From an uncultured Pelagibacteraceae bacterium (GTDB taxonomy: Bacteria; Pseudomonadota; Alphaproteobacteria; Pelagibacterales; Pelagibacteraceae), in NCBI GenBank assembly GCA_902541285.1, contig CACBQD010000003.1, forward strand, positions 1 to 64,000: a stretch of 64,000 nt of DNA, given 5' to 3'. Position 1 is the first letter of the stretch, and the number at the start of each line of letters is the position of its first letter. Both the position numbers and the translations under genes were made by a program. A model generated the notes under the pieces. The model was given only the letters and a program-made list of their open reading frames with translations, did no database searches and had not been told where the DNA came from. Positions 1 to 64,000 of this stretch are shown here, in pieces.

Positions 1-799
1 AATATTCTCAGATATTTTAATGATACCATATGGTATGGGCCAGCCAGTTGAGTTTAAAAAAAATTTTGGTCCAAGTCTAGGAGCTCTTGAATTAAATAAA
101 CTCACAAATGTAAGTGAGAAAGATCTAACAGATAAACTATCTCCTATTTACAAATTATTGTCTAATCTTAAAAATAGTAATGACCTCAAAAACAGAGATT
201 TAATAGGATTTGTAGGAGCCCCATGGACACTTTTAGTATATATGGTTAACAAAGTTTCACCTAAGAATGGGCTGTCCCAAGAATTTTTTAAAGACGAAGT
301 TATAATTGATGAAATTTTAAGTTTGTTGGATAAATTTATTAAAATTCACATTGAAAACCAAATAAAAGCTGGTGCTACAATAATTCAAATATTTGATAGT
401 TGGGCTGGTTTAATAAAGAATGATTTTGATAAATTTTTATACAATCCAACTATATCTCTTGTTAACCATGTAAAAAATTTAGGTGTGCCTGTTATATGTT
501 TCCCTAGAGGAATCACTGATTATATTAAATTCACCAAAATTGTTAAGCCTAGCATGATAAATATTGATTATAATGTAGACCCTATAAATTTAATTAAATC
601 TTTGGATGTACCAGTACAAGGAGGCTTGGACCCCAAAATCCTTTTATCTGATAAAGAAAACTTAAAAAAACAAATTAAGAAATATCTGAATATATTTAAA
701 GATCACCCTTATGTTTTCAACTTGGGTCATGGTATTCTACCTGAAACTGAAGTTGATATGGTTTATGAACTTGTAGAAACAGTGAGAAATTATAAATGA
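1..799 (+). CDS. hemE: Uroporphyrinogen decarboxylase, 5' end cut by window edge
   Basis: Converts uroporphyrinogen III to coproporphyrinogen III by four decarboxylations, a cytosolic step of heme synthesis. The reading frame is open back to base 2 and encodes an FSDIL segment before the first visible ATG at 20, so that ATG is internal and roughly 80 N-terminal residues lie outside the window. Family signatures are visible: GAPWTLLVYM, FDSWAG, CFPRG, GGLDP and the C-terminal LGHGILPETE. The stop overlaps the start of hemH by 4 bp (ATGA), which suggests translational coupling in a hemE-hemH-hemJ operon. In several alphaproteobacteria hemE borders the replication origin, so the missing upstream flank would be worth seeing. 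Confidence 0.96.
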   Translation, partial: IFSDILMIPYGMGQPVEFKKNFGPSLGALELNKLTNVSEKDLTDKLSPIYKLLSNLKNSNDLKNRDLIGFVGAPWTLLVYMVNKVSPKNGLSQEFFKDEVIIDEILSLLDKFIKIHIENQIKAGATIIQIFDSWAGLIKNDFDKFLYNPTISLVNHVKNLGVPVICFPRGITDYIKFTKIVKPSMINIDYNVDPINLIKSLDVPVQGGLDPKILLSDKENLKKQIKKYLNIFKDHPYVFNLGHGILPETEVDMVYELVETVRNYK

Positions 800-1791
800 A
801 ACAAGAACACCCACAAATAAATTTTGGGAAAACCGGAGTATTATTGATCAATTTAGGAACTCCCGACTCTACTAATTGGTTTGATATAAGAAAGTATTTA
901 AAGGAATTTTTATCTGACAGAAGAGTAATCGAAGTAAACCCAATTATTTGGCAAATAATTCTTAATCTTTTTATTCTTACGTTTAGACCTTCCAAAACAG
1001 CTAAAGCATATAAAAAAATTTGGATTAAAGATAAAAATATGTCCCCGTTACTTTATTATACGATGAAACAAACTGAAAAGACTTCTAACTATCTCAAAAA
1101 TGAAAATTTAATTATAGATTTTGCAATGAGATATGGAAATCCAAGTATTAAAAGTAAAATAAAAAAACTTCATTCACAAGGATGCGAAAATTTAGTAATT
1201 TTACCTCTGTACCCTCAATATGCTGCGGCCACTACAGCCACAGTTTGCGATGAAGTTTATAGAACACTCATGAACATGAGGTGGCAGCCTTCCTTACAAA
1301 TAATACCACATTATGAATCTAATCCTTTGTACATAGAGGCATTGGTAAAATCTATAAATAAAAAAATCAGTGAAATTGATTGGAAACCAGATTTGATATT
1401 GGCTTCTTATCATGGAATACCGAAAAAATATTTTGATAAAGGCGATCCATACCATTGTTATTGTCATAAAACGACAAGGCTAATTAATGAAAAGCTAAAC
1501 TCAATTGAAATTATAACGACATTTCAGTCAAGGTTTGGACCACAGGAATGGTTACAACCTTATACAGACAAAACTTTAGAAGAGCTCCCAAAAGAAGGAA
1601 AAAAAAATGTCCTGACTATATGTCCTGGTTTTTCCTCTGATTGTGTAGAAACATTAGAAGAAATACTTATACAAGGCAAAGAGAGCTTTATGGAATCCGG
1701 TGGAGAAAATTTTGATATGGTTCCTTGCCTAAATGACAGTGATGATCATATTCTTTTGTTAAAAAATTTGATTGAAAAAAATATAGAATAA
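796..1791 (+). CDS. hemH: Ferrochelatase
   Basis: Inserts ferrous iron into protoporphyrin IX, the last step of heme synthesis, at the inner face of the cytoplasmic membrane. The 331-residue length is normal for the family. LLINLGTPDS lies near residues 16-25, the metal-binding histidine is in SYHGIPKKY (about residue 206), and the conserved acidic residue is in the CPGFSSDCVETLEE segment. The HCYCH cluster just after the active-site loop is typical of proteobacterial forms. The ATG start overlaps the hemE stop and the stop abuts hemJ, so the three heme genes appear co-transcribed. Confidence 0.96.
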   Translation: MKQEHPQINFGKTGVLLINLGTPDSTNWFDIRKYLKEFLSDRRVIEVNPIIWQIILNLFILTFRPSKTAKAYKKIWIKDKNMSPLLYYTMKQTEKTSNYLKNENLIIDFAMRYGNPSIKSKIKKLHSQGCENLVILPLYPQYAAATTATVCDEVYRTLMNMRWQPSLQIIPHYESNPLYIEALVKSINKKISEIDWKPDLILASYHGIPKKYFDKGDPYHCYCHKTTRLINEKLNSIEIITTFQSRFGPQEWLQPYTDKTLEELPKEGKKNVLTICPGFSSDCVETLEEILIQGKESFMESGGENFDMVPCLNDSDDHILLLKNLIEKNIE

Positions 1792-2225
1792 TGAATTTTT
1801 ACTTATTATTTAAGTCATTACATTTAATTTCTGTTATATCTTGGATGGCTGGACTTTTATATTTACCTAGAATCTTTGTTTATCATGCTGAAAATAGTTC
1901 GGAAAAAAAAACCTCAGAAATATTTAAGACAATGGAAAGAAAATTATTTTTTTACATTATGACCCCATCTATGATTTTGTCTTGGATTTTTGGTGTAATA
2001 TTAATTCACAGTATAGGATTTCAACAAATAGGACAAACTTGGATGGTGCTTAAAATAATTTTTGTAACTATATTAACACTTTATCATCTATATCTTGGTA
2101 AAATTCTTGCACAATTTAAAATAGATCAAAATTCACATAGTCACAAATTCTACAGACTAATTAATGAAATACCGACTTTATTACTTATTTTGATAGTTTT
2201 TGTTGTTATTTTTAAGCCTTTATAG
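1791..2225 (+). CDS. hemJ: HemJ-type protoporphyrinogen oxidase
   Basis: Small integral membrane protein of the UPF0093/HemJ family, which oxidises protoporphyrinogen IX to protoporphyrin IX in bacteria lacking HemG or HemY. The 144 residues hold about four hydrophobic segments. Conserved histidines occur at KSLHLISVISWMAGL (near residue 11) and in the LYHLYLG segment (near residue 100), the likely heme ligands in this family. The ATG shares one base with the hemH stop (TAATG). Its place directly after ferrochelatase supports the heme assignment, although the two genes act in reverse order of the pathway. Confidence 0.88.
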   Translation: MNFYLLFKSLHLISVISWMAGLLYLPRIFVYHAENSSEKKTSEIFKTMERKLFFYIMTPSMILSWIFGVILIHSIGFQQIGQTWMVLKIIFVTILTLYHLYLGKILAQFKIDQNSHSHKFYRLINEIPTLLLILIVFVVIFKPL

Positions 2226-2283
2226 GGTTGAAATCTTCTTAACACATAACTATATTATAACTATCTTATAAAAATCTCCCAAT

Positions 2284-3555
2284 ATGAATATTCAAGAATT
2301 AAAAGAAAAAAGCTCAGAGCAGTTAATTAAAGAAGCTGAAAATTTAGGAATAGAAAATGCCAGCACTCTCAGAAGACAAGAGATCTATTTTGCTATTTTA
2401 AAAAAACTTGCAGAAAAAGGAGAAGAAATTACTGGAGGTGGGGTTCTTCAATTACTTCAAGATGGTTTTGGTTTTTTAAGAGCAATGGAATCCAATTACT
2501 TGCCCGGAGCAGATGATATATATGTAAGCCCAAATCAAATAAGACGATTTGGATTAAGGACCGGTGATACCGTTGAGGGACCAATAAGAGCACCAAAAGA
2601 GGGAGAAAGATATTTTGCATTATTGCAGGTTAGCAAAATTAATTTTGAAGAAACCGAAAAATTTAAACACAAGATCGCTTTTGATAACCTAACTCCACTT
2701 TACCCTAACAAACAGCTAGTGATGGAAGTTGAAGCTGTTAAGGTAGATAAAAAAGTAGACTTAACCCCGAGATTGATTGATTTGGTTAGCCCAATAGGAA
2801 AGGGACAAAGGTCACTAATCATTTCACCGCCTAAAGCAGGGAAAACGATGATTTTACAAAGTATAGCAAACTCAATAACAGCAAATCACCCAGAGTGTTA
2901 TTTGATGGTCTTACTAATCGATGAAAGGCCCGAGGAAGTAACAGATATGCAAAGAACTGTTAAAGGAGAGGTTATAAGTTCAACATTTGATGAACCTGCA
3001 CAGCGACATGTTGCAGTTGCTGAAATGGTTATAGAGAAAGCTAAACGATTAACAGAGCATAAAAAAGATGTAGTAATCCTTCTAGACTCAATAACAAGAT
3101 TAGGTAGAGCTTACAACGCAGTTGTTCCTAGCTCAGGAAAAGTATTGACTGGCGGAGTTGACGCAAACGCATTACAAAGACCAAAGCGTTTTTTTGGTGC
3201 CGCAAGAAATATTGAAGAAGGGGGATCATTAACTATTATAGCGACTGCTCTTATAGATACGGGTAGCAGAATGGATGAAGTAATATTTGAAGAATTTAAA
3301 GGAACAGGTAACAGTGAGACTATATTAGATAGAAAAATTTCAGAAAAAAGAATATTCCCAGCTATAGATATAACTAAATCAGGAACCAGAAGAGAGGAAT
3401 TAATTTTTGATAAAAATGATCTTCAAAAAATGAATGTGCTAAGAAGAATTATTGCCCCTATGGGATCTATGGATGCAATTGAGTTTATAAATTCCAAATT
3501 GAAAGAAACAAAAAATAATTCTGATTTTTTTAATTCAATGAATAAGCCCTCGTAA
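2284..3555 (+). CDS. rho: Transcription termination factor Rho
   Basis: Hexameric RNA-dependent ATPase that terminates transcription of untranslated RNA. The 423 residues show the N-terminal Rho_N helical part (about 1-45), the cold-shock-like RNA-binding fold ([15 protein letters not shown], about 60-75), the Walker A loop [10 protein letters not shown] (about 181-190), the Walker [17 protein letters not shown] and the secondary RNA-binding Q/R loops further on. It lies 58 bp downstream of hemJ, so it may have its own promoter or be read through from the heme genes. Its stop lies 2 bp from the stop of the convergent sulfotransferase gene. Confidence 0.97.
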
Positions 3556-3557
3556 AA

Positions 3558-4397
3558 TTAAAGATACCCAAGCTCCTCCATTTCTTTGCCAAATAACTCT
3601 TCAATAGATTCAATTGTTTTATTACTTAATAATTTTTTATAGTCGTTATTTCTTCCTAGATTAAAAAATGACCTTGTTTTACCATCATCTGATGAATAAA
3701 TAGCTTCATCGAAACCTTCTTTTTCTTCCTTTTTCTTTAACAGATCAAATTCAGTTGTTTTGATTGATTTCTTAAGCTTTTCAAAGTTAATTTCATCATT
3801 TTTTTTCATTATTTTATTTGTGAATTTAAGAATTTTCAAAAAAGTATTCTCAATATCATTTTCTAGGTCTTCATATTTAATAAGAATTTTATTTATATTT
3901 CTAGTTATTTTCCAAGACTTATAGTTTTTGTCCCAAGAACTAATAAATGAATAAGTTGCATAATTATCTTTATCATTTCGATCTCTTAAGTTTCTATGTA
4001 CATTATTCATCATTTTAAGTGCATCCTCCTCATTAATTGAAAAATGATTCATCAAAGAGGTAATTACATTTCTTGGGTCTCTTACAATATTTATTGCCCC
4101 CAATGTATAATCTGGAGTAGTGAAATTATTACCTTTGTAAGCACCATATACATTATGTGTTTTTAAAAAATAAACCTTTTTTGTTTCCCTAATTTTTTTT
4201 TGAACAGGTAGCCAACTTGCTGAAGCCTCTTCAACAGTATTAATTCTATTAGGAAAAAAGTATGGACTTGGGAATTGTCTTATATTTTTTAAAAGATCAA
4301 AATTAAATTCTCCATCTTTAGAAAAATAATATGCTGATAGCAGTGATCTAACCCAAGTGTTTCCACATTTCGGGTAAGATGCGATCCAAATTATCAT
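3558..4397 (-). CDS. Sulfotransferase-domain protein
   Basis: Predicted cytosolic enzyme transferring sulfate from PAPS to an unknown acceptor. The start is the ATG at 4397, giving 279 residues that begin MIIWIASYPKCGNTWVRSLL. A longer upstream frame runs antisense through mnmE and is rejected. The PAPS 5'-phosphosulfate loop (YPKCGNTW, where families usually have S/T for C) is at residues 7-14, and the 3'-phosphate motif is IVRDPRNVITSLMNHF. The gene stands alone on the minus strand between rho and mnmE, which are usually adjacent or separated only by housekeeping genes, so it looks like a later insertion. Acceptor unknown; a carbohydrate, lipid or small molecule is possible. Confidence 0.85.
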   Translation of the reverse strand: MIIWIASYPKCGNTWVRSLLSAYYFSKDGEFNFDLLKNIRQFPSPYFFPNRINTVEEASASWLPVQKKIRETKKVYFLKTHNVYGAYKGNNFTTPDYTLGAINIVRDPRNVITSLMNHFSINEEDALKMMNNVHRNLRDRNDKDNYATYSFISSWDKNYKSWKITRNINKILIKYEDLENDIENTFLKILKFTNKIMKKNDEINFEKLKKSIKTTEFDLLKKKEEKEGFDEAIYSSDDGKTRSFFNLGRNNDYKKLLSNKTIESIEELFGKEMEELGYL

Positions 4398-4443
4398 AGA
4401 AAAATTTATATATTTAAATGTAATACTAGCTATAATTAATTTA

Positions 4444-5775
4444 ATGACAATATATGCTCTATCCTCCGGACCAGGTATTGCTGGAATTTCTGTGATAAGA
4501 GTTTCTGGCTCAAAAACAAGGGACGTTATTATTAATTTAACCCAGCAAGAAGCGCCAGAGCCAAGAGTTGCAACATTGAGAAAATTCAATAAAATCAACA
4601 ATAACGAGCTTATAGATGAGGGAATATTAATATGGTTTCCTGGCCCAAATAGCTACACGGGTGAGGATATGGCTGAATTTCATGTTCATGGTAGCAAAGC
4701 AGTTGTAGATTCTATCCAAGCTACACTCTCAAAAATAGATGGCTGCAGATTAGCAGATCCAGGTGAATTTACAAAGATAGCTTTCCAAAACGGCAAAATA
4801 AATCTTATAAAAGCTGAAAGTATTTCTGACTTAATATCATCTGAAACAGAAATTCAAAGACAGCAAGCTATCAAAATTATGTCTGGAAAAAGTTCAGAAA
4901 AATTTAACTCTTTAAGATCAAAATTAATAAAAATATTATCTAATGTTGAAGCAAAAATTGATTTTCCAGAGGATGATTTACCTAATGATATTTTAGAAAA
5001 TATTCATACAGAAACTGATAATATAAGAAATGAAATAGAAAAAATATTAAATGACCAAAGAGTAGGAGAAAGAATTAGGGAGGGTTTTAAAATTGCAATT
5101 ATTGGCCCAACTAATGCAGGCAAGTCTTCACTCTTAAATTATTTATCAAGAAGAGACATCGCAATAGTTTCAGAAATTGCAGGAACTACAAGAGATGTTA
5201 TTGAGGCTCATTTAAATTTAGACGGTTACCCAGTTATAATTTCTGATACCGCTGGAATAAGAAATTCAAAAGATGAAATTGAAAAAAAAGGAATTAAATT
5301 GGCTTTGGAAAAGGCCGAAAATGCTGATTTAAACATAATTGTTTTAGAGCCCAAAAACGTTGATTTTACTTATTTTTTTAAAGAAATTGTAATAAAAGAT
5401 GCAATTTTGGTGGTAAATAAATCAGATTTAGCCGTTAATGAAATTAGTGAGGAAATTAAAAAATATAACCCAATATTTATATCAGTAAAGGAAGAAAAAA
5501 ATTTAGATAAACTCATAAACCTTATTAAAGAAAGTTTAAAAAATAAATTCCTTTCATCCAAAGATATTTACATCACAAGAGAAAGACACAGATCTAATCT
5601 TGAAAATTGTGTTGAACATTTAAAAAATTTTCAAGAAAAAAAATCCAAGCAAGATTTTGATAAAGGAGCTGAAGATTTAAGATTGGCTGTAAGATGCCTT
5701 GGGATGATAGTAGGTAAAGTTGATGTTGAGGAAGTGTTAGGATCAATTTTCAATGATTTTTGTATAGGTAAATAA
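4444..5775 (+). CDS. mnmE: tRNA modification GTPase MnmE
   Basis: With MnmG it installs the carboxymethylaminomethyl group on wobble uridine 34 of certain tRNAs, using GTP and a folate one-carbon donor. At 443 residues it has the N-terminal folate-binding domain (SGPGIAGISVIRVSG, FPGPNSYTGED), the helical domain, an inserted GTPase domain with GPTNAGKSSL (about residue 220), DTAGIR and NKSD, and the C-terminal FCIGK (CxGK) that carries the catalytic Cys. The start is 46 bp from the divergent sulfotransferase start. mnmG follows after 76 bp. Confidence 0.97.
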   Translation: MTIYALSSGPGIAGISVIRVSGSKTRDVIINLTQQEAPEPRVATLRKFNKINNNELIDEGILIWFPGPNSYTGEDMAEFHVHGSKAVVDSIQATLSKIDGCRLADPGEFTKIAFQNGKINLIKAESISDLISSETEIQRQQAIKIMSGKSSEKFNSLRSKLIKILSNVEAKIDFPEDDLPNDILENIHTETDNIRNEIEKILNDQRVGERIREGFKIAIIGPTNAGKSSLLNYLSRRDIAIVSEIAGTTRDVIEAHLNLDGYPVIISDTAGIRNSKDEIEKKGIKLALEKAENADLNIIVLEPKNVDFTYFFKEIVIKDAILVVNKSDLAVNEISEEIKKYNPIFISVKEEKNLDKLINLIKESLKNKFLSSKDIYITRERHRSNLENCVEHLKNFQEKKSKQDFDKGAEDLRLAVRCLGMIVGKVDVEEVLGSIFNDFCIGK

Positions 5776-5851
5776 TCGTTGATAATTAACACTTTTTTAA
5801 TAATTTTTAGTGTTTCCTTGTAAATTTTAAGATCAATAATAAATTACTACT

Positions 5852-7723
5852 ATGAAAAATGAGTTATCTTTTGATGTAGTTGTAATAGGTGGAGGTCATG
5901 CTGGATGTGAAGCTGCAACAGCATCTGCAAGGTTAGGTGTTAATACAGCACTATTTACTCATAGTTTTGATACTATTGGAGAGATGTCATGTAATCCTGC
6001 AATTGGAGGACTGGGTAAAGGACATTTGGTAAGAGAAATAGATGCCTTAGATGGAGTTATGGGTGAAGTAGCAGACAAATCTGGTATCCAATTTAGACTA
6101 TTAAATAGAAGCAGAGGACCAGCTGTTAGAGGACCAAGAACTCAAAGCGACAGGTCATTATATAAAAAATTTATGCAACAAAAACTTGCAAACTATTGTA
6201 ATTTAAGCATTTTTTCAGATCCTGTAATTAAGTTTATATTTAAAAATAATAATATAAATGGATTTATTACGCAATCTGGTAAAGAAATAAAATCTTCTAA
6301 GATAATTCTAACAACGGGAACATTCTTAAATGGTTTAATACATATTGGTGATAATAAAACTCCCGCTGGAAGATTTAATGAAAGACCATCAACAGGTTTA
6401 AGTGAGCAGTTAAAAAAGTATAATTTTAAAATAGGAAGATTGAAAACTGGGACACCTCCAAGGCTTGATGCTCGCACAATAAATTTTAAAAACTTAGAAG
6501 AGCAACATGCAGATGATGATCCATATTTTTTTTCATTCCTAACAAAAAAAAATCTTAACAAACAAATTTCATGCCGAATGACATATACTAATGAAGCCGT
6601 TCATAAAATAATTTCTAAAAATCTAAAAAGAAGTGCAATGTATTCAGGAAGTATAAATGGTATAGGTCCACGATATTGTCCATCAATTGAGGACAAGATA
6701 AAAAAATTTGCAGATAAGCAAAGACATCAAATTTTTTTAGAGCCAGAGGGATTGAATGATAACACAATATATCCAAATGGAATTTCTACATCTTTGCCTG
6801 AAGATATACAGCAAGAAATATGTAGTAAAATCAATGGTTTAGAGAATGTAAAAATATTAAGGCCTGGATATGCTATAGAGTATGATTTTGTAGATCCAAG
6901 GGAGCTTTTTATAACACTAGAGACAAAAAAAATAAAAAATCTCTTCCTTGCTGGGCAAATTAATGGAACAACTGGCTATGAAGAGGCAGCAGCCCAAGGT
7001 TTGATTGCAGGAGCAAATGCAGCTCTTGCTGTAAAAGGACAAGAGCCTTTTATTTTAGATAGATCTGAAGCATATATAGGTGTTATGATAGATGATCTCA
7101 TAACTAAAGGTGTTGCAGAACCATATAGAATGTTTACATCGAGAGCAGAATATAGACTTTCTCTGAGGTCAGACAATGCAGATATTAGATTAACAGAAAA
7201 AGGTATAAACATTGGTCTCGTCTTAATTGAAAGAATGAAGAAGTTTCGTGATAAAAACAATGAATTATCTAACATTAGAGCTAAAATGGAAAAATTAATG
7301 ATTACACCATCAAAAATTGCAAAATTTGGAGTAAAAATCGCTAAAGACGGCATTAGCCGGACAGCTCATCAAGTATTAGGTCAGAAATCAGTAAATATGA
7401 GAAAAATTAGGGAAATATGGCCAGAAATCAAATATGTTTCACGTGAAATTGACGAACAATTAGAAATAAACTCCCATTATAAGGGTTATTTGAAAAAACA
7501 AAATGCAGACATATTAGCATTTAAAAGAGATGAAAACTTAATTATACCAGAAAACATTAATTACGATAGTTTTTCAGGACTTTCAAATGAGGTTAAGTCT
7601 AAATTCAAGAAAATTAAACCTAAAACGATGGGTCAAGCTTTAAGAATAGATGGAATTACACCAGCTGCTGTATATATTTTGTTGTCTCATCTTAAAAGAA
7701 AGTCTATTAAGCATATAGCTTGA
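5852..7723 (+). CDS. mnmG: tRNA uridine-5-carboxymethylaminomethyl(34) synthesis enzyme MnmG
   Basis: FAD- and NADH-dependent partner of MnmE in wobble-uridine modification. The 623-residue product opens with the FAD-binding [10 protein letters not shown] (about 13-22) and [23 protein letters not shown], and carries the [17 protein letters not shown] signature (about 375-391) and the [10 protein letters not shown] segment. The C-terminal MnmE-interacting domain follows. A near-perfect parS-type sequence (7435-7450) lies inside this domain, encoding YVSREI. The stop codon overlaps the TTG start of rsmG by 4 bp. Confidence 0.97.
7435..7450. promoter_or_regulatory. Second, degenerate parS-like site in mnmG
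   Basis: The bases read TGTTTCACGTGAAATT, matching 14 of 16 positions of the widespread parS consensus TGTTTCACGTGAAACA; the inner 12-base palindrome TTTCACGTGAAA is intact. It lies 332 bp upstream of the perfect copy in rsmG and about 0.9 kb upstream of parA. It encodes part of YVSREI in mnmG. Binding by ParB is inferred, not shown. Confidence 0.7.
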
Positions 7724-8364
7724 TTGATTCGAATATTTTAAATATTGATAAAATTTCATTCTCAAATGTTTCACGTGAAACATTGAGAGAGCTAAATGAT
7801 TATTCAAAAGAGATAATTTTAAGAAATAGATCTATCAATTTAATTAGTAAAAACTCAGAAAAATCAATAAATATAAGGCATATTAAAGATAGTGCACAAA
7901 CCATTGATTTTATTGATAAAAAAGACATAGAAATCTGTACTGACCTTGGATCTGGAGCTGGTTTACCTGGTATAGTTTTAGGAATTTTGATGAAATCAAA
8001 AAAACCAATATTTAAACTAATTTTTTACGAAAAGAGCTACCACAAAAGCATGTTCTTAAAACAAATGACTAAAAAATTTAATTTAAATTCTGAAATTCAT
8101 CAGAAAAATATTTTTAACGAAAAAAATTTAAAAACCGATGTAATTATTTCGAGAGCATTCAAACCTTTGCCTATAATATTTCAAATAGCAAAAACTAATT
8201 TTAAAAATTTTAAGTACATTATTGTTTTTTTAGGTAAGAGCGGAAAAAAAATTTTAAATGATGCTAATAAATTTTGGAAGTTTGACTATGAAGAAAAAAA
8301 AAGTTCAACAAATGACAACTCTCTTATTGTTAAAATTTCAAATCTTAGAAAAAAAAATGTATAA
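7720..8364 (+). CDS. rsmG: 16S rRNA (guanine-527-N7)-methyltransferase RsmG
   Basis: SAM-dependent methylation of G527 in 16S rRNA. From the TTG at 7720, which overlaps the mnmG stop, the product has 214 residues. The SAM motif [15 protein letters not shown] is near residues 74-88 and is followed by the family's [14 protein letters not shown]. The N-terminal [10 protein letters not shown] is encoded across a perfect parS site; VSRET at this position is common in alphaproteobacterial RsmG and appears to be kept partly because of parS. The start is TTG, with no better ATG before the conserved part. The 3' end overlaps parA by 8 bp. Confidence 0.93.
7767..7782. promoter_or_regulatory. parS centromere site (perfect consensus)
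   Basis: The 16 bases are TGTTTCACGTGAAACA, an exact palindrome identical to the conserved bacterial parS. The symmetry extends to 20 bases (7765-7784). It lies inside the 5' part of rsmG, 575 bp before parA. ParB would load here as a CTP-dependent clamp and spread, and ParA would then move the origin region. The adjacent parA-parB genes and the second copy in mnmG support a functional centromere cluster. Confidence 0.94.
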
Positions 8365-9157
8365 AAAAATAATTTCAATCATTAATCAAAAAGGTGGAGT
8401 TGGAAAGACGACTACTGTAATCAATTTAGCAGCGGGATTATCAATGAAGGGAAAAAAAGTTCTTGTGATAGATCTTGATCCCCAAGGAAATGCAACAACA
8501 GGTCTTGGATTGTCAAACAATACTGTTTCAGAGCGCACTATCTATAATGTTTTAATTGGAAAAAAAAAAATTTATGATGTAATCCAATCAACAAGTTTTG
8601 AAAATCTAAATTTAATAACATCAAACGTTGATTTGTCAGGTCTTGAGGTGGAAACTGCTGGTGATAATCGAAGAGCATTTAAACTAAAGGACGAATTAAG
8701 CCTGATTTTAAATGATTCTAGAGCACATTACGATTACATCTTAATAGACTGTCCTCCTTCACTCAGCCTTCTTACAATTATGGCATTAGTGGCGTCAGAC
8801 GCTTTAGTTGTCCCCCTGCAGACTGAATTTTTTGCTTTAGAAGGTCTTACCCAACTTATGAAGACGATTGAGAGGATTAAATCTAATTTAAACCCACACT
8901 TAGAGATTAGAGGCATCTTGTTAACTATGTTTGACAAAAGAAATAAATTATCGGGACAGGTTGAAATAGAAGCAAGAAACTATTTTAAAGAAAAAGTTTA
9001 TTCAACATCAGTTCCAAGAAATGTAAGACTATCCGAAGCCCCATCTCATGGTATACCTGTGCTTTTATATGATAAGATTTGTCCAGGCAGTAAAGCCTAT
9101 TTCAAATTTACAGATGAATTCTTAGAGCAAGACAAGCAAGTGGAGAGTGCTGCATGA
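8357..9157 (+). CDS. parA: Chromosome partitioning ATPase ParA
   Basis: Soj/ParA family ATPase that forms a gradient on the nucleoid and pulls ParB-parS complexes to opposite poles. The ATG at 8357 gives 266 residues starting [20 protein letters not shown], with the deviant Walker A at the usual N-terminal position; an upstream in-frame start would only add residues overlapping rsmG. Further family motifs are DLDPQGNATTG, the Walker B-type YILIDCPPSLSLL and LTMFDKRNKLSGQV. It overlaps rsmG by 8 bp and parB by 4 bp. Confidence 0.96.
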   Translation: MYKKIISIINQKGGVGKTTTVINLAAGLSMKGKKVLVIDLDPQGNATTGLGLSNNTVSERTIYNVLIGKKKIYDVIQSTSFENLNLITSNVDLSGLEVETAGDNRRAFKLKDELSLILNDSRAHYDYILIDCPPSLSLLTIMALVASDALVVPLQTEFFALEGLTQLMKTIERIKSNLNPHLEIRGILLTMFDKRNKLSGQVEIEARNYFKEKVYSTSVPRNVRLSEAPSHGIPVLLYDKICPGSKAYFKFTDEFLEQDKQVESAA

Positions 9158-10005
9158 TAAATCCTTTTAAAAGCAAGAAAGGACTGGGAAGAGGTTTGTC
9201 ATCACTAATAGGAGATAGCGATATAAAAACCTCAAGTAATAAAATTAGTATTAGTTCAATAGTTCCAAACAAAAATCAACCTAGAAAAATTTTTGAAAAA
9301 GAAACTCTTGATGAACTAAAAAATTCGATCAAAGAGAGAGGCATAATTCAACCCTTAATAGTTCGAAAATCAGATGATCAGGACAACAAATTTGAGCTTA
9401 TTGCTGGTGAGAGAAGATGGCAAGCAGCCCAATCAGCAGGACTTCATGAAGTGCCGGTAGTTGTCATTGAAGCTGATAATTTAAAATCACTAGAATTAGC
9501 GATTATAGAAAATGTACAGAGGAAAGACCTTAATCCAATTGAAGAGGCAGAAAGTTATAAAAATCTTATAGAAAACTTTGGTTACGATCAGGATAAAGTT
9601 TCAAAGTTTATTGGTAAAAGTAGATCACATATTTCTAATTCCTTAAGATTATTGACATTACCAAAAAAAATAATTGATATGATTAAAAATCAAAAAATTT
9701 CTCAAGGTCATGCTAAAATTTTAATTGGCCTTGAAAATGCATTATTATTAGCTGAAAAGGTTATAAAAAAAAAATTATCAGTAAGACAAACTGAAAATTT
9801 GGTTAGACTTTTAAAAAGTGGATCAATTATAAGAAGTAGTCGGAAGGATCCTAATATTATAGCAACCGAAAATGAATTGACTGACAAAATTGGAATGCGT
9901 GTTTTTTTAAAAAGTAAAAAAAATAATTCAGGAGTTTTATCTTTTGAATATAAAGGAATTGATCAATTAGATAGACTTATAAGTGTAATCAAGAATAACT
10001 ATTAA
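9154..10005 (+). CDS. parB: Chromosome partitioning protein ParB
   Basis: parS-binding CTPase clamp. At 283 residues it starts with the short basic GLGRGLSSLIGD segment that stimulates ParA ATPase activity, then the ParB/Srx CTP-binding domain with GERRWQAA (about residues 87-94) and ENVQRKDLNPIEEA (about 119-132), a helix-turn-helix (GKSRSHISNSLRLL, about 150) and the C-terminal dimerisation domain. Coupled to parA by an ATGA overlap. Its stop overlaps that of the convergent holA gene by 3-4 bases. Confidence 0.96.
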   Translation: MINPFKSKKGLGRGLSSLIGDSDIKTSSNKISISSIVPNKNQPRKIFEKETLDELKNSIKERGIIQPLIVRKSDDQDNKFELIAGERRWQAAQSAGLHEVPVVVIEADNLKSLELAIIENVQRKDLNPIEEAESYKNLIENFGYDQDKVSKFIGKSRSHISNSLRLLTLPKKIIDMIKNQKISQGHAKILIGLENALLLAEKVIKKKLSVRQTENLVRLLKSGSIIRSSRKDPNIIATENELTDKIGMRVFLKSKKNNSGVLSFEYKGIDQLDRLISVIKNNY

Positions 10006-10979
10006 TAGTTTTGCATAAAATCAGATACAATATTTAATGAATTTCTAGTATTGGTTTTTATCAAAGTCTCAACTTCACTAATTTGATAAATTTTATTTCT
10101 TAATTCTTTGAAATTCCAATTATTTACTTGTTTTTTTATATTCTCCTTTTCTTTCCAGAATATTGGTGGTCTCGTACTCATAATGACATTATCAATGTTC
10201 TTTTCTTCATTATTTCTTTCTATAATTCCTAGCAATCTTTTAGATTTCATTAAAATTGTTCTTAAAATTAGCATACAATCATCATTTGAATAATTATTTT
10301 CACTTAGAATTCTTGTTACATGTTTTGTGTTTTTAATTAAATATTGATCTACTAATTCATTTAGATCAATATTTTCAGCTAAATTTGAAAGTTTTTTAAC
10401 TGTTTCAAATTTCAAATTTTTATTTGTAATAGAATAATTATATATTTTCTCTAACTCTTTGCGAAGTGACTCTCTACTTCCACTTGCTCTTTCTATTAAT
10501 AAGTTTACTGTTTCTCTAGAAATTTTTATTTCATTTTTAGTCATAAAATCATTAACTATTGGCAATAAACTTTTTAGATCATCTTCATAAAATGGTATAA
10601 TTATAAGGCTTTTGTCTTTCTCGAATAAACATCTCAATTTTGATTTTTTCTCAAGTAAACCTGATTTATAGATAATTATTAAATCATTTACTTTTTTTTC
10701 TGTAAGTTTTTTAATAAATTTTAGAGACTTATCAGTAGTCCTCGATATTATTAAAATTTTTCTATCTGAAAATAAGGATTGATTAAGTACTTCTTCAATA
10801 ATACTTTCTTCATTACTTAAAATTTCATTTTCGTCATATTTAATTATTTCGCCTTCAAAATCTTTTGTAATGTATTTTTCAATAATTTCATTTTGAAAAC
10901 CCTCATTTTTTCCATATAAAAGGTAATAACTGTAATTATTAAAATTTAATTTATTTAATTCGAAATTTTTAAATATCAT
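10002..10979 (-). CDS. holA: DNA polymerase III delta subunit
   Basis: Clamp-loader subunit that opens the beta sliding clamp. The 325 residues show weak but recognisable HolA features: the N-terminal YYLLYGKNEGFQNEIIEKY segment standing where the AAA+ nucleotide loop would be, a middle IDLNELVDQYL-type helical part and an alpha-helical collar. The sequence is very Lys/Ile/Asn-rich and diverged. Context decides the name: the leuS-lptE-holA order is conserved from E. coli to alphaproteobacteria. The start overlaps lptE by 4 bp. Confidence 0.85.
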   Translation of the reverse strand: MIFKNFELNKLNFNNYSYYLLYGKNEGFQNEIIEKYITKDFEGEIIKYDENEILSNEESIIEEVLNQSLFSDRKILIISRTTDKSLKFIKKLTEKKVNDLIIIYKSGLLEKKSKLRCLFEKDKSLIIIPFYEDDLKSLLPIVNDFMTKNEIKISRETVNLLIERASGSRESLRKELEKIYNYSITNKNLKFETVKKLSNLAENIDLNELVDQYLIKNTKHVTRILSENNYSNDDCMLILRTILMKSKRLLGIIERNNEEKNIDNVIMSTRPPIFWKEKENIKKQVNNWNFKELRNKIYQISEVETLIKTNTRNSLNIVSDFMQNY

Positions 10980-11434
10980 TCTTTTAAAATTTCTATAGAT
11001 ATTAAAATATCATCAGCAAATCTTTTTGATAGGTTCTTAATTATACTTTCTTCATACTTAAGTAATTCAAATTTATCATCAATGTTGTCGTAAGTGGCTT
11101 GTTTTAAAATTTCGTTATTTAAAATAGAAACATCGTTTTTTAGCACGTTGTAAGCTAAGATGATATCTATTTTATATATTTGAGGGTCTCCTTTTTTGTT
11201 AGATGCAATAACTTTTTTATTTTTTTTAGATGAAAAAAATATTTGATATTTTTTATTACTACTTATTTTTGTATTTTCCTTAAAATTTTCTATTATAATT
11301 TTATTTATTTTGCTTTCACCTTCTGATGTTATTTGAGTAAAATAAAAATCATAATTTTTTTTTAAAAGTACAGGTTCATAAGCACATCCACTCAATATAA
11401 AAATTGCAAATAATATTTTTAATAGTTTATACAT
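10976..11434 (-). CDS. lptE: LptE-like LPS-assembly lipoprotein
   Basis: Probable outer-membrane lipoprotein that plugs the LptD barrel during lipopolysaccharide insertion. The 152 residues begin with a lipoprotein signal peptide ending LSGCAYEP, with the lipidated Cys near residue 17. The rest is a small, poorly conserved domain, as usual for this family. The assignment rests on the lipobox, the size and the position between leuS and holA. It overlaps leuS by 8 bp and holA by 4 bp, so all three are probably translated from one message. Confidence 0.75.
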
Positions 11435-13970
11435 TTGTTAAGATATTCATCAGGCGGTTTTTTACAAAAATTACTTTTATTATTTCTTTATCCTTCAGAT
11501 ATTTATCGATGGTTTTGTTTATCTTTAAAAATTTTAATAGGTCATTTTCCGAAATATCTTTTTTGACATTTAAAACAGCTCTTTTTTTTCCATTTATTTG
11601 AATAACAAATTTGACTTCTTCATTATCTAAAACAGATTTATCGTAATTTGGCCAAAGGACTTCTTGGCGAATACCAATTTCTTGAAGACATTCGTTAGCA
11701 AAATGGGGTATTACAGGCATAAAACAAATTAGAATTTTTTTATAATTTTCTTCAAGATTTTTTAAATTTTTTTTTTCTTTTATAAAATTTATTAAAAAAT
11801 TATAAGTTTCATACATATTTGCTACAATTACATTATAATTAAATTTTTCAAGGTTATTAGTAATTTTAGCTATTACATTGTTTGTAAATTTATCAAAATC
11901 TTTATCTGAATGGTCTTTAGTCTCATTTGCTATTTTATTTTTAATTTGATTGTGTATTGTCCAAAGCTTTTGTATGAACTTATAAGACGATATCATTCCT
12001 TGCTCAGACCATTGAACATCCTTCTCAGGTGGACTATCGGATAAAATAAATAATCTAACTGAGTCTGCACCATAATTATTAATAATATATTCTGGATCAA
12101 CTACATTTTTTTTTGATTTCGACATTGACTCCGAAGGTCCAACTTTTACAGGCTTTTTGTTATCACTTTTTAAAACAACTTGATTATTTACATTTTCTAC
12201 TTCATCTGGACTCAACCAATTATTGTTTTCATCTTTATAAGTTTCATGACATACCATGCCCTGAGTAAATAAACTTTCAAAAGGTTCAGTTATATTAAAA
12301 TTTTTATTCTGATAATCTATTGCTCTCATAAAAAATCTTGAATACAGTAGGTGTAGAATTGCATGTTCCACACCCCCAATATATTGATCTACTGGCATCC
12401 AATAATCTATATCTTTTTTATTAAAACCATAACCTTCTTCATTTGGTGAACAAAATCTAAGATAATACCAGGATGAACATACAAAAGTATCTAGTGTGTC
12501 AGTTTCTCTAGTATATTTTTTTCCATCAATTATAATTTCTTTCCAGTCTTTCTGATTATCAAGTGGATTTCCTTTAACTGATAAATTTATGTTTTCTGGA
12601 AGTTTAACTGGTAACATTTTTTTAGGCAAGGGTTTTGCTTCACCCTTTTCATCATATACAATTGGTATAGGGCATCCCCAATATCTTTGACGCGATACTC
12701 CCCAATCTTTTAATCTATAATTGATCTTTTTTTTTCCTAATTTTTTTTTTTCTAAAAGTTCTATAGTTTTTATTACAGAATTTTCAGGTGCCTCAAGTCC
12801 ATTTAAAAAGTCTGAATTTATAATTATTCCTGGACCAGAGTATGCTTCCTCAGATACTTCATAATTATTATTTTCTTCGTATGGTTTTACTACAGTCTTT
12901 ATCTCTAAATTATATTTTTTTGCAAAATCAAAATCTCTTTGATCATGACCTGGACATCCAAATACAGCGCCAAAGCCATAATCCATGAGCACAAAATTGG
13001 CAAAATAAACAGGGACTTTCTGTTCAGGATTTAAAGGATTTTTAGCAAATAAATCTGTTTTAAATCCTATTTTTTCACCAACGGCTATAGCTTCTTCTGT
13101 GGTTCCTGTTTTAGAACACTCTTCCTTAAATTTTACAAATTCCTTATTTTTTTCATAAAAATTTGAAACTTCATGATCGACTGACAAAGCCAAGAAAGAA
13201 AAACCAAAAAGTGTATCAGGTCTTGTCGTGAAACATTTAATGTTTTTTATAGGTAAATCGCCTTCAATATCAAAATTAATTTCACATCCAAATGATTTTC
13301 CAATCCAGTTTTTCTGCATAGTCTTTACCTTATTGGGCCATGTATCAAGCTTCTCTAACCCATCTAATAAGTCTTGAGAAAATTTAGAAATATTAAAAAA
13401 CCACTGACTAAGTTTCTTTCTTTCAACAGTTGCACCTGATCGCCAGCCTTTTCCATCAATTACTTGTTCATTTGCTAAGACTGTTTGATCAACTGGATCC
13501 CAATTTACATAATTTTCTTTCCTGTAAACCAAACCTTTTTCAAGTAGTTCTAAAAAGAAATTTTGTTGATGTTTATAGTAATCTTCATTACATGTAGATA
13601 TTTCTCTATCCCAGTCTATTGATAAACCTAACTTTTTAAGTTGATTTTTCATTGTGTTAATATTTTTATTTGTCCAATCTTTAGGATCTAATTTATTTTC
13701 CCTAGCCGCATTCTCAGCTGGCATTCCAAAGGCATCCCAGCCCATTGGATGCAAAACATTAAAACCCTTTAGCTTTTTAAATCTAGATAAAACATCACCA
13801 ATTGTGTAGTTTCTTACATGTCCCATGTGTATTTTTCCAGATGGATAAGGAAACATTTCTAGACAGTAAAATTTTTTTTTAGTTTTATCTATCTTTGTTT
13901 GAAAGACTTTTTTTTCTTCCCAAATTTTTTGCCACTTCTTTTCAAGCTCTTTGAAATTATATCTTTCCAC
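11427..13970 (-). CDS. leuS: Leucyl-tRNA synthetase
   Basis: Class I aminoacyl-tRNA synthetase charging tRNA-Leu in the cytosol. The 847-residue length is standard. The HIGH motif is in [15 protein letters not shown] (about residues 42-56), the editing domain contains the TTRPDTLFG threonine-rich motif (about 248-256), and the KMSKS loop reads ESMSKSKKN. The start [14 protein letters not shown] is typical. It is preceded on the same strand by a DUF3576 gene 48 bp away; the spacer contains a hairpin with its T-run facing the other strand. Confidence 0.98.
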
Positions 13971-13989
13971 GATTCTAAATTCAGTGATT

Positions 13990-14016
13990 AACTTTCTAAG
14001 TATGAAAGTTTTTTTT
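13990..14016 (+). terminator. Hairpin with T-run facing plus strand, antisense to neighbours
   Basis: AACTTTC (13990-13996), a 7-base loop and GAAAGTT (14004-14010) are followed by six T on the plus strand. Both flanking genes run on the minus strand, where the hairpin is preceded by an A-run rather than followed by U. As an intrinsic terminator it would therefore stop antisense transcription coming out of leuS. The 7-bp stem is A/T-rich, so the strength is doubtful. Confidence 0.35.
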
Positions 14017-14018
14017 CT

Positions 14019-14540
14019 TTAGTTCTTTTTTTTGGACTTATTTTCTTTTGCATAAAAGGCAGCTTTATTTAAAATTTTTTTAGTTAGTTCCTCTGATAAT
14101 ACGCTAGATCTGTCAGTAATTTTACATGTTTGTTGAACTGAACAGTTTTTATAAAAAACTTTAACAACCAACGCATCTGCTCTTACTTGATTACTTAAAA
14201 ATCTTACTGAAATTTTAACTGATTCATTATTTATATCACTATCACTGTACCAGTCAGTAACAATAACTCCACCACTATAGTTAGCTAGAGCTAGAGGCAT
14301 AAAATCTAAAGTATCTAATGATGCTCTCCATAATTCGTTTGAACTAGCAAAGTCAAATTCCCCTATATTTTTTTTTGCACTACCCATCAAAGTAAATCCT
14401 CTGCCTTCCTCAATATTTTTTTGGACTCGGTCTTTTACATTTGGCGGTCTTTTTCTGGCATCACCAGCATTTTTACATGCGCTTAAAATTAATAAGCTAG
14501 TAATTGAAAGTACGATTGAGATCCTTAAATATTTAGACAT
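14019..14540 (-). CDS. DUF3576-family lipoprotein
   Basis: A 173-residue predicted lipoprotein: a signal peptide with core SIVLSITSLLILSAC places the lipidated Cys near residue 21. The mature part resembles DUF3576, an alphaproteobacterial family found next to leuS, with GGVIVTDWYSD and LSNQVRADALVVKVFYKNC. Function is unknown; the association with leuS-lptE suggests an envelope role. Two further cysteines near residues 131 and 136 could form a disulfide in the periplasm. It is probably the first gene of the DUF3576-leuS-lptE-holA transcript. Confidence 0.78.
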   Translation of the reverse strand: MSKYLRISIVLSITSLLILSACKNAGDARKRPPNVKDRVQKNIEEGRGFTLMGSAKKNIGEFDFASSNELWRASLDTLDFMPLALANYSGGVIVTDWYSDSDINNESVKISVRFLSNQVRADALVVKVFYKNCSVQQTCKITDRSSVLSEELTKKILNKAAFYAKENKSKKKN

Positions 14541-14721
14541 AAATTTAAAATGAATATAAATATTTAGACAAACTTTAAAATAGGAAAGATTTATATCTTA
14601 AATTAAAAAAAACCTTTTATTTCTTAACTTTTTGTGATGTAAATTTGCAACACTTTAGTAATAATTTCGTTAAAAATCCTTTAATTCCCTTTGTTTTATA
14701 TCATTTTTGATAAAAGGGTCC

Positions 14722-14737
14722 TGTTTAATATTAAACA
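14722..14737. promoter_or_regulatory. 16-bp perfect palindrome before porin gene
   Basis: TGTTTAATATTAAACA is an exact inverted repeat ending 6 bases before the Shine-Dalgarno AAGGAG (14744-14749) of the porin gene. It could be an operator for a dimeric regulator or, in the mRNA, a short hairpin in the leader. No regulator is identified. Confidence 0.45.
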
Positions 14738-14757
14738 TAAAACAAGGAGTACTTAAT

Positions 14758-15681
14758 ATGAACAAATATACAAAAATAGGACTAACAGCTCTTGCTGGTT
14801 CTTTAGTAGCTGGATCAGTTTCAGCTGCTGAAATGTCAGCTTCTGGTAGTGCTACACTAACTTATACCGGTGGTGATGAAAAAGCTACTCACGGTAATGG
14901 TTGGGTAATGGGTGACTCAGTTACTTTCTCTGCTTCAGGAGATGTAAATGATTTCACAGTAACATACTCTGTTGAGTTAGACAGAGGAATTGGTGTTGAT
15001 GATAACTCATTAACATTTGATTTCGGTGATGCTGGTACATTAAGTTTTGCTGGTCATGGTGGATCAACATTCATGAGTGCAAATGATGACGTAATGCCAA
15101 CAGCTTCAGAAGAGCCATGGGATGTTATCACAGGTGCTGACACTGGAAGAGTAAATGGTTTTGACGGTGATCAAACTTGGAAGTATGTATACGCACATGA
15201 GTCAGGTCTTAACTTGACTTTAACATACATCAACGCTGCAGATGCAATTTCTGATGTTTCTTATTCAGACTACGGTGTAACTTACACTGGTATGGAAGGA
15301 TTAACATTAGGTTTTGGTACTGGTGATGTTGAACAAACTACTGGAACTAAATCTGATGAGAGCACATTATTTGCAAAATATGCAATTGGTGGAGCTACAA
15401 TTGGTATCCAAAAATCAGAGCAAGATAACGAAAGTTCTTCTGACGTAGAGTCAACAGGTATTGGTATATCTTACGCAGTTAATGATGATTTAACTGTTTC
15501 TTATGGTTCAAATACTAGAGAAAAAGTAGGATCTGATGACCAAGAGGCAATGGCGATCGGTGCTTCATACACTGTTGGATCAATGGGTATTGCAGTTTCA
15601 ATGCATACAGTTGACAACGTAAATAACACTTCTTCAGACGATAGAGAAGGTTATCAAATGGTGTTAACATTTGCATTCTAA
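14758..15681 (+). CDS. Outer-membrane porin
   Basis: General diffusion porin of the Gram-negative type. The ATG at 14758 follows a clear AAGGAG and gives 307 residues; an upstream in-frame codon is rejected. A Sec signal peptide ends near AGSVSA-AEMSA. The mature chain alternates polar and hydrophobic residues as beta strands, is rich in Gly, Asp, Ser and Thr and poor in Lys, and ends in the aromatic strand MVLTFAF needed for outer-membrane assembly. Its base composition and codon use are visibly less A/T-biased than neighbouring genes, consistent with high expression. It stands alone, with a palindromic leader and a strong terminator. Confidence 0.87.
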   Translation: MNKYTKIGLTALAGSLVAGSVSAAEMSASGSATLTYTGGDEKATHGNGWVMGDSVTFSASGDVNDFTVTYSVELDRGIGVDDNSLTFDFGDAGTLSFAGHGGSTFMSANDDVMPTASEEPWDVITGADTGRVNGFDGDQTWKYVYAHESGLNLTLTYINAADAISDVSYSDYGVTYTGMEGLTLGFGTGDVEQTTGTKSDESTLFAKYAIGGATIGIQKSEQDNESSSDVESTGIGISYAVNDDLTVSYGSNTREKVGSDDQEAMAIGASYTVGSMGIAVSMHTVDNVNNTSSDDREGYQMVLTFAF

Positions 15682-15701
15682 TTTGCGAACTTAGACTATT
15701 T

Positions 15702-15735
15702 AAAAAGGGCCCCATTTTTTGGGGCCTTTTTTTTT
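15702..15735 (+). terminator. Strong intrinsic terminator of porin gene
   Basis: GGCCCC (15708-15713), a 7-base loop and GGGGCC (15721-15726), extended by A/T pairs on both sides, are followed by about ten T. The A-run on the left makes it able to work for the convergent gene as well. It is one of the few G/C-rich hairpins in the window. Confidence 0.92.
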
Positions 15736-16261
15736 ACTCAAAATAAGATATTCCACTTATTCCAAAACAATTTAACAAGTTAATTTTTCTTTTGTTTAAC
15801 TTTGAAATGCCACCAAGAGCAACGATCCTTTTATTTGTTAATTTAGATAACAACCTAAATCTATATAATCCTAAATAATTTTTATTTTTTTTAAAAATTG
15901 AAGAAATAAAAATAAATTTTACGTTTTGAGCTTCTTTTTGTCTTATTTCTCTTATGTTATGAGCTGATCCCATGATTATAAACGATGATTTAGTTTTGTA
16001 AGCTAGGTGTCTTAAACTTTTATTAAATGAAGGTATATAACTGCCATCTAAACCAAGTTTTATTGATAACTTAATATTATTCGACAAAAAAAACTTAATA
16101 CCTTTTTTTTTACAGTATTTTTTTATTTGAATAATTTCATAAATACTCACATTTTTGCTGTAATTTCTGAAAATTACTCCTGTATTAATATTTAATTTAT
16201 CAATATTATTTTTTTTAAAAGCATTTATAAAATAAAATTTATTTGGAAATCTATTATGCAT
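15734..16261 (-). CDS. ThiE/TenI-like thiamine phosphate synthase family protein
   Basis: A 175-residue TIM-barrel-like protein resembling the thiamine phosphate synthase/TenI family. Supporting segments are LGLDGSYIPS, the IIMGSAHNIREI turn (where ThiE proteins have GxSxH) and the C-terminal VALGGISKLNKRKINLL phosphate-binding loop. It is shorter than typical ThiE (about 205 residues), very Lys/Asn-rich and lacks parts of the pyrophosphate site, so it may be a degenerate or specialised member. Its ATG overlaps that of the divergent yggS gene within ATGCAT (16256-16261). I am fairly sure of the family but not of catalysis. Confidence 0.62.
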   Translation of the reverse strand: MHNRFPNKFYFINAFKKNNIDKLNINTGVIFRNYSKNVSIYEIIQIKKYCKKKGIKFFLSNNIKLSIKLGLDGSYIPSFNKSLRHLAYKTKSSFIIMGSAHNIREIRQKEAQNVKFIFISSIFKKNKNYLGLYRFRLLSKLTNKRIVALGGISKLNKRKINLLNCFGISGISYFE

Positions 16262-16918
16262 GTTACTATAAAAAATTTACTTAAAATTAATGAAAATGTT
16301 AAGACAAATCTACAAAATGAAACAAAAACATTAGCAGTTCCAAAAATAATTGCTGTTTCAAAAACATTTAAAATTGATCATATAATGCCACTAATTAATC
16401 ATGGGCATCTGGATTATGCAGAAAATAAAGTTCAAGAAGCAATAGAAAAATGGACTAAAATTAAAGAGGAAAATAAAAATATCAAATTGCATTTGATAGG
16501 TGGTTTACAAACTAATAAAGTTAAAAATGCTGTTCAATTATTTGATTATATCCACTCATTAGATAGTAAAAAGCTTGCAGATAAAATATCTAATCAGCAA
16601 AAAGAGCAAAATGTGGAAACAAAAATTTTTATTCAAGTCAACATAGGTAAAGAAGAACAAAAATCTGGTATTCCTGAAGAAGAATTATTTGATTTTTATA
16701 AATATTGTAAAAATCTTAATTTAAATATTATAGGTCTAATGTGTATACCACCTTATAATCAAGATAGCTCTAAATATTTTTTGAAGATGAAAGAATTAAA
16801 CAAAAAAATCGGATTAAAAGAATTAAGTATGGGAATGTCTGCTGACTATTTAAATGCAATAAAATATGGTTCTACTTTTGTTAGAATAGGTTCTGATATA
16901 TTTGGTAAAAGATATTAA
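16256..16918 (+). CDS. yggS: YggS-family pyridoxal phosphate homeostasis protein
   Basis: Single-domain PLP-binding barrel (220 residues) that buffers PLP and affects amino-acid metabolism. The PLP lysine is in IIAVSKTF (about residue 37); ENKVQEA, LHLIGGLQTNKVK, IFIQVNIGKEEQKSG and LSMGMSADYLNAIKYGSTFVRIG are all family signatures. The start codon shares ATGCAT with the divergent ThiE-like gene, so each promoter must lie inside the other gene. The 3' end overlaps the convergent L,D-transpeptidase by 4 bp. Confidence 0.93.
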   Translation: MHVTIKNLLKINENVKTNLQNETKTLAVPKIIAVSKTFKIDHIMPLINHGHLDYAENKVQEAIEKWTKIKEENKNIKLHLIGGLQTNKVKNAVQLFDYIHSLDSKKLADKISNQQKEQNVETKIFIQVNIGKEEQKSGIPEEELFDFYKYCKNLNLNIIGLMCIPPYNQDSSKYFLKMKELNKKIGLKELSMGMSADYLNAIKYGSTFVRIGSDIFGKRY

Positions 16919-17409
16919 AAAATTTTTATTTTTGTATTTTTATTAATTAGTTTTATTAATATTAAAAAATCTTTTTCAGATATACCAATGCATCCAGCAG
17001 TTGGTAAAAAGTTTTTTGTTAAATGAATAAAAATAGCACTTCCATTGCCGATTTTTCGTTTATTCCAATTATATTTTATTGGCAATAAATAATCATATTT
17101 ATAGTCACTCCTAAAAAGTTTTTCATATCTGAATTTTGTTTTTACATTAACAAGCTTATTATAATTTTTTTTTGATTTTATATCATTACACCAACCCATA
17201 TTTTTTCTAATTTTTAATGATTTTAAACTGGTGATAGGTTTATCTTTCCTATCAGATCTATAATAAATATATTCTAGAGAATATATTCCAATTGGTGTTT
17301 TTTTATCTCCTTCAATTTTATTTTTAGTAAAGCCATTTTTTCCTATACAACATCTAAACACAAAATCATCATAAACAAGAGTATCTTTATTTTTAACTAT
17401 AATTGTCAT
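16915..17409 (-). CDS. L,D-transpeptidase-like (YkuD domain) protein
   Basis: Predicted peptidoglycan or lipoprotein cross-linking enzyme of 164 residues. The YkuD catalytic region is GSAIFIHLTKNFLPTAGCIGIS, with His near residue 128 and the nucleophile Cys in AGCIGIS near 141. An early GDKKTPIGIY segment is also typical. No clear signal peptide is visible (the start is MTIIVKNKDTLVYDD), which fits the small COG3786-type proteins better than secreted Ldt enzymes. It is divergent from the regulator gene with only 11 bp between start codons. Confidence 0.78.
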   Translation of the reverse strand: MTIIVKNKDTLVYDDFVFRCCIGKNGFTKNKIEGDKKTPIGIYSLEYIYYRSDRKDKPITSLKSLKIRKNMGWCNDIKSKKNYNKLVNVKTKFRYEKLFRSDYKYDYLLPIKYNWNKRKIGNGSAIFIHLTKNFLPTAGCIGISEKDFLILIKLINKNTKIKIF

Positions 17410-17420
17410 ATTGTATATTT

Positions 17421-17984
17421 ATGCTAGATCAGCAAACATTAATAATACACAAATTCGATGTATTATATAACATTTTAGTAGAGTTTAAAAATAATCTTAA
17501 TTTTAAACTAAAGTTAGTTAATACTAACAAAATTCAAGAAATACAAATTAACAGAAACTGTTTAATTATTTCTGGAGAAAAAAACTCAAAATTGACTAAT
17601 CAAATCAGAATAAAAGAGTATCCAATAGATATAATAAAATTAGTAGAGATAATTAATATTAATTTTTTAAAGCACAAATTTAATCAGCAGAGTAACATTA
17701 AAATAGGAAAATATATTATAAATTTAAACTCTAGAATGATGAGTAAAAATTCTGATAAATTATCACTTACTGAAAAAGAGGCTAAGATTATTTTTTTTTT
17801 AAATAAATCAAAAAATCCAGTACCAATAACTATTTTACAAAAAGAAGTATGGGATCATAAGTCTAAACTAGAAACACATACAGTTGAAACTCATATATAT
17901 AGGTTAAGAAAAAAAATTGAAAAAAAATTTAGAGATAGATTGTTTATTAAAAGTTTTAAAGATGGTTACAAATTAAATGCTTAA
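17421..17984 (+). CDS. Winged-helix response-regulator-like protein without phospho-acceptor
   Basis: A 187-residue protein from the ATG at 17421; a TTG 18 bp upstream would overlap the divergent gene's start. Residues about 100-187 are an OmpR/PhoB-type winged helix: LSLTEKEAKIIFFL, ILQKEVWDHKSKLETHTVETHIYRLRKKI and FKDGYKL. The N-terminal ~95 residues have the length and strand pattern of a shortened receiver (NCLIISG at the third strand), but no Asp is at the phosphorylation position. It is probably an orphan, phosphorylation-independent regulator. Its stop lies inside the start of the ArfA-like gene. Confidence 0.75.
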   Translation: MLDQQTLIIHKFDVLYNILVEFKNNLNFKLKLVNTNKIQEIQINRNCLIISGEKNSKLTNQIRIKEYPIDIIKLVEIININFLKHKFNQQSNIKIGKYIINLNSRMMSKNSDKLSLTEKEAKIIFFLNKSKNPVPITILQKEVWDHKSKLETHTVETHIYRLRKKIEKKFRDRLFIKSFKDGYKLNA

Positions 17985-18093
17985 AAAAAAAAATGTTCAT
18001 GCTAAGGAGCTTTTCACAAGAAAGTACAAACCTCGAATTGTTAAAGCTAAAAAAGGTAAAGGTAGTTATAGTAGAAAAAATATTAAAGCCTAG
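17977..18093 (+). CDS. arfA: ArfA-like alternative ribosome-rescue peptide (small ORF)
   Basis: A 38-codon frame starting at the ATG overlapping the regulator's stop by 8 bp. The peptide contains LFTRKYKPRIVKAKKGKGSY followed by SRKNIKA. E. coli ArfA carries LFRQRVEKNKKGKGSYMRK, so the KKGKGSYxRK core and the preceding L-F and R-[IV] positions match. ArfA enters the empty mRNA channel of stalled ribosomes and recruits RF2 to release the peptide. The basic C-terminus of longer ArfA proteins is missing, and unlike E. coli arfA the frame has its own stop codon. The 3' end overlaps the convergent kinase gene by 11 bp. Similarity was judged by eye. Confidence 0.7.
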   Translation: MLKKKNVHAKELFTRKYKPRIVKAKKGKGSYSRKNIKA

Positions 18094-19012
18094 CACCAAT
18101 TTGTTGAATAATTTTAGATGACATTTCTCTTCCTTTATTTAAACAATCAATATGACTAAAATTGTTTAAATATCCGTGTAAAAAACCGGCAGCAAACAAG
18201 TCTCCAGCACCTGTGAGGTCTTTTATATTTAAATTTTTTTCTATACCATTTTCAATAATTTCATTATTAGATATTATCACTGCACCTTTTTCACCACGAG
18301 TAATTACTGTGATTTTATTTAAATTTTTTGCAAAATTTATAATTTCTTCAAAATTTTTTGCTTCAATCAATGACATCATCTCCTGTTCATTTGCAAAAGT
18401 GATATCTAGTTTATTTTTTACTAAATCCAAAAAATGCTGTTTATGTCTGTCCACACAGAACTGATCTGAAAGTGACATAGCAACTTTATTTGCACTTTTA
18501 ATTGCTTTTTCAAATGCTTTTTTAGGTTCTCCTTCATCCCACAAATAGCCTTCCAAAAATATAATTTCTGATTGCTTAATAAAATCAACATTTACGTCCT
18601 TTTCATTAATCTTTCCGGCTGTACCGAGAAAAGTACACATTGTTCTTTCTGAATCAGGCGTTACTAAAATTAAACAAGTTCCTGTTGGCAATTCTTCTTT
18701 CTTTTTTGAATACAAATATTTAACATTTTCTGATTTCAATCCTTCTTCATATTTATTCCCTAATTCGTCATCACTCACTTTTCCGATAAAACCTACATTA
18801 TTTCCTAGTTGAGATAGTCCTACGATAGAATTAGCAACCGATCCTCCCGAAATAGTTTTTTCAATTTTTAAATTTGATAACAATGATTGAAATTCCTTAT
18901 CATCAAAAATAAGCTTCATCGTACCTTTTGTTAGATTATTTTTATTAATAAAGTTCTCATCAACTTTGCAAATTACATCAACAATTGCATTTCCAATTCC
19001 TAAAATTTTCAT
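18083..19012 (-). CDS. PfkB-family carbohydrate/adenosine kinase
   Basis: A 309-residue ribokinase-superfamily kinase, closest by eye to the adenosine-kinase-like group common in alphaproteobacteria. N-terminal GIGNAIVDVICKVD and the GGSVANSIVGLSQLG substrate region (about 56-70) are followed by GTAGKIN and the C-terminal signature LTGAGDLFAAGFLHGYL (about 265-281), with the catalytic base Asp in GAGD. Likely substrates are adenosine or a related nucleoside/sugar; the sequence alone cannot decide. It ends 1 bp after the next gene upstream of it (nth) begins its region and is probably co-transcribed with nth and dapB on the minus strand. Confidence 0.82.
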   Translation of the reverse strand: MKILGIGNAIVDVICKVDENFINKNNLTKGTMKLIFDDKEFQSLLSNLKIEKTISGGSVANSIVGLSQLGNNVGFIGKVSDDELGNKYEEGLKSENVKYLYSKKKEELPTGTCLILVTPDSERTMCTFLGTAGKINEKDVNVDFIKQSEIIFLEGYLWDEGEPKKAFEKAIKSANKVAMSLSDQFCVDRHKQHFLDLVKNKLDITFANEQEMMSLIEAKNFEEIINFAKNLNKITVITRGEKGAVIISNNEIIENGIEKNLNIKDLTGAGDLFAAGFLHGYLNNFSHIDCLNKGREMSSKIIQQIGARL

Positions 19013-19013
19013 C

Positions 19014-19667
19014 CTATGCTTTTTTCGTTTTAATTGGTTTTTTTCTTTTAGGATAACAAGTGGTACAAATTTTACAAGAAATACCGTAACATTCTCTTGC
19101 TTTACAATATTCCCTCCCGTAATAAATTATTTGAAGATGGAGCTTATTCCAATATTTTTTTGGGAATAAACGTTTTAAATCTTCTTCTGTTTGAACAACA
19201 TTTTTTCCATTAGTTAAACCCCATCGTTGAGCTAGTCTATGTATGTGAGTATCTATTGGAAATGCAGGGTAGCCAAAACCTTGAGACATTACCACACTTG
19301 CAGTTTTGTGCCCAACTCCAGGCAATTCCTCTAATTCCTCGAAAGTCCTAGGAACTTTTCCATTATATTTTTCCACTAAAGTCTTTGAAAGATTATAAAC
19401 ACTTTTAGCTTTAATTCTAAAAATACCTATACTTCTTATCAGTGTTTCTATTTTTTTTCTCCCAAGCTTTACAAAATGCTCAGGTTTATTATATTTTGGG
19501 TAAATATTTCTTGTAACATTGTTAACATTTACGTCAGTGCATTGAGCTGAAAGCAGTACTGATATTAAAAGTGTAAATATGTTTTTATGCTTTAATGGTA
19601 TAGGTGTCGTTGGATAAGTTTTATTAAGAATCTTTAAAACTATTTTGGCTCTTTGAACTTCATTCAT
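19014..19667 (-). CDS. nth: Endonuclease III (DNA glycosylase/AP lyase)
   Basis: Base-excision repair enzyme for oxidised pyrimidines. The 217 residues carry the helix-hairpin-helix LPGVGHKTASVV (about 114-125), with the catalytic Lys in GHKTA, and the downstream Asp in FPIDTHIHRLAQRWG. The C-terminal iron-sulfur segment reads CKARECYGISCKICTTC, with spacing C-x4-C-x4-C-x2-C-x2-C; the classic pattern is C-x6-C-x2-C-x5-C, so the second canonical Cys is a Gly here and two extra Cys are nearby. Its start overlaps the dapB stop by one base. Confidence 0.93.
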   Translation of the reverse strand: MNEVQRAKIVLKILNKTYPTTPIPLKHKNIFTLLISVLLSAQCTDVNVNNVTRNIYPKYNKPEHFVKLGRKKIETLIRSIGIFRIKAKSVYNLSKTLVEKYNGKVPRTFEELEELPGVGHKTASVVMSQGFGYPAFPIDTHIHRLAQRWGLTNGKNVVQTEEDLKRLFPKKYWNKLHLQIIYYGREYCKARECYGISCKICTTCYPKRKKPIKTKKA

Positions 19668-20443
19668 TATTTGAAATTCAGAAGATTTCTCATTGAATAA
19701 AGGCCTGGTTTTTTATTTATTAGCCATTTAGCAGCAGTTATTGCTCCTTCTGAATATAAAGCTCTATCGAAAGCCTCATGGTTAAGTTTTATAATTTCTT
19801 TTCCACTTGAAAAAGTAACTTCGTGTTCGCCTATAATCTCACCTTTCCTAATTGAATTGAAATTAATTTTTTTTCCGTAAGGAAATTTTTTCTTATTTAA
19901 GTATTTTTTCCCAATCATTTTATAAAAGTCTTTATTTTTTCCAACAGCAATTCCTCTTCCAAGCATTAAAGCTGTTCCAGAAGGATGATCTTTCTTGTGT
20001 TTGTGATGAACTTCAAAAACTTTACTTAAATAATTACTTCCCAGTGATGCAGATGTAATTTCTGTAAGATACATTAGTAAATTAATTCCAAGGCTCATAT
20101 TACCTGCTTTTAGAATTGGAATTCTTTTTGAGAACTTCTTTATTAAATTTTCCTCTTTTTTTGTAAAACCTGTTGTGCCTATAACTACTTTTTTTTTTAA
20201 TTTACTAGCGATTTTAAGAACTTCAAATGTACATTTTGGGATAGTAAAATCGATTATTACATTTGCTTTACTTAAAGTTTTTTCGGTATTTAACCCAAGA
20301 GCAATGCCACCGATTTTCTTTTTAATTAATCTATTTTCGGTAAGAGCAACTAATTTTGTAGATCGATCTTTTTTAGCAGATTTAATGAGTTGTTGGCCCA
20401 TTCTTCCCATGCATCCTGTTATAGCTAAATTAATTTTACTCAT
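19667..20443 (-). CDS. dapB: 4-hydroxy-tetrahydrodipicolinate reductase
   Basis: NAD(P)H-dependent step of lysine and meso-diaminopimelate synthesis. At 258 residues it has the Rossmann GCMGRMGQQL (about 10-19), VIDFTIP, GTTGF and the substrate site EVHHKHKKDHPSGTA (about 153-167). DapB supplies both protein lysine and the peptidoglycan cross-link residue. It lies 27 bp downstream of dnaJ on the same strand, so it may be read through from the chaperone genes. Confidence 0.96.
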   Translation of the reverse strand: MSKINLAITGCMGRMGQQLIKSAKKDRSTKLVALTENRLIKKKIGGIALGLNTEKTLSKANVIIDFTIPKCTFEVLKIASKLKKKVVIGTTGFTKKEENLIKKFSKRIPILKAGNMSLGINLLMYLTEITSASLGSNYLSKVFEVHHKHKKDHPSGTALMLGRGIAVGKNKDFYKMIGKKYLNKKKFPYGKKINFNSIRKGEIIGEHEVTFSSGKEIIKLNHEAFDRALYSEGAITAAKWLINKKPGLYSMRNLLNFK

Positions 20444-20470
20444 CGTAATTATCTAGATTAGCACTATTGG

Positions 20471-21595
20471 CTAGTTTTTCCAAAAACTTTTGGCTTTTTG
20501 AAAGAATTTTTTAATACTTGGGTTAGATTTTTCATTTTCAATTTCTCTAAATTTTTCAAGCAACTCTTTCTGTTCTTTATTTAGAGATATTGGTACTTCG
20601 GTATTGACTTGTACATAAAGATCTCCAAAATCGTTTCCTCGCATATAAGGCATACCTTTGCCTCTTAATCTAAATTGTTTACCGCTTTGAGTTCCTGCTG
20701 GAATTTTTATTTTAGCTTTACCACCATCAATTGTTGGAATTTCAATTGAGGTTCCAAGAGCAGCATCAGCAATAGAGACTGGACATTCAAAAAATAAGTT
20801 TTCATCGGACCTTTTAAATAAGTCATGCGAGTTAACATTAATGAATAAATACAGATCACCACTACTACCACCTCTTGATCCAGCTTCACCTTTACCTGAA
20901 AGTCTAATTCTAGTTCCATCATCTACACCTTTTGGAATAGTAACTGATAATCTTTTTGAAGCTTGTTTTTTACCTTGTCCATTACAACTAGAGCAAGGAT
21001 GAGTAATTTCCTCTCCTGCACCAGCGCATTGAGGACATGTCTGTTGCACTGTAAAAAAACCTTGACTTGATCTTACTTGACCATGACCTCCACACATTGA
21101 ACATGCTCCAGCTTGATGACCTGGTTTTGAACCTGACCCACTACAAGTATCACATTTTTCTGATGTAGAGAATTTTATATCTTGTTTCTTTCCAGAAAAT
21201 GCCTCTTCTAAGGATATAGATAAGTCATATCTCAGATCAGACCCTCTATTATTTGATCTTCTTGATCTACGGCCTCCACCAAAACCCTCTCCAAAAAAGT
21301 CTTCAAAAATATCAGAGAAATGATTTGAAAAATCGAAATTTCCAAATCCACCTCTTCCACCTCCTCCATTTTCAAAAGCTGCATGACCAAAATTATCGTA
21401 ATTTTGTTTTCTCTCTGTATTGGAAAGTACATGATAAGCTTCAGATGCTTCCTTAAATTTTTCCTCGGCAGCTTTATCGTTTTTATTTTTATCTGGGTGA
21501 TATTTTACAGCGAGTTTTCTGTAAGCTGATTTAATCTGATCTGCTGAAGCGCTTTTGTTTACACCTAAAACTTCGTAATAATCTCTTTTTGCCAT
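20471..21595 (-). CDS. dnaJ: Chaperone DnaJ
   Basis: Hsp40 co-chaperone that stimulates DnaK ATPase activity. The 374-residue type I protein has the J domain with YHPDKN (HPD near 33-35), a Gly/Phe-rich linker (about 75-110), four zinc-binding CxxCxGxG repeats ([32 protein letters not shown], about 148-215) and the C-terminal substrate-binding part. It follows dnaK by 28 bp on the same strand. Confidence 0.98.
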
Positions 21596-21623
21596 AACGT
21601 GTTATAGACAAACAGTTGTTTTA

Positions 21624-23546
21624 TTAGGCGCTTTTTTCTTTATTCTCGTCTTTTACTTCTTCAAAATCTGCATCAACAACATTATCGTCTTTTGTATCTT
21701 CTTTCTTTGCGTCTTTTGGAGCATCTTCAGGCTTTGCACCTTGTTGTGATTTATAGATTGCTTCACCTAATTTCATAGATGCCTGAACTAAATCTTGTGT
21801 TTTCTTCTTAATTTCTTCAACATCAGTACCTTTAAGCGCATTCCTTAAGTTTGCTGATCCATCTTCAATAGCCTTTTTATCTGCGTCAGAAACTTTACTT
21901 CCGTGTTCTTTTAAATTCTTTTCAGTTGAGTGAATTAGTGTATCTGCTTGATTTCTTGCATCAACAGCTTCTCTTTTCTTTTTATCTTCTTCTTTATTAG
22001 ATTCTGCATCTTTAACCATTTGGTTAATTTCTTCATCACTTAATCCTCCAGATGCTTGGATTTGAATTTTTTGCTCTTTACCTGTTCCTTTGTCTTTAGC
22101 TGAGACATTTACAATACCATTTGCATCTATATCAAATGTCACCTCGATTTGTGGAACTCCTCTGGGAGCAGGTGCTATTCCAACTAACTCAAAGTTTCCT
22201 AATACTTTATTATCAGAAGCCATCTCTCTTTCACCCTGAAGAACTCTGATTGACACTGCTGGTTGATTATCCTCAGCAGTAGAAAATACTTGGCTTTTTT
22301 TGGTTGGTATTGTTGTATTTTTATCTATTAACTTTGTAGATACACCACCTAATGTTTCAATCCCCAAAGATAAAGGGGTTACATCTAAGAGTAATACATC
22401 TTTTACATCACCTTGTAATACTCCTGCTTGAATCGCTGCGCCCATAGCAACAACTTCATCTGGGTTGACAGATTTATTAGGATCTTTACCAAAGAAATTT
22501 TTAACTTCTTCGATAACTTTTGGCATTCTAGTCATACCACCAACAAGTACAATTTCATCCACCTCACTTGCTGATAATCCAGCATCTTTTAGTGCTGTTT
22601 TACATGGCGGTATTGTTCTTGAAATCAGATCTTCGACTAGTGCCTCTAATTTAGCTCTAGTCATTTTTAAGTTAATATGTTTTGGTCCAGTTTTATCAGC
22701 TGTAATAAATGGCAAATTTATCTCTGTTTGGGTTGCTGATGAAAGTTCTATTTTTGCTTTTTCTGCAGATTCCTTTAATCTTTGTAAAGCTAATTTATCC
22801 GACTTTAAATCGATACCATTTTCTTTTTTAAATTCTGAAAGTAAATAATCTACAATAGCATTATCGAAATCTTCTCCACCTAAAAATGTATCACCATTAG
22901 TTGACTTAACTTCAAATACACCATCACCTAATTCGAGAATTGAAACATCGAATGTTCCCCCACCTAAATCATAGACTGCTATTTTCTTATTTGCTTTTTT
23001 GTCTAAACCATATGCAAGGGATGCTGCTGTAGGTTCATTTATAATTCTCAAAACTTCGAGGCCAGCTATTTTTCCCGCATCTTTGGTTGCTTGTCTCTGA
23101 GCATCATTAAAATAAGCTGGAACAGTAATGACAGCTTGTTTTACTTCTGAACCTAAATATTTTTCTGCTGTCTCTTTCATTTTTTGAAGTGTAAAAGCTG
23201 AGATTTGTGATGGAGAATATTTTTGGCCTTTTGCTTCAATCCATGCGTCACCCTTATCAGAATTAACTATTTTAAAAGGTGCAGTCTCTACATCTTTTTT
23301 AACTGTTGGATCATCAAAATTTCTTCCAATTAATCTTTTAACTGCAAATATTGTATTTTCAGGATTTGTAACTGCCTGTCTTTTAGCTGGTTGACCAATT
23401 AATTTTTCACCTTCGTCTGTAAATGCAACAACAGAAGGTGTCGTTCTTGCTCCTTCAGCATTTTCTAATACCTTTGCTTGTGTCCCTTCCATAACGGCCA
23501 CGCAAGAATTTGTTGTCCCTAAATCTATTCCTATAACTTTGCTCAT
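21624..23546 (-). CDS. dnaK: Chaperone DnaK (Hsp70)
   Basis: ATP-dependent chaperone of 640 residues, the standard length. N-terminal [16 protein letters not shown], the [14 protein letters not shown]-type phosphate loop ([12 protein letters not shown]) and [12 protein letters not shown] mark the nucleotide-binding domain; the substrate-binding domain and helical lid follow, with an acidic C-terminus ([11 protein letters not shown]). It sits between grpE (61 bp upstream) and dnaJ. The 61-bp spacer holds a promoter-like element and half of a CIRCE operator. Confidence 0.99.
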
Positions 23547-23566
23547 AATTTATCCTAATTGATTCT

Positions 23567-23594
23567 CATATAAGTGCTAATTTTACAACTACAA
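23567..23594 (-). promoter_or_regulatory. Putative dnaK promoter with half-CIRCE
   Basis: On the minus strand TTGTAG (23594-23589), a 16-base spacer and TATATG (23572-23567) form a plausible promoter 21 bp before the dnaK start. The spacer ends in TTAGCACT, eight of nine bases of the left arm of the HrcA operator CIRCE; the right arm (GAGTGCTAA) is absent. No hrcA gene lies next to grpE. Whether a heat-shock sigma factor is used cannot be decided from the sequence. Confidence 0.4.
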
Positions 23595-23607
23595 CCATAA
23601 TAAATAA

Positions 23608-24246
23608 TTAATTTTTTGCCTCTTTTTCCACAATTTTCTTGTCTTTTTCGTTATTCTGTTTCTCTTCAACTTTTTTTTTAGATACAGCTACTAATGAAGG
23701 CCTTAGCAATCTATCCTTCATCATAAAACCTTTTTGAATTTCTTGAACAATTGTCCCTTGATCTTTAGTATCATCCTCAATTTCCATCATGGCCTGATGT
23801 AAATTCGGATCCAGTTTTTCATTAATTGCCTTAATTGGCTCAATATTGTTTTTTTTGAAAATAGACATCATATCTTTATTAATAATATCGATATGTTCTA
23901 TCAATTTTTTTAATGTTTCTTTATCTTTTATAGTTTCATCACTTTCCAATGTTTGTTTAGATCTCTCTAAATTATCTAGAAGATTAAGAGTTTCTCTCGC
24001 AAATGAAAATCCTCCGTATTCAAAAGCTTCATCTTTTTCTTTTTCAAATCTTCTCCTCTGATTTTCCATCTCAGCAAATGTTCTAGCAACTTTATCTTTA
24101 AGATTTGCAATTTCATCTTCTGGTGAAACTTGTTCCTCTTCCTCTTTCTTTCCAGATACTTCTGGAGGCTGCTTATGTGTACTTGGCTCAGAATTTTCAT
24201 CTTTTAAATATTTATCTTTTTTATTTTGTGTTTCTTCTTTTTCCAT
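23608..24246 (-). CDS. grpE: Nucleotide exchange factor GrpE
   Basis: Releases ADP from DnaK. The 212 residues begin with a charged, low-complexity Lys/Glu region (about 1-45) followed by the long dimerisation helix containing RTFAEMENQRRRFEKEKDEA and the beta domain ending in VQEIQKGFMMKDRLLRPSLVAVSK, the GrpE signature. The C-terminal Lys/Glu tail is longer than usual. It is divergent from rdgB with 36 bp between starts, and hrcA, often its neighbour, is not present here. Confidence 0.96.
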   Translation of the reverse strand: MEKEETQNKKDKYLKDENSEPSTHKQPPEVSGKKEEEEQVSPEDEIANLKDKVARTFAEMENQRRRFEKEKDEAFEYGGFSFARETLNLLDNLERSKQTLESDETIKDKETLKKLIEHIDIINKDMMSIFKKNNIEPIKAINEKLDPNLHQAMMEIEDDTKDQGTIVQEIQKGFMMKDRLLRPSLVAVSKKKVEEKQNNEKDKKIVEKEAKN

Positions 24247-24282
24247 TAAAGACTATATGGTAAGAAATTTATAAAATTCTAG

Positions 24283-24885
24283 ATGTTAAAAAAAAAAAAT
24301 AAAGAAATAGTAATAGGGTCAAATAATGAAGGAAAAATAAAAGAAATAAAAGATTTATTGCCTAAATACTATATTATTACATCGCCAAAAGACTATAATC
24401 TTAAAAGCCCTAGAGAAAATGGAGATACTTTTTTAAAAAATTCTTTAATCAAAGCGAAGTATTTTTCAAAAAAAACAAAAAAAATTTGCATCGCAGATGA
24501 TTCTGGTCTTGAAATTGATTTACTGAATAATCAACCAGGTATTTATTCAGCAAGATGGGGTGGAAAAAAAAGTGATTTTAATTTGGCGATATACAAAGTT
24601 TATCAAAAGCTATCTAAGATAGATAAAAACTGGCAGTCAAAAAAAGTTAAAGCAAGATTTATTTGCGCACTAACTATTTATGGATTAAAAAAAAAACCAA
24701 TCCAATCTTTAGGTGTTATCAACGGTGTAATCTCTAGAAAGAAAATTGGAAATAAAGGTTTCGGTTATGATCCAATTTTTATTCCTGCTAATAAAAGATT
24801 AACATTCGGTCAAATGAGTCAAAAGTTAAAATTTAAAAATGATCACAGGGCAAAAGCTTTCAAAAAAATTAAAAGATTTCTCTAA
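24283..24885 (+). CDS. rdgB: Non-canonical purine NTP pyrophosphatase (RdgB/HAM1)
   Basis: Hydrolyses dITP, XTP and ITP to monophosphates and so cleans the nucleotide pool. The 200-residue protein shows IGSNNEGKIKEIKDLL (about 12-27), the catalytic CIADDSGLEID (about 70-80), GIYSARWGG and FGYDPIFIP (about 167-175). The 3' end overlaps the convergent binding-protein gene by 17 bp. The divergent grpE start is 36 bp away, so one short intergenic region must hold both promoters. Confidence 0.95.
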   Translation: MLKKKNKEIVIGSNNEGKIKEIKDLLPKYYIITSPKDYNLKSPRENGDTFLKNSLIKAKYFSKKTKKICIADDSGLEIDLLNNQPGIYSARWGGKKSDFNLAIYKVYQKLSKIDKNWQSKKVKARFICALTIYGLKKKPIQSLGVINGVISRKKIGNKGFGYDPIFIPANKRLTFGQMSQKLKFKNDHRAKAFKKIKRFL

Positions 24886-26020
24886 AATTTTTATCCTTTA
24901 TCTCATAAAAATTTAATTGATGAGTAATTGTTTTTTTATTTATTTCAAAGATGCCTATCTTCCCTTTAAATTTATTTTTCTTAATAAATAAATTTTCATT
25001 AATCTTTAAATCATTGTTAATTAACAAATAATATACCAACCCTATTAGATCATAACTCAAAAAAGAAATTTGATTTGGTATATTTTTGAAGTTTTGCATG
25101 TATTCTCTTTGAAATAGCTCAAAATTATCTTTATTTATTGATGGAAAATAAATTGGATGCAATGAAGTTTCTTTTAAAAGGCTCTCATCAAACCATTGAT
25201 TTAATGTAATATATTTTATTCTTTCTGAAGATACATCAGTATATAACAATGATGTGGCAACACTCTTTAGACTCTCACTAAAATCAGCAATTATTACTGA
25301 ATCAAAATTAATAAAACCCAAAGTATCTTTTTTTTTTAATTCATCTATTTTTTTCTTTTTATTGAAAGTATTTGAATTTTCTATTCTTTTAATTTCGTTT
25401 TCTAAATTTTGTTTTCTTTGTTGGTATCTAGTTAAATCTTCTATTTGCTTTGTTAACAATGTTGGGTCTTTGCTATAAATAAATTTTTCTTTTAATATTA
25501 AATTAGATTTCTCAATAGCTTCTTCAATCTCTTTTTTGTACTCTGTTTCAGGTATCAAAAATATTGTATTTTTTAAATTATTTTCACTTAAATATTTTCT
25601 AATTGTATTTATTTGTGATATTGCATTTACTCCAGCGGAAATTACATTTTTTGGATTATTTCTAATTTTGTTTGTAAAAGATAAGAATGTTACTTCATTT
25701 AATTCATCTAAATATTTATTGCTCTCATTGAACACTGGTCCGATAATTATCTTTATACCATTATTGTAAAGTTCATTTGAAACTTTAAGTGTGTCTATTG
25801 GATTTGCTTTTGTATCTTTTGGCACTATTGTAATTTTTTCATCATTTATTTTATCTAATGCCATTCTTGTCGACTTAAGAATTGATTTACCGATATATGA
25901 ATATTCACCAGACAAAGGCACTATTAAACCAATTTTAATATTCTCATCTGAAATTGCTTTAAGATTAGTTAAAACGATTATAAGAAAAACCTTTAAAAAT
26001 ATGATATAAAATTTTCTCAT
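24869..26020 (-). CDS. LpoA-like periplasmic binding protein (penicillin-binding protein activator family)
   Basis: A 383-residue exported protein of the type I periplasmic-binding fold (Peripla_BP_6). The N-terminal hydrophobic IIFLKVFLIIVLTN segment looks like a signal peptide with no lipobox Cys. IKIGLIVPLSGEYSYIGKSILKSTRMALD and IIIGPVFNESN are the usual first-lobe motifs. The neighbouring rsmI and BON genes reproduce the E. coli rsmI(yraL)-lpoA(yraM)-dolP(yraP) cluster, so it is probably the LpoA counterpart. It lacks the N-terminal helical repeats and the lipid anchor of E. coli LpoA. An amino-acid binding protein is the alternative. Confidence 0.72.
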   Translation of the reverse strand: MRKFYIIFLKVFLIIVLTNLKAISDENIKIGLIVPLSGEYSYIGKSILKSTRMALDKINDEKITIVPKDTKANPIDTLKVSNELYNNGIKIIIGPVFNESNKYLDELNEVTFLSFTNKIRNNPKNVISAGVNAISQINTIRKYLSENNLKNTIFLIPETEYKKEIEEAIEKSNLILKEKFIYSKDPTLLTKQIEDLTRYQQRKQNLENEIKRIENSNTFNKKKKIDELKKKDTLGFINFDSVIIADFSESLKSVATSLLYTDVSSERIKYITLNQWFDESLLKETSLHPIYFPSINKDNFELFQREYMQNFKNIPNQISFLSYDLIGLVYYLLINNDLKINENLFIKKNKFKGKIGIFEINKKTITHQLNFYEIKDKNFREIF

Positions 26021-26029
26021 TTTCTTTAA

Positions 26030-26887
26030 ATGTATAATTTTGAAATAAATGATATTTTAAAACCTGGGCTATATTGTGTTTCAACACCCATAGGAAATTT
26101 AGGTGATATGACTTTTAGGGCCATTTATATTCTAAATAAATCTAATCTTATCTTGTCAGAAGACACCAGAGTTTCAAGTAAACTATTATCTAAATTTAAT
26201 ATAAAGACGAAATTACTACCTAATCACAAATTTAATGAGAAAAAAAATGTAAAAAATGTTTTAAATTTGTTAAAGGAAAATAAAATAATTTCTTTGATTT
26301 CAGATGCAGGCACCCCAACCATTTCAGATCCAGGTGGAATTTTGATAAACGAATGCATCAAGAATAAAATTGATATATTTTCAGTTCCAGGATCCTCTGC
26401 TGTTACAGCGGCTGTTTCTATAAGTGGCTTTTCAAACAATTTCCTTTTTTGTGGATTTTTGCCAGATAAAAAGTTGCAAATTGATCAACTTTTTCAAACA
26501 GTTTCCAATTTAAATTATTCAATTGTTTTTTTTATTTCACCAAAAAAAATAAAAAAAATAACAGCTCAAATCCAAAAATATTTTAATGATAGGGATATTT
26601 TAATAACTAGAGAAATGACAAAATTTCATGAGGAATGTATTAGAGATAAGGTTAAAAACCTCAATAATATTAACATATCAGAAAAAGGTGAGATTACTGT
26701 AGTTATATCAGAAAATTCAAATTTGCAAAATAGGTTACAAGTAATTGAAGAATCAGTTAAAAAAAAAATAGTTAAACTATTAAAAAAAATGTCGATTAAA
26801 GATATTACGTTAAAAATTAGCAAGGAGAATAATATATCAAAAAAAATCATCTATGATTTTTGTTTGAATAAAAAAAATGAAACTTAA
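26030..26887 (+). CDS. rsmI: 16S rRNA (cytidine-1402-2'-O)-methyltransferase
   Basis: SAM-dependent 2'-O-methylation of C1402 in the decoding centre. The 285 residues show the tetrapyrrole-methylase-like fold: GLYCVSTPIGNLGDMTFRAI (about 12-31), SEDTRVSSKLL, ISLISDAGTPTISDPGG (about 85-101) and FSVPGSSAVTAAVSISG. Only 9 bp separate it from the divergent LpoA-like gene. It overlaps the BON lipoprotein gene by 11 bp. The yraN gene commonly found next to rsmI is absent. Confidence 0.95.
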   Translation: MYNFEINDILKPGLYCVSTPIGNLGDMTFRAIYILNKSNLILSEDTRVSSKLLSKFNIKTKLLPNHKFNEKKNVKNVLNLLKENKIISLISDAGTPTISDPGGILINECIKNKIDIFSVPGSSAVTAAVSISGFSNNFLFCGFLPDKKLQIDQLFQTVSNLNYSIVFFISPKKIKKITAQIQKYFNDRDILITREMTKFHEECIRDKVKNLNNINISEKGEITVVISENSNLQNRLQVIEESVKKKIVKLLKKMSIKDITLKISKENNISKKIIYDFCLNKKNET

Positions 26888-27470
26888 AAAAATTATATTA
26901 ATCGCGATTTTCATATTTATTTCAGGATGTGTTGGATATTCATCCACTGGAGTTTTGGGTACAGGAGTTTCTATAGCAATGGATCCAAGGACTATCGGAA
27001 CTCAAATTGATGACTCTTTAATGCAAAAGAACTTAAGAGCAAAATTAATATTAATGGATAGTGGTTATATATTAAAAGTAAAGACCAAAGTCTTGGATGG
27101 TAGAATATTTATAACCGGTAAAGTGAACACAGTAGAAGAGAAATTAAAAATTACAAAACTAGCTTGGGAAATTAAAGGGGCAAGATCAGTAAAAAATGAT
27201 TTAAAAATTAAGGAAGAATTTAATTTCAAACAAACTGCTAAAGATGTACTTATAACCTCCCAATTAAGAACTGCTTTGATAACAAATAAAATAATAAAGT
27301 CGGCTAATTATGATATCGATACATATAAGAAAATTATTTATGTTTATGGAATTTCACAAAATGAAGATGAAAGAGCTGAAGTTATTAATGAAGCTAAGAA
27401 AGTTCTTGATGTTGAAGATGTTATCACCAGCATTTTTTTAGTTGAAGACCTTAGAGTGGTAAAAAATTAA
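26877..27470 (+). CDS. BON-domain lipoprotein (DolP/YraP-like)
   Basis: A 197-residue predicted outer-membrane lipoprotein. The signal peptide IILIAIFIFISGC puts the lipidated Cys near residue 18. Two BON domains follow: about residues 45-115 (LDGRIFITGKVNTVEEKLKI, AWEIKGARSVKNDLKI) and about 120-192 (SANYDIDTYKKIIYVYGISQ, VLDVEDVITSIFLVED). This is the architecture of E. coli DolP, which supports envelope integrity, and the gene order agrees. Its stop overlaps that of the convergent malic enzyme gene by 4 bp. Confidence 0.87.
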   Translation: MKLKKIILIAIFIFISGCVGYSSTGVLGTGVSIAMDPRTIGTQIDDSLMQKNLRAKLILMDSGYILKVKTKVLDGRIFITGKVNTVEEKLKITKLAWEIKGARSVKNDLKIKEEFNFKQTAKDVLITSQLRTALITNKIIKSANYDIDTYKKIIYVYGISQNEDERAEVINEAKKVLDVEDVITSIFLVEDLRVVKN

Positions 27471-29755
27471 TTTGGTTTTTTATAACTAATTACTCCTGCT
27501 GAATACGCTGCCACAGATGCTAAGTTTAATATATCAGATGTTGAGGATCTTAATGGAGCAATTTCAATTGCTTGACCTAAACCGATTAATAGTGGTCCGA
27601 TAACTTTAGCGCCGCCTAAAGTTTTCATTATTTTATATGTTATGGCAGCACTATGTTGTCCAGGCATAATTAATATATTTGCATTACCCACAATCTCAGA
27701 GAATGGATAAAGGTCCTTATACTCATCACTTAAAGCCACATCAGGCTGCATATCCCCATCAAACTTAAAGTTAACTTTTTTATTTCTTAAAATTTCTACT
27801 GCATCTCTTATATGTTTAGTTCTAGTAGTAATTGGTTGGCCGAATGTTGAGTGTGAAAGAAAAGCAACTTTTGGTTCAAAACCAAATAATTTCGCGACTC
27901 TAGATGCAGAAATAGCTATTTCAGATAACTGCTCAGAGGTTGGATGCTCATGAACACTTGTGTCTGCAATAAAGACAGTTTTGCCTTTATTGACAATCAT
28001 GTTCAACCCAAACATAATTTCTCCTGGTCTAGCATCTATGACCTTTTTTACTTTCTCAAGAGATTGTCCATACCTTCTCGAATTACCGGTAACCATTGCA
28101 TCAGCATCACCACATGCAACCATGCAAGAACCCCAAATAACTCTGTCATTTCTAACCATCTTATCACAATCTCTTTCAAGCAATCCCTCTTTTCTTTGAA
28201 GTTTATTAAATAGATAATTCACATATTTTTTACGTTTGTCGCCTAAAGTAGAGTTTACAATCTCAATATCAAAGTTTTCTCCGTAACCAATCTCTCTCAG
28301 TTTTTCTTTAACCACTTTTTCTTTAGCAACCAGAATAGGTGTGCCTAGGCCACTATTTTTAAATGCTATAGCTGCTTTTAAAGTATTTTCATCTTCACCA
28401 TCAGCAAATACAACTTTTTTGTTCGTTTTTTTAATTTGGTTATTTATTCCCTGCATAATTGTTACAGATGGATCAAGCCTTTGTTTTAGCTGTTCAGAAT
28501 ATTGATCAAAATTTTCTATTTTTTTTCTAGCAACTCCAGATTTAATGGCTGCTTTTGCTACTGCTAATGGTATAACGCTTATTAAACGTGGGTCAAAAGT
28601 AGATGGAATGATATATTCTTTTCCATAATTAGGTCTTTCACCACCCATTGCAGCTGCGACCTCATCAGGCACAAATTCTCTTGCAAGTGAGGCGATAGCA
28701 TTAGCTGCCGCAACTTTCATTTCTTCATTAATAGTTTTTGCTCTAACATCTAATGCTCCCCTAAATATGTAAGGAAACCCAATTAAATTATTTACTTGAT
28801 TTGGATAATCGGATCTACCCGTTGCTATAATTGCATCATTTCTCACTTCTTCTATTTCTTCTGGTTTAATTTCAGGATCTGGATTTGCGCAAGCAAATAT
28901 AATTGGATTTTTCGCCATTTTTTTTACCATACTCTTTTTAACAACACCTGCTGCGGATAAGCCTAAAAATACATCTGCATTTTTCATCGCATCGTCTAAA
29001 CTTTTATCCTTAGTTTCTACTGCAAATTCTTTTTTCCAAGAATTAATATCTTTTCTATTTTTATTTATTACGCCCTTTGTATCCAACATCTTAATATTAT
29101 TTTTTGGAATACCGGTGCTTCTAAATAATTTTGCGCATGCCATAGCTGCAGCACCTGCACCATTAATCACTATTTTAATTTTTTTTAAGTTTTTTTTTGC
29201 AATATCAACTGCATTAATTAGTGCGGCTGTTGTAATGATTGCAGTTCCATGTTGATCATCATGAAACACAGGAATATCTAGAATTTTTTTTAATTCTTCT
29301 TCAATTATAAAACAGTTTGGAGCTGCAATGTCCTCAAGATTTATACCACCAAAACTTTTTGCGATATGTTTTATTGAATTAATTATTTCTTTTGTATCTT
29401 CTGTATCTATTTCTAAATCTATAGAGTCTATATCTGCAAATCTTTTAAATAGAACAGCTTTTCCTTCCATCACTGGTTTTGATGCTATCGCACCCAAATT
29501 TCCTAGCCCTAATATTGCTGATCCATTACTAATTACTGCAACTAGATTTCCTTTAGTAGTATATTCATATGCCAACTCAGGATTATCGGCTATTGCCTTT
29601 ACAGGAGCCGCAACACCAGGAGAATAAGCTAAGGCCAGATCTCTTTTTGTAGTTACCGGCTTAGATGAAACGATCTCTATTTTGCCAGATTTATCATTAG
29701 TATGAAAATCTAAAGCTTCTTTATCAGAATAATGTTCAATTTTGTTTTTTTTCAT
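27467..29755 (-). CDS. maeB: NADP-dependent malic enzyme fused to phosphotransacetylase-like domain
   Basis: Oxidative decarboxylation of malate to pyruvate with NADPH production. The 762 residues are the MaeB hybrid: an N-terminal malic domain (LALAYSPGVAAPVKAI, about 40-55), the FHDDQHGTAIITTAA metal/catalytic region (about 140-155), an NADP-binding part (VINGAGAAAMACAKL) and a C-terminal phosphate acetyltransferase-like domain (from about 440) which usually has a regulatory acetyl-CoA role. The start is 44 bp from the divergent murJ start. Confidence 0.96.
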   Translation of the reverse strand: MKKNKIEHYSDKEALDFHTNDKSGKIEIVSSKPVTTKRDLALAYSPGVAAPVKAIADNPELAYEYTTKGNLVAVISNGSAILGLGNLGAIASKPVMEGKAVLFKRFADIDSIDLEIDTEDTKEIINSIKHIAKSFGGINLEDIAAPNCFIIEEELKKILDIPVFHDDQHGTAIITTAALINAVDIAKKNLKKIKIVINGAGAAAMACAKLFRSTGIPKNNIKMLDTKGVINKNRKDINSWKKEFAVETKDKSLDDAMKNADVFLGLSAAGVVKKSMVKKMAKNPIIFACANPDPEIKPEEIEEVRNDAIIATGRSDYPNQVNNLIGFPYIFRGALDVRAKTINEEMKVAAANAIASLAREFVPDEVAAAMGGERPNYGKEYIIPSTFDPRLISVIPLAVAKAAIKSGVARKKIENFDQYSEQLKQRLDPSVTIMQGINNQIKKTNKKVVFADGEDENTLKAAIAFKNSGLGTPILVAKEKVVKEKLREIGYGENFDIEIVNSTLGDKRKKYVNYLFNKLQRKEGLLERDCDKMVRNDRVIWGSCMVACGDADAMVTGNSRRYGQSLEKVKKVIDARPGEIMFGLNMIVNKGKTVFIADTSVHEHPTSEQLSEIAISASRVAKLFGFEPKVAFLSHSTFGQPITTRTKHIRDAVEILRNKKVNFKFDGDMQPDVALSDEYKDLYPFSEIVGNANILIMPGQHSAAITYKIMKTLGGAKVIGPLLIGLGQAIEIAPLRSSTSDILNLASVAAYSAGVISYKKPN

Positions 29756-29799
29756 TATTTGTTTAGATATACAAAAGGATTAAGTTAGTAATATGATTT

Positions 29800-31326
29800 A
29801 TGAATTTAATTAAGTCAACAGGCACGTTTAGTCTGTTTGTTATACTAAGCAGAATATTAGGATACATTAGAGACTTTTTTATAGCTATTTATCTTGGTTC
29901 GGGACCAATTGCTGATGCATTCTTCGTAGCATTTAGAATACCAAACACTTTTAGAAGATTGTTTGCAGAAGGTACTTTTAATGCAGCATTTGTTCCATCT
30001 TATACATCAGAACTTTTGTCTAGTAAAAAAAAAGCTCAGAAATTTGCAAACTCAGTATTTAATTTATTGGTCTTAGCGCTTTTAAGTCTAACAATACTAA
30101 TCGAGATTTTTATGCCAAGCTTTATAAAATTGATTGCTCCTGGCTTTTCAGATTTAGATGAAAAGTTCAAATTAGCAGTTGATTTAACAAGAATTACTTT
30201 TCCATTTTTAATTTTTATAAGTTTAGCCTCTTTTTTTTCAGCAATTTTAAATTCTCATAACAAATTTGCCGTCGCAGCAGCAGCCCCACTTTTTTTAAAT
30301 ATAATATTAATAATATGTTTCCTAATTATAAAAAATGATACAGATTTAGTTTACTATCTAAGTTATGCAATAACATTTGCGGGAATTATACAATTTTTAT
30401 TTTTAATTATTTTTACTAGAAAATATTTTTATCCAAATTTTAAATTCAATTTTCAAATTGATAATAAAATAAAATTTTTTTTTAGAAAACTCTTGCCCAG
30501 TATATTTTCGTCTGGCGTTACTCAGATTAATATATTAGTTGGTACAATAATTGCCTCTTTCCAAGCAAGTGCTGTTTCATATTTATATTATGCAGATAGG
30601 ATATACCAGATAAACTTAGCTATAGCAGGGATTGCAATCGGTATAATTATTCTGCCTAACTTAAGTAGATATGTAAAGAGTAAAGACAAAGTAAAATTGG
30701 AAATTTTACAAAATAAGTCTTTGGAGTTGAGTTTATTTTTAAGTCTTCCAGCTACCCTAGCATTAATTATTGCTTCTGAAGAAATTGTTTCTGGGCTTTT
30801 TGGATATGGATCTTTTAATGAAGAAAGTGTTAAAAATTCAGCTCTTGCATTATTTTATTTTGCATTAGGCCTACCTGCATTCTCAATGATAAAAATATTT
30901 TCAAGTTTTATATTTGCCAGAAATGATACAAAAACACCTTTTTACTTTTCATTGATTTCTGTAATTTTAAATATTGTTATTAGTGTATCTTTATTTAGTA
31001 AAATAGGTTTTATTATAATTCCTATAGCAACAACTATTTCTTCATGGTTGAATGGTTTCTTACTAATGGTATTTACTCTAAATAAAAATTATTTTAATTT
31101 CAATAACTTGTTTTTTATACAACTTTTTAAAATATCAATTTCAAATTTGATTTGTTTGGGATTATTTAAAATATTGATAAATTATTTTGGCAATTATTTT
31201 ATATTTTCAAATAGTTATAAATTTTTAGCAATTATATTATTAGTTCTTTTAACATTTGCTTTTTATTTGCTGATTTCAATACTCATTAAGGCCTTTAAAA
31301 TATCTGATATTAAATTAAACTATTAA
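29800..31326 (+). CDS. murJ: Lipid II flippase MurJ
   Basis: MOP-family transporter that flips lipid II across the cytoplasmic membrane. The 508 residues have about 14 hydrophobic segments. Family signatures are the N-terminal SRILGYIRDFFIAIYLGSGPIADAFFVAFRIPN (about 18-50), the FRRLFAEGTFNAAFVPSY substrate-gate loop and the conserved SYLYYADRIYQ. The Arg residues of the central cavity (R18, R24, R52 of the E. coli enzyme) have counterparts here. It is followed after 3 bp by trpS. Confidence 0.95.
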   Translation: MNLIKSTGTFSLFVILSRILGYIRDFFIAIYLGSGPIADAFFVAFRIPNTFRRLFAEGTFNAAFVPSYTSELLSSKKKAQKFANSVFNLLVLALLSLTILIEIFMPSFIKLIAPGFSDLDEKFKLAVDLTRITFPFLIFISLASFFSAILNSHNKFAVAAAAPLFLNIILIICFLIIKNDTDLVYYLSYAITFAGIIQFLFLIIFTRKYFYPNFKFNFQIDNKIKFFFRKLLPSIFSSGVTQINILVGTIIASFQASAVSYLYYADRIYQINLAIAGIAIGIIILPNLSRYVKSKDKVKLEILQNKSLELSLFLSLPATLALIIASEEIVSGLFGYGSFNEESVKNSALALFYFALGLPAFSMIKIFSSFIFARNDTKTPFYFSLISVILNIVISVSLFSKIGFIIIPIATTISSWLNGFLLMVFTLNKNYFNFNNLFFIQLFKISISNLICLGLFKILINYFGNYFIFSNSYKFLAIILLVLLTFAFYLLISILIKAFKISDIKLNY

Positions 31327-31329
31327 ATT

Positions 31330-32331
31330 ATGTCTAAAAAAATTTTTTCTGGAGTTCAACCAACGGGAAATTTGCATCTTGGTAATTATATAGGTGCTAT
31401 AAAAAACTTTGTAGATTTACAAAATATTCAAGAAAACAATTGTATCTTTTGTGTTGTTGATCTTCATGCCATCACTGTAATGCAAGATCCAATAGAGTTA
31501 AAAAATAATATTAGAGAGACAGCGGCAGCATTTATCGCAAGCGGTATTGATCCAAAAAATAGTATAATATTTAATCAATCTTTAGTTCCCGCACATTCTG
31601 AGGGCTCTTGGATTTTAGGATGTGTAGCCAGAATGGGATGGCTTAATAGAATGACACAATTCAAAGAAAAAGCCGGAAAAGATAAGGAAAAAGCTAGTGT
31701 TGGTTTATATATTTATCCAGTTCTAATGGCCTCTGATATTCTTTTATACGACGCTACTCATGTACCGGTTGGAGATGATCAAAAACAGCATCTAGAACTC
31801 TGCAGAGATATAGCTCAAAAATTTAATAACGAATATAAATGCCCAGATTTTTTAAGACCACCTGAGCCTCTTATACAAAAACATTTTTCAAGAATAATGA
31901 GTTTAAAAGATGGAACAAAAAAAATGAGCAAGTCAGATATTGCTGAAGGAAGTAGGATCAACCTAACAGACACTGAGGATCAAATTATTAACAAAATAAA
32001 AAAAGCAAAAACCGATAATGATACTTTACCTGGAAATGAAAATGGGCTTAAGGGTAGACCTGAAGCAGAAAATTTAATGGGTATTTACTCTAGCTTAAGA
32101 AATCAAAATATTACTGATACATTAAATGAATTTGAGGGAAAAAATTTCTCTGATTTAAAAAATAAATTATCTGAAATTATTATAACTAAGCTGTCACCCA
32201 TATCAAAAGAAATAAAAAAATTGTTGTCAGATAAAAATTATATAGATCAAATTTTAAAAGATGGAGCAGTAAAAGCAGAAGATATTTCTTCTAACAAAGT
32301 TAAAAAGTTAAAAGAAATAGTGGGTTTTTAA
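31330..32331 (+). CDS. trpS: Tryptophanyl-tRNA synthetase
   Basis: Class I synthetase charging tRNA-Trp. The 333-residue length is standard. The HIGH-type motif is [19 protein letters not shown] (about 8-26), the middle has [29 protein letters not shown], and the KMSKS loop reads KKMSKSD (about 197-203). It is 3 bp downstream of murJ; murJ-trpS adjacency recurs in alphaproteobacteria, and nfu follows. Confidence 0.97.
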
Positions 32332-32368
32332 TCATTTAATATTTTGAAATAAACAGTATATAAAACTT

Positions 32369-32911
32369 ATGTTTATACAAACCGAAAATACACCAAACCC
32401 AAATTCATTAAAGTTTCTACCTGGTAGAAAGGTATCTAATGATGGTCCTTTAGAAGTTTTAAATCAGGAAGATACAAATAATTTATTGATAAAGAATCTA
32501 TTACAAATAAATGGAGTAACTGGAGTATTTTTAGGGGAAGACTTTTTTTCGATAAATAAAGAAGAAAGTAAGAAATGGGAAGATATTCAGCATATTGTTA
32601 TATCTTATGTTAATGAGCATTATGCAAATGGTAATACTTGCATTATAGATAAAACTAATGAAGAAGAGCAGAACAAAAATTATTCAGAGATTGAAAAAAA
32701 AATAATAAGTATTCTAGATTCTAAAATCAGACCTGCTGTTGCAAGAGATGGAGGAGATATAAAGTTTCAAGAATTCAAGGATGGAAAAGTTAAAGTTTTG
32801 TTAAAAGGCAGTTGTTCAGGTTGTCCATCTTCAACTCTCACTTTAAAAAAAGGTGTAGAAAACTTGCTTTGTCATTACATTCCTGAAGTTAAAGAAGTTT
32901 TAGCTGTATAA
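32369..32911 (+). CDS. Nfu-type iron-sulfur cluster carrier
   Basis: A 180-residue Fe-S scaffold/carrier with an N-terminal Nfu_N domain (MFIQTENTPNPNSLKFLPG) and a C-terminal NifU-like domain (IRPAVARDGGDIKF, about 117-130) containing the cluster-binding CSGC (about 153-156). It delivers 4Fe-4S clusters to apoproteins; miaB and nth in this window are plausible clients. It lies 37 bp downstream of trpS, in the conserved murJ-trpS-nfu order. Confidence 0.93.
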   Translation: MFIQTENTPNPNSLKFLPGRKVSNDGPLEVLNQEDTNNLLIKNLLQINGVTGVFLGEDFFSINKEESKKWEDIQHIVISYVNEHYANGNTCIIDKTNEEEQNKNYSEIEKKIISILDSKIRPAVARDGGDIKFQEFKDGKVKVLLKGSCSGCPSSTLTLKKGVENLLCHYIPEVKEVLAV

Positions 32912-32939
32912 ATAATTAATAATAATTATATTGAAACTA

Positions 32940-34031
32940 ATGGTTAGGCGTACAAAAAATAAAATTATTAAACAAAATCGAAAGAAAAATAATATATTTA
33001 GATTTTCAGTAATCAGTCTTTTAGTGATTTTCTCATTTTTTACATTACCTTCTATAAATATTTTTTTAGATAAAAATTTTAATTTCAAAAAATCTGTAAT
33101 CTCAAATGCTGGTGTAAATTTTGACCATGAACTAGAAAAAAGAAAAAAAATCCTTGATGGAGATAAAGAAACTAAAACAAATAAACTTAATCTGAAAAAT
33201 ATTTTTGCTGATATTGATTTTTTCAGTACAGATGATGAGGGCCAAAATTCAATAAGATTTGATGCAAGAACAATTGAGCAATTGTTTAAAGATACAAATT
33301 ATAATCTTGAAAGAGTTAGAGAGACTAAGTTAGTGAATATAGGTAATAAAATTGATCATCTTCCAAAAGAGATTAAAAGCATTGAAAACTCAAAAAAAAG
33401 AAAAAAACTATTTATCCAAATAGTTTTGCCATTAATCGTAGAAGAGAATGCTAAAATTCGACTTGATAGAAAGGAATTATTTAGAATATTGGGCAAAAAT
33501 ATTAATACGCAAAAAGAAAAGAATTGGTTAAAAGAAAAATTTAAACAATATGGTTTAAGAGATGGAGATTTTTATTCTTTGAAAATTAGAATGGATGAAA
33601 TACCTGTCTCCCTAGCACTTGCTCAAGCTGCTAAAGAAACTGGATGGGGTACATCGAGATTTGCACAAGAGGGTAATGCATTATTTGGACAATGGACATG
33701 GAATGGTGAAGGAATTAGACCAGCAGGTGTGGATAAAGATGCAAAACACAAAGTTGCGAAATTTGCAGTCCTTAAAGCATCAGTTAGAGCATATCAGCGA
33801 AATTTAAATACTCATAGCAGTTATATCGAATTTAGAAAAGAAAGAGCAATTCAAAGGGACAACGATGAAAAATTAGACAGTTTAAAGCTGGTAAATTATT
33901 TAGATAAATACGCAGAGACAGGGCAACAATACATTGACGTGTTAAAACAAATTATAAAGCAAAATTCTCTTACAGATTTTGATGATGTAAATGTAATGCC
34001 TACAAGTAACAAAACTAAAAAATTAATTTAA
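32940..34031 (+). CDS. Bax-like glucosaminidase-domain protein
   Basis: A 363-residue envelope protein, taking the ATG at 32940; a TTG 9 bp upstream is also possible. One transmembrane segment (VISLLVIFSFFTLPSI, about 23-38) anchors it, a coiled region follows, and residues about 215-310 form a glucosaminidase domain: VSLALAQAAKETGWGTSRFAQ with the catalytic Glu in KETGWG, and NALFGQWTW. This resembles E. coli Bax and related putative peptidoglycan hydrolases. Its stop overlaps that of the convergent deacetylase gene by 4 bp; both neighbours act on cell-wall or surface glycans. Confidence 0.83.
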   Translation: MVRRTKNKIIKQNRKKNNIFRFSVISLLVIFSFFTLPSINIFLDKNFNFKKSVISNAGVNFDHELEKRKKILDGDKETKTNKLNLKNIFADIDFFSTDDEGQNSIRFDARTIEQLFKDTNYNLERVRETKLVNIGNKIDHLPKEIKSIENSKKRKKLFIQIVLPLIVEENAKIRLDRKELFRILGKNINTQKEKNWLKEKFKQYGLRDGDFYSLKIRMDEIPVSLALAQAAKETGWGTSRFAQEGNALFGQWTWNGEGIRPAGVDKDAKHKVAKFAVLKASVRAYQRNLNTHSSYIEFRKERAIQRDNDEKLDSLKLVNYLDKYAETGQQYIDVLKQIIKQNSLTDFDDVNVMPTSNKTKKLI

Positions 34032-35080
34032 TTTTGAACAAATTGGAAACCTGAAAATCTCCACCCATTTTCATCTTTTAATGAACAGTTGATTCTCCCT
34101 CTTCTTTCAATAAATTTTTCTGAAAAATTAATATTTAATATATTGTCGTTCAAGATAATTTTTGTTTTTCTCCACTTTGAGCCTTCATTTGAAAAGCAAT
34201 TAATATTTTCTAAATTTTTTTGATCTTCGAAAAATTCTATCGTCATTTTAGGTGGGTTTTCTCCATCATTCATAAATTTGTTTTCAGGTTTAATAATTTT
34301 ATACTGAAGTGGCAAATAAGATATTACTTCTTTAAATCGTTTTATTTCTCCATATTTTTCGTTTATAGGGAATCTTGGTAGCTCATATCTATCTTTATTT
34401 AAATCAATAACACCTGAATGTTGGCCAAATGCAAATTCAAAATTGTTTGCAATATAATTTTTCTGCTCTAAATTATATTCACCAAAGGGATAAGAAAAAT
34501 AAATTGGATTATATCCCAATTTATTTTTAAAAATTTTAATTGATTCCTCAATATCTTCTACAAACTTTTGAAAAGCAAATTTAGTTAAATAATCATGAGA
34601 ATGCGAATGATTACCAATGTATGCAAAGTTCTCTTTTTCTACTTCTTTTATTTGGTCCCAACTCATATATCCTTTATTCCCAACCGCCTCTGTTGAGACA
34701 AATAAAATAAAAGGAATTTTTTCCTGTTTTAAGATTGGCCATGCGTTTTCATAGAAAGATGTAAATGCATCATCAATAGTTAATAAAATTTTCTTTTGTT
34801 TTTTAACCTTTTCAAAATTTATTGAAAATTCACCAGGATTATAAAAATGTAAATTATTTTCTTTTATTAAATTAATATGTTTTTTAAATATATCTAATCT
34901 TATATTTGTTGATGGATACTTATTTTCTTCAAATCTATGATACATAATTGCCAAAACTCCTTGTTCATTCTTAAAATATTTTTTATTTACTACTTCAGCT
35001 TTAACGTTTAAAAAAATAATAAAAAAAATGAATACTTTAGTTATTAATGCTGCAGATGATAAAATTTTATTTTCTCTCAT
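34028..35080 (-). CDS. Polysaccharide deacetylase family protein
   Basis: A predicted secreted or membrane-anchored carbohydrate deacetylase of 350 residues. The N-terminal signal segment is KVFIFFIIFLNVKA. NodB-domain motifs are LLTIDDAF (motif 1, about 103-110), the metal-binding GNHSHSHDYL (motif 2, about 159-168) and YFSYPFGEYN (motif 3, about 195-204). A C-terminal beta-rich part of unknown role follows. The only usable ATG (35080) makes the gene overlap the divergent tsaB by 53 bp. The substrate is unknown; peptidoglycan or an exopolysaccharide is likely. Confidence 0.85.
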   Translation of the reverse strand: MRENKILSSAALITKVFIFFIIFLNVKAEVVNKKYFKNEQGVLAIMYHRFEENKYPSTNIRLDIFKKHINLIKENNLHFYNPGEFSINFEKVKKQKKILLTIDDAFTSFYENAWPILKQEKIPFILFVSTEAVGNKGYMSWDQIKEVEKENFAYIGNHSHSHDYLTKFAFQKFVEDIEESIKIFKNKLGYNPIYFSYPFGEYNLEQKNYIANNFEFAFGQHSGVIDLNKDRYELPRFPINEKYGEIKRFKEVISYLPLQYKIIKPENKFMNDGENPPKMTIEFFEDQKNLENINCFSNEGSKWRKTKIILNDNILNINFSEKFIERRGRINCSLKDENGWRFSGFQFVQN

Positions 35081-35405
35081 AACGAACTTAGAATCTTATA
35101 CTACCGCTCATACAAACAGTAGAGAAAATTTTGATAAAATAATGATATTAATTTTGAATTTTCTTAAAGAGCATGATTCAAATTTAGATAAAATAAGTGA
35201 AATATTTGTAAACCAAGGTCCTGGGAAAATCTCAAGCATTAGAAATTCCATAGCAATTGCTAAAGGCATTGCTTTTGCAAAAAACATTGATTTATATGGA
35301 TTTTTGAGTGAACATTTAACTGATAAAGATGTAAATCAGTTAGTAAAAACTGATAAAAAAAACTTTACAAATATTAATTTGATTAAACCCCTTTACTCGA
35401 GTTAA
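35028..35405 (+). CDS. tsaB: Short TsaB-like tRNA threonylcarbamoyladenosine factor
   Basis: Resembles the N-terminal half of TsaB, the partner of TsaD in making t6A37 in tRNA. MNTLVINAADDKILFSL is the first strand pair of the ASKHA fold, and FVNQGPGKISSIRNSIAIAKGIAFAKNIDLYGF corresponds to the GPGSFTGLRIG signature of TsaB. At 125 residues it lacks the C-terminal half (E. coli TsaB has 231). The position before fur-miaB fits alphaproteobacterial order, but the rimI gene usually adjacent is missing. It may be a minimal TsaB that still dimerises with TsaD. Confidence 0.75.
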   Translation: MNTLVINAADDKILFSLITNLESYTTAHTNSRENFDKIMILILNFLKEHDSNLDKISEIFVNQGPGKISSIRNSIAIAKGIAFAKNIDLYGFLSEHLTDKDVNQLVKTDKKNFTNINLIKPLYSS

Positions 35406-35413
35406 AATATATT

Positions 35414-35833
35414 ATGTTAGAAACTATTGAAGAAAAATGCCAAAAAAATGGTGTAAAACTTACAGATCAAAGAAGGATAATCGCAAGAGTAATATCCGAA
35501 TCTAAAAAAACATATGGAGAATCTGACCATCCAGATGTTGATGAATTATATAATAGAGTTTCTCAAATAGATTCTAAAATTAGTATCGCTACTGTTTACA
35601 GGACAGTTAAGCTTTTTGAGGAAGCGGGTATATTAACAAAACATGATTTTAAATCTGGAAAGGCGAGATATGAATTAAATGATGATCATAATCATTTGAT
35701 TGATATAAAAACTGGAGAGATAATAGAATTTGTTGATGAAGAAATCGAAGAATTACAAAAAAAAATTGCTGATAAATACGGTTATAAGCTTGTTGATCAT
35801 AAATTAGAACTATACGGTATCAAAAAAAAATAA
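35414..35833 (+). CDS. fur: Fur-family metal-responsive regulator (Fur/Mur type)
   Basis: A 139-residue winged-helix repressor. The DNA-binding domain includes LTDQRRIIARVI and KISIATVYRTVKLFEEAGI (recognition helix, about 56-74); the dimerisation domain has RYELNDDHNHLIDIKTGEIIEFVDEEIEELQ. The two structural-zinc CxxC motifs are absent and the canonical Cys after HHDH is Asp here, as in alphaproteobacterial Fur/Mur proteins, some of which sense manganese. It lies 8 bp after tsaB and 3 bp before miaB. Confidence 0.9.
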   Translation: MLETIEEKCQKNGVKLTDQRRIIARVISESKKTYGESDHPDVDELYNRVSQIDSKISIATVYRTVKLFEEAGILTKHDFKSGKARYELNDDHNHLIDIKTGEIIEFVDEEIEELQKKIADKYGYKLVDHKLELYGIKKK

Positions 35834-35836
35834 TTC

Positions 35837-37168
35837 ATGCATAAGAAGGTTTTTATAAAGACATTTGGTTGTCAAATGAATGAGTATGATTCTAACAGGA
35901 TATATGATGCTGTTAGGTCGATAGGTTATAATAAAACTGAAAACCAAGAAGAGGCTGATTGTTATATTTTAAATACTTGTCATATTAGAGATAAAGCTAA
36001 AGATAAAGTTTATCATGAGATTGGGAGAGTAAAAAAATTATATAAAGACAAAAAAAAACCAATTATGGTTGTTGCAGGTTGCGTTGCACAAGCTGAAAAT
36101 ACTGAGATGCTTAATAGAGAGAAATATATAGATTTAGTTATAGGTCCTCAATCTTATCAAAAAATAAATAATCTTTTGAAAAACTTTGAAGAAGAAAATA
36201 AAGTTGAAGAAACTGAATTCGACTCAGTTTCAAAGTTTAGGTACTTCGATAATATAAAAAATAACAACACCAATGTTTCGTCTTTTTTAACGATTCAAGA
36301 GGGTTGTGATAAGTTCTGTCACTTTTGTGTTGTTCCTTATACTAGAGGACCAGAGTATTCTAGACCATTCAAAAGCATTATTGATGAAGCTGAGAGATTG
36401 ATAAAGAATGGATCTAGAGAAATAACTTTTCTTGGTCAAAACGTAAATGCATATTCTTATAAAGACGGATCTAGGGAGTACCGACTGTCAGATCTTATAA
36501 ATACACTCAGCAAATATTCCGAAATAAGTAGAATTAGGTATACTACATCTCATCCAAGAGATATGACAGATGATCTTATTGAATGTTACAAAAATTCAAA
36601 AAAATTAATGCCTTTTGTTCATTTACCAATTCAAAGTGGTTCTGACAGAATATTAAAAATGATGAACAGAAAGCACACTGTAAGTTATTATTTAAACATT
36701 TATGAAAAATTAATCAAAATTAATCCTGACATAAAATTTTCTAGTGACTTTATTATTGGATACCCTGGAGAAACAGAGAATGATTTCAAAGAAACCATAA
36801 ATTTAGTTAATAAAATTAAATTTATAAATTCATTCTCATTTATTTTTAGCCCGAGACCAGGAACAAAGGCTGCAGAATTAAAGATTACTGATAAAGATAA
36901 ACTTAAAAATAGACTGATGACTATTCAAGAAAAATTATTTAGTAATCAAATAGAATTAAATAAATCTTTAGAAGGAAAAACTTTAGAGGTGCTTGTAGAA
37001 AACAAACTTAAAAACCAAAACAAATATTTTGGAAGAAATAAATTTTTAAATTCAGTTATTTTTGATGGTAATGAAAGTCATATTGGCAAATTAATTAAAG
37101 TGAATATCGAAAAAAGTAATCAAAATTCTTTATTTGGTAAAGTAACAGATGAAATGAAAGCAGCATAA
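35837..37168 (+). CDS. miaB: tRNA-2-methylthio-N6-dimethylallyladenosine synthase MiaB
   Basis: Radical-SAM enzyme adding the methylthio group at A37 of tRNAs that read UNN codons. The 443 residues have the N-terminal MTTase domain with auxiliary cluster cysteines (FGCQMNEYDS, NTCHIRDKA, AGCVAQ), the radical-SAM loop GCDKFCHFCVVPYTRG (CxxxCxxC, about 154-161) and a C-terminal TRAM domain. It needs two 4Fe-4S clusters. Confidence 0.97.
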   Translation: MHKKVFIKTFGCQMNEYDSNRIYDAVRSIGYNKTENQEEADCYILNTCHIRDKAKDKVYHEIGRVKKLYKDKKKPIMVVAGCVAQAENTEMLNREKYIDLVIGPQSYQKINNLLKNFEEENKVEETEFDSVSKFRYFDNIKNNNTNVSSFLTIQEGCDKFCHFCVVPYTRGPEYSRPFKSIIDEAERLIKNGSREITFLGQNVNAYSYKDGSREYRLSDLINTLSKYSEISRIRYTTSHPRDMTDDLIECYKNSKKLMPFVHLPIQSGSDRILKMMNRKHTVSYYLNIYEKLIKINPDIKFSSDFIIGYPGETENDFKETINLVNKIKFINSFSFIFSPRPGTKAAELKITDKDKLKNRLMTIQEKLFSNQIELNKSLEGKTLEVLVENKLKNQNKYFGRNKFLNSVIFDGNESHIGKLIKVNIEKSNQNSLFGKVTDEMKAA

Positions 37169-37169
37169 T

Positions 37170-38177
37170 TTGAAAAATTTTGCAAAATCAAAAATTAATC
37201 CTGATTTAAAATATGTATATTCAGAGAACAATGCCTTAAGTATCGTATTTCAAAGCAACGAATTACTTTTAGGTGTTTTAGGAGAATTTAATAATAACTT
37301 AAAAGAATTAGAAAAAATTACAAATTCTAGCATTTACTCTAGAGGAAACTCAATTTTATTAAAAAATACTCCTGAAAAAAATGAAATAATAAAAAATGCA
37401 ATTCAATTCCTTGTAGATCAATTTTTAAATAATGGAACATTAGAAAAAAAGGATATAGAGTCATCAGTAAACAAATTTATGATTGATGAAAAAGTTACAA
37501 ATAAAAATGGAAATGTTGAATATATAATAAAAACTCCAAAAAAATCTGTAATACCAAGATCAGAGAAACAAAAAAGTTATATAAGGGCTTTAAAAGAATC
37601 TGATATTGTTATTTCTGCAGGACCAGCCGGAACTGGTAAAACTTTTTTAGCTGTAGCTGTTGCTTTAACAATGTTGCTTGAAAAAAAAATAGAGAGAATC
37701 ATTTTATCTAGACCAGCGGTAGAAGCAGGAGAGAGATTAGGTTTTTTACCAGGAGATATGAGAGAAAAAGTTGATCCTTATTTAAGACCTCTTTACGATT
37801 CATTATATGACCTATTAGATTTTGAAAAAATTCAAAAAAAAATAGAAGTTGGAGATATTGAGATTGCACCACTTGCATTCATGAGGGGAAGAACTTTAAA
37901 AAATTCATTTGCAATACTTGATGAAGCACAAAATGCAACAGATACTCAAATAAAAATGTTTTTAACAAGAATTGGTGAAAATTCCAAAATAGTAATTAAC
38001 GGTGATCCTTCCCAAATAGACTTACCTAATAAAACAATGTCAGGTTTAAATAGATCAAAAAAATTACTTGGTCATTTAAAAGAGATATCCGTGGTAGATT
38101 TTGATCATACTGATGTTGTAAGACACCCACTAGTTTCCAAGATAGTCAAGGCTTATTCTGATAAAAATTCAGATTAA
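37170..38177 (+). CDS. phoH: PhoH-like ATPase (YbeZ)
   Basis: A 335-residue PhoH/YbeZ protein, thought to work with the endoribonuclease YbeY in ribosome quality control. Walker A is SAGPAGTGKTFLA (about 150-162) and Walker B is SFAILDEAQNA (about 247-257). The start is TTG (37170), 1 bp after the miaB stop, and no in-frame ATG lies close by. The miaB-phoH-ybeY-lnt order matches that in many proteobacteria. Confidence 0.95.
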   Translation: MKNFAKSKINPDLKYVYSENNALSIVFQSNELLLGVLGEFNNNLKELEKITNSSIYSRGNSILLKNTPEKNEIIKNAIQFLVDQFLNNGTLEKKDIESSVNKFMIDEKVTNKNGNVEYIIKTPKKSVIPRSEKQKSYIRALKESDIVISAGPAGTGKTFLAVAVALTMLLEKKIERIILSRPAVEAGERLGFLPGDMREKVDPYLRPLYDSLYDLLDFEKIQKKIEVGDIEIAPLAFMRGRTLKNSFAILDEAQNATDTQIKMFLTRIGENSKIVINGDPSQIDLPNKTMSGLNRSKKLLGHLKEISVVDFDHTDVVRHPLVSKIVKAYSDKNSD

Positions 38178-38623
38178 TGATTAAAGCCAACATAGTTTTA
38201 GATAAAAAAATTTGGGAAAAGAAATTAAAAAAACCAGAGATATACTTCAAAAAGAAATTAAACAAATTATCTAAATTAAGCATTTTTAAAAATAAAAACC
38301 AAGAATTTACTGTGATGCTTACTAATAATAAAAAAATGAAAGATTTAAATTTAAAATTTAGAAATAAAAATGTTTCAACGGACGTACTTTCTTTTCCTTT
38401 AAAAGTTAAATTAAAAAATAAATTATATTTAGGAGATATAGCAATTTCTTTTGAAATAATTAACAAAAGAGCAAAATCAACAAGTTTTGATCATGAATTA
38501 GATAAAATGTGGATACACGGTTATTTGCATCTCCTAGGACATGATCATAAAAAAAATAAAGATTATTATTTAATGAACAAAAGAGAAAATTTAATATTTA
38601 AAAAATTGAATAAAATAAATTGA
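38177..38623 (+). CDS. ybeY: Endoribonuclease YbeY
   Basis: Metal-dependent RNase of 148 residues acting in 16S rRNA 3'-end maturation and ribosome quality control. The zinc-binding signature HGYLHLLGHDH (H-x3-H-x5-H, about 113-123) is intact and preceded by STDVLSFPL and GDIAIS. It overlaps phoH and lnt by 1 and 4 bp. The corC gene that often sits between ybeY and lnt is absent. Confidence 0.95.
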   Translation: MIKANIVLDKKIWEKKLKKPEIYFKKKLNKLSKLSIFKNKNQEFTVMLTNNKKMKDLNLKFRNKNVSTDVLSFPLKVKLKNKLYLGDIAISFEIINKRAKSTSFDHELDKMWIHGYLHLLGHDHKKNKDYYLMNKRENLIFKKLNKIN

Positions 38624-40140
38624 AATCTATTCTACAAAATAAAGCTTATCTATATTTAACATGTTTATTTTTAGGTATAATAACATCATTTAGTTTACCA
38701 CCATATAATTTTGTATTTCTTAATTTTTTATCACTTCCGACATTACTTTATATATTAATAAATTATACCCATAAAAAAATCATATCATTTTTTGTTGGTT
38801 GGGTCTTTGGATTTGGTTATTTTATTTCTAACCTTTATTGGATTACAAATTCTTTAACATTTGATTTAAATTTTAAATTAATTATTCCATTTGCATTAAT
38901 ATTAATACCTTTATTTTTAGGAATATTTTATGGTTTAGTAACTTTTCTAAGTAGCCTCTTTAATTTAAAAAATAAACTCTCATCAGTTTTGATTTTTTCG
39001 ATTTTTTTTGGTGGGATTGAATTTCTAAGAAGTTTTATTTTAGGTGGTTTTCCTTGGAATCTATTAGTCTTTAGTGTTTCAAATAACTTACCTTCTTTAC
39101 AAATTTTATCCTATGTAGGGACCTACTCGTTAAATTTATTATCAATCACAATTTTCTTATTACCAATAATATTTTTTCATAAGTATAAAAGTTCAGGAGC
39201 AGTTATTTTTTTTTGTTTTGGATTAATTCTAGTAGTAATAAATTATTCGTATGGATACTTTAATATTAAAAATTTTGAAAAAAAAAAATACGACAAGCTA
39301 GACTCTGTTATTCGAGTTGTTTCTCCAAAAGTACCAATTGAAAGATTCTTAACAAATCAGAGTCCTGAAAAAAATATCGATGAATTACTTACTTTAAGTG
39401 ATCCAAATAAATCTGAAAAAAAAATATTTATTTTTCCCGAGGGTATAATCACTAGTATTTATTTTAGAGATCTCAAATTTTTTAAAAATATCTTCAAAAA
39501 AAAATTTAATGCAAATCATAAAGTCATTTTGGGAATTAATAGTATTAAAGAAAATAAAATTTATAATTCTTTAGTAGTATTAAATTCTGACACAGAATTA
39601 TTGTATAAATACAACAAGAATAAACTAGTTCCATTCGGAGAATTTTTACCATTTGAAAATTTCTTCAAAAGAGTAGGTTTAAAAAAAATAACCCAAGGGT
39701 ATCAACCATTTTCAGCTGATAATAAAAGAGAAATTCTGAACATTGATAAAATAAAATTTATCCCACTTATTTGTTATGAAATAATTTATTCAGGAAAAAT
39801 TAATCCAAATAAAAAATATTACGATTTTATATTAAATATTTCTGAGGATGGTTGGTTTGGCAAATCTATTGGGCCCGCTCAACACTTATCTCATTCGATA
39901 TTTAGATCAATTGAAGAGGGTAAAAATGTTTTTAGATCTACAAACAATGGGGTTTCTGCTTTTGTTAATCCCAAAGGTCAAATTATTAAACAAATTAGTG
40001 AAAAAGGATATTTTGATGTTAATAAAATCAAACGTGTTGATAAAACTTATTTTGCTGAACATGGTAATAAGATCTTCTTTTATTTTGTCATAATTTATAC
40101 TACTTTCATTGTGATTTTAAAAATTAGGGAGAATAAATGA
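38620..40140 (+). CDS. lnt: Apolipoprotein N-acyltransferase
   Basis: Adds the third acyl chain to lipoproteins at the inner membrane, needed by the several lipoproteins encoded here. The 506 residues start with TTG at 38620 and have about seven N-terminal membrane helices, then a nitrilase-like domain. Its catalytic triad is visible as Glu in [11 protein letters not shown], Lys in [12 protein letters not shown] and Cys in PLICYEII. A final transmembrane helix ends the protein. It overlaps metK by 4 bp. Confidence 0.94.
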
Positions 40141-41300
40141 AAAAAGATTACTTATTTACTAGCGAGTCAGTATCCGAAGGTCATCCAGATAAAGTTTGTG
40201 ATAGAATTTCAGATATGGTTGTAGATACATATTTGGCTGCTGAACCTCAATCGAGAGTTGCTTGTGAAACTTTAACAACAACAAACAAAGTTGTCTTAGC
40301 TGGTGAAGTAAGAGGTCCAGAAATAAAAAAAAAAGATTTAATAGAAAAAGTAAGGCACTGCATCAAAGATATTGGTTATGATCAAGAAGGATTTACTTGG
40401 AAAGAAGCAACATCAGTCGAAAGTCATTTACACTCTCAATCAGCTGATATTGCTATGGGTGTAGATTCCTCTGGAAATAAAGATGAAGGTGCTGGCGATC
40501 AAGGAATTATGTTCGGTTACGCATGTAATGAAACCGATGTGCTGATGCCCGCTCCAATACACTACTCTCATAAAATATTAAGACTTATGGCTCAAGATAG
40601 AAAATCCGGCAAATTGAAAAATATAGAACCAGACTCAAAAAGCCAAATTACAATTGAATATAAAGATGGAAAACCATCATCAGTAAAATCTGTAGTTATA
40701 TCGACTCAACACTCTCCAGATGTCAATCAAGCTCAAGTTAGAGAATTGGTAAAACCTTATATTGAAAGATCAATACCAAAAGAATTATTGAGTTCATTAG
40801 ATGAAAAGGAAATATATGTGAACCCAACGGGAAATTTTGTAATTGGAGGCCCTGACGGTGATAGTGGTTTGACTGGTAGGAAAATTATTGTTGACACATA
40901 TGGTGGAGCAGCACCACATGGAGGAGGTGCATTTTCTGGAAAAGATCCAACCAAAGTTGATAGATCAGCTGCTTATGCATCCAGATATTTAGCAAAGAAT
41001 GTTGTTGCATCTAAAATTGCTAACAAATGTTTGATTCAACTTGCATATGCTATAGGTGTATCAAAACCTTTATCAATTTATGTTGATTTATTTGATAATG
41101 ATGATGAAAAAAATAAATATGTAGAAAAACTTATACATGAAAATTTTGATTTAAGCCCTAGAGGCATAAGAGAGATGTTAGGCCTAAATAAACCTATTTA
41201 TGAAAAAACAGCAGCATATGGACACTTCGGAAGAATTCCAGATGAGCAAGGTTCATTTTCATGGGAAAAGACAGATAAATCAGACCTATTTAATAGGTAA
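40137..41300 (+). CDS. metK: S-adenosylmethionine synthetase
   Basis: Makes SAM from methionine and ATP; it supplies the many methyltransferases and radical-SAM enzymes of the window. The 387 residues carry [14 protein letters not shown] (about 13-26), [12 protein letters not shown] (about 120-131) and the phosphate loop [19 protein letters not shown] (about 261-279). It overlaps the lnt stop (ATGA), so no upstream SAM riboswitch can be present. A strong terminator follows before nusA. Confidence 0.98.
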
Positions 41301-41355
41301 ATAAAGTTGAATATTAAAAAAAAATAAATATATTTCATTCACATTATTGAAATTC

Positions 41356-41382
41356 AAAATGGGCCTCGGCCCATTTTTTTTT
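41356..41382 (+). terminator. Intrinsic terminator between metK and nusA
   Basis: AAAATGGGC (41356-41364), the tetraloop CTCG and GCCCATTTT (41369-41377) form a 9-bp stem; the T-run continues to 41382. It ends 12 bp before the nusA ATG, so it closes the metK transcript and may also act as an attenuator for nusA if any promoter lies upstream of it. Confidence 0.92.
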
Positions 41383-41394
41383 AGGATTAATAAA

Positions 41395-42948
41395 ATGTTA
41401 AATAGAAGAGCAGATAAACTAGAATTAATAAGAATAGCAGAAGCAGTAGCTTTAGAAAAATCAATTGATAAAGAGTTAATAATTGGATCGATGGAAAATG
41501 GTATTGCTAAGGCAGCTAAATCTAAATTTGGATCTGAAAACGAAATTAAAGTTGAAATTGATAGAGAAAGTGGTGATATTGGAATATTTAGAAAGTTGTT
41601 AATAGTAGAAAATCCAGAAAACTCTAATTTAGAAATAACCCTAGATGATGCAATTAAGCTTAATGAAAATAATCATGGAAAACAAATTGGAGATGAGGTT
41701 TTACAACCATTACCATCATTTGATTTTGGAAGAATAGCTGCTCAAACAGCGAAACAAGTAATTAGTTTCAATGTAAGAGAAGCTGAAAGAGAGAGACAAT
41801 ACAACGATTTCAAAGATAAAATTGATACTATCTTGAGCGGTATAGTTAAAAGATTAGAGTTTGGAAACGTAATTGTTGATCTTGGAAGAACTGAAGCAAT
41901 AATACAAAAAAATGAAATGATACCGAGAGAAAATATTAAAGCAGGCGACAGAGTAAAAGCTTATTGCTTGGATGTAAGGAGAGAGCCAAGAGGTCAACAA
42001 ATATTCTTGTCAAGAGCACATCCGAAATTTATGGAGAAATTATTTATACAAGAGGTTCCAGAAATTTATGATGGATTAATCGAAATTAAATCATCTTCAA
42101 GAGATCCAGGTAGTAGAGCTAAAATTTGTGTCAAAGCAATTGATACTTCCTTAGATCCTGTCGGTGCATGTGTAGGTATGCGAGGAAGTAGAGTTCAAGC
42201 TGTTGTAAATGAACTTCAAGGAGAAAAAATTGATATTGTAAATTGGTCTGAAGATCCAGCAGTAATTGTTGCAAATGCTTTATCACCTGCTGAAGTACAG
42301 AGAGTGAATGTAGATGAGGAGGGAAGAAAACTTGATGTTATTTTAACAGAGGAAAATCTTAGTAAAGCAATTGGTAGAAGAGGTCAAAATGTTCGACTGG
42401 CAACAAAATTGATGAATTATGAAATTAATATTATGACCGATCAAGAGGATTCTGAAAGAAGACAAATAGAGTTTAAAGAGAAGACAGATAATTTTGTAAA
42501 AAATTTGGAGTTAGATGAAACATTAGGGCAGTTACTTGTTGCAGAAGGGTTTTCATCTATTGATGATATTAAAGATAGTAATCCCGAAGCCTTAATGAAA
42601 ATTGAGGGAATAGAAGAGGAAACAGCAAAAGAGTTAATAGAAAGAGCTAAAGAATTTTATCAAAAAGACCAAGAAGAAATAGCAAATAGAATTAAAAATT
42701 TGGGCTTAGAAAATGATTTAATTAATCACAAGGGTCTAACACCAGGAATGCTTGTCACGCTTGGAGAACAAAAGATATTAACATTAAACGATTTTGCGGA
42801 TTTAGCTTCTGATGAATTGACTGGCGGTTACGATATTGTTAAGGGTGAAAGAGTAAGAATAAAGGGGTATTTAGAGGATTTTGCTCTTTCAAAAAAAGAA
42901 GCAGACGATTTAATTATGTCTGCAAGAGACATTGTTTATAAAGACTGA
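41395..42948 (+). CDS. nusA: Transcription termination/antitermination factor NusA
   Basis: RNA-polymerase-associated elongation factor. The ATG at 41395 gives 517 residues starting MLNRRADKLELIRIAEAVA; an upstream frame through the terminator hairpin is rejected. Domains in order: N-terminal RNAP-binding domain (about 1-120), S1 domain (about 130-200), two KH domains (VGACVGMRGSRVQAV and IGRRGQNVRLA) and C-terminal acidic helix-hairpin-helix repeats (LLVAEGFSSIDDI, LTPGMLVTLGEQKI). rimP, which usually precedes nusA, is absent; infB follows after 10 bp without ylxR. Confidence 0.96.
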   Translation: MLNRRADKLELIRIAEAVALEKSIDKELIIGSMENGIAKAAKSKFGSENEIKVEIDRESGDIGIFRKLLIVENPENSNLEITLDDAIKLNENNHGKQIGDEVLQPLPSFDFGRIAAQTAKQVISFNVREAERERQYNDFKDKIDTILSGIVKRLEFGNVIVDLGRTEAIIQKNEMIPRENIKAGDRVKAYCLDVRREPRGQQIFLSRAHPKFMEKLFIQEVPEIYDGLIEIKSSSRDPGSRAKICVKAIDTSLDPVGACVGMRGSRVQAVVNELQGEKIDIVNWSEDPAVIVANALSPAEVQRVNVDEEGRKLDVILTEENLSKAIGRRGQNVRLATKLMNYEINIMTDQEDSERRQIEFKEKTDNFVKNLELDETLGQLLVAEGFSSIDDIKDSNPEALMKIEGIEEETAKELIERAKEFYQKDQEEIANRIKNLGLENDLINHKGLTPGMLVTLGEQKILTLNDFADLASDELTGGYDIVKGERVRIKGYLEDFALSKKEADDLIMSARDIVYKD

Positions 42949-42958
42949 GAGATGAAAA

Positions 42959-45178
42959 ATGGAAAAGAAAAAATTAAAGTTATCAATTTCTGGAGCTTCC
43001 AAAAAGACAATTAACAGTATTGAACAAGCTAGATCTCAATCAAAGAATACAGTTGTAATAGAGAAAAGATCTCCAAGATTTGGAGGTAAAACAAATTTTT
43101 CTAGAGGAGCAAGACCAGTAGACAATAAATCACAAAGCACGTTTATTCCAAAAAAAACAAACTTTTCTAAACCTTCATCACCAATCACATCTGATTTTGA
43201 AAAAAGAAAGCTGGCAGAACAAAGAGCAACAAGAAGATTAAAAGGTGAAAATGTCCAAAAAGAAAATAAACTTAATAAACAGGGTGGTAAAAGAAGAGAG
43301 CTCAAGTTGACCGTTTCACGGGCATTAAGCGGAGACGATATTGGAATAAGGTCGAGAAGTTTAGCTTCATTGAAAAGGGCAAAGCAGAAGGAAAATAGAT
43401 TATTAAATAAAGAAGAAACAAAAGAGAACTTTAAACCAGTAAAAAGAGATATTAACATACCTGAGGTTATTACTATTAGAGAATTAGCAAACAGAATGGC
43501 TGAGCAATCAAGTAGTATAATCAAACATTTGATGGGAATGGGAGTAACAGTTACTATTAATCATACAATTGACGCAGATACTGCAGAATATTTAGTTAAA
43601 GAATTTGGACATAATCCTGTTAAAGAAGAAAAAGCCGAGGAAATTTTAGATAAAATTAAAGAGATTAAAACACAAAATCTAAAAAGCAGAGCACCCATAG
43701 TAACAGTAATGGGCCACGTGGATCATGGTAAAACATCTGTTTTAGATGTTTTAAGAAAAGCCAATGTTGTATCTGGTGAGTTTGGAGGCATTACTCAACA
43801 TATTGGAGCATATCAAATTACACATAAAAAAAATAAAATCACTTTTATCGACACTCCTGGTCATGCTGCATTTACAGAAATGCGAGCAAGAGGCTCAAAA
43901 TTAACAGATATTGTAATTTTAGTTGTTGCTGCTGATGATGGTGTAAAGCCACAAACAATAGAATCAATTAAACATGCAAAAGCTGCTAAAGTACCAATTG
44001 TTGTAGCAATAAATAAATGTGACCTTCCTGATGCCGATCCTCAAAAAATTAAAAACCAGCTTTTAGAATATGAGTTAATAGCAGAAGATTTGTCAGGGGA
44101 TGTACTCATGGTAGAGATATCCACAAAAACAAATAAAAATTTAGAAAAATTAGTTGAGAGTGTAATTTTACAAGCCGAAATATTGGATTTAAAAACTGAC
44201 TTTGATACTGATGCAAAAGGAATCGTTTTAGAGTCCAAAATTGATATCGGAAGAGGACCAATTGCAAATGTAATAGTTACAGCCGGAACTCTAAACAAGG
44301 GTGATTATTTTGTAAGTGGTTTAAAATGGGGAAAAGTGAGAGCTATTATAAATGATCAAGGAAAACAAATTGAAAAAGCAGAACCCGCAACACCAATTGA
44401 GATATTAGGTATTAACGGAGCAGCAAAATCAGGTGATGATTTTATAGTTTTAAAGAGTGAAAAAGAGGCAAAAACCCTTTGCGAAGGTAGAATACAGGAA
44501 GCAAAGGAGAGCAAAAATCCAATGTCTTTTGTAACTCAAGATTCTGCATTTAAAGATACATCGTCTGAAGAACTAAATATTATAATAAAATCAGATGTTC
44601 ATGGTTCTTCAGAAGCAATTAAAAATGCTATAAATCAAATTAAACATGATGAGGTAAAACCAAAAATTCTTTTGTCAGATATAGGAATGGTTACCGAGAC
44701 TGACGTTACCTTAGCCAAAGCATCTAATGCTGTAATTATAGCCTTCAATGTAAAACCTAGCAAAGAAGCAAAAAAAAGAGCTGAACAGGAAAAAATTTCT
44801 ATATTCAGTTTTAATATTATTTATGAAGTATTAGATTTCATAAAAAGTAAAATGTCTGGTTTATTAACTCCAGAAGTAGACGAAAAAATTATTGGAACAG
44901 CGGAGATACTGGAAATATTTAAAGTTTCAAAAGTAGGTAAAGTTGCAGGCTCTAAAGTGACAGATGGAGAAATTACCCAAGACTCTAACGCAAGAGTTAT
45001 TAGAGATGGGGCTATTATTTTCAATGGAAAAATTGGATCAATATTTAGAGAAAAAAATCAAACTAAGCAGGTATCTGCTGGTTTAGAGTGTGGAATAACG
45101 CTTAAGGATTTTGTTGATTTTCAGAAAAATGACGTAATTGAAGTATATAATTCTACAATAACAGAAAGAACGATATAA
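42959..45178 (+). CDS. infB: Translation initiation factor IF-2
   Basis: GTPase that places initiator tRNA on the 30S subunit. The 739 residues are at the short end for proteobacteria because the N-terminal basic, low-complexity region is reduced. The IF2_N helix-turn ([26 protein letters not shown]) precedes the G domain with [14 protein letters not shown] (G1), [15 protein letters not shown] (G3) and NKCDLP (G4), then domains II to IV. Overlaps rbfA by 1 bp. Confidence 0.97.
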
Positions 45179-45543
45179 TGACTAACTTAGGAAAACCAGT
45201 TACCCAAAGACAATTGAGAGTTGGTGAAATGATAAAACAAGCATTAGGAATGTTATTTATAAGAGATGAAGCAAAATTACCAAATTTATCTACAAAAGAA
45301 ATAACAGTTACTGAAGTTAGAATGTCTCCAGATTTAAAAACAGCAAAAATTTTTGTAATGCCTTTAGGTGGAAAAGATACTGAAGAAGTCGTTACTAAAT
45401 TAAAAGAATTTTCATTTGTAATCAGAAAAGTTTTATCAAAAAAAATAGTGATGAAGTTTTTACCAAAACTATTTTTTGTAAAAGATGACTCTTTTGATTA
45501 TGCAGAAAAAATTGAAAATTTAATCAAACAAACAAATAAGTAA
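45178..45543 (+). CDS. rbfA: Ribosome-binding factor A
   Basis: Assists 30S maturation at helix 1 of 16S rRNA. The 121-residue KH-type protein shows QRQLRVGEMIKQALGMLF and the ITVTEVRMSPDLKTAKIFVMPLG strand-helix-strand motif, with the RfbA/RbfA C-terminal LPKLFFVKDDSFDYAEKIENLI. The usual downstream truB is absent; rpsO follows after 8 bp. Confidence 0.95.
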   Translation: MTNLGKPVTQRQLRVGEMIKQALGMLFIRDEAKLPNLSTKEITVTEVRMSPDLKTAKIFVMPLGGKDTEEVVTKLKEFSFVIRKVLSKKIVMKFLPKLFFVKDDSFDYAEKIENLIKQTNK

Positions 45544-45551
45544 GGAAAAAA

Positions 45552-45800
45552 ATGGCAAATAAAGCAAAAGAACTAGCAATCCATGACAAGGACACTGGTT
45601 CTTCAGAAGTTCAAGTTGCTCAACTAACAGATAAAATTGAGAACTTATCTAAACATATTAAACAGTTCAAAAAAGATAAACACTCATCTGTTGGACTTTT
45701 AAGAGCGGTAAATAGAAGAAAAAAATTATTAGACTATTTAAAGAAAAATAAAATGGAGTCTTATAAAGAAGTAATATCAAAATTAAATTTAAGGAAGTAA
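45552..45800 (+). CDS. rpsO: 30S ribosomal protein S15
   Basis: Primary 16S rRNA-binding protein of 82 residues; most bacterial S15 have about 89, the difference being at the N-terminus. DTGSSEVQVAQLTDKIENL and HSSVGLLRAVNRRKKLLDYLKK are the family signatures. It ends directly before the pnp ATG; the rpsO-pnp pair is nearly universal in proteobacteria. Confidence 0.97.
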   Translation: MANKAKELAIHDKDTGSSEVQVAQLTDKIENLSKHIKQFKKDKHSSVGLLRAVNRRKKLLDYLKKNKMESYKEVISKLNLRK

Positions 45801-47873
45801 ATGTTTAAAGTTGTAAAGAAAGAAATAGAAGTAGCAGGGAAAAAGATTAGTTTAGAAACAGGTAAAATAGCAAGACAAGCAGATGGCGCAATCATAGCAC
45901 AATGTGGAGAAACAGTTGTTTTGGCGACTGCAGTTGGAGCAAAAAAAGTTAATCCAGATATGGATTACTTTCCGTTGTCAGTAAATTATCAAGAAAAATA
46001 TTATGCAGCTGGTAAAATTCCAGGTGGATATTTTAAGAGAGAAGCAAGACCAACGGATAGTGAGACTTTAATTTCAAGATTGATTGACAGACCTATCAGA
46101 CCACTTTTCCCAGATGAATTTAAAAACGAAGTTCAGGTACTACCAACAGTAATATCTTACGATAAAGAGAATGAAGCAGATATTTTATCAATTATTGCCT
46201 CATCAGCTGCGTTAGCAATTTCAGGAATGCCATTTTTAGGCCCTGTCGGCGCGTCTAGAGTTGGCTTTATTAAAGGGGAATACATTCTTAATCCTACTAA
46301 AGCAGAACTTAAAGACTCAAAACTTGATCTTGTAGTAGCAGGAACAAAAGATGCAGTTTTAATGGTTGAGTCCGAGGCAAGTGGTTTAACTGAGGAAGAA
46401 ATGTTAAATGCTGTTAAGTTCGGCCATGAAGGATTTGTTCCAGTAATTGAAATGATAGAGGAACTAGCCAAAGAATGTAAAAAACCTGATTGGATAGTTG
46501 AGAAAAAAGATCTTTCAGAAGTAAAAAATAAATTGGAAAGCGAATTTACCGAGGAACTTAAAAAAGCATTTTCAATAAAAGATAAACAAGAAAGATCGAA
46601 TTTAATCTCAGAAATAACTGATAAAGCAAAAAAGCTTTATGAAGAAGATGAGAATTATACCGATCTTGACGTAAATTCTGAGCTTAAAAATTTAGAAAAA
46701 AGGATTGTCAGAACAGATATTCTAAAAAATAAAAATAGAATTGATGGTAGAGGTCTTGCAGATGTTAGACCAATTATGTGTGAAGTTGGAATTCTTCCAA
46801 GAGTTCATGGTTCTGCTTTGTTTACTCGAGGAGAAACTCAAGCAATAGTTACAACTACACTTGGTACATCTGATGATGAGCAAAAAATAGAAAGTCTTGA
46901 AGGATTACAAAAAGAAAGGTTTATGCTTCATTATAATTTTCCACCTTTCTCTGTTGGAGAAACTGGTAGAATAGGTACCGGAAGAAGAGAAATAGGTCAT
47001 GGAAAATTAGCTTGGAGAGCAATAAATTCTTCTTTGCCTTCTAAAGAGAGTTTTCCCTACACATTTAGAATTGTATCAGAGATAACTGAGTCAAACGGTT
47101 CTTCTTCTATGGCGACTGTTTGTGGTTCATCTTTAGCTTTGATGGATGCAGGCGTGCCAATAAAAGAACCAGTTGCTGGTATTGCAATGGGATTAATTAA
47201 AGAAGGAGATGACTTCAGCGTACTTTCAGATATTCTTGGAGATGAAGATCACCTAGGTGATATGGACTTTAAAGTTGCTGGAACTAAAGACGGAATAACA
47301 TCTCTTCAAATGGACATTAAAATTACAGGTATAACATTTGAAATTATGGAGCAAGCCTTAAAACAAGCAAAAGATGGAAGAATTCACATTCTAAGTGAAA
47401 TGAATAAAGCTTTATCTAAATCAAGGGAAGATGTTGGAAAACATACTCCTAAGATGGAGAAAATTACTGTAGATAAAAAAGATATTGCTACAGTCATTGG
47501 AAAAGGTGGAGCAACTATAAGAGAAATAGTTGAGGTATCTGGTGCCAAAGTTGACATCAATGATGAAGGTGAAGTTACAGTAGCTGCTCCAGATGAGGAA
47601 TCAAGAAACAAAGCTATTCAAATGATTAAAGACTTAACTGCTAAAGCTGAACTCAATAAAATTTACAATGGAAAAGTAATGAAAATTATGGAGTTTGGTG
47701 CGTTTGTTAATTTCCTAGGAAAACAAGATGGCCTTGTTCATATATCAGAGCTTGCTGATAAAAGAGTCGGCAAAGTAACTGATGTAGTAAAAGAAGGTGA
47801 TGAAGTTAAAGTTAAAGTAATTGGCTTTGATAGAGGAAAAGTTAAGTTATCAATTAAACAAGCTGCAATATAA
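45801..47873 (+). CDS. pnp: Polyribonucleotide nucleotidyltransferase (PNPase)
   Basis: Phosphorolytic 3'-5' exoribonuclease and degradosome component. The 690 residues hold two RNase PH domains ([40 protein letters not shown]; second domain with [20 protein letters not shown] and [19 protein letters not shown]), a KH domain ([22 protein letters not shown], about 560-581) and a C-terminal S1 domain ([17 protein letters not shown]). The length is normal. Confidence 0.98.
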
Positions 47874-47888
47874 ATTTATAGGAGAAAT

Positions 47889-48251
47889 ATGAAAAAATTT
47901 GATGATTTAATGAGCGTAAGCAATGAGATTGAAAATATCAGCGCTAGTGATGCAAAAGAAAAGCTAAATGACCCAAATGTTCAATTTATCGACGTTAGGG
48001 ATAAAGAGAGCTTTTCAAAAGGTACGATCGGTAATGCAATTCACTTAGACAGAGGTTTATTAGAATTTTATTTAGCAGACGGAAGTCCTCTTGAAAATGA
48101 TATGTTTAAAAATAATCCTGATAAAGAATATGTAGTTTTTTGTGGTGTTGGTGGACAAGGAACATTAGCAACCAAAACTATGAAGGATATGGGGGTTAAA
48201 AATGTCAAAAATATCACTGGTGGTATGAAAGAGTGGGAAAAGATCAAGTAA
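47889..48251 (+). CDS. Rhodanese-like domain protein
   Basis: A 120-residue single-domain rhodanese. FIDVRDKESFSKGTIGNAIHLDRG is the CH2-type entry, and the active-site loop is VVFCGVGGQGTLA with the persulfide Cys near residue 84. C-terminal NITGGMKEWEKIK is typical. A SD-like AGGAG precedes the ATG. The sulfur acceptor is unknown. It lies 15 bp after pnp and may be co-transcribed with it. Confidence 0.9.
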   Translation: MKKFDDLMSVSNEIENISASDAKEKLNDPNVQFIDVRDKESFSKGTIGNAIHLDRGLLEFYLADGSPLENDMFKNNPDKEYVVFCGVGGQGTLATKTMKDMGVKNVKNITGGMKEWEKIK

Positions 48252-48278
48252 AAAATAATTGTAATAAATTATAATAGA

Positions 48279-48431
48279 ATGAAGCTTTTAAAAAACTTTA
48301 AGTTAGAACTACAGAAAAATAAATATGGAAGGTATTTATTACTTGGTAGTTTTGCATTTTTTTTTATTAAAGGTTTAATTTGGTTAGGTATTTTTATTGC
48401 TGTTGGCTTAGGTATTACTAATTCTTTTTAA
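48279..48431 (+). CDS. Small membrane protein, 50 residues
   Basis: A 50-codon frame after the rhodanese gene that I do not recognise by function. It begins MKLLKNFKLELQKNKYGRYL, then has one long hydrophobic stretch (about residues 20-47) with FIKGLIWLGIFIAVGLG, consistent with one or two short membrane helices, and a positive N-terminus. It fills exactly the gap between the rhodanese gene (27 bp upstream) and the convergent DUF4149 gene (4-bp overlap of ends), which supports a real gene in this compact genome. Confidence 0.6.
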   Translation: MKLLKNFKLELQKNKYGRYLLLGSFAFFFIKGLIWLGIFIAVGLGITNSF

Positions 48432-48817
48432 ATTAAGACAATTACCAAGAAAATCATTTGAACAAAATTTATCACCACAGAAACAAAGTGTGATTGTTTA
48501 AATTTTTTTTCCTGCTTCTCATCTCTGAACTTATTTATCAGTGGCATTAGTACAAAATTTGATACAGCAAATAATACTGCAACACTCAAAATTAAATAAA
48601 AATCTAAGGAAAAAATTTTTAGAATTATAAATAAAATTAAAACTAAAACACTAATAGCTAAATTAACAGTATAGTAATAAGGAAATATTTTTCTTATAAA
48701 TTTTCTAGCATTTTCCTCATTTAATGCAGTGAAAGTTACAGGTGCTACAACAAAAGAAAAAAAAAGCATAATTCCAAATATTATACTGGTGAGATAATTA
48801 CTAATTTGTTGCATCAT
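48428..48817 (-). CDS. DUF4149-type membrane protein
   Basis: A 129-residue integral membrane protein with about four hydrophobic segments. It resembles the DUF4149/TMEM205-like family: N-terminal FGIMLFFSFVVAPVTFTALNEENARKFIRKIFPYYYTVNLAIS, a loop KFRDEKQEKKFKQSHFVSVVINFVQMIFL and no cofactor motif. Function unknown. It is 14 bp downstream of fabI on the same strand and may ride on the fab transcript. Confidence 0.72.
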   Translation of the reverse strand: MMQQISNYLTSIIFGIMLFFSFVVAPVTFTALNEENARKFIRKIFPYYYTVNLAISVLVLILFIILKIFSLDFYLILSVAVLFAVSNFVLMPLINKFRDEKQEKKFKQSHFVSVVINFVQMIFLVIVLI

Positions 48818-48831
48818 AATTTAACTAAATT

Positions 48832-49617
48832 TCAGGTGATATTCTTAGGATCTGGCATTCCAACTTTATTGTAACCAGCATCTACATAATGAATTTCACC
48901 AGTAACACCACCAGCCATATCACTTAAAAGATATAATGCTGAATTTCCGACATCAAGATTATCTACATTTCTTTTTAAGAATGAATGATCGGCATTCCAC
49001 TTGTATAGAAATTTAGCATCCCCAATAGCAGAAGCTGCTAGAGTTTTAATTGGTCCCGCACTTATTGCATTAACTCTAATATTCTTTGCTCCAAGGTCTC
49101 TTGCAAGATATTTAACACTGGACTCTAGTGCAGCTTTACATACGCCCATTACATTATAATTAGGTATGGCTTTATTTGCTTCATAACTCAAAGTAATCAT
49201 ACTACCACCTTGTTTCATTATTTTAGATGCTTCTCTAGCAACTTCAGTAAATGAAAAACAAGATATTAACATACTTCTTAAAAAGTTTTCTCTAGTTGTA
49301 TTTAAATATTCTCCTGATAATTCGGATTTATCTGAAAATGCAATTGCATGTACAACAAAATCAATTTCTCCCCATTGACTTTTTACATCTTCAAAAAGTT
49401 TTACAACTTCTTCTTTTTTTTCTACATCACAGCTAAAAGTTACATTTGAATTTAGTTTTTCTGCAAGTGGAATTACTCTTTTTTTTAAAGCATCACCTAA
49501 ATATGTAAAAGCTAACTCTGCTCCAGCTTCAGCAAGTTTTTGAGATATACCCCATGCAATTGATCTCTCATTGGCAACGCCCATGATAAGACCTTTTTTC
49601 CCCTTCATTAAACTCAT
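48832..49617 (-). CDS. fabI: Enoyl-ACP reductase FabI
   Basis: NADH-dependent final reduction in each fatty-acid elongation cycle. The ATG at 49617 gives 261 residues starting MSLMKGKKGLIMGVANERSIAWGI; an earlier ATG (49635) overlapping fabB would add only six residues. The catalytic Tyr-x6-Lys is in SYEANKAIPNYNVMGVCKAALESSVKYLA, and the C-terminal GGVTGEIHYVDAGYN is typical. It follows fabB by 4 bp. Confidence 0.95.
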   Translation of the reverse strand: MSLMKGKKGLIMGVANERSIAWGISQKLAEAGAELAFTYLGDALKKRVIPLAEKLNSNVTFSCDVEKKEEVVKLFEDVKSQWGEIDFVVHAIAFSDKSELSGEYLNTTRENFLRSMLISCFSFTEVAREASKIMKQGGSMITLSYEANKAIPNYNVMGVCKAALESSVKYLARDLGAKNIRVNAISAGPIKTLAASAIGDAKFLYKWNADHSFLKRNVDNLDVGNSALYLLSDMAGGVTGEIHYVDAGYNKVGMPDPKNIT

Positions 49618-49621
49618 AGAT

Positions 49622-50833
49622 TTAAACTTTCTCAAACACTAATGTTGCATTAGTTCCACCAAAACCAAAGCTGTTAGACATAATTGCATTTAAATTTACG
49701 TCTTTTTCAACTTGTGTAACAATCGGATAGTTTTTTGCTTCATCATCCATTTCTGAAATATTTGCTGACGCTGAAATAAAATTGTTTTTCATCATTATCA
49801 AACTGTAAATTGCTTCGTGTACTGAAGTTGCACCTAATGAATGACCTGACAAAGATTTTGTTGAACTTATTTTAGGTTTATAGTCTGGGAAAGCCTCACC
49901 CACTGCTTTTAATTCTGTAATATCTCCCACAGGTGTTGATGTCCCGTGAGTATTAATATAGTCAATTTTATTTTTTGAAGTTGCTAGAGCCATTTTCATA
50001 CATCTCACCGCTCCCTCGCCAGATGGTGCAACCATATCATAGCCATCTGATGTTGCTCCATATCCAGTTAATTCTGCGTATATTTTAGCACCTCTTGCTT
50101 TGGCATGTTCGTATTCTTCTAAAACAAGAACTCCACCTCCACCAGCAATCACAAAACCATCTCTTGTTTTATCATATGGTCTTGAAGCTTTTTCAGGGGT
50201 ATCGTTATATTTTGATGATAGCGCAGTCATTGCATCAAACATTGCAGTCATAGCAAAGTGAACCTCATCACTTCCACCTGCAAAAATAATATTTTGTTTT
50301 CCTAATTGAATAAGTTCCATTGCGTTACCAATACAATGACCACTCGTTGCACACGCAGAACTTATTGTGTAATTAGTACCTTTTATTTTAAATGGAACTG
50401 CTAGAGTGGCAGAAGCAGTACTTGCCATAGTTCTTGGAACTATAAATGGGCCCATTTTTTTTGGATTTTTTTCTCTAGTTTTATCCGATGCTAATATCAC
50501 ATTTTCAATTGATGGTCCTCCTGATCCCATTACCATCCCAGTTGAAATATTACTAACTTCATTCTCCTCTAATCCAGAATCTTTGACTGCTTCACTCATA
50601 GCAACATAATTATATGCTGAGCCAGCTCCCATAAACCTAATAACTTTTCTATCAATGTAATCTTCTAATTTGATATTAGGTTTACCATGAACATGGCTCT
50701 TTAAATTATGTTCTTTATATTCTTCTGAAAATGTTATTCCTGATTTTGTATTAACTAAAGATTGATAAACTTCATTTTGATTATTTCCTAAACATGAAAC
50801 TATACCAAGTCCTGTTACAACTACTCTTTTCAT
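49622..50833 (-). CDS. fabB: 3-oxoacyl-ACP synthase I (FabB)
   Basis: Condensing enzyme needed to elongate unsaturated acyl chains. The 403 residues have the active-site Cys in [14 protein letters not shown] (about 164), the two His in [11 protein letters not shown] (about 299) and [15 protein letters not shown] (about 336), and the terminal [16 protein letters not shown]. It is coupled to fabA by a 1-bp overlap, matching the anaerobic unsaturated fatty-acid pathway. Confidence 0.96.
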
Positions 50834-51333
50834 TATTTAAATAATCCTACCTTAAGATTTTCTGCACTATAAATCTTTTTTCCGTCAGCAAGCAGTATTC
50901 CATTTGCAAGTCCCACAGTTGTCTCTCCTTTAACAAGAATTCTTTTAATATCTATTTCATATGTTGCCATTTTGACATTTTTAAGAACTTCCCCAGTGAA
51001 CTTTACAGTGCTTACACCTAATGCTCTACCTCTTCCTGGATTTCCAAGCCAACCAAGAAAAAAGCCAACTAGCTGCCACATAGCATCTAAACCAAGACAA
51101 CCTGGCATAACTGGATCTTCTCTAAAATGACAATCAAAGAACCACAAATTATCCTTAATATCAAGTTCGGCTTTCATAGATCCTTTTTTATAAAAACCCT
51201 CACTCTCAGTTATTTCTGTAATTCTATCAAACATTAGCATTGGTGGAGAAGGCAATTTTGCATTACCTGGACCAAATAACTTACCATTAGCGCAATCAAT
51301 TAGTTCGTTGTAATTAAAGGAACTTTTTTTCAT
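50833..51333 (-). CDS. fabA: 3-hydroxydecanoyl-ACP dehydratase/isomerase FabA
   Basis: Dehydrates 3-hydroxydecanoyl-ACP and isomerises the product to the cis-3 form, starting unsaturated fatty acids. At 166 residues it contains the catalytic His in [25 protein letters not shown] (about 71) and the conserved Asp in the same motif. First gene of fabA-fabB-fabI. It is divergent from irr across 73 bp containing an iron-control-element-like repeat. Confidence 0.96.
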
Positions 51334-51383
51334 AATTTTGTAATCTTATTACTTGATTTAGGTACATTATAATATACAAATAG

Positions 51384-51400
51384 TTTAGAATAGTTTTAAA
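51384..51400. promoter_or_regulatory. Iron-control-element-like inverted repeat before irr
   Basis: TTTAGAATAGTTTTAAA matches the Irr operator (ICE) pattern TTTAGAA-N3-TTCTAAA at 13 of 14 arm positions. It ends 6 bp before the irr ATG and lies 51 bp upstream of the divergent fabA. An ATTATAAT block (51366-51373) between it and fabA could serve as a -10 box in either direction. Binding is inferred. Confidence 0.6.
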
Positions 51401-51406
51401 TTGCTA

Positions 51407-51817
51407 ATGACTAGTAAACAAGAATTTATTGAAAAACTAAGAAACTCCAGCTTAAGACCAACTAAGCAAAGAATAAATATATGTGAGGTTTTGTTTAATA
51501 GAGATAAAACTTTCCATTTCACAATAAACGACTTATTCAATTTGATAAAAGATAAAACTGGAGAGAAAGTTTCTTTAGCAACTGTTTACAATACAGTCCA
51601 TGCATTCCTTAAAAAAGGATATCTAAAAGAGATACCAATTAATTCTAATCAAACTTATTTTGATACAAATGTCACAGATCACCACCATTTCTTTGATGTT
51701 AAAGAAGAAAAGCTTATTGACATTAAAAATGAGGATGTAGGACCAATAGAAATTCAGAAATCCATTCCTGGAAAAAAAATTAAATCAGTCGAAGTTTTAG
51801 TAAAATTAGAGGACTAG
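51407..51817 (+). CDS. irr: Irr-type iron response regulator (Fur family)
   Basis: A 136-residue Fur-superfamily regulator; ATG at 51407 chosen over a TTG 6 bp upstream. The winged helix contains LRPTKQRINICEVLF and SLATVYNTVHAFLKKGYL; the dimerisation domain has the histidine-rich VTDHHHFFDVKEEKLIDI, the Irr-type heme/metal site. There are no CxxC motifs. In Rhizobiales irr also sits beside fabA-fabB-fabI, which supports the name over a generic Fur or PerR. In those bacteria Irr acts under low iron and is controlled by heme. ICE-like repeats precede both this gene and katG. Confidence 0.85.
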   Translation: MTSKQEFIEKLRNSSLRPTKQRINICEVLFNRDKTFHFTINDLFNLIKDKTGEKVSLATVYNTVHAFLKKGYLKEIPINSNQTYFDTNVTDHHHFFDVKEEKLIDIKNEDVGPIEIQKSIPGKKIKSVEVLVKLED

Positions 51818-51851
51818 GTTTTCAAAATTACATCATATATATTCTGACTTA

Positions 51852-51880
51852 TTGACAATCTTCTTTAGAATAATTATAAA
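51852..51880 (+). promoter_or_regulatory. katG promoter overlapping an ICE-like operator
   Basis: TTGACA (51852-51857), exactly 17 bases and TATAAA (51875-51880) make a near-consensus housekeeping promoter 43 bp before katG. The inverted repeat TTTAGAATAATTATAAA (51864-51880) matches the Irr operator pattern at 13 of 14 arm positions and covers the spacer and -10 box, a position where a bound regulator would block RNA polymerase. Confidence 0.65.
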
Positions 51881-51923
51881 CAAGGAATTAGTATAATTAT
51901 AATATTAAAGGAGACAAATAATA

Positions 51924-54161
51924 ATGAGTGCGGAATTTCATAAAAGTAAAACATTTAAATCAGCAGAATTAAGTAAGTGCCCTTTTTCGGGCGCAGGTAC
52001 ACCAGCAAAATTTAGCGCTGGAAGAGGACAAACAAATAGAGATTTTTGGCCAAATAGTTTGAATTTGAAAATTTTAAGTCAGCACTCGAATTTATCAAAT
52101 CCAATGGAGAAAAAATTTAATTATTCTAAAGAATTTAAAAAACTGAACTACAAAGCACTCAAAAAAGATTTAAACAAATTAATGACAGACTCACAAGATT
52201 GGTGGCCAGCAGATTACGGTCATTATGGTCCTTTATTTATTAGATTAGCATGGCATGCAGCAGGTACATACAGAACAGGTGATGGTAGAGGGGGAGCTGG
52301 AACAGGTAATCAAAGGTTTGCACCGTTAAATGCTTGGCCTGATAATGTTAATTTAGATAAAGCAAGATTACTTTTGTGGCCAATAAAACAGAAATATGGA
52401 AAAAGAATTTCTTGGGCAGATTTATTTATACTAGTTGGAAATGTAGCATTAGAGTCAATGGGCTTTAAAACGTTCGGTTTTGGAGCCGGAAGAACTGATA
52501 TCTGGGAACCAGAAGATGATATTTACTGGGGTTCAGAAAAAGAAATGTTGGGTGTTAAGAGATACAGCGGAAAAAGAGATCTTGAACAACCATTGGGGGC
52601 TTCTCACATGGGATTAATTTATGTAAATCCACAAGGTCCAGATTTTAATCCAGATCCATTAAAAGCGGCTCATGATATCAGAGAAACATTTGGACGAATG
52701 GCAATGAATGACTATGAAACTGTTGCTTTAGTTGCAGGGGGTCACACCTTTGGAAAATCTCATGGTGCTGCACCAGAATCACATAAAGGACCTGATCCAG
52801 AGGCATCAAGAATCCAAGATCAAGCAACTGGTTGGAATAGTAATTACAAATCAGGAAAAGGTGTACACGCAATAAGTAGTGGTATTGAAGGAGCATGGAC
52901 ACAAACACCAACAAAATGGGATATGGGTTACTTTGATTGTTTATTTAACCATGAATGGGAATTGACAAAAGGACCTGCTGGAGCATTTCAATGGACTCCA
53001 AAAAAGAATGGTCAGAGAATTAAAATGGTTCCTGATGCTCATGATAAAAGTAAAATGCATCCTCCAATGATGCAAACAACTGATTTATCTTTGAGAATGG
53101 ATAAAAGTTATGGACCAATTTCAAAACATTTTTATCAAAATCCAGATGAATTTGCTGATGCATTTGCTAGAGCTTGGTTTAAACTTACTCATAGAGACAT
53201 GGGACCAAGAGCATGTTATTTGGGTAGCGAAGTACCAAAAGAACAATTAATTTGGCAAGATCCTATAGATAAACCAAAATATAAACTTAAATCAAAAGAT
53301 ATAAGAGATTTGAAATTAAAGCTTTCAAAATCAAAAATCTCCGTGTCAGATTTAGTTTCTACAGCCTGGGCATCTGCTTCCACATACAGAGGTTCTGATA
53401 AAAGAGGTGGAGCAAACGGAGCAAGAATTATGCTTGAACCTCAAAGAAGTTGGAAAGTTAATAACCCTAAAAAACTATCAAAGGTTATTAAAGCTCTACA
53501 AAAAATTAAGAAAAGATTTGATACAAATAAAAAATCAGTCTCAATGGCGGATCTTATAGTATTAGGTGGAAATGTAGGAGTTGAAATGGCAGCCAGAAAG
53601 GCTGGTCACAAAATTCAAGTCCCATTTAACCCTGGAAGAGGAGATGCTAGACAAGACCAGACAGATGTAAATTCATTTGGATTGCTTGAGCCACAAGCGG
53701 ATGGTTTTAGAAACTACATTAAAAAAGGTAAATCTCATGTTTCAGCTGAGGAAAAATTAATTGATAAGGCACAATTAATGGGATTAACGGCGCCAGAGAT
53801 GACAGTTCTTGTAGGAGGAATGAGAGTTTTAAATACAAACTATGATAGTTCTAAAAATGGAGTTTTCACAAAAAAACCTGGAACTTTATCAACAGATTAT
53901 TTTGTAAATCTTCTTGATATGAGTACCACTTGGAAAGAAACAGATAAATCTGAACAATATTTTGTTGGTAAAGATAGAAAGTCTAAAAAAACTAAGTGGA
54001 AAGGTTCAAGAGTTGACCTTATTTTTGGCTCTAATTCTCAATTAAGAGCATTAGCTGAAGTTTATGCTTGTAAAGATTCATCAGACAAATTTGTTAATGA
54101 CTTTGTATCTGCATGGGTCAAAGTTATGAATGCAGATAGATTTGATTTAAGATTAAACTAG
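51924..54161 (+). CDS. katG: Catalase-peroxidase KatG
   Basis: Heme enzyme that removes hydrogen peroxide. The 745 residues form the usual tandem class I peroxidase. In the active N-terminal half the distal Arg-Trp-His is in [19 protein letters not shown], the Tyr of the Met-Tyr-Trp adduct in [14 protein letters not shown], the Met in [12 protein letters not shown] and the proximal His in [12 protein letters not shown]. The C-terminal half is the inactive repeat. A good AAAGGAG precedes the ATG. Composition is a little less A/T-biased than neighbours, consistent with high expression or transfer. The promoter carries an Irr-type repeat. Confidence 0.97.
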
Positions 54162-54180
54162 TATTAAGGAAAGCAGAAAA

Positions 54181-54777
54181 ATGACATCACTATCGTTCGA
54201 AGACTTTTACAAAGTTCCTGAAATTAAGTTTGATATAAATAGATTGCGAAAAGATTTAAATATAATTTTGGAGAAAAAGAAATTTAATTCGCCAGGTGTT
54301 ACCCACTTTGGTGCAATTCCTTTAAATCAAATTCCAAATAACAAAGATTCTATAGAAGGGAACTATATCAGGGGTAGATATTGGACTATTGCAGATGAGA
54401 CAGGCAAGGAAGTCTCAAGAGATATTGATATTGATGAGTCAAAATATACTGAGTTGCTACCAGAGTTTGAGAAAACTTATTTTAAAGAGGTTTATGAAAT
54501 TCTTAGTAAAAAATTTAAGCTAGGAAGGGTAAGGCTTTTATTGAAAGAGCCAAGATCAACACTAAGCTGGCATAAAGATCCAGAATGTAGATTGCATATT
54601 CCGATAGTAACTAATGCAGGTTGTTCAATGGTCATTGAAAATGTTGCAAAACATTTGCCTGCAGATGGACATGTATGGATTACTAATAATACAAAGTATC
54701 ATAACTTTTTTAATGGAGGAGAACAGGCTAGAGTTCACTTAGTTGCTTGTGTTCTTGAAAGCCCGTTTAAAGAATAA
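54181..54777 (+). CDS. Aspartyl/asparaginyl beta-hydroxylase-like dioxygenase
   Basis: A 198-residue cupin-fold protein resembling the Fe(II)/2-oxoglutarate-dependent Asp/Asn hydroxylase family. The likely iron ligands are in RSTLSWHKDPECRLHIPI (His-x-Asp) and NTKYHNFFNGGEQARVHLV (second His, then the 2-oxoglutarate Arg). It lies 19 bp after katG and directly before a DUF2061 gene (1-bp overlap), so the three are probably co-transcribed. The substrate, a protein side chain or a free amino-acid derivative, is unknown. Dependence on iron fits control by Irr. Confidence 0.78.
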   Translation: MTSLSFEDFYKVPEIKFDINRLRKDLNIILEKKKFNSPGVTHFGAIPLNQIPNNKDSIEGNYIRGRYWTIADETGKEVSRDIDIDESKYTELLPEFEKTYFKEVYEILSKKFKLGRVRLLLKEPRSTLSWHKDPECRLHIPIVTNAGCSMVIENVAKHLPADGHVWITNNTKYHNFFNGGEQARVHLVACVLESPFKE

Positions 54778-55019
54778 TGGAAGTTACTAACGGCATTTTT
54801 AAAGCTGCTGGTCAGATTTATTCCAATAACAGAGGCTCTATTTTAAGAACAATTGTTTATACAGTTGGTCATTTTGCAATTGCTATAACTGTTTTGATGT
54901 TAGTAGCGGATGTATCATTTATGATAGCCTTGACTGATGCAATTGTAGAACCAATTGCCAATTCTATTTGGTATTTCATTTTAGATAAGTGGTGGGCAAG
55001 TAGATCAAAAAGTAAATAA
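54777..55019 (+). CDS. DUF2061 membrane protein
   Basis: An 80-residue protein resembling DUF2061: SILRTIVYTVGHFAIAITVLMLVADVSFMIALTDAIVEPIANSIWYFILDKWW gives two hydrophobic segments separated by an acidic turn. The family occurs in many marine bacteria; function unknown. Its ATG overlaps the stop of the upstream hydroxylase. A Fur-like operator overlaps its own stop codon, so transcription of the next gene may start in its 3' end. Confidence 0.7.
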   Translation: MEVTNGIFKAAGQIYSNNRGSILRTIVYTVGHFAIAITVLMLVADVSFMIALTDAIVEPIANSIWYFILDKWWASRSKSK

Positions 55020-55031
55020 TAATCATTATCA
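55017..55031. promoter_or_regulatory. Fur-type 7-1-7 operator
   Basis: TAATAATCATTATCA matches the 7-1-7 Fur unit TGATAAT-N-ATTATCA at 13 of 14 arm positions. It overlaps the DUF2061 stop codon and precedes the Cys-rich small gene by 131 bp. Alphaproteobacterial Fur/Mur and Irr can prefer other motifs, so the binding protein is uncertain. Confidence 0.5.
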
Positions 55032-55071
55032 ATAAATAAATAGAAAAAATTTTATAAGGATAATTTGTAGT

Positions 55072-55119
55072 AATAATAATTATTCGCAAAAAAAATGCGT
55101 AAATAATAATTATTCGCAA
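55072..55119. repeat. Two 18-bp direct repeats 30 bp apart
   Basis: AATAATAATTATTCGCAA occurs identically at 55072-55089 and 55102-55119. The first half of each, AATAATTATT, is itself palindromic and resembles a degenerate Fur arm pair (11 and 10 of 14). Between the copies, CGCA and TGCG form an inverted pair around an A-run (55085-55099). The 30-bp step is close to three helical turns, as in operators that bind a regulator cooperatively on one face. Confidence 0.8.
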
Positions 55120-55162
55120 GGATATTTGTTGAAAATAATTTTTTCATATTTATTTTTTAAAT

Positions 55163-55342
55163 ATGCAAATAGAAAATTATAACTGTAAAAAATGTGGATT
55201 AACAATTTCTTCAACTTGTTCTAAGTGTGATAAAATAGTTGATGTTGAAGTTCTTGATGATGGATGTATTGTTCAAAAAACTAAATGTGTTGATTGTGCA
55301 AATGCTCCAGTGATCAAAGACGTATGTGTCCAACAAAAATAA
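55163..55342 (+). CDS. Cysteine-rich 59-residue protein, zinc-ribbon-like
   Basis: A small frame from ATG 55163 to TAA 55342. It has eight cysteines: NCKKCGL (residues 8, 11), TCSKCDK (19, 22), DGC (35), KCVDCAN (42, 45) and VC (55), i.e. three CxxC pairs and two single Cys. This suggests zinc or iron-sulfur binding, or a small metallothionein-like or zinc-ribbon protein; no known family is recognised. Codon use is like that of neighbouring genes and the Cys spacing could not survive by chance in noncoding A/T-rich DNA. Upstream lie a Fur-like operator and paired repeats, so metal-dependent expression is likely. Confidence 0.7.
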   Translation: MQIENYNCKKCGLTISSTCSKCDKIVDVEVLDDGCIVQKTKCVDCANAPVIKDVCVQQK

Positions 55343-55368
55343 TTAGTTAGTATACATAACTTAAAACG

Positions 55369-55821
55369 TTAGTTGATTTTTCCCCAAATATTTTCCTCTT
55401 CAACCCACCCTTTAAAACTTTTTGTTTCTACTAAACACCAATTTCTCTCACATTTTTTTACAAATAATAATCTTCCAGCTTCTATTTTAGCCAAAGGTTT
55501 GGAAAATTTAGTTGGTTTTTTGAAAAGAATTTTATTTGACACAGTTATAAAGGATTTTGATTGCTTCAATTGAGATATATGTATCCATCCACCATTTTTT
55601 TTATTATCAATTATTCTTCTAAAATTTTCTTTTTTATCAATCACTTTTACTGGTAAGTTTATTTTCTTATAAATATACTTTATCGGATAATCAAAACTTG
55701 GGCCATATCTTACGTTTACCTTATCATTTTTAAGCATTAAAAATTTTTCTTCTTCTTCAGAAAGGGCATTCGAGGTAAAAAATATTATGATTAAAATCCC
55801 TAAGATTAATTGCACAAACAA
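55369..55821 (-). CDS. Secreted bacterial SH3-domain protein
   Basis: A 150-residue exported protein: signal peptide LILGILIIIFFTSNALS, then an SH3-like domain (LKNDKVNVRYGPSFDYPIKYIY, GGWIHISQL) and a second one (LFKKPTKFSKPLAKIEAGRLLFVKKCERNWCLVETKSFKGWVEEENIWG). The COG3807 family is common in alphaproteobacteria and probably binds cell-wall peptides. The start codon is TTG at 55821, overlapping the upstream gene by 16 bp; a GTG two codons later is an alternative. Confidence 0.83.
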   Translation of the reverse strand: MFVQLILGILIIIFFTSNALSEEEEKFLMLKNDKVNVRYGPSFDYPIKYIYKKINLPVKVIDKKENFRRIIDNKKNGGWIHISQLKQSKSFITVSNKILFKKPTKFSKPLAKIEAGRLLFVKKCERNWCLVETKSFKGWVEEENIWGKIN

Positions 55822-56558
55822 CCTTTTTTTTTAGTAAATTTTATTTTTCTAAATTCAAGTTTTTTTAAATTAACTATCAGAATTGATGAGTGAAGACTTT
55901 TATCTGAAGAAATTATGTTTTTTAAAACTTCATTTGCTTGCATACTTCCAATTATGTTTGATGTAGTTCCTAATATTCCCTCACTTTCACAATTTAAAAC
56001 TTCATCAGAAGGTTCTGTCTGGTAAAAACATTTTAAACAAGGACTTGATTTATTATTAAAATCGAATGAAAAAATATGTCCATCAAATTTACTAATAGCC
56101 CCAACTATTAATTTTCTTTTATATTTTACTGAAAACTTATTTATTAAAAATTTAGTTTTAAAATTATCAGTTCCATCTACAATTATATCGAAATCTTTAA
56201 CAATCTTACTTAAATTTTTTTCAGAAGCTTTTTCTTTTAAAATTTTGACTTTTACATCTTTATTAATTAATTTTATTCTTCTTTTAAAGATATCAACCTT
56301 AAATTTTCCAATATCTTTTGAAGTATACAAGATTTGTCTTTGAAGATTTGAAATATCAACTTTATCATGATCAATAGCCCCTATATACCCTACACCACAT
56401 CTAGCCAACAAATCTGCAACTGGACTACCTAATCCACCAATTCCTACAATTAAAACTTTTGAATTAATTATTTTCTTTTGTCCTAATATACCAATATCCT
56501 TAAGTATTATTTGTCTAGAGTATCTCTCTAGCTTTAGTTTTGATAATGAATTTTTCAC
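55806..56558 (-). CDS. MoeB/ThiF-family adenylyltransferase
   Basis: An E1-like enzyme of 250 residues that adenylates the C-terminal Gly of a small sulfur carrier (MoaD or ThiS). VLIVGIGGLGSPVADLLARCGVG (about 35-57) is the nucleotide loop, DHDKVDISNLQRQILY the Asp/Arg site, and DGTDNFKTKFLIN the second ATP contact. Zinc cysteines are CLKC (about 174-177) and the final CLC. Neither carrier is visible in this window, so ThiF and MoeB cannot be told apart. Overlaps dut by 4 bp. Confidence 0.87.
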   Translation of the reverse strand: MKNSLSKLKLERYSRQIILKDIGILGQKKIINSKVLIVGIGGLGSPVADLLARCGVGYIGAIDHDKVDISNLQRQILYTSKDIGKFKVDIFKRRIKLINKDVKVKILKEKASEKNLSKIVKDFDIIVDGTDNFKTKFLINKFSVKYKRKLIVGAISKFDGHIFSFDFNNKSSPCLKCFYQTEPSDEVLNCESEGILGTTSNIIGSMQANEVLKNIISSDKSLHSSILIVNLKKLEFRKIKFTKKKGCLCN

Positions 56559-56992
56559 TTACCTGTTGATCCAAATCCACCCGAACCTCTAATTGTCCCA
56601 GGCAAAGTTTCTACAGTTTCAAAATCTACTTTTAGTATTGGCATTAATATCATTTGAGCAATCCTATCATCCTTATTTATTGTAAAGTCTTTATCTCCAT
56701 GATTAAATAAAATTACTTTTATTTCTCCTCTATAGTCACTATCAATTGTTCCAGGAGTATTTAATACACTTATATTATTTTTAGCTGCTAAACCTGATCG
56801 CGGCCTGATCTGAACTTCGGTATCCTCAGGTATTGCAATAGATATACCTGTTGGCACTAAAGCGTTTTTGCCTGGTTTAATTACTATTTTCTTTTCAATG
56901 AATGCAGTCAAATCTAGTCCAGATGAACCTGTTGTTTTATATTCTGGCAGTTTAACTTTTTTGTCTAATTTTTTAATTAAGACTTTCACCAT
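56555..56992 (-). CDS. dut: dUTP diphosphatase
   Basis: Trimeric dUTPase that keeps uracil out of DNA. The 145 residues show all five motifs: SSGLDLTA, RPRSGLAAKN (about 63-72), NTPGTIDSDYRGEIKV (about 76-91), DRIAQMI and the Phe-lid RGSGGFGSTGK at the C-terminus. It is 4 bp after coaBC in the conserved coaBC-dut order. Confidence 0.97.
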   Translation of the reverse strand: MVKVLIKKLDKKVKLPEYKTTGSSGLDLTAFIEKKIVIKPGKNALVPTGISIAIPEDTEVQIRPRSGLAAKNNISVLNTPGTIDSDYRGEIKVILFNHGDKDFTINKDDRIAQMILMPILKVDFETVETLPGTIRGSGGFGSTGK

Positions 56993-56996
56993 TAAG

Positions 56997-58196
56997 TTAA
57001 TTAATCTGTTGAATCACTCTTTTGACTATTTCTTCAGCGACCAATGATTTACTCATCTTTTCAAAATTTTCTTCAGGTTTATCTTTGTAAAATATTGAAA
57101 TTTTATTAAAGTCTGATTCAAATCCTATAGTTTGATCTGAGACATCATTTGCGATTATCCAGTCGCAATTTTTTTCATTCAACTTCTCCTTTGCATTTGT
57201 TGAAACATTGTTTGTTTCTGCCGCAAAACCAATAGTTATTTTTGGCCTTAATGAATTATGATTAGAAATATGATTTAAAATATCAATATTTTTTTCTAGC
57301 TCTAAGTTTAACTCCTCATTCTTTTTAATCTTTGTCCTCTTATAATTTTTCACTTTAAAATCAGAAACAGCTGCTGAAAAAATAGCTACATCTGTTGGAA
57401 GATTATTTAAACTTTCTTTGAACATCTCTTCAGCTGTTTCAACATTTATAAAATTAACACCATCCAAAGGTTTAATACTCGTCTTTCCAGAAATAAGTGT
57501 TGTGTCAAATCCATTGTCTCTAAGACATTTGGCTATTTCATATCCTTGTTTGCCACTTGATTTATTTGTAATAAATCTTACAGGATCAATATATTCATTA
57601 GTTGGCCCAGCAGTAACTAAAGCTTTTAATTTTTTATTTTTATCTAAATTAGAAAAATAATTTTTAAGTATATTGGCTATCCCACTTGGCTCTGTCATTT
57701 TTCCTTCACCATATTCACCGCATGCCATATCCCCTATCTCTGGCCCAATAATTTTGTATCCAAAGCTTTTTAATTTCAATATGTTTTCTTTAGTAGAGGG
57801 ATGCTCCCACATTCTTACATTCATTGCTGGTGCTAAAAATATTTGTTTGTTAGAGGCTAATAAAACGGTAGACGCCAAATCTTCAGCATTACCTGAAGCT
57901 ACTTTAGATATGGTATTAGCTGTAATAGGCGCAACTAATACTGCATCAGCCCATCTTGATAAAGATATGTGGTCCATCTCAGCTTCGTTTTCCACACTAA
58001 ATATATCATCATAAACTTTTTCTTGAGAAAGAGATGAAACAGATAGTGGAGTTACAAATTCTTTTGCATTTTTTGTCAATATAGTTTTTACACAAGCACC
58101 ATTTTTCTTAAGTAATCTTATTATCTCAAGACTTTTGTAGGCTGAAATTCCACCACATATAATTAATAATATTTTTTTGTTTTCAAAAATGTTCAT
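56997..58196 (-). CDS. coaBC: Bifunctional phosphopantothenoylcysteine decarboxylase/synthetase
   Basis: Two steps of coenzyme A synthesis on one chain of 399 residues. N-terminal CoaC flavoprotein: ICGGISAYKSLEIIRLLK (about 13-30), the PAMNVRMWEHPST loop (about 125-137) and the acid Cys in GDMACGEYGEGKM (about 158). C-terminal CoaB: VTAGPTNEYIDPVRFITNKSSGKQGYEIA (about 197-225), which binds CTP. It ends 4 bp before dut and follows ubiB by 8 bp. Confidence 0.97.
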   Translation of the reverse strand: MNIFENKKILLIICGGISAYKSLEIIRLLKKNGACVKTILTKNAKEFVTPLSVSSLSQEKVYDDIFSVENEAEMDHISLSRWADAVLVAPITANTISKVASGNAEDLASTVLLASNKQIFLAPAMNVRMWEHPSTKENILKLKSFGYKIIGPEIGDMACGEYGEGKMTEPSGIANILKNYFSNLDKNKKLKALVTAGPTNEYIDPVRFITNKSSGKQGYEIAKCLRDNGFDTTLISGKTSIKPLDGVNFINVETAEEMFKESLNNLPTDVAIFSAAVSDFKVKNYKRTKIKKNEELNLELEKNIDILNHISNHNSLRPKITIGFAAETNNVSTNAKEKLNEKNCDWIIANDVSDQTIGFESDFNKISIFYKDKPEENFEKMSKSLVAEEIVKRVIQQIN

Positions 58197-58204
58197 CGTC
58201 GAGA

Positions 58205-59773
58205 TTAAAATACTACTAATCCTAAAATTACAAGTAATAATAAACCAATGATTGATTGATTTCTGAAAGCTACCATTTCAGTTTTTTTTGTATTTAGATC
58301 ATTATAAGTATTTGTATTTTGTGGAATTTGTCCACTTGCAAGAAATGTTAATGCTTGGTTTGCTTTATCCATTATTTGTGGCATTTCTGGTAATCTTTTT
58401 ATAACTTCTGCAGAATTTTTTAGAGTTTCATTTAATGTTGTTATGGGATCTTTTGTTTCTTTAAGCCATTTTTCAAGAACAGGTCTTGACGTTTCCCAAA
58501 TGTTTGTCTCTGGATTTAATCTTCTTGCAACACCTTCAACTACTACCATGGTTTTCTGTAGCATGAGCAACTGTGGTTGAGTTTGCATATTAAATTTTTC
58601 TGTCACATCAAAAAGTTGTTTGAGTAATTTACCGCCAGATATATCTTTAATTGACTGACCAAATATTGGCTCTCCTATTGATCTTAGTGCTTGGGCGAGA
58701 TCATCAACAGGCACTTCTTTTGGAACTAACCCTGCAGCCAAATGAACTTCAGCCACTTTTTTATAATCTCGTTTAATAAAACCATATAAAATCTCAGCAA
58801 GAAATTTTTTACTCAAATCATCGAGCCTTCCCATTATACCAAAATCGATAGGAACTATTTGACCGCTATTGTTTATAAAAATGTTACCTTGATGCATATC
58901 TGCATGAAAAAAACCATCTCTGACAGCATGTCTTAGAAAATGTTGAATAATATCTGATGCAATTTTTTTGGTATCTATATTTCTTTTTTCTAACTCTTCT
59001 GTTTCTCTTATAGAGACACCTTCAACCCAGTCTAAAGTCATTACATTTTCACTTGTAAAATTCCAATAAATTCTAGGAACTTGAAATCCACTGTCATTCT
59101 TTGTGTTTTCAGAATACTCATTAGCTGCAGCGGCTTCAAATCTTAAATCCATTTCTAAATTGGTTATTTCTTTTAGCAAATAAACAACCTCAACTAATTT
59201 AAGTCTTTTTGTCTTTTTGATAATTGACTCAGTTAAAAAAGCAAAAAGCATCAAAGCATCAATTTCTTCGTTAAATATTTTTTTTATATCTGGTCGTAAA
59301 ATTTTTATAGCCACGTCTTTAATTGTGCTATTATCATTTATTTGCGCTTTATGAACTTGAGCTATAGATGCTGCCGCCACTGGTTCAGATAGATTTATAA
59401 TTGAATTAAAATTATCTTCCCCTAGATCCTTTTTGATTATTTCTTTAGCTTTAGATAATTCAAAAGGAGGCAAACGATCTTGTAAACTCTCTAGTTGCTT
59501 TGATAACTTTTCTCCAATTATATCTGGTCTAGTTGCTAGAAATTGACCTAATTTAATGAATGTTGTACCCATAGATTGCAACGAGTTTGATAATCTTTCA
59601 CCTTCGGTTTCATTTACAAAAGAATTATCTTTTTTTGAAAATGATAAAGACAACAAATAGAATAAAATTTTTATTCCAAATGGTGGATTATGAAACTTTG
59701 TGAATATACTTAAAGCGTCAGATTTTGCTAATTTCCTTCCAAGCTTAAAAAGTATGTATAATTTTTTAATCAT
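58205..59773 (-). CDS. ubiB: UbiB-family ABC1 kinase-like ubiquinone biosynthesis protein
   Basis: Atypical kinase/ATPase required for ubiquinone synthesis at the membrane. From the ATG at 59773 (overlapping the ubiE stop as ATGA; a TTG nine bases upstream is less likely) it has 522 residues. The KxGQ motif is in TTFIKLGQFLATRPD, the Ala-rich loop in PVAAASIAQVHKA, the catalytic HADMHQGNIF and PIDFGIMGRLDD follow, and the C-terminus has a membrane helix (SIIGLLLLVILGLVVF). Confidence 0.95.
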   Translation of the reverse strand: MIKKLYILFKLGRKLAKSDALSIFTKFHNPPFGIKILFYLLSLSFSKKDNSFVNETEGERLSNSLQSMGTTFIKLGQFLATRPDIIGEKLSKQLESLQDRLPPFELSKAKEIIKKDLGEDNFNSIINLSEPVAAASIAQVHKAQINDNSTIKDVAIKILRPDIKKIFNEEIDALMLFAFLTESIIKKTKRLKLVEVVYLLKEITNLEMDLRFEAAAANEYSENTKNDSGFQVPRIYWNFTSENVMTLDWVEGVSIRETEELEKRNIDTKKIASDIIQHFLRHAVRDGFFHADMHQGNIFINNSGQIVPIDFGIMGRLDDLSKKFLAEILYGFIKRDYKKVAEVHLAAGLVPKEVPVDDLAQALRSIGEPIFGQSIKDISGGKLLKQLFDVTEKFNMQTQPQLLMLQKTMVVVEGVARRLNPETNIWETSRPVLEKWLKETKDPITTLNETLKNSAEVIKRLPEMPQIMDKANQALTFLASGQIPQNTNTYNDLNTKKTEMVAFRNQSIIGLLLLVILGLVVF

Positions 59774-60477
59774 ATTTTCCAACCTGAATGAATAGCTACT
59801 ATTCCTCCAGAAAAGTTTCTATACTCACATTTAATAAAATTATTTTTCTCCATTAAACCCTTTAATTCCTCTTGATTAACAAATTCTTGGATACTTTTTA
59901 TTAGATATTCATAAGGTTCTTTTTCACCAACCACAAATTTTCCTATTTCTGGAATTAATTTAGAGTATCTTTTATAGACTAAATCTAAGTTTAAATTTTG
60001 AATTTTTGAAAATTCTAAACAAAAAAATCTACCTCCTGACTTTAAAACTCTGTACGCTTCACTTAAGGATTTATTAATATTTTTTGTATTTCTTAAACCA
60101 AAACTGATTGTGTAATAATCACATGAATTAGATTTTAAAGGCAATTTCTCTGCCGAACCCTTAATCCACTTGATATTTTTGTAATTTGATAGTCTATTTT
60201 TTCCCTTTTTCATCATTCCTTCATTGGGGTCAATACAAAATAATTCTATATTTTTATTTGAACTATTATCGATAAAAAGTTTTGCTATATCACCTGTGCC
60301 ACATGCAACATCTGCTAGAATTTTATTTTTACCTGGGTTCATCCAATTTATTAAATTTCTTTTCCAGATTCTATGAACTCCGAGTGACATCAAATCATTC
60401 ATGATGTCGTATTTATCATAAACTTTATCAAAGACACCTTGGACTAGACCTTTTTTATTTTGAAGATATTGTTGCAT
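59770..60477 (-). CDS. ubiE: Ubiquinone/menaquinone biosynthesis C-methyltransferase UbiE
   Basis: SAM-dependent C-methylation of the quinone ring. The 235 residues have the N-terminal VFDKVYDKYDIMNDLMSLGVHRIWK, the SAM motif LADVACGTGDIAKLF (about 54-68) and the conserved YTISFGLRNTKN and GGRFFCLEFSK. The ubiE-ubiB-coaBC-dut order on one strand is widely conserved in alphaproteobacteria. It is 32 bp from the divergent mutM start, another common neighbour. Confidence 0.96.
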   Translation of the reverse strand: MQQYLQNKKGLVQGVFDKVYDKYDIMNDLMSLGVHRIWKRNLINWMNPGKNKILADVACGTGDIAKLFIDNSSNKNIELFCIDPNEGMMKKGKNRLSNYKNIKWIKGSAEKLPLKSNSCDYYTISFGLRNTKNINKSLSEAYRVLKSGGRFFCLEFSKIQNLNLDLVYKRYSKLIPEIGKFVVGEKEPYEYLIKSIQEFVNQEELKGLMEKNNFIKCEYRNFSGGIVAIHSGWKI

Positions 60478-60509
60478 AAAATAAATAATATTAATTAATA
60501 TAATAATAA

Positions 60510-61373
60510 ATGCCAGAATTGCCAGAAGTAGAAGTTGTTAAAGAGTCACTAAGTAGAACAATAACAGGAAAAAAAATAAAAAAAGTAAGTATAAAGAATA
60601 GGAATTTAAGGTACAAAATAAAAAAAGGTTTTGAAACAAGACTTCAGTCAAAATCAATAAAAAAAGTTAAGCGGTTTTCAAAATATATCATACTAGTTTT
60701 AAATGATGAAAAATTTTGCTTAATTCATCTTGGAATGTCTGGCACTATACATCTCTTAAGAAAAAATATTTTAAATCAAAAAACAAATGCAAGTTTTTAT
60801 CACAGTCCTTATTTACCAAAAAAACATAACCATGTGTTTTTGGAATTTGATAACATAAAAATTATATATAATGATCCCAGAAGATTTGGTTATTTCAAAT
60901 TATTTGAAAATAAGAATAATTTAGAAAATTTTATAAATAACTATGGTCCTGAGCCTTTTTCCTCAAAATTTAATCTCAACTACTTAAAAAAATTTTTTTA
61001 TAAGAAGAAAAAGAATATAAAAAATTTTCTCTTAGATCAAAAGTTTGTTTCAGGTTTGGGGAATATTTATGCAAGTGAAATTTTATTCAAGTCTAAAATA
61101 AATCCAAAAAAAAAAGCAAAATCTTTAAGTGATAACGATTGTATTAATATTATTAAATATTCAAGAAAAATTTTAAATTTAGCGATAAAAAAAGGTGGGT
61201 CTAGTATCAGAGATTTTAAAAATATAGTTGGTAAAAATGGATCTTTTCAAGATAACTTTAAAGTATACAATAGAGAAAATAAGAGTTGTCTTTCACCAGG
61301 ATGCAAAGGGACAATAAAAAAAAAATTTATCACTAATAGATCAACATTTTTTTGTAATATTTGTCAAAAATAA
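60510..61373 (+). CDS. mutM: Formamidopyrimidine-DNA glycosylase
   Basis: Removes 8-oxoguanine and formamidopyrimidines, with AP-lyase activity. The 287 residues begin with the catalytic MPELPEVEVV (Pro1 after Met removal, Glu2), carry Lys in LIHLGMSGT (about 72) and the helix-two-turn-helix FVSGLGNIYASEILF, and end with a zinc finger CLSPGC and CNICQK (C-x4-C, then C-x2-C). It is divergent from ubiE and precedes rpsT. Confidence 0.96.
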   Translation: MPELPEVEVVKESLSRTITGKKIKKVSIKNRNLRYKIKKGFETRLQSKSIKKVKRFSKYIILVLNDEKFCLIHLGMSGTIHLLRKNILNQKTNASFYHSPYLPKKHNHVFLEFDNIKIIYNDPRRFGYFKLFENKNNLENFINNYGPEPFSSKFNLNYLKKFFYKKKKNIKNFLLDQKFVSGLGNIYASEILFKSKINPKKKAKSLSDNDCINIIKYSRKILNLAIKKGGSSIRDFKNIVGKNGSFQDNFKVYNRENKSCLSPGCKGTIKKKFITNRSTFFCNICQK

Positions 61374-61423
61374 AAAATTATTATATTGACCGTATAAATT
61401 TCTCGTTATATACAATCGCGCTT

Positions 61424-61684
61424 ATGGCAAACACTAAATCAGCTATTAAACGAATAAGACGTATATCACGTCAAACAACGGTAAATAAGTCTAGAAAAAG
61501 CAGGTTTAGATCTGCAATAAAAAAAATGAATTTAATTCTTGATAAAAAGGACAAAAAAGAAGCTTTAGCATTCTTGCCAAAATTAAACTCTGAATTGATG
61601 AAAATAGCAAAGACAGGGGTGATAAAAAAGCAAAACGCGTCAAGAAATATTTCTAGAATAACAAAAAAAATAAATTCCTTATAA
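61424..61684 (+). CDS. rpsT: 30S ribosomal protein S20
   Basis: 16S rRNA-binding protein of 86 residues from the ATG at 61424, MANTKSAIKRIRRISRQT. A frame 63 bp longer that overlaps the mutM stop is rejected. The Lys/Arg-rich helices and ALAFLPKLNSELMKIAKTGVIKKQNASRNISRITKKI are typical of S20. The mutM-rpsT-dnaA order recurs in alphaproteobacteria. Confidence 0.97.
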   Translation: MANTKSAIKRIRRISRQTTVNKSRKSRFRSAIKKMNLILDKKDKKEALAFLPKLNSELMKIAKTGVIKKQNASRNISRITKKINSL

Positions 61685-61928
61685 CAACTTTTAGTTTACT
61701 TAAAGAAATTACAACCCTAGAGATTATTTTTTCAATTAAAAAAAGAATCTTTTAATCTTTTAGTCCCAAGATAAAAAAAAAATAAAAAAAGTAAATTTAA
61801 GATTACTAATTTTAAGTCCCTAAAAATAGATTCAATTATTAATTTATACAATTGTAAATTTTATTTTTTTTTGAGAATAAAAATAAATTTATTGCATTGA
61901 ATTATGAATAGGAGTTTAACAGACTCTC
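61685..61928. other. 244-bp extremely A/T-rich spacer before dnaA
   Basis: Besides the hairpin at 61721, this spacer holds long A and T runs, but I find no match better than 6 of 9 to the DnaA box TTATCCACA and no obvious 13-mer array. A promoter for dnaA is expected here; a GGAG at 61911-61914 lies some 14 bases before the dnaA ATG. It does not look like a replication origin. Confidence 0.6.
61721..61760 (+). terminator. Probable rpsT terminator hairpin
   Basis: AGATT-A-TTTTTT (61721-61732), loop CAATT and AAAAAA-G-AATCT pair with a single A.G mismatch, followed by a T-rich tract (TTTAATCTTTT). The stem is A/T only, so the strength is moderate. The neighbouring CTAGAGATTA and TAATCTTTTAG can form an alternative outer stem. 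Confidence 0.45.
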
Positions 61929-63338
61929 ATGAAAAATAATCTCACGAACATTAAATCAGACAATATTAATAAGATTGATTGGAAATTATTACAAAATGAA
62001 ATGAAAAATAAGTTTGGTTCTGAGATTTATGATAGTTGGTTAAAAAAAATTGATTTGGTTGATGAGTTTAAAAATTATGTTTTATTATCCGTTTCGACAA
62101 GATTTATTAGAGACTGGATAACTTCAAGATATTTAGATCAAATATTACAAATAATTAAATTATATAAAAAAGATATTTCCAGGATAGAATTTGTGATTAA
62201 CGAGAATATAAAGAACAAAAATACTGATGAAATAAAACCAGATATTTCATCTGATAATGAAAAGGTTTCATTCATTAAAGATTCATATCTTCAATATAAT
62301 CGAATTGATCCAAATAAAAACTTTGAGAATTTCTTGCTAGGGAAAAGTAATAAACTAGCTTTTGAAGCCGCAAAAAAAGTCTCTGAGCAGATAGCCCACT
62401 ATAACCCTCTATATATTTATGGTGGAGTTGGAATGGGTAAGACACATTTGTTAAATGCAATTGGTTTAAGTTTGAAAGAAAAAAATAAAGTAATGTTTAT
62501 TTCAGCTGAAAGATTTATGTATCAATTTGTAAAATCGATAAAATCCAATGACATGGTAAAGTTTAAAGAGTATTTTAGAAATACTGATATATTTTTGATT
62601 GATGATATTCAATTTATGAATGGAAAAGAAGCTATGCAAGAAGAGTTTTTTCATACATTCAATGTTTTGCTAGAGAAAGGATCTCAAATTATTGTATCAG
62701 CAGATAGACCACCAAACAAATTAACTAGAATACAAGAAAGAATTAAATCCAGATTCTCAGGAGGACTAGTAGTTGATATCCAAAATGCAGATTTTGAATT
62801 AAGATACAATATAATAAAATCTAAAAATGAAGATCTTGGAATTCATGATCCAAATAATATTAAAATTAGTGACGAAATCATAAAATTTATCAGTACTGAA
62901 GTTAACACTAGTATCAGAGAACTTGTAGGAGCATTTAATAGAATAGTATCTTTCTCAAGAATTTATGGAAAAACTCCTTCGATGTCAGAGGTAAAAGTAA
63001 TATTAAAAGATTTATTAAATTTAACTGAAAATAAAGTTGATATAGATAATATTCAAACAATAGTCTGTAAATATTTTAAAATAAGTAAAAACGAAATGTT
63101 GTCACCAAGAAGGTCAAGATATCTTGTAAGACCAAGACAAACTGCTATTTATTTAGCAAAAATGCTGACATCTAAATCTTTGCCAGAGATAGGTCGATCA
63201 TTTGCCAATAGAGACCACACAACTGTTATTCATTCAGTTAAAACAATAGAAAAATTGAGAAAAGATGATAATGAATTAAATTTAAGCATTGATAGCCTAA
63301 AGAATAAAATATTATACAAACAAGAAAATGAAATTTAG
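61929..63338 (+). CDS. dnaA: Chromosomal replication initiator DnaA
   Basis: AAA+ initiator that opens the origin. The 469 residues have domain I (WKLLQNEMKNKFGSEIYDSWLKKIDL, about 18-43), a short linker, the AAA+ domain with YGGVGMGKTHLLNAIG (about 163-178) and IFLIDDIQFMNGKE, and the domain IV DNA-binding signature NRDHTTVIHSVKTIEKL (about 434-450). It overlaps dnaN by 11 bp, so the two are translationally coupled. Confidence 0.98.
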   Translation: MKNNLTNIKSDNINKIDWKLLQNEMKNKFGSEIYDSWLKKIDLVDEFKNYVLLSVSTRFIRDWITSRYLDQILQIIKLYKKDISRIEFVINENIKNKNTDEIKPDISSDNEKVSFIKDSYLQYNRIDPNKNFENFLLGKSNKLAFEAAKKVSEQIAHYNPLYIYGGVGMGKTHLLNAIGLSLKEKNKVMFISAERFMYQFVKSIKSNDMVKFKEYFRNTDIFLIDDIQFMNGKEAMQEEFFHTFNVLLEKGSQIIVSADRPPNKLTRIQERIKSRFSGGLVVDIQNADFELRYNIIKSKNEDLGIHDPNNIKISDEIIKFISTEVNTSIRELVGAFNRIVSFSRIYGKTPSMSEVKVILKDLLNLTENKVDIDNIQTIVCKYFKISKNEMLSPRRSRYLVRPRQTAIYLAKMLTSKSLPEIGRSFANRDHTTVIHSVKTIEKLRKDDNELNLSIDSLKNKILYKQENEI

Positions 63339-64000
63339 TGTTAATCAACAAGATTTGCAAAAATCTTTAGGTTACTGTCAGGGTGTAATAGAAAAAAGAA
63401 GCACTTTACCTATTCTCTCAAACATTTTGATAGAAGCAGCAAATTCAAAATTAAAAATTACAGCAACAGATTTAGATTTAATATTTGTAAATGAAATTTC
63501 AAATATTAAAATTTTTGATGAAGGCAAAACAACTACTTCTTCATCAATTATGTTTGATATTGTAAGAAAAATACCCTCTGGTAGTCAGATAAATTTTGAA
63601 AACTCTGGAGAAAGTAAATTACAATTAGAATCAAATAAATCTCTATTCAATTTAAATTCAATTAATGCATCTGAATTTCCAATTACAGATGAAAATTTCA
63701 ATGAAAATGAATTTACTATAAATTCAAAAGATTTATTAAAACTTTTAAACAAATGTAAATTTTCGATTTCAAATGATGAAACAAGGCATTATCTTAGTGG
63801 TATTTTTCTCCATCAGACTCAAACAGATGATAAGAATTTTTTAACTGCAGCCGCAACAGATAGCCATAGAATGTCTATCTCAAAAATAAGGCTAAAAAAT
63901 AAAATTGAATTTGAACCAATAATACTTCCAAAAAAAACTATATTTCAATTATGTTCTCTTCTAGAAGATTATGATGGTGAGGTTAAAGTCTCAAATATTA
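63328..64000 (+). CDS. dnaN: DNA polymerase III beta clamp, 3' end outside window
   Basis: Sliding clamp. The frame starts at the ATG at 63328 (MKFSVNQQDLQKSLGYCQG) inside the end of dnaA and stays open to the right edge, 224 codons. STLPILSNILIEA, ATDLDLIF, and the AAATDSHRMSISKI segment (usual TDGHRL) identify DnaN; the full protein should have about 370 residues, so roughly 60% is visible. It would have been missed by any search that needs a stop codon. Confidence 0.97.
   Translation, partial: MKFSVNQQDLQKSLGYCQGVIEKRSTLPILSNILIEAANSKLKITATDLDLIFVNEISNIKIFDEGKTTTSSSIMFDIVRKIPSGSQINFENSGESKLQLESNKSLFNLNSINASEFPITDENFNENEFTINSKDLLKLLNKCKFSISNDETRHYLSGIFLHQTQTDDKNFLTAAATDSHRMSISKIRLKNKIEFEPIILPKKTIFQLCSLLEDYDGEVKVSNI

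Follow-up and report, generated by a model that had tools for sequence, protein, structure and literature searches.

An eight-cysteine microprotein of SAR11 bacteria, very probably under iron-regulon control and a candidate zinc ribbon

SAR11 bacteria live at picomolar iron with few regulators, and their response to iron shortage is thought to consist mainly of raising one transporter and Fe-S assembly. In Candidatus Pelagibacter ubique, which is described as having no ferritin, sfuC rose 16-fold and the suf operon about twofold upon iron limitation (PMC2864753). A comparative study of SAR11 genomes reported that their 7-1-7 Fur boxes are invariably located in front of Fe(III) ABC transporter components and FTR1 permeases, with none apparent in HTCC7211 (PMC4771312), and an earlier search found no classic Fur box in HTCC1062 (PMC3090418). 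Elsewhere, DUF2061 of Caulobacter was 13-fold up in low iron and 6-fold up in a fur mutant, and Bfd was raised by both iron limitation and fur loss (PMC3751524); DUF2061 of Shewanella carries a high-confidence Fur motif (PMC12442407). Among stand-alone zinc-finger microproteins, HVO_2753 of Haloferax binds one zinc although two had been predicted (PMC11241148).

Here, we examine a 59-residue open reading frame, named S1, at 55163-55342 (+) of the window, i.e., the whole stretch of 64,000 nucleotides that was analysed (Table 1). Its named relatives place the window in a Pelagibacteraceae (SAR11) genome. The searched open-access literature yielded no paper tied to S1, and the protein is unnamed in the available portions of the Fur-regulon and SAR11 iron papers.

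Table 1 Features of the S1 locus and candidate regulators in the window.
Feature	Position	Strand	Remark
Fur-family regulator closest to Fur	35414..35833	+	main candidate binder of the boxes
Irr-like Fur-family regulator	51401..51817	+	candidate binder of the boxes
katG	51924..54161	+	S1 neighbour only in this clade
Asp/Arg beta-hydroxylase-like protein (PF05118)	54181..54777	+	Pfam match
DUF2061 small membrane protein	54777..55019	+	recurrent S1 neighbour
Fur-type box, distal	55014..55031	+	window's best match to TGATAATGATTATCA, 1 mismatch, minus strand
Fur-type box, tandem copy 1	55071..55085	+	3 mismatches; reads GAATAATTATTATTA on the minus strand
Fur-type box, tandem copy 2	55101..55115	+	30 bp from copy 1; 3 mismatches
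-35 element TTGAAA	55129..55134	+	at -34 from the S1 ATG
-10-like element TATTTT	55151..55156	+	transcription predicted to begin at the ATG or beside it (leaderless)
S1 gene for a probable two-site zinc ribbon of 59 aa with eight cysteines	55163..55342	+	ORF, relatives, alignment, dN/dS

S1 is a conserved gene with a fixed cysteine pattern

The S1 protein (MQIENYNCKKCGLTISSTCSKCDKIVDVEVLDDGCIVQKTKCVDCANAPVIKDVCVQQK) has cysteines at positions 8, 11, 19, 22, 35, 42, 45, and 55, so that the three CxxC pairs (8/11, 19/22, and 42/45) and two single cysteines of the original prediction are exact. Cysteine is rare in this DNA, as had also been noted: the window ORFs of at least 200 aa contain 137 cysteines among their 16360 residues (0.84%), a rate at which at least eight cysteines in 59 residues have a binomial probability of about 4 × 10−8. 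A relative is encoded in 52 of the 200 relatives' genomes, five of the 52 carrying the sister family, S2, and in 220 of 286 candidate stretches on genome contigs (80 of the 220 were retained). A joint S1/S2 profile matched 107 of 247 Pelagibacterales genomes and 9 of 385 genomes of the class. With this profile, neither family was found in the genome that we take to be Ca. P. ubique HTCC1062, the strain of the published iron arrays; as HTCC1062 appears to lack S1, a response of this gene would have been out of reach of these arrays.

The prediction had hinged on relatives retaining both the reading frame and the cysteines. Both are kept in all 83 distinct S1 proteins (drawn from 154 fetched loci), with identical spacing throughout: C-x2-C-x7-C-x2-C-x12-C-x6-C-x2-C-x9-C. 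An alignment of 13 diverse members has 18 invariant columns, comprising the eight cysteines and ten non-cysteine positions. Compared with two relatives (L003 and L031), S1 shows six to eight synonymous changes and no non-synonymous ones; dS and dN are 0.98 and 0.029 against L010, 1.11 and 0.043 against another close to middle relative, and 1.03 and 0.213 against L123, the furthest of the 15 relatives in this comparison. S1 is under purifying selection. Its small size and the lack of an annotation family might suggest a chance or non-coding ORF, an explanation that is ruled out by the fixed cysteine pattern in 83 of 83 proteins together with dN far below dS in close relatives, and to which we attach a vanishingly small probability; judged from these comparisons, it is near certain that S1 is a real gene. 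A phage origin was also considered and rejected, as no relatives were present in the viral contigs or the phage collection.

Fur-type boxes precede S1 and iron genes

By sequence, S1 has its own promoter, whose -35 element keeps a nearly constant distance to the start codon: each of the 118 distinct Pelagibacterales upstream regions has a TTG at -36 to -33. The -10-like element usually finishes some 7 nt ahead of the ATG, and a Shine-Dalgarno-like site is present in one of the 118. This placement of the -35 and -10 elements close to the ATG predicts transcription from at or next to the start codon, and the S1 mRNA is likely leaderless.

Upstream of these elements, S1 is preceded in every Pelagibacterales setting by boxes of the Fur type (GATAATGATTATC or variants of it), mostly a pair. 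A 7-1-7 Fur box with at most two mismatches lies within 150 nt upstream in 101 of the 118 S1 regions, whereas other genes at the same loci have one in 4 of their 136 upstream regions and shuffles in 35 of 2400; these counts are descriptive and overstate significance because the consensus was picked after viewing the S1 upstream regions and the related sequences are not independent. The best box has three mismatches in a further 16 of the 118 regions and four in one. Within the window, the distal box is the better match and both proximal ones are degenerate (Table 1); relatives have a box at about the same place as tandem copy 1. In seven of ten hand-picked S1 genomes, the site upstream of S1 is the sole exact GATAATGATTATCATT in the genome. 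The S1 genes examined outside Pelagibacterales (L137 and L141), which come from a different family of Alphaproteobacteria, have no box. The original prediction's placement of the gene behind metal-type operators is right and turns out to matter most. Being upstream of the -35 element, the boxes are compatible both with activation when iron is low and with repression when it is high.

The same box occurs at known iron genes. Among 17 other box sites inspected in the hand-picked S1 genomes, seven are upstream of a ferric-iron (periplasmic) binding protein, four are between hemB and a relative of the Asp/Arg-hydroxylase (PF05118), and two adjoin an Rrf2/IscR-type gene; the remaining four (L218, L229, L240, and L256) are away from iron uptake, haem, and Fe-S assembly genes. 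One member of each iron-gene kind was identified by search, and the one binding protein of the seven that was searched has iron-binding proteins as its PDB relatives and a generic solute-binding family as its Pfam match. No zinc or peroxide genes were seen at these 17 sites. The window's own genome has a ferric-iron binding protein gene with boxes of the same type, but near box matches in this genome number 120 versus 67 in a backward control, an excess of only about twofold. The box is common to S1 and to known iron genes of the same genome. On this sequence evidence, S1 is very probably under iron-regulon control, which is what the present analysis would add to the original prediction: control by an iron-type box appears general across SAR11 settings, unlike the link to katG.

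Several further features were observed around these boxes. In L241, L242, L250, and L251, PF05118 relatives are divergent from hemB at a Fur-type box, and because of these relatives the hydroxylase beside katG in the window may itself be an iron-regulon enzyme. In genome G380, a one-mismatch box (L218, 1501-1516) precedes nuoA, of respiratory complex I. Directly behind the ferric-iron binding protein gene and ahead of an apparent permease gene, we noticed an unnamed-looking protein of 56-57 aa with about three to four cysteines and a common NKSS motif (L247 250-420 (-), L248 1763-1933, L249 231-401 (-), L231 2618-2791, L254 2599-2772, and L255 2600-2770), which may belong to the sfu operon. 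The genome has three Fur-family proteins, two of which are listed in Table 1; the third (L190, 1474-1881) is Zur-like, with an NCBIfam score of 72 bits that is below the cut-off, and is directly behind ABC transporter genes.

Fold, sister family, and genomic setting

The protein had been described as being of unknown family, and indeed no profile of Pfam or NCBIfam matches S1 above its cut-off; nor did PHROGs yield a usable match. The Pfam double zinc ribbon (PF12773) aligns with residues 5-29 at 19.3 bits (E = 0.0013), below its gathering cut-off of 27.3. HVO_2753 (DUF1610, PDB 6ydh) is the best PDB profile match of the joint S1 and S2 alignment (E = 0.016; E = 0.71 with S1 alone), the best stretch being 24 residues long, short of whole-domain similarity. 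Like S1, it is a small stand-alone protein; unlike S1, it is archaeal and has four CxxC motifs in place of three and two single cysteines. Since HVO_2753 binds one of its two predicted zinc ions, zinc in both S1 sites is not to be assumed. The N-terminal zinc ribbon of Nop10 (PDB 2apo and 2aqc) shares with S1 a CxxCGL-...-CxxC hairpin at near-equal spacing (E = 0.12), although it has one site only. In archaea and eukaryotes, Nop10 is a component of a ribosome/pseudouridylation complex. An AlphaFold2 model of S1 built on 15 close sequences reached a pLDDT of 62 and a pTM of 0.38, and Foldseek returned nothing significant for it (best E-value 1.5), with Nop10 structures at ranks 1 and 2. The fold check proposed originally thus speaks for a zinc ribbon through weak profile matches to short ribbons and fails to do so through structure prediction. 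Of the roles suggested at the outset (metal store, zinc ribbon adaptor, or redox buffer), the zinc ribbon is best supported, by these weak profiles and by a Cys/His exchange in S2, and its use as an adaptor is a conjecture of ours. Overall, we consider it reasonably likely from sequence that S1 is a zinc ribbon.

S2 is a diverged sister of about 63 aa (motif TYxCxxCxM...GKIKSPxCCGxDM) that occurs in Pelagibacterales, in some further members of the Alphaproteobacteria, and, elsewhere in the phylum, in two genomes from other classes; homology with S1 extends over residues 3-48 (hhalign probability 97.5%). The first half, CxxC-x7-CxxC, is shared by all 27 distinct S2 members. In the second half, where S1 has C35, C42-x2-C45, and C55, S2 lacks C35 and has CPxC or CPxxH followed by GKIKSPxCCGxDM. 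A Cys/His exchange is tolerated there, which favours zinc over an iron site and, together with the other differences between the second halves, fits two four-ligand sites, one common and one rebuilt. The upstream regions differ as well: 21 of 27 S2 regions have a Shine-Dalgarno-like site, as against the single S1 case, and two of the 27 have a box with at most two mismatches.

Across the 247 Pelagibacterales genomes, 85 have S1, 21 have S2, and none has both, where an overlap of 7.2 would be expected (Fisher P = 9 × 10−5, phylogeny ignored; one weak match, G082, E = 0.0098, was scored as neither). In some genomes, S1 (L123-L127) and S2 (L128) are flanked by the same gene clusters, which we take to be dapB and dnaJ, suggesting that the two replace each other. 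Outside the order, G510 contains both. The notion that S1 is an iron-free substitute for S2 within one cell was rejected for SAR11, given the absence of genomes with both among the 247.

In the clade of the window, the gene order is irr-like, katG, hydroxylase, DUF2061, and S1, followed by opposite genes (SH3 and thiF). The original placement of S1 behind a katG-hydroxylase group is accurate for this clade and does not extend to other lineages, which place S1 differently: we counted about seven other settings in Pelagibacterales and one outside, with neighbours that by our recognition of their sequences are presumably DUF3833/SDR, YjbQ/photolyase, dapB/dnaJ, MsrB, and others. General membership in a katG operon was therefore rejected, and, because the location differs entirely elsewhere, katG is not the partner of S1. 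DUF2061, which published data place in the Fur regulon of other bacteria, recurs more widely: it adjoins S1 on the upstream side in the window clade and on the downstream side in two further arrangements, those of L118/L187 and of L184, and it lies near S2 in L176/L177 and L158. It is present in 159 of the 247 Pelagibacterales genomes, many of them without S1, and G002 has S1 with no DUF2061 match, so that a functional pair of S1 and DUF2061 is only partly supported. At L112-L118, L184, and L187, S1 adjoins genes resembling a photo-oxidative stress set, presumably photolyase, SDR, and DUF3833.

Possible roles and comparison with known systems

We tentatively read S1 as an iron-starvation-responsive cytoplasmic zinc-ribbon microprotein, probably an adaptor; taken as a whole, this reading falls somewhat short of even odds, its parts being graded separately above. 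S1 would probably be part of how SAR11 copes with iron shortage. A Fur-family regulator, either the Fur-like or the Irr-like protein of Table 1, likely switches S1 on when iron is short. It is moderately likely that the eight cysteines hold two structural zinc ions, with C8/C11/C19/C22 as a Nop10-like first site and C35/C42/C45/C55 as the second. As an adaptor, the folded ribbon might then bind a target, either protein or RNA, and tune it to low iron, a step suggested by analogy and the most speculative of the scheme. Other small Fur-controlled proteins act in iron sparing. A more specific version, which we regard as rather unlikely, would make S1 the protein effector of an iron-sparing switch that binds mRNA, a ribosome, or an enzyme and cuts iron use, doing the job of small RNAs in larger genomes, with S1 and the mostly box-free S2 as alternative versions that do not co-occur in SAR11; it draws on the predicted leaderless transcript and on an operator that, in several SAR11 genomes, matches the Fur type better than any other site.

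The density of eight cysteines in 59 residues, the box type common to S1 and iron uptake, and the absence of ferritin from the available description of Ca. P. ubique (PMC2864753) would also suit a metal buffer or chaperone, holding zinc, ferrous iron, or copper and keeping the metals that the derepressed transporter lets in from mis-metallating enzymes in ferritin-free cells. We find this unlikely, though a shade less so than the switch just described, as 18 invariant columns, ten of them non-cysteine, and a cysteine content of 14% (8/59) suggest a definite fold and not a metallothionein, and no metallothionein family in Pfam or NCBIfam matched S1. Metallothioneins consist of cysteine to about one third of their residues. 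The two possible Cys4 sets could instead be rubredoxin-type Fe(Cys)4 sites of a redox or electron carrier that supplies electrons for iron mobilisation, like bacterioferritin-associated ferredoxin, and the rise of Bfd upon iron limitation and fur loss in Caulobacter (PMC3751524) would be a precedent. The CCGxDM ending of S2 resembles desulforedoxin, if weakly, and rubredoxin and rubrerythrin appear in the insignificant Foldseek list. Yet S1 matched no rubredoxin or RCKP rubredoxin-like family in Pfam (E ≤ 1) or NCBIfam, and no 2Fe-2S domain profile of bacterioferritin-associated ferredoxin or other ferredoxin family in these two collections; the RCKP profile matched one S2 protein alone, at 15.3 bits versus a cut-off of 45. 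Moreover, the S2 Cys/His exchange favours zinc, and an iron protein would be costly to make when iron is short, which leaves a redox carrier improbable in our view.

A different kind of objection concerns the signal itself. With three Fur-family proteins in the genome, one of them Zur-like beside ABC transporter genes, and with katG adjoining S1 in this clade, the signal read by the boxes could be a different metal or peroxide, under control of the Zur, Mur, or PerR-like kind, and S1 could be a zinc or manganese response protein. The presence of the same box at the ferric-iron transporter, hemB, and the iscR-type gene, and the lack of any zinc or peroxide gene at the 17 sites looked at, make this very unlikely, less probable than either of the preceding alternatives.

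If S1 is indeed an iron-responsive zinc-ribbon microprotein, the SAR11 iron response would gain a further component, a conserved small protein of no assigned class that is preceded by an iron-type operator of its own, and ocean metatranscriptomes would gain a candidate marker gene for iron stress. The nearest known counterparts of its boxes are the Caulobacter Fur regulon and the sfu-suf response of SAR11, which they resemble in the genes that they accompany, namely those of iron uptake, haem, and Fe-S, with DUF2061 and hydroxylase members.
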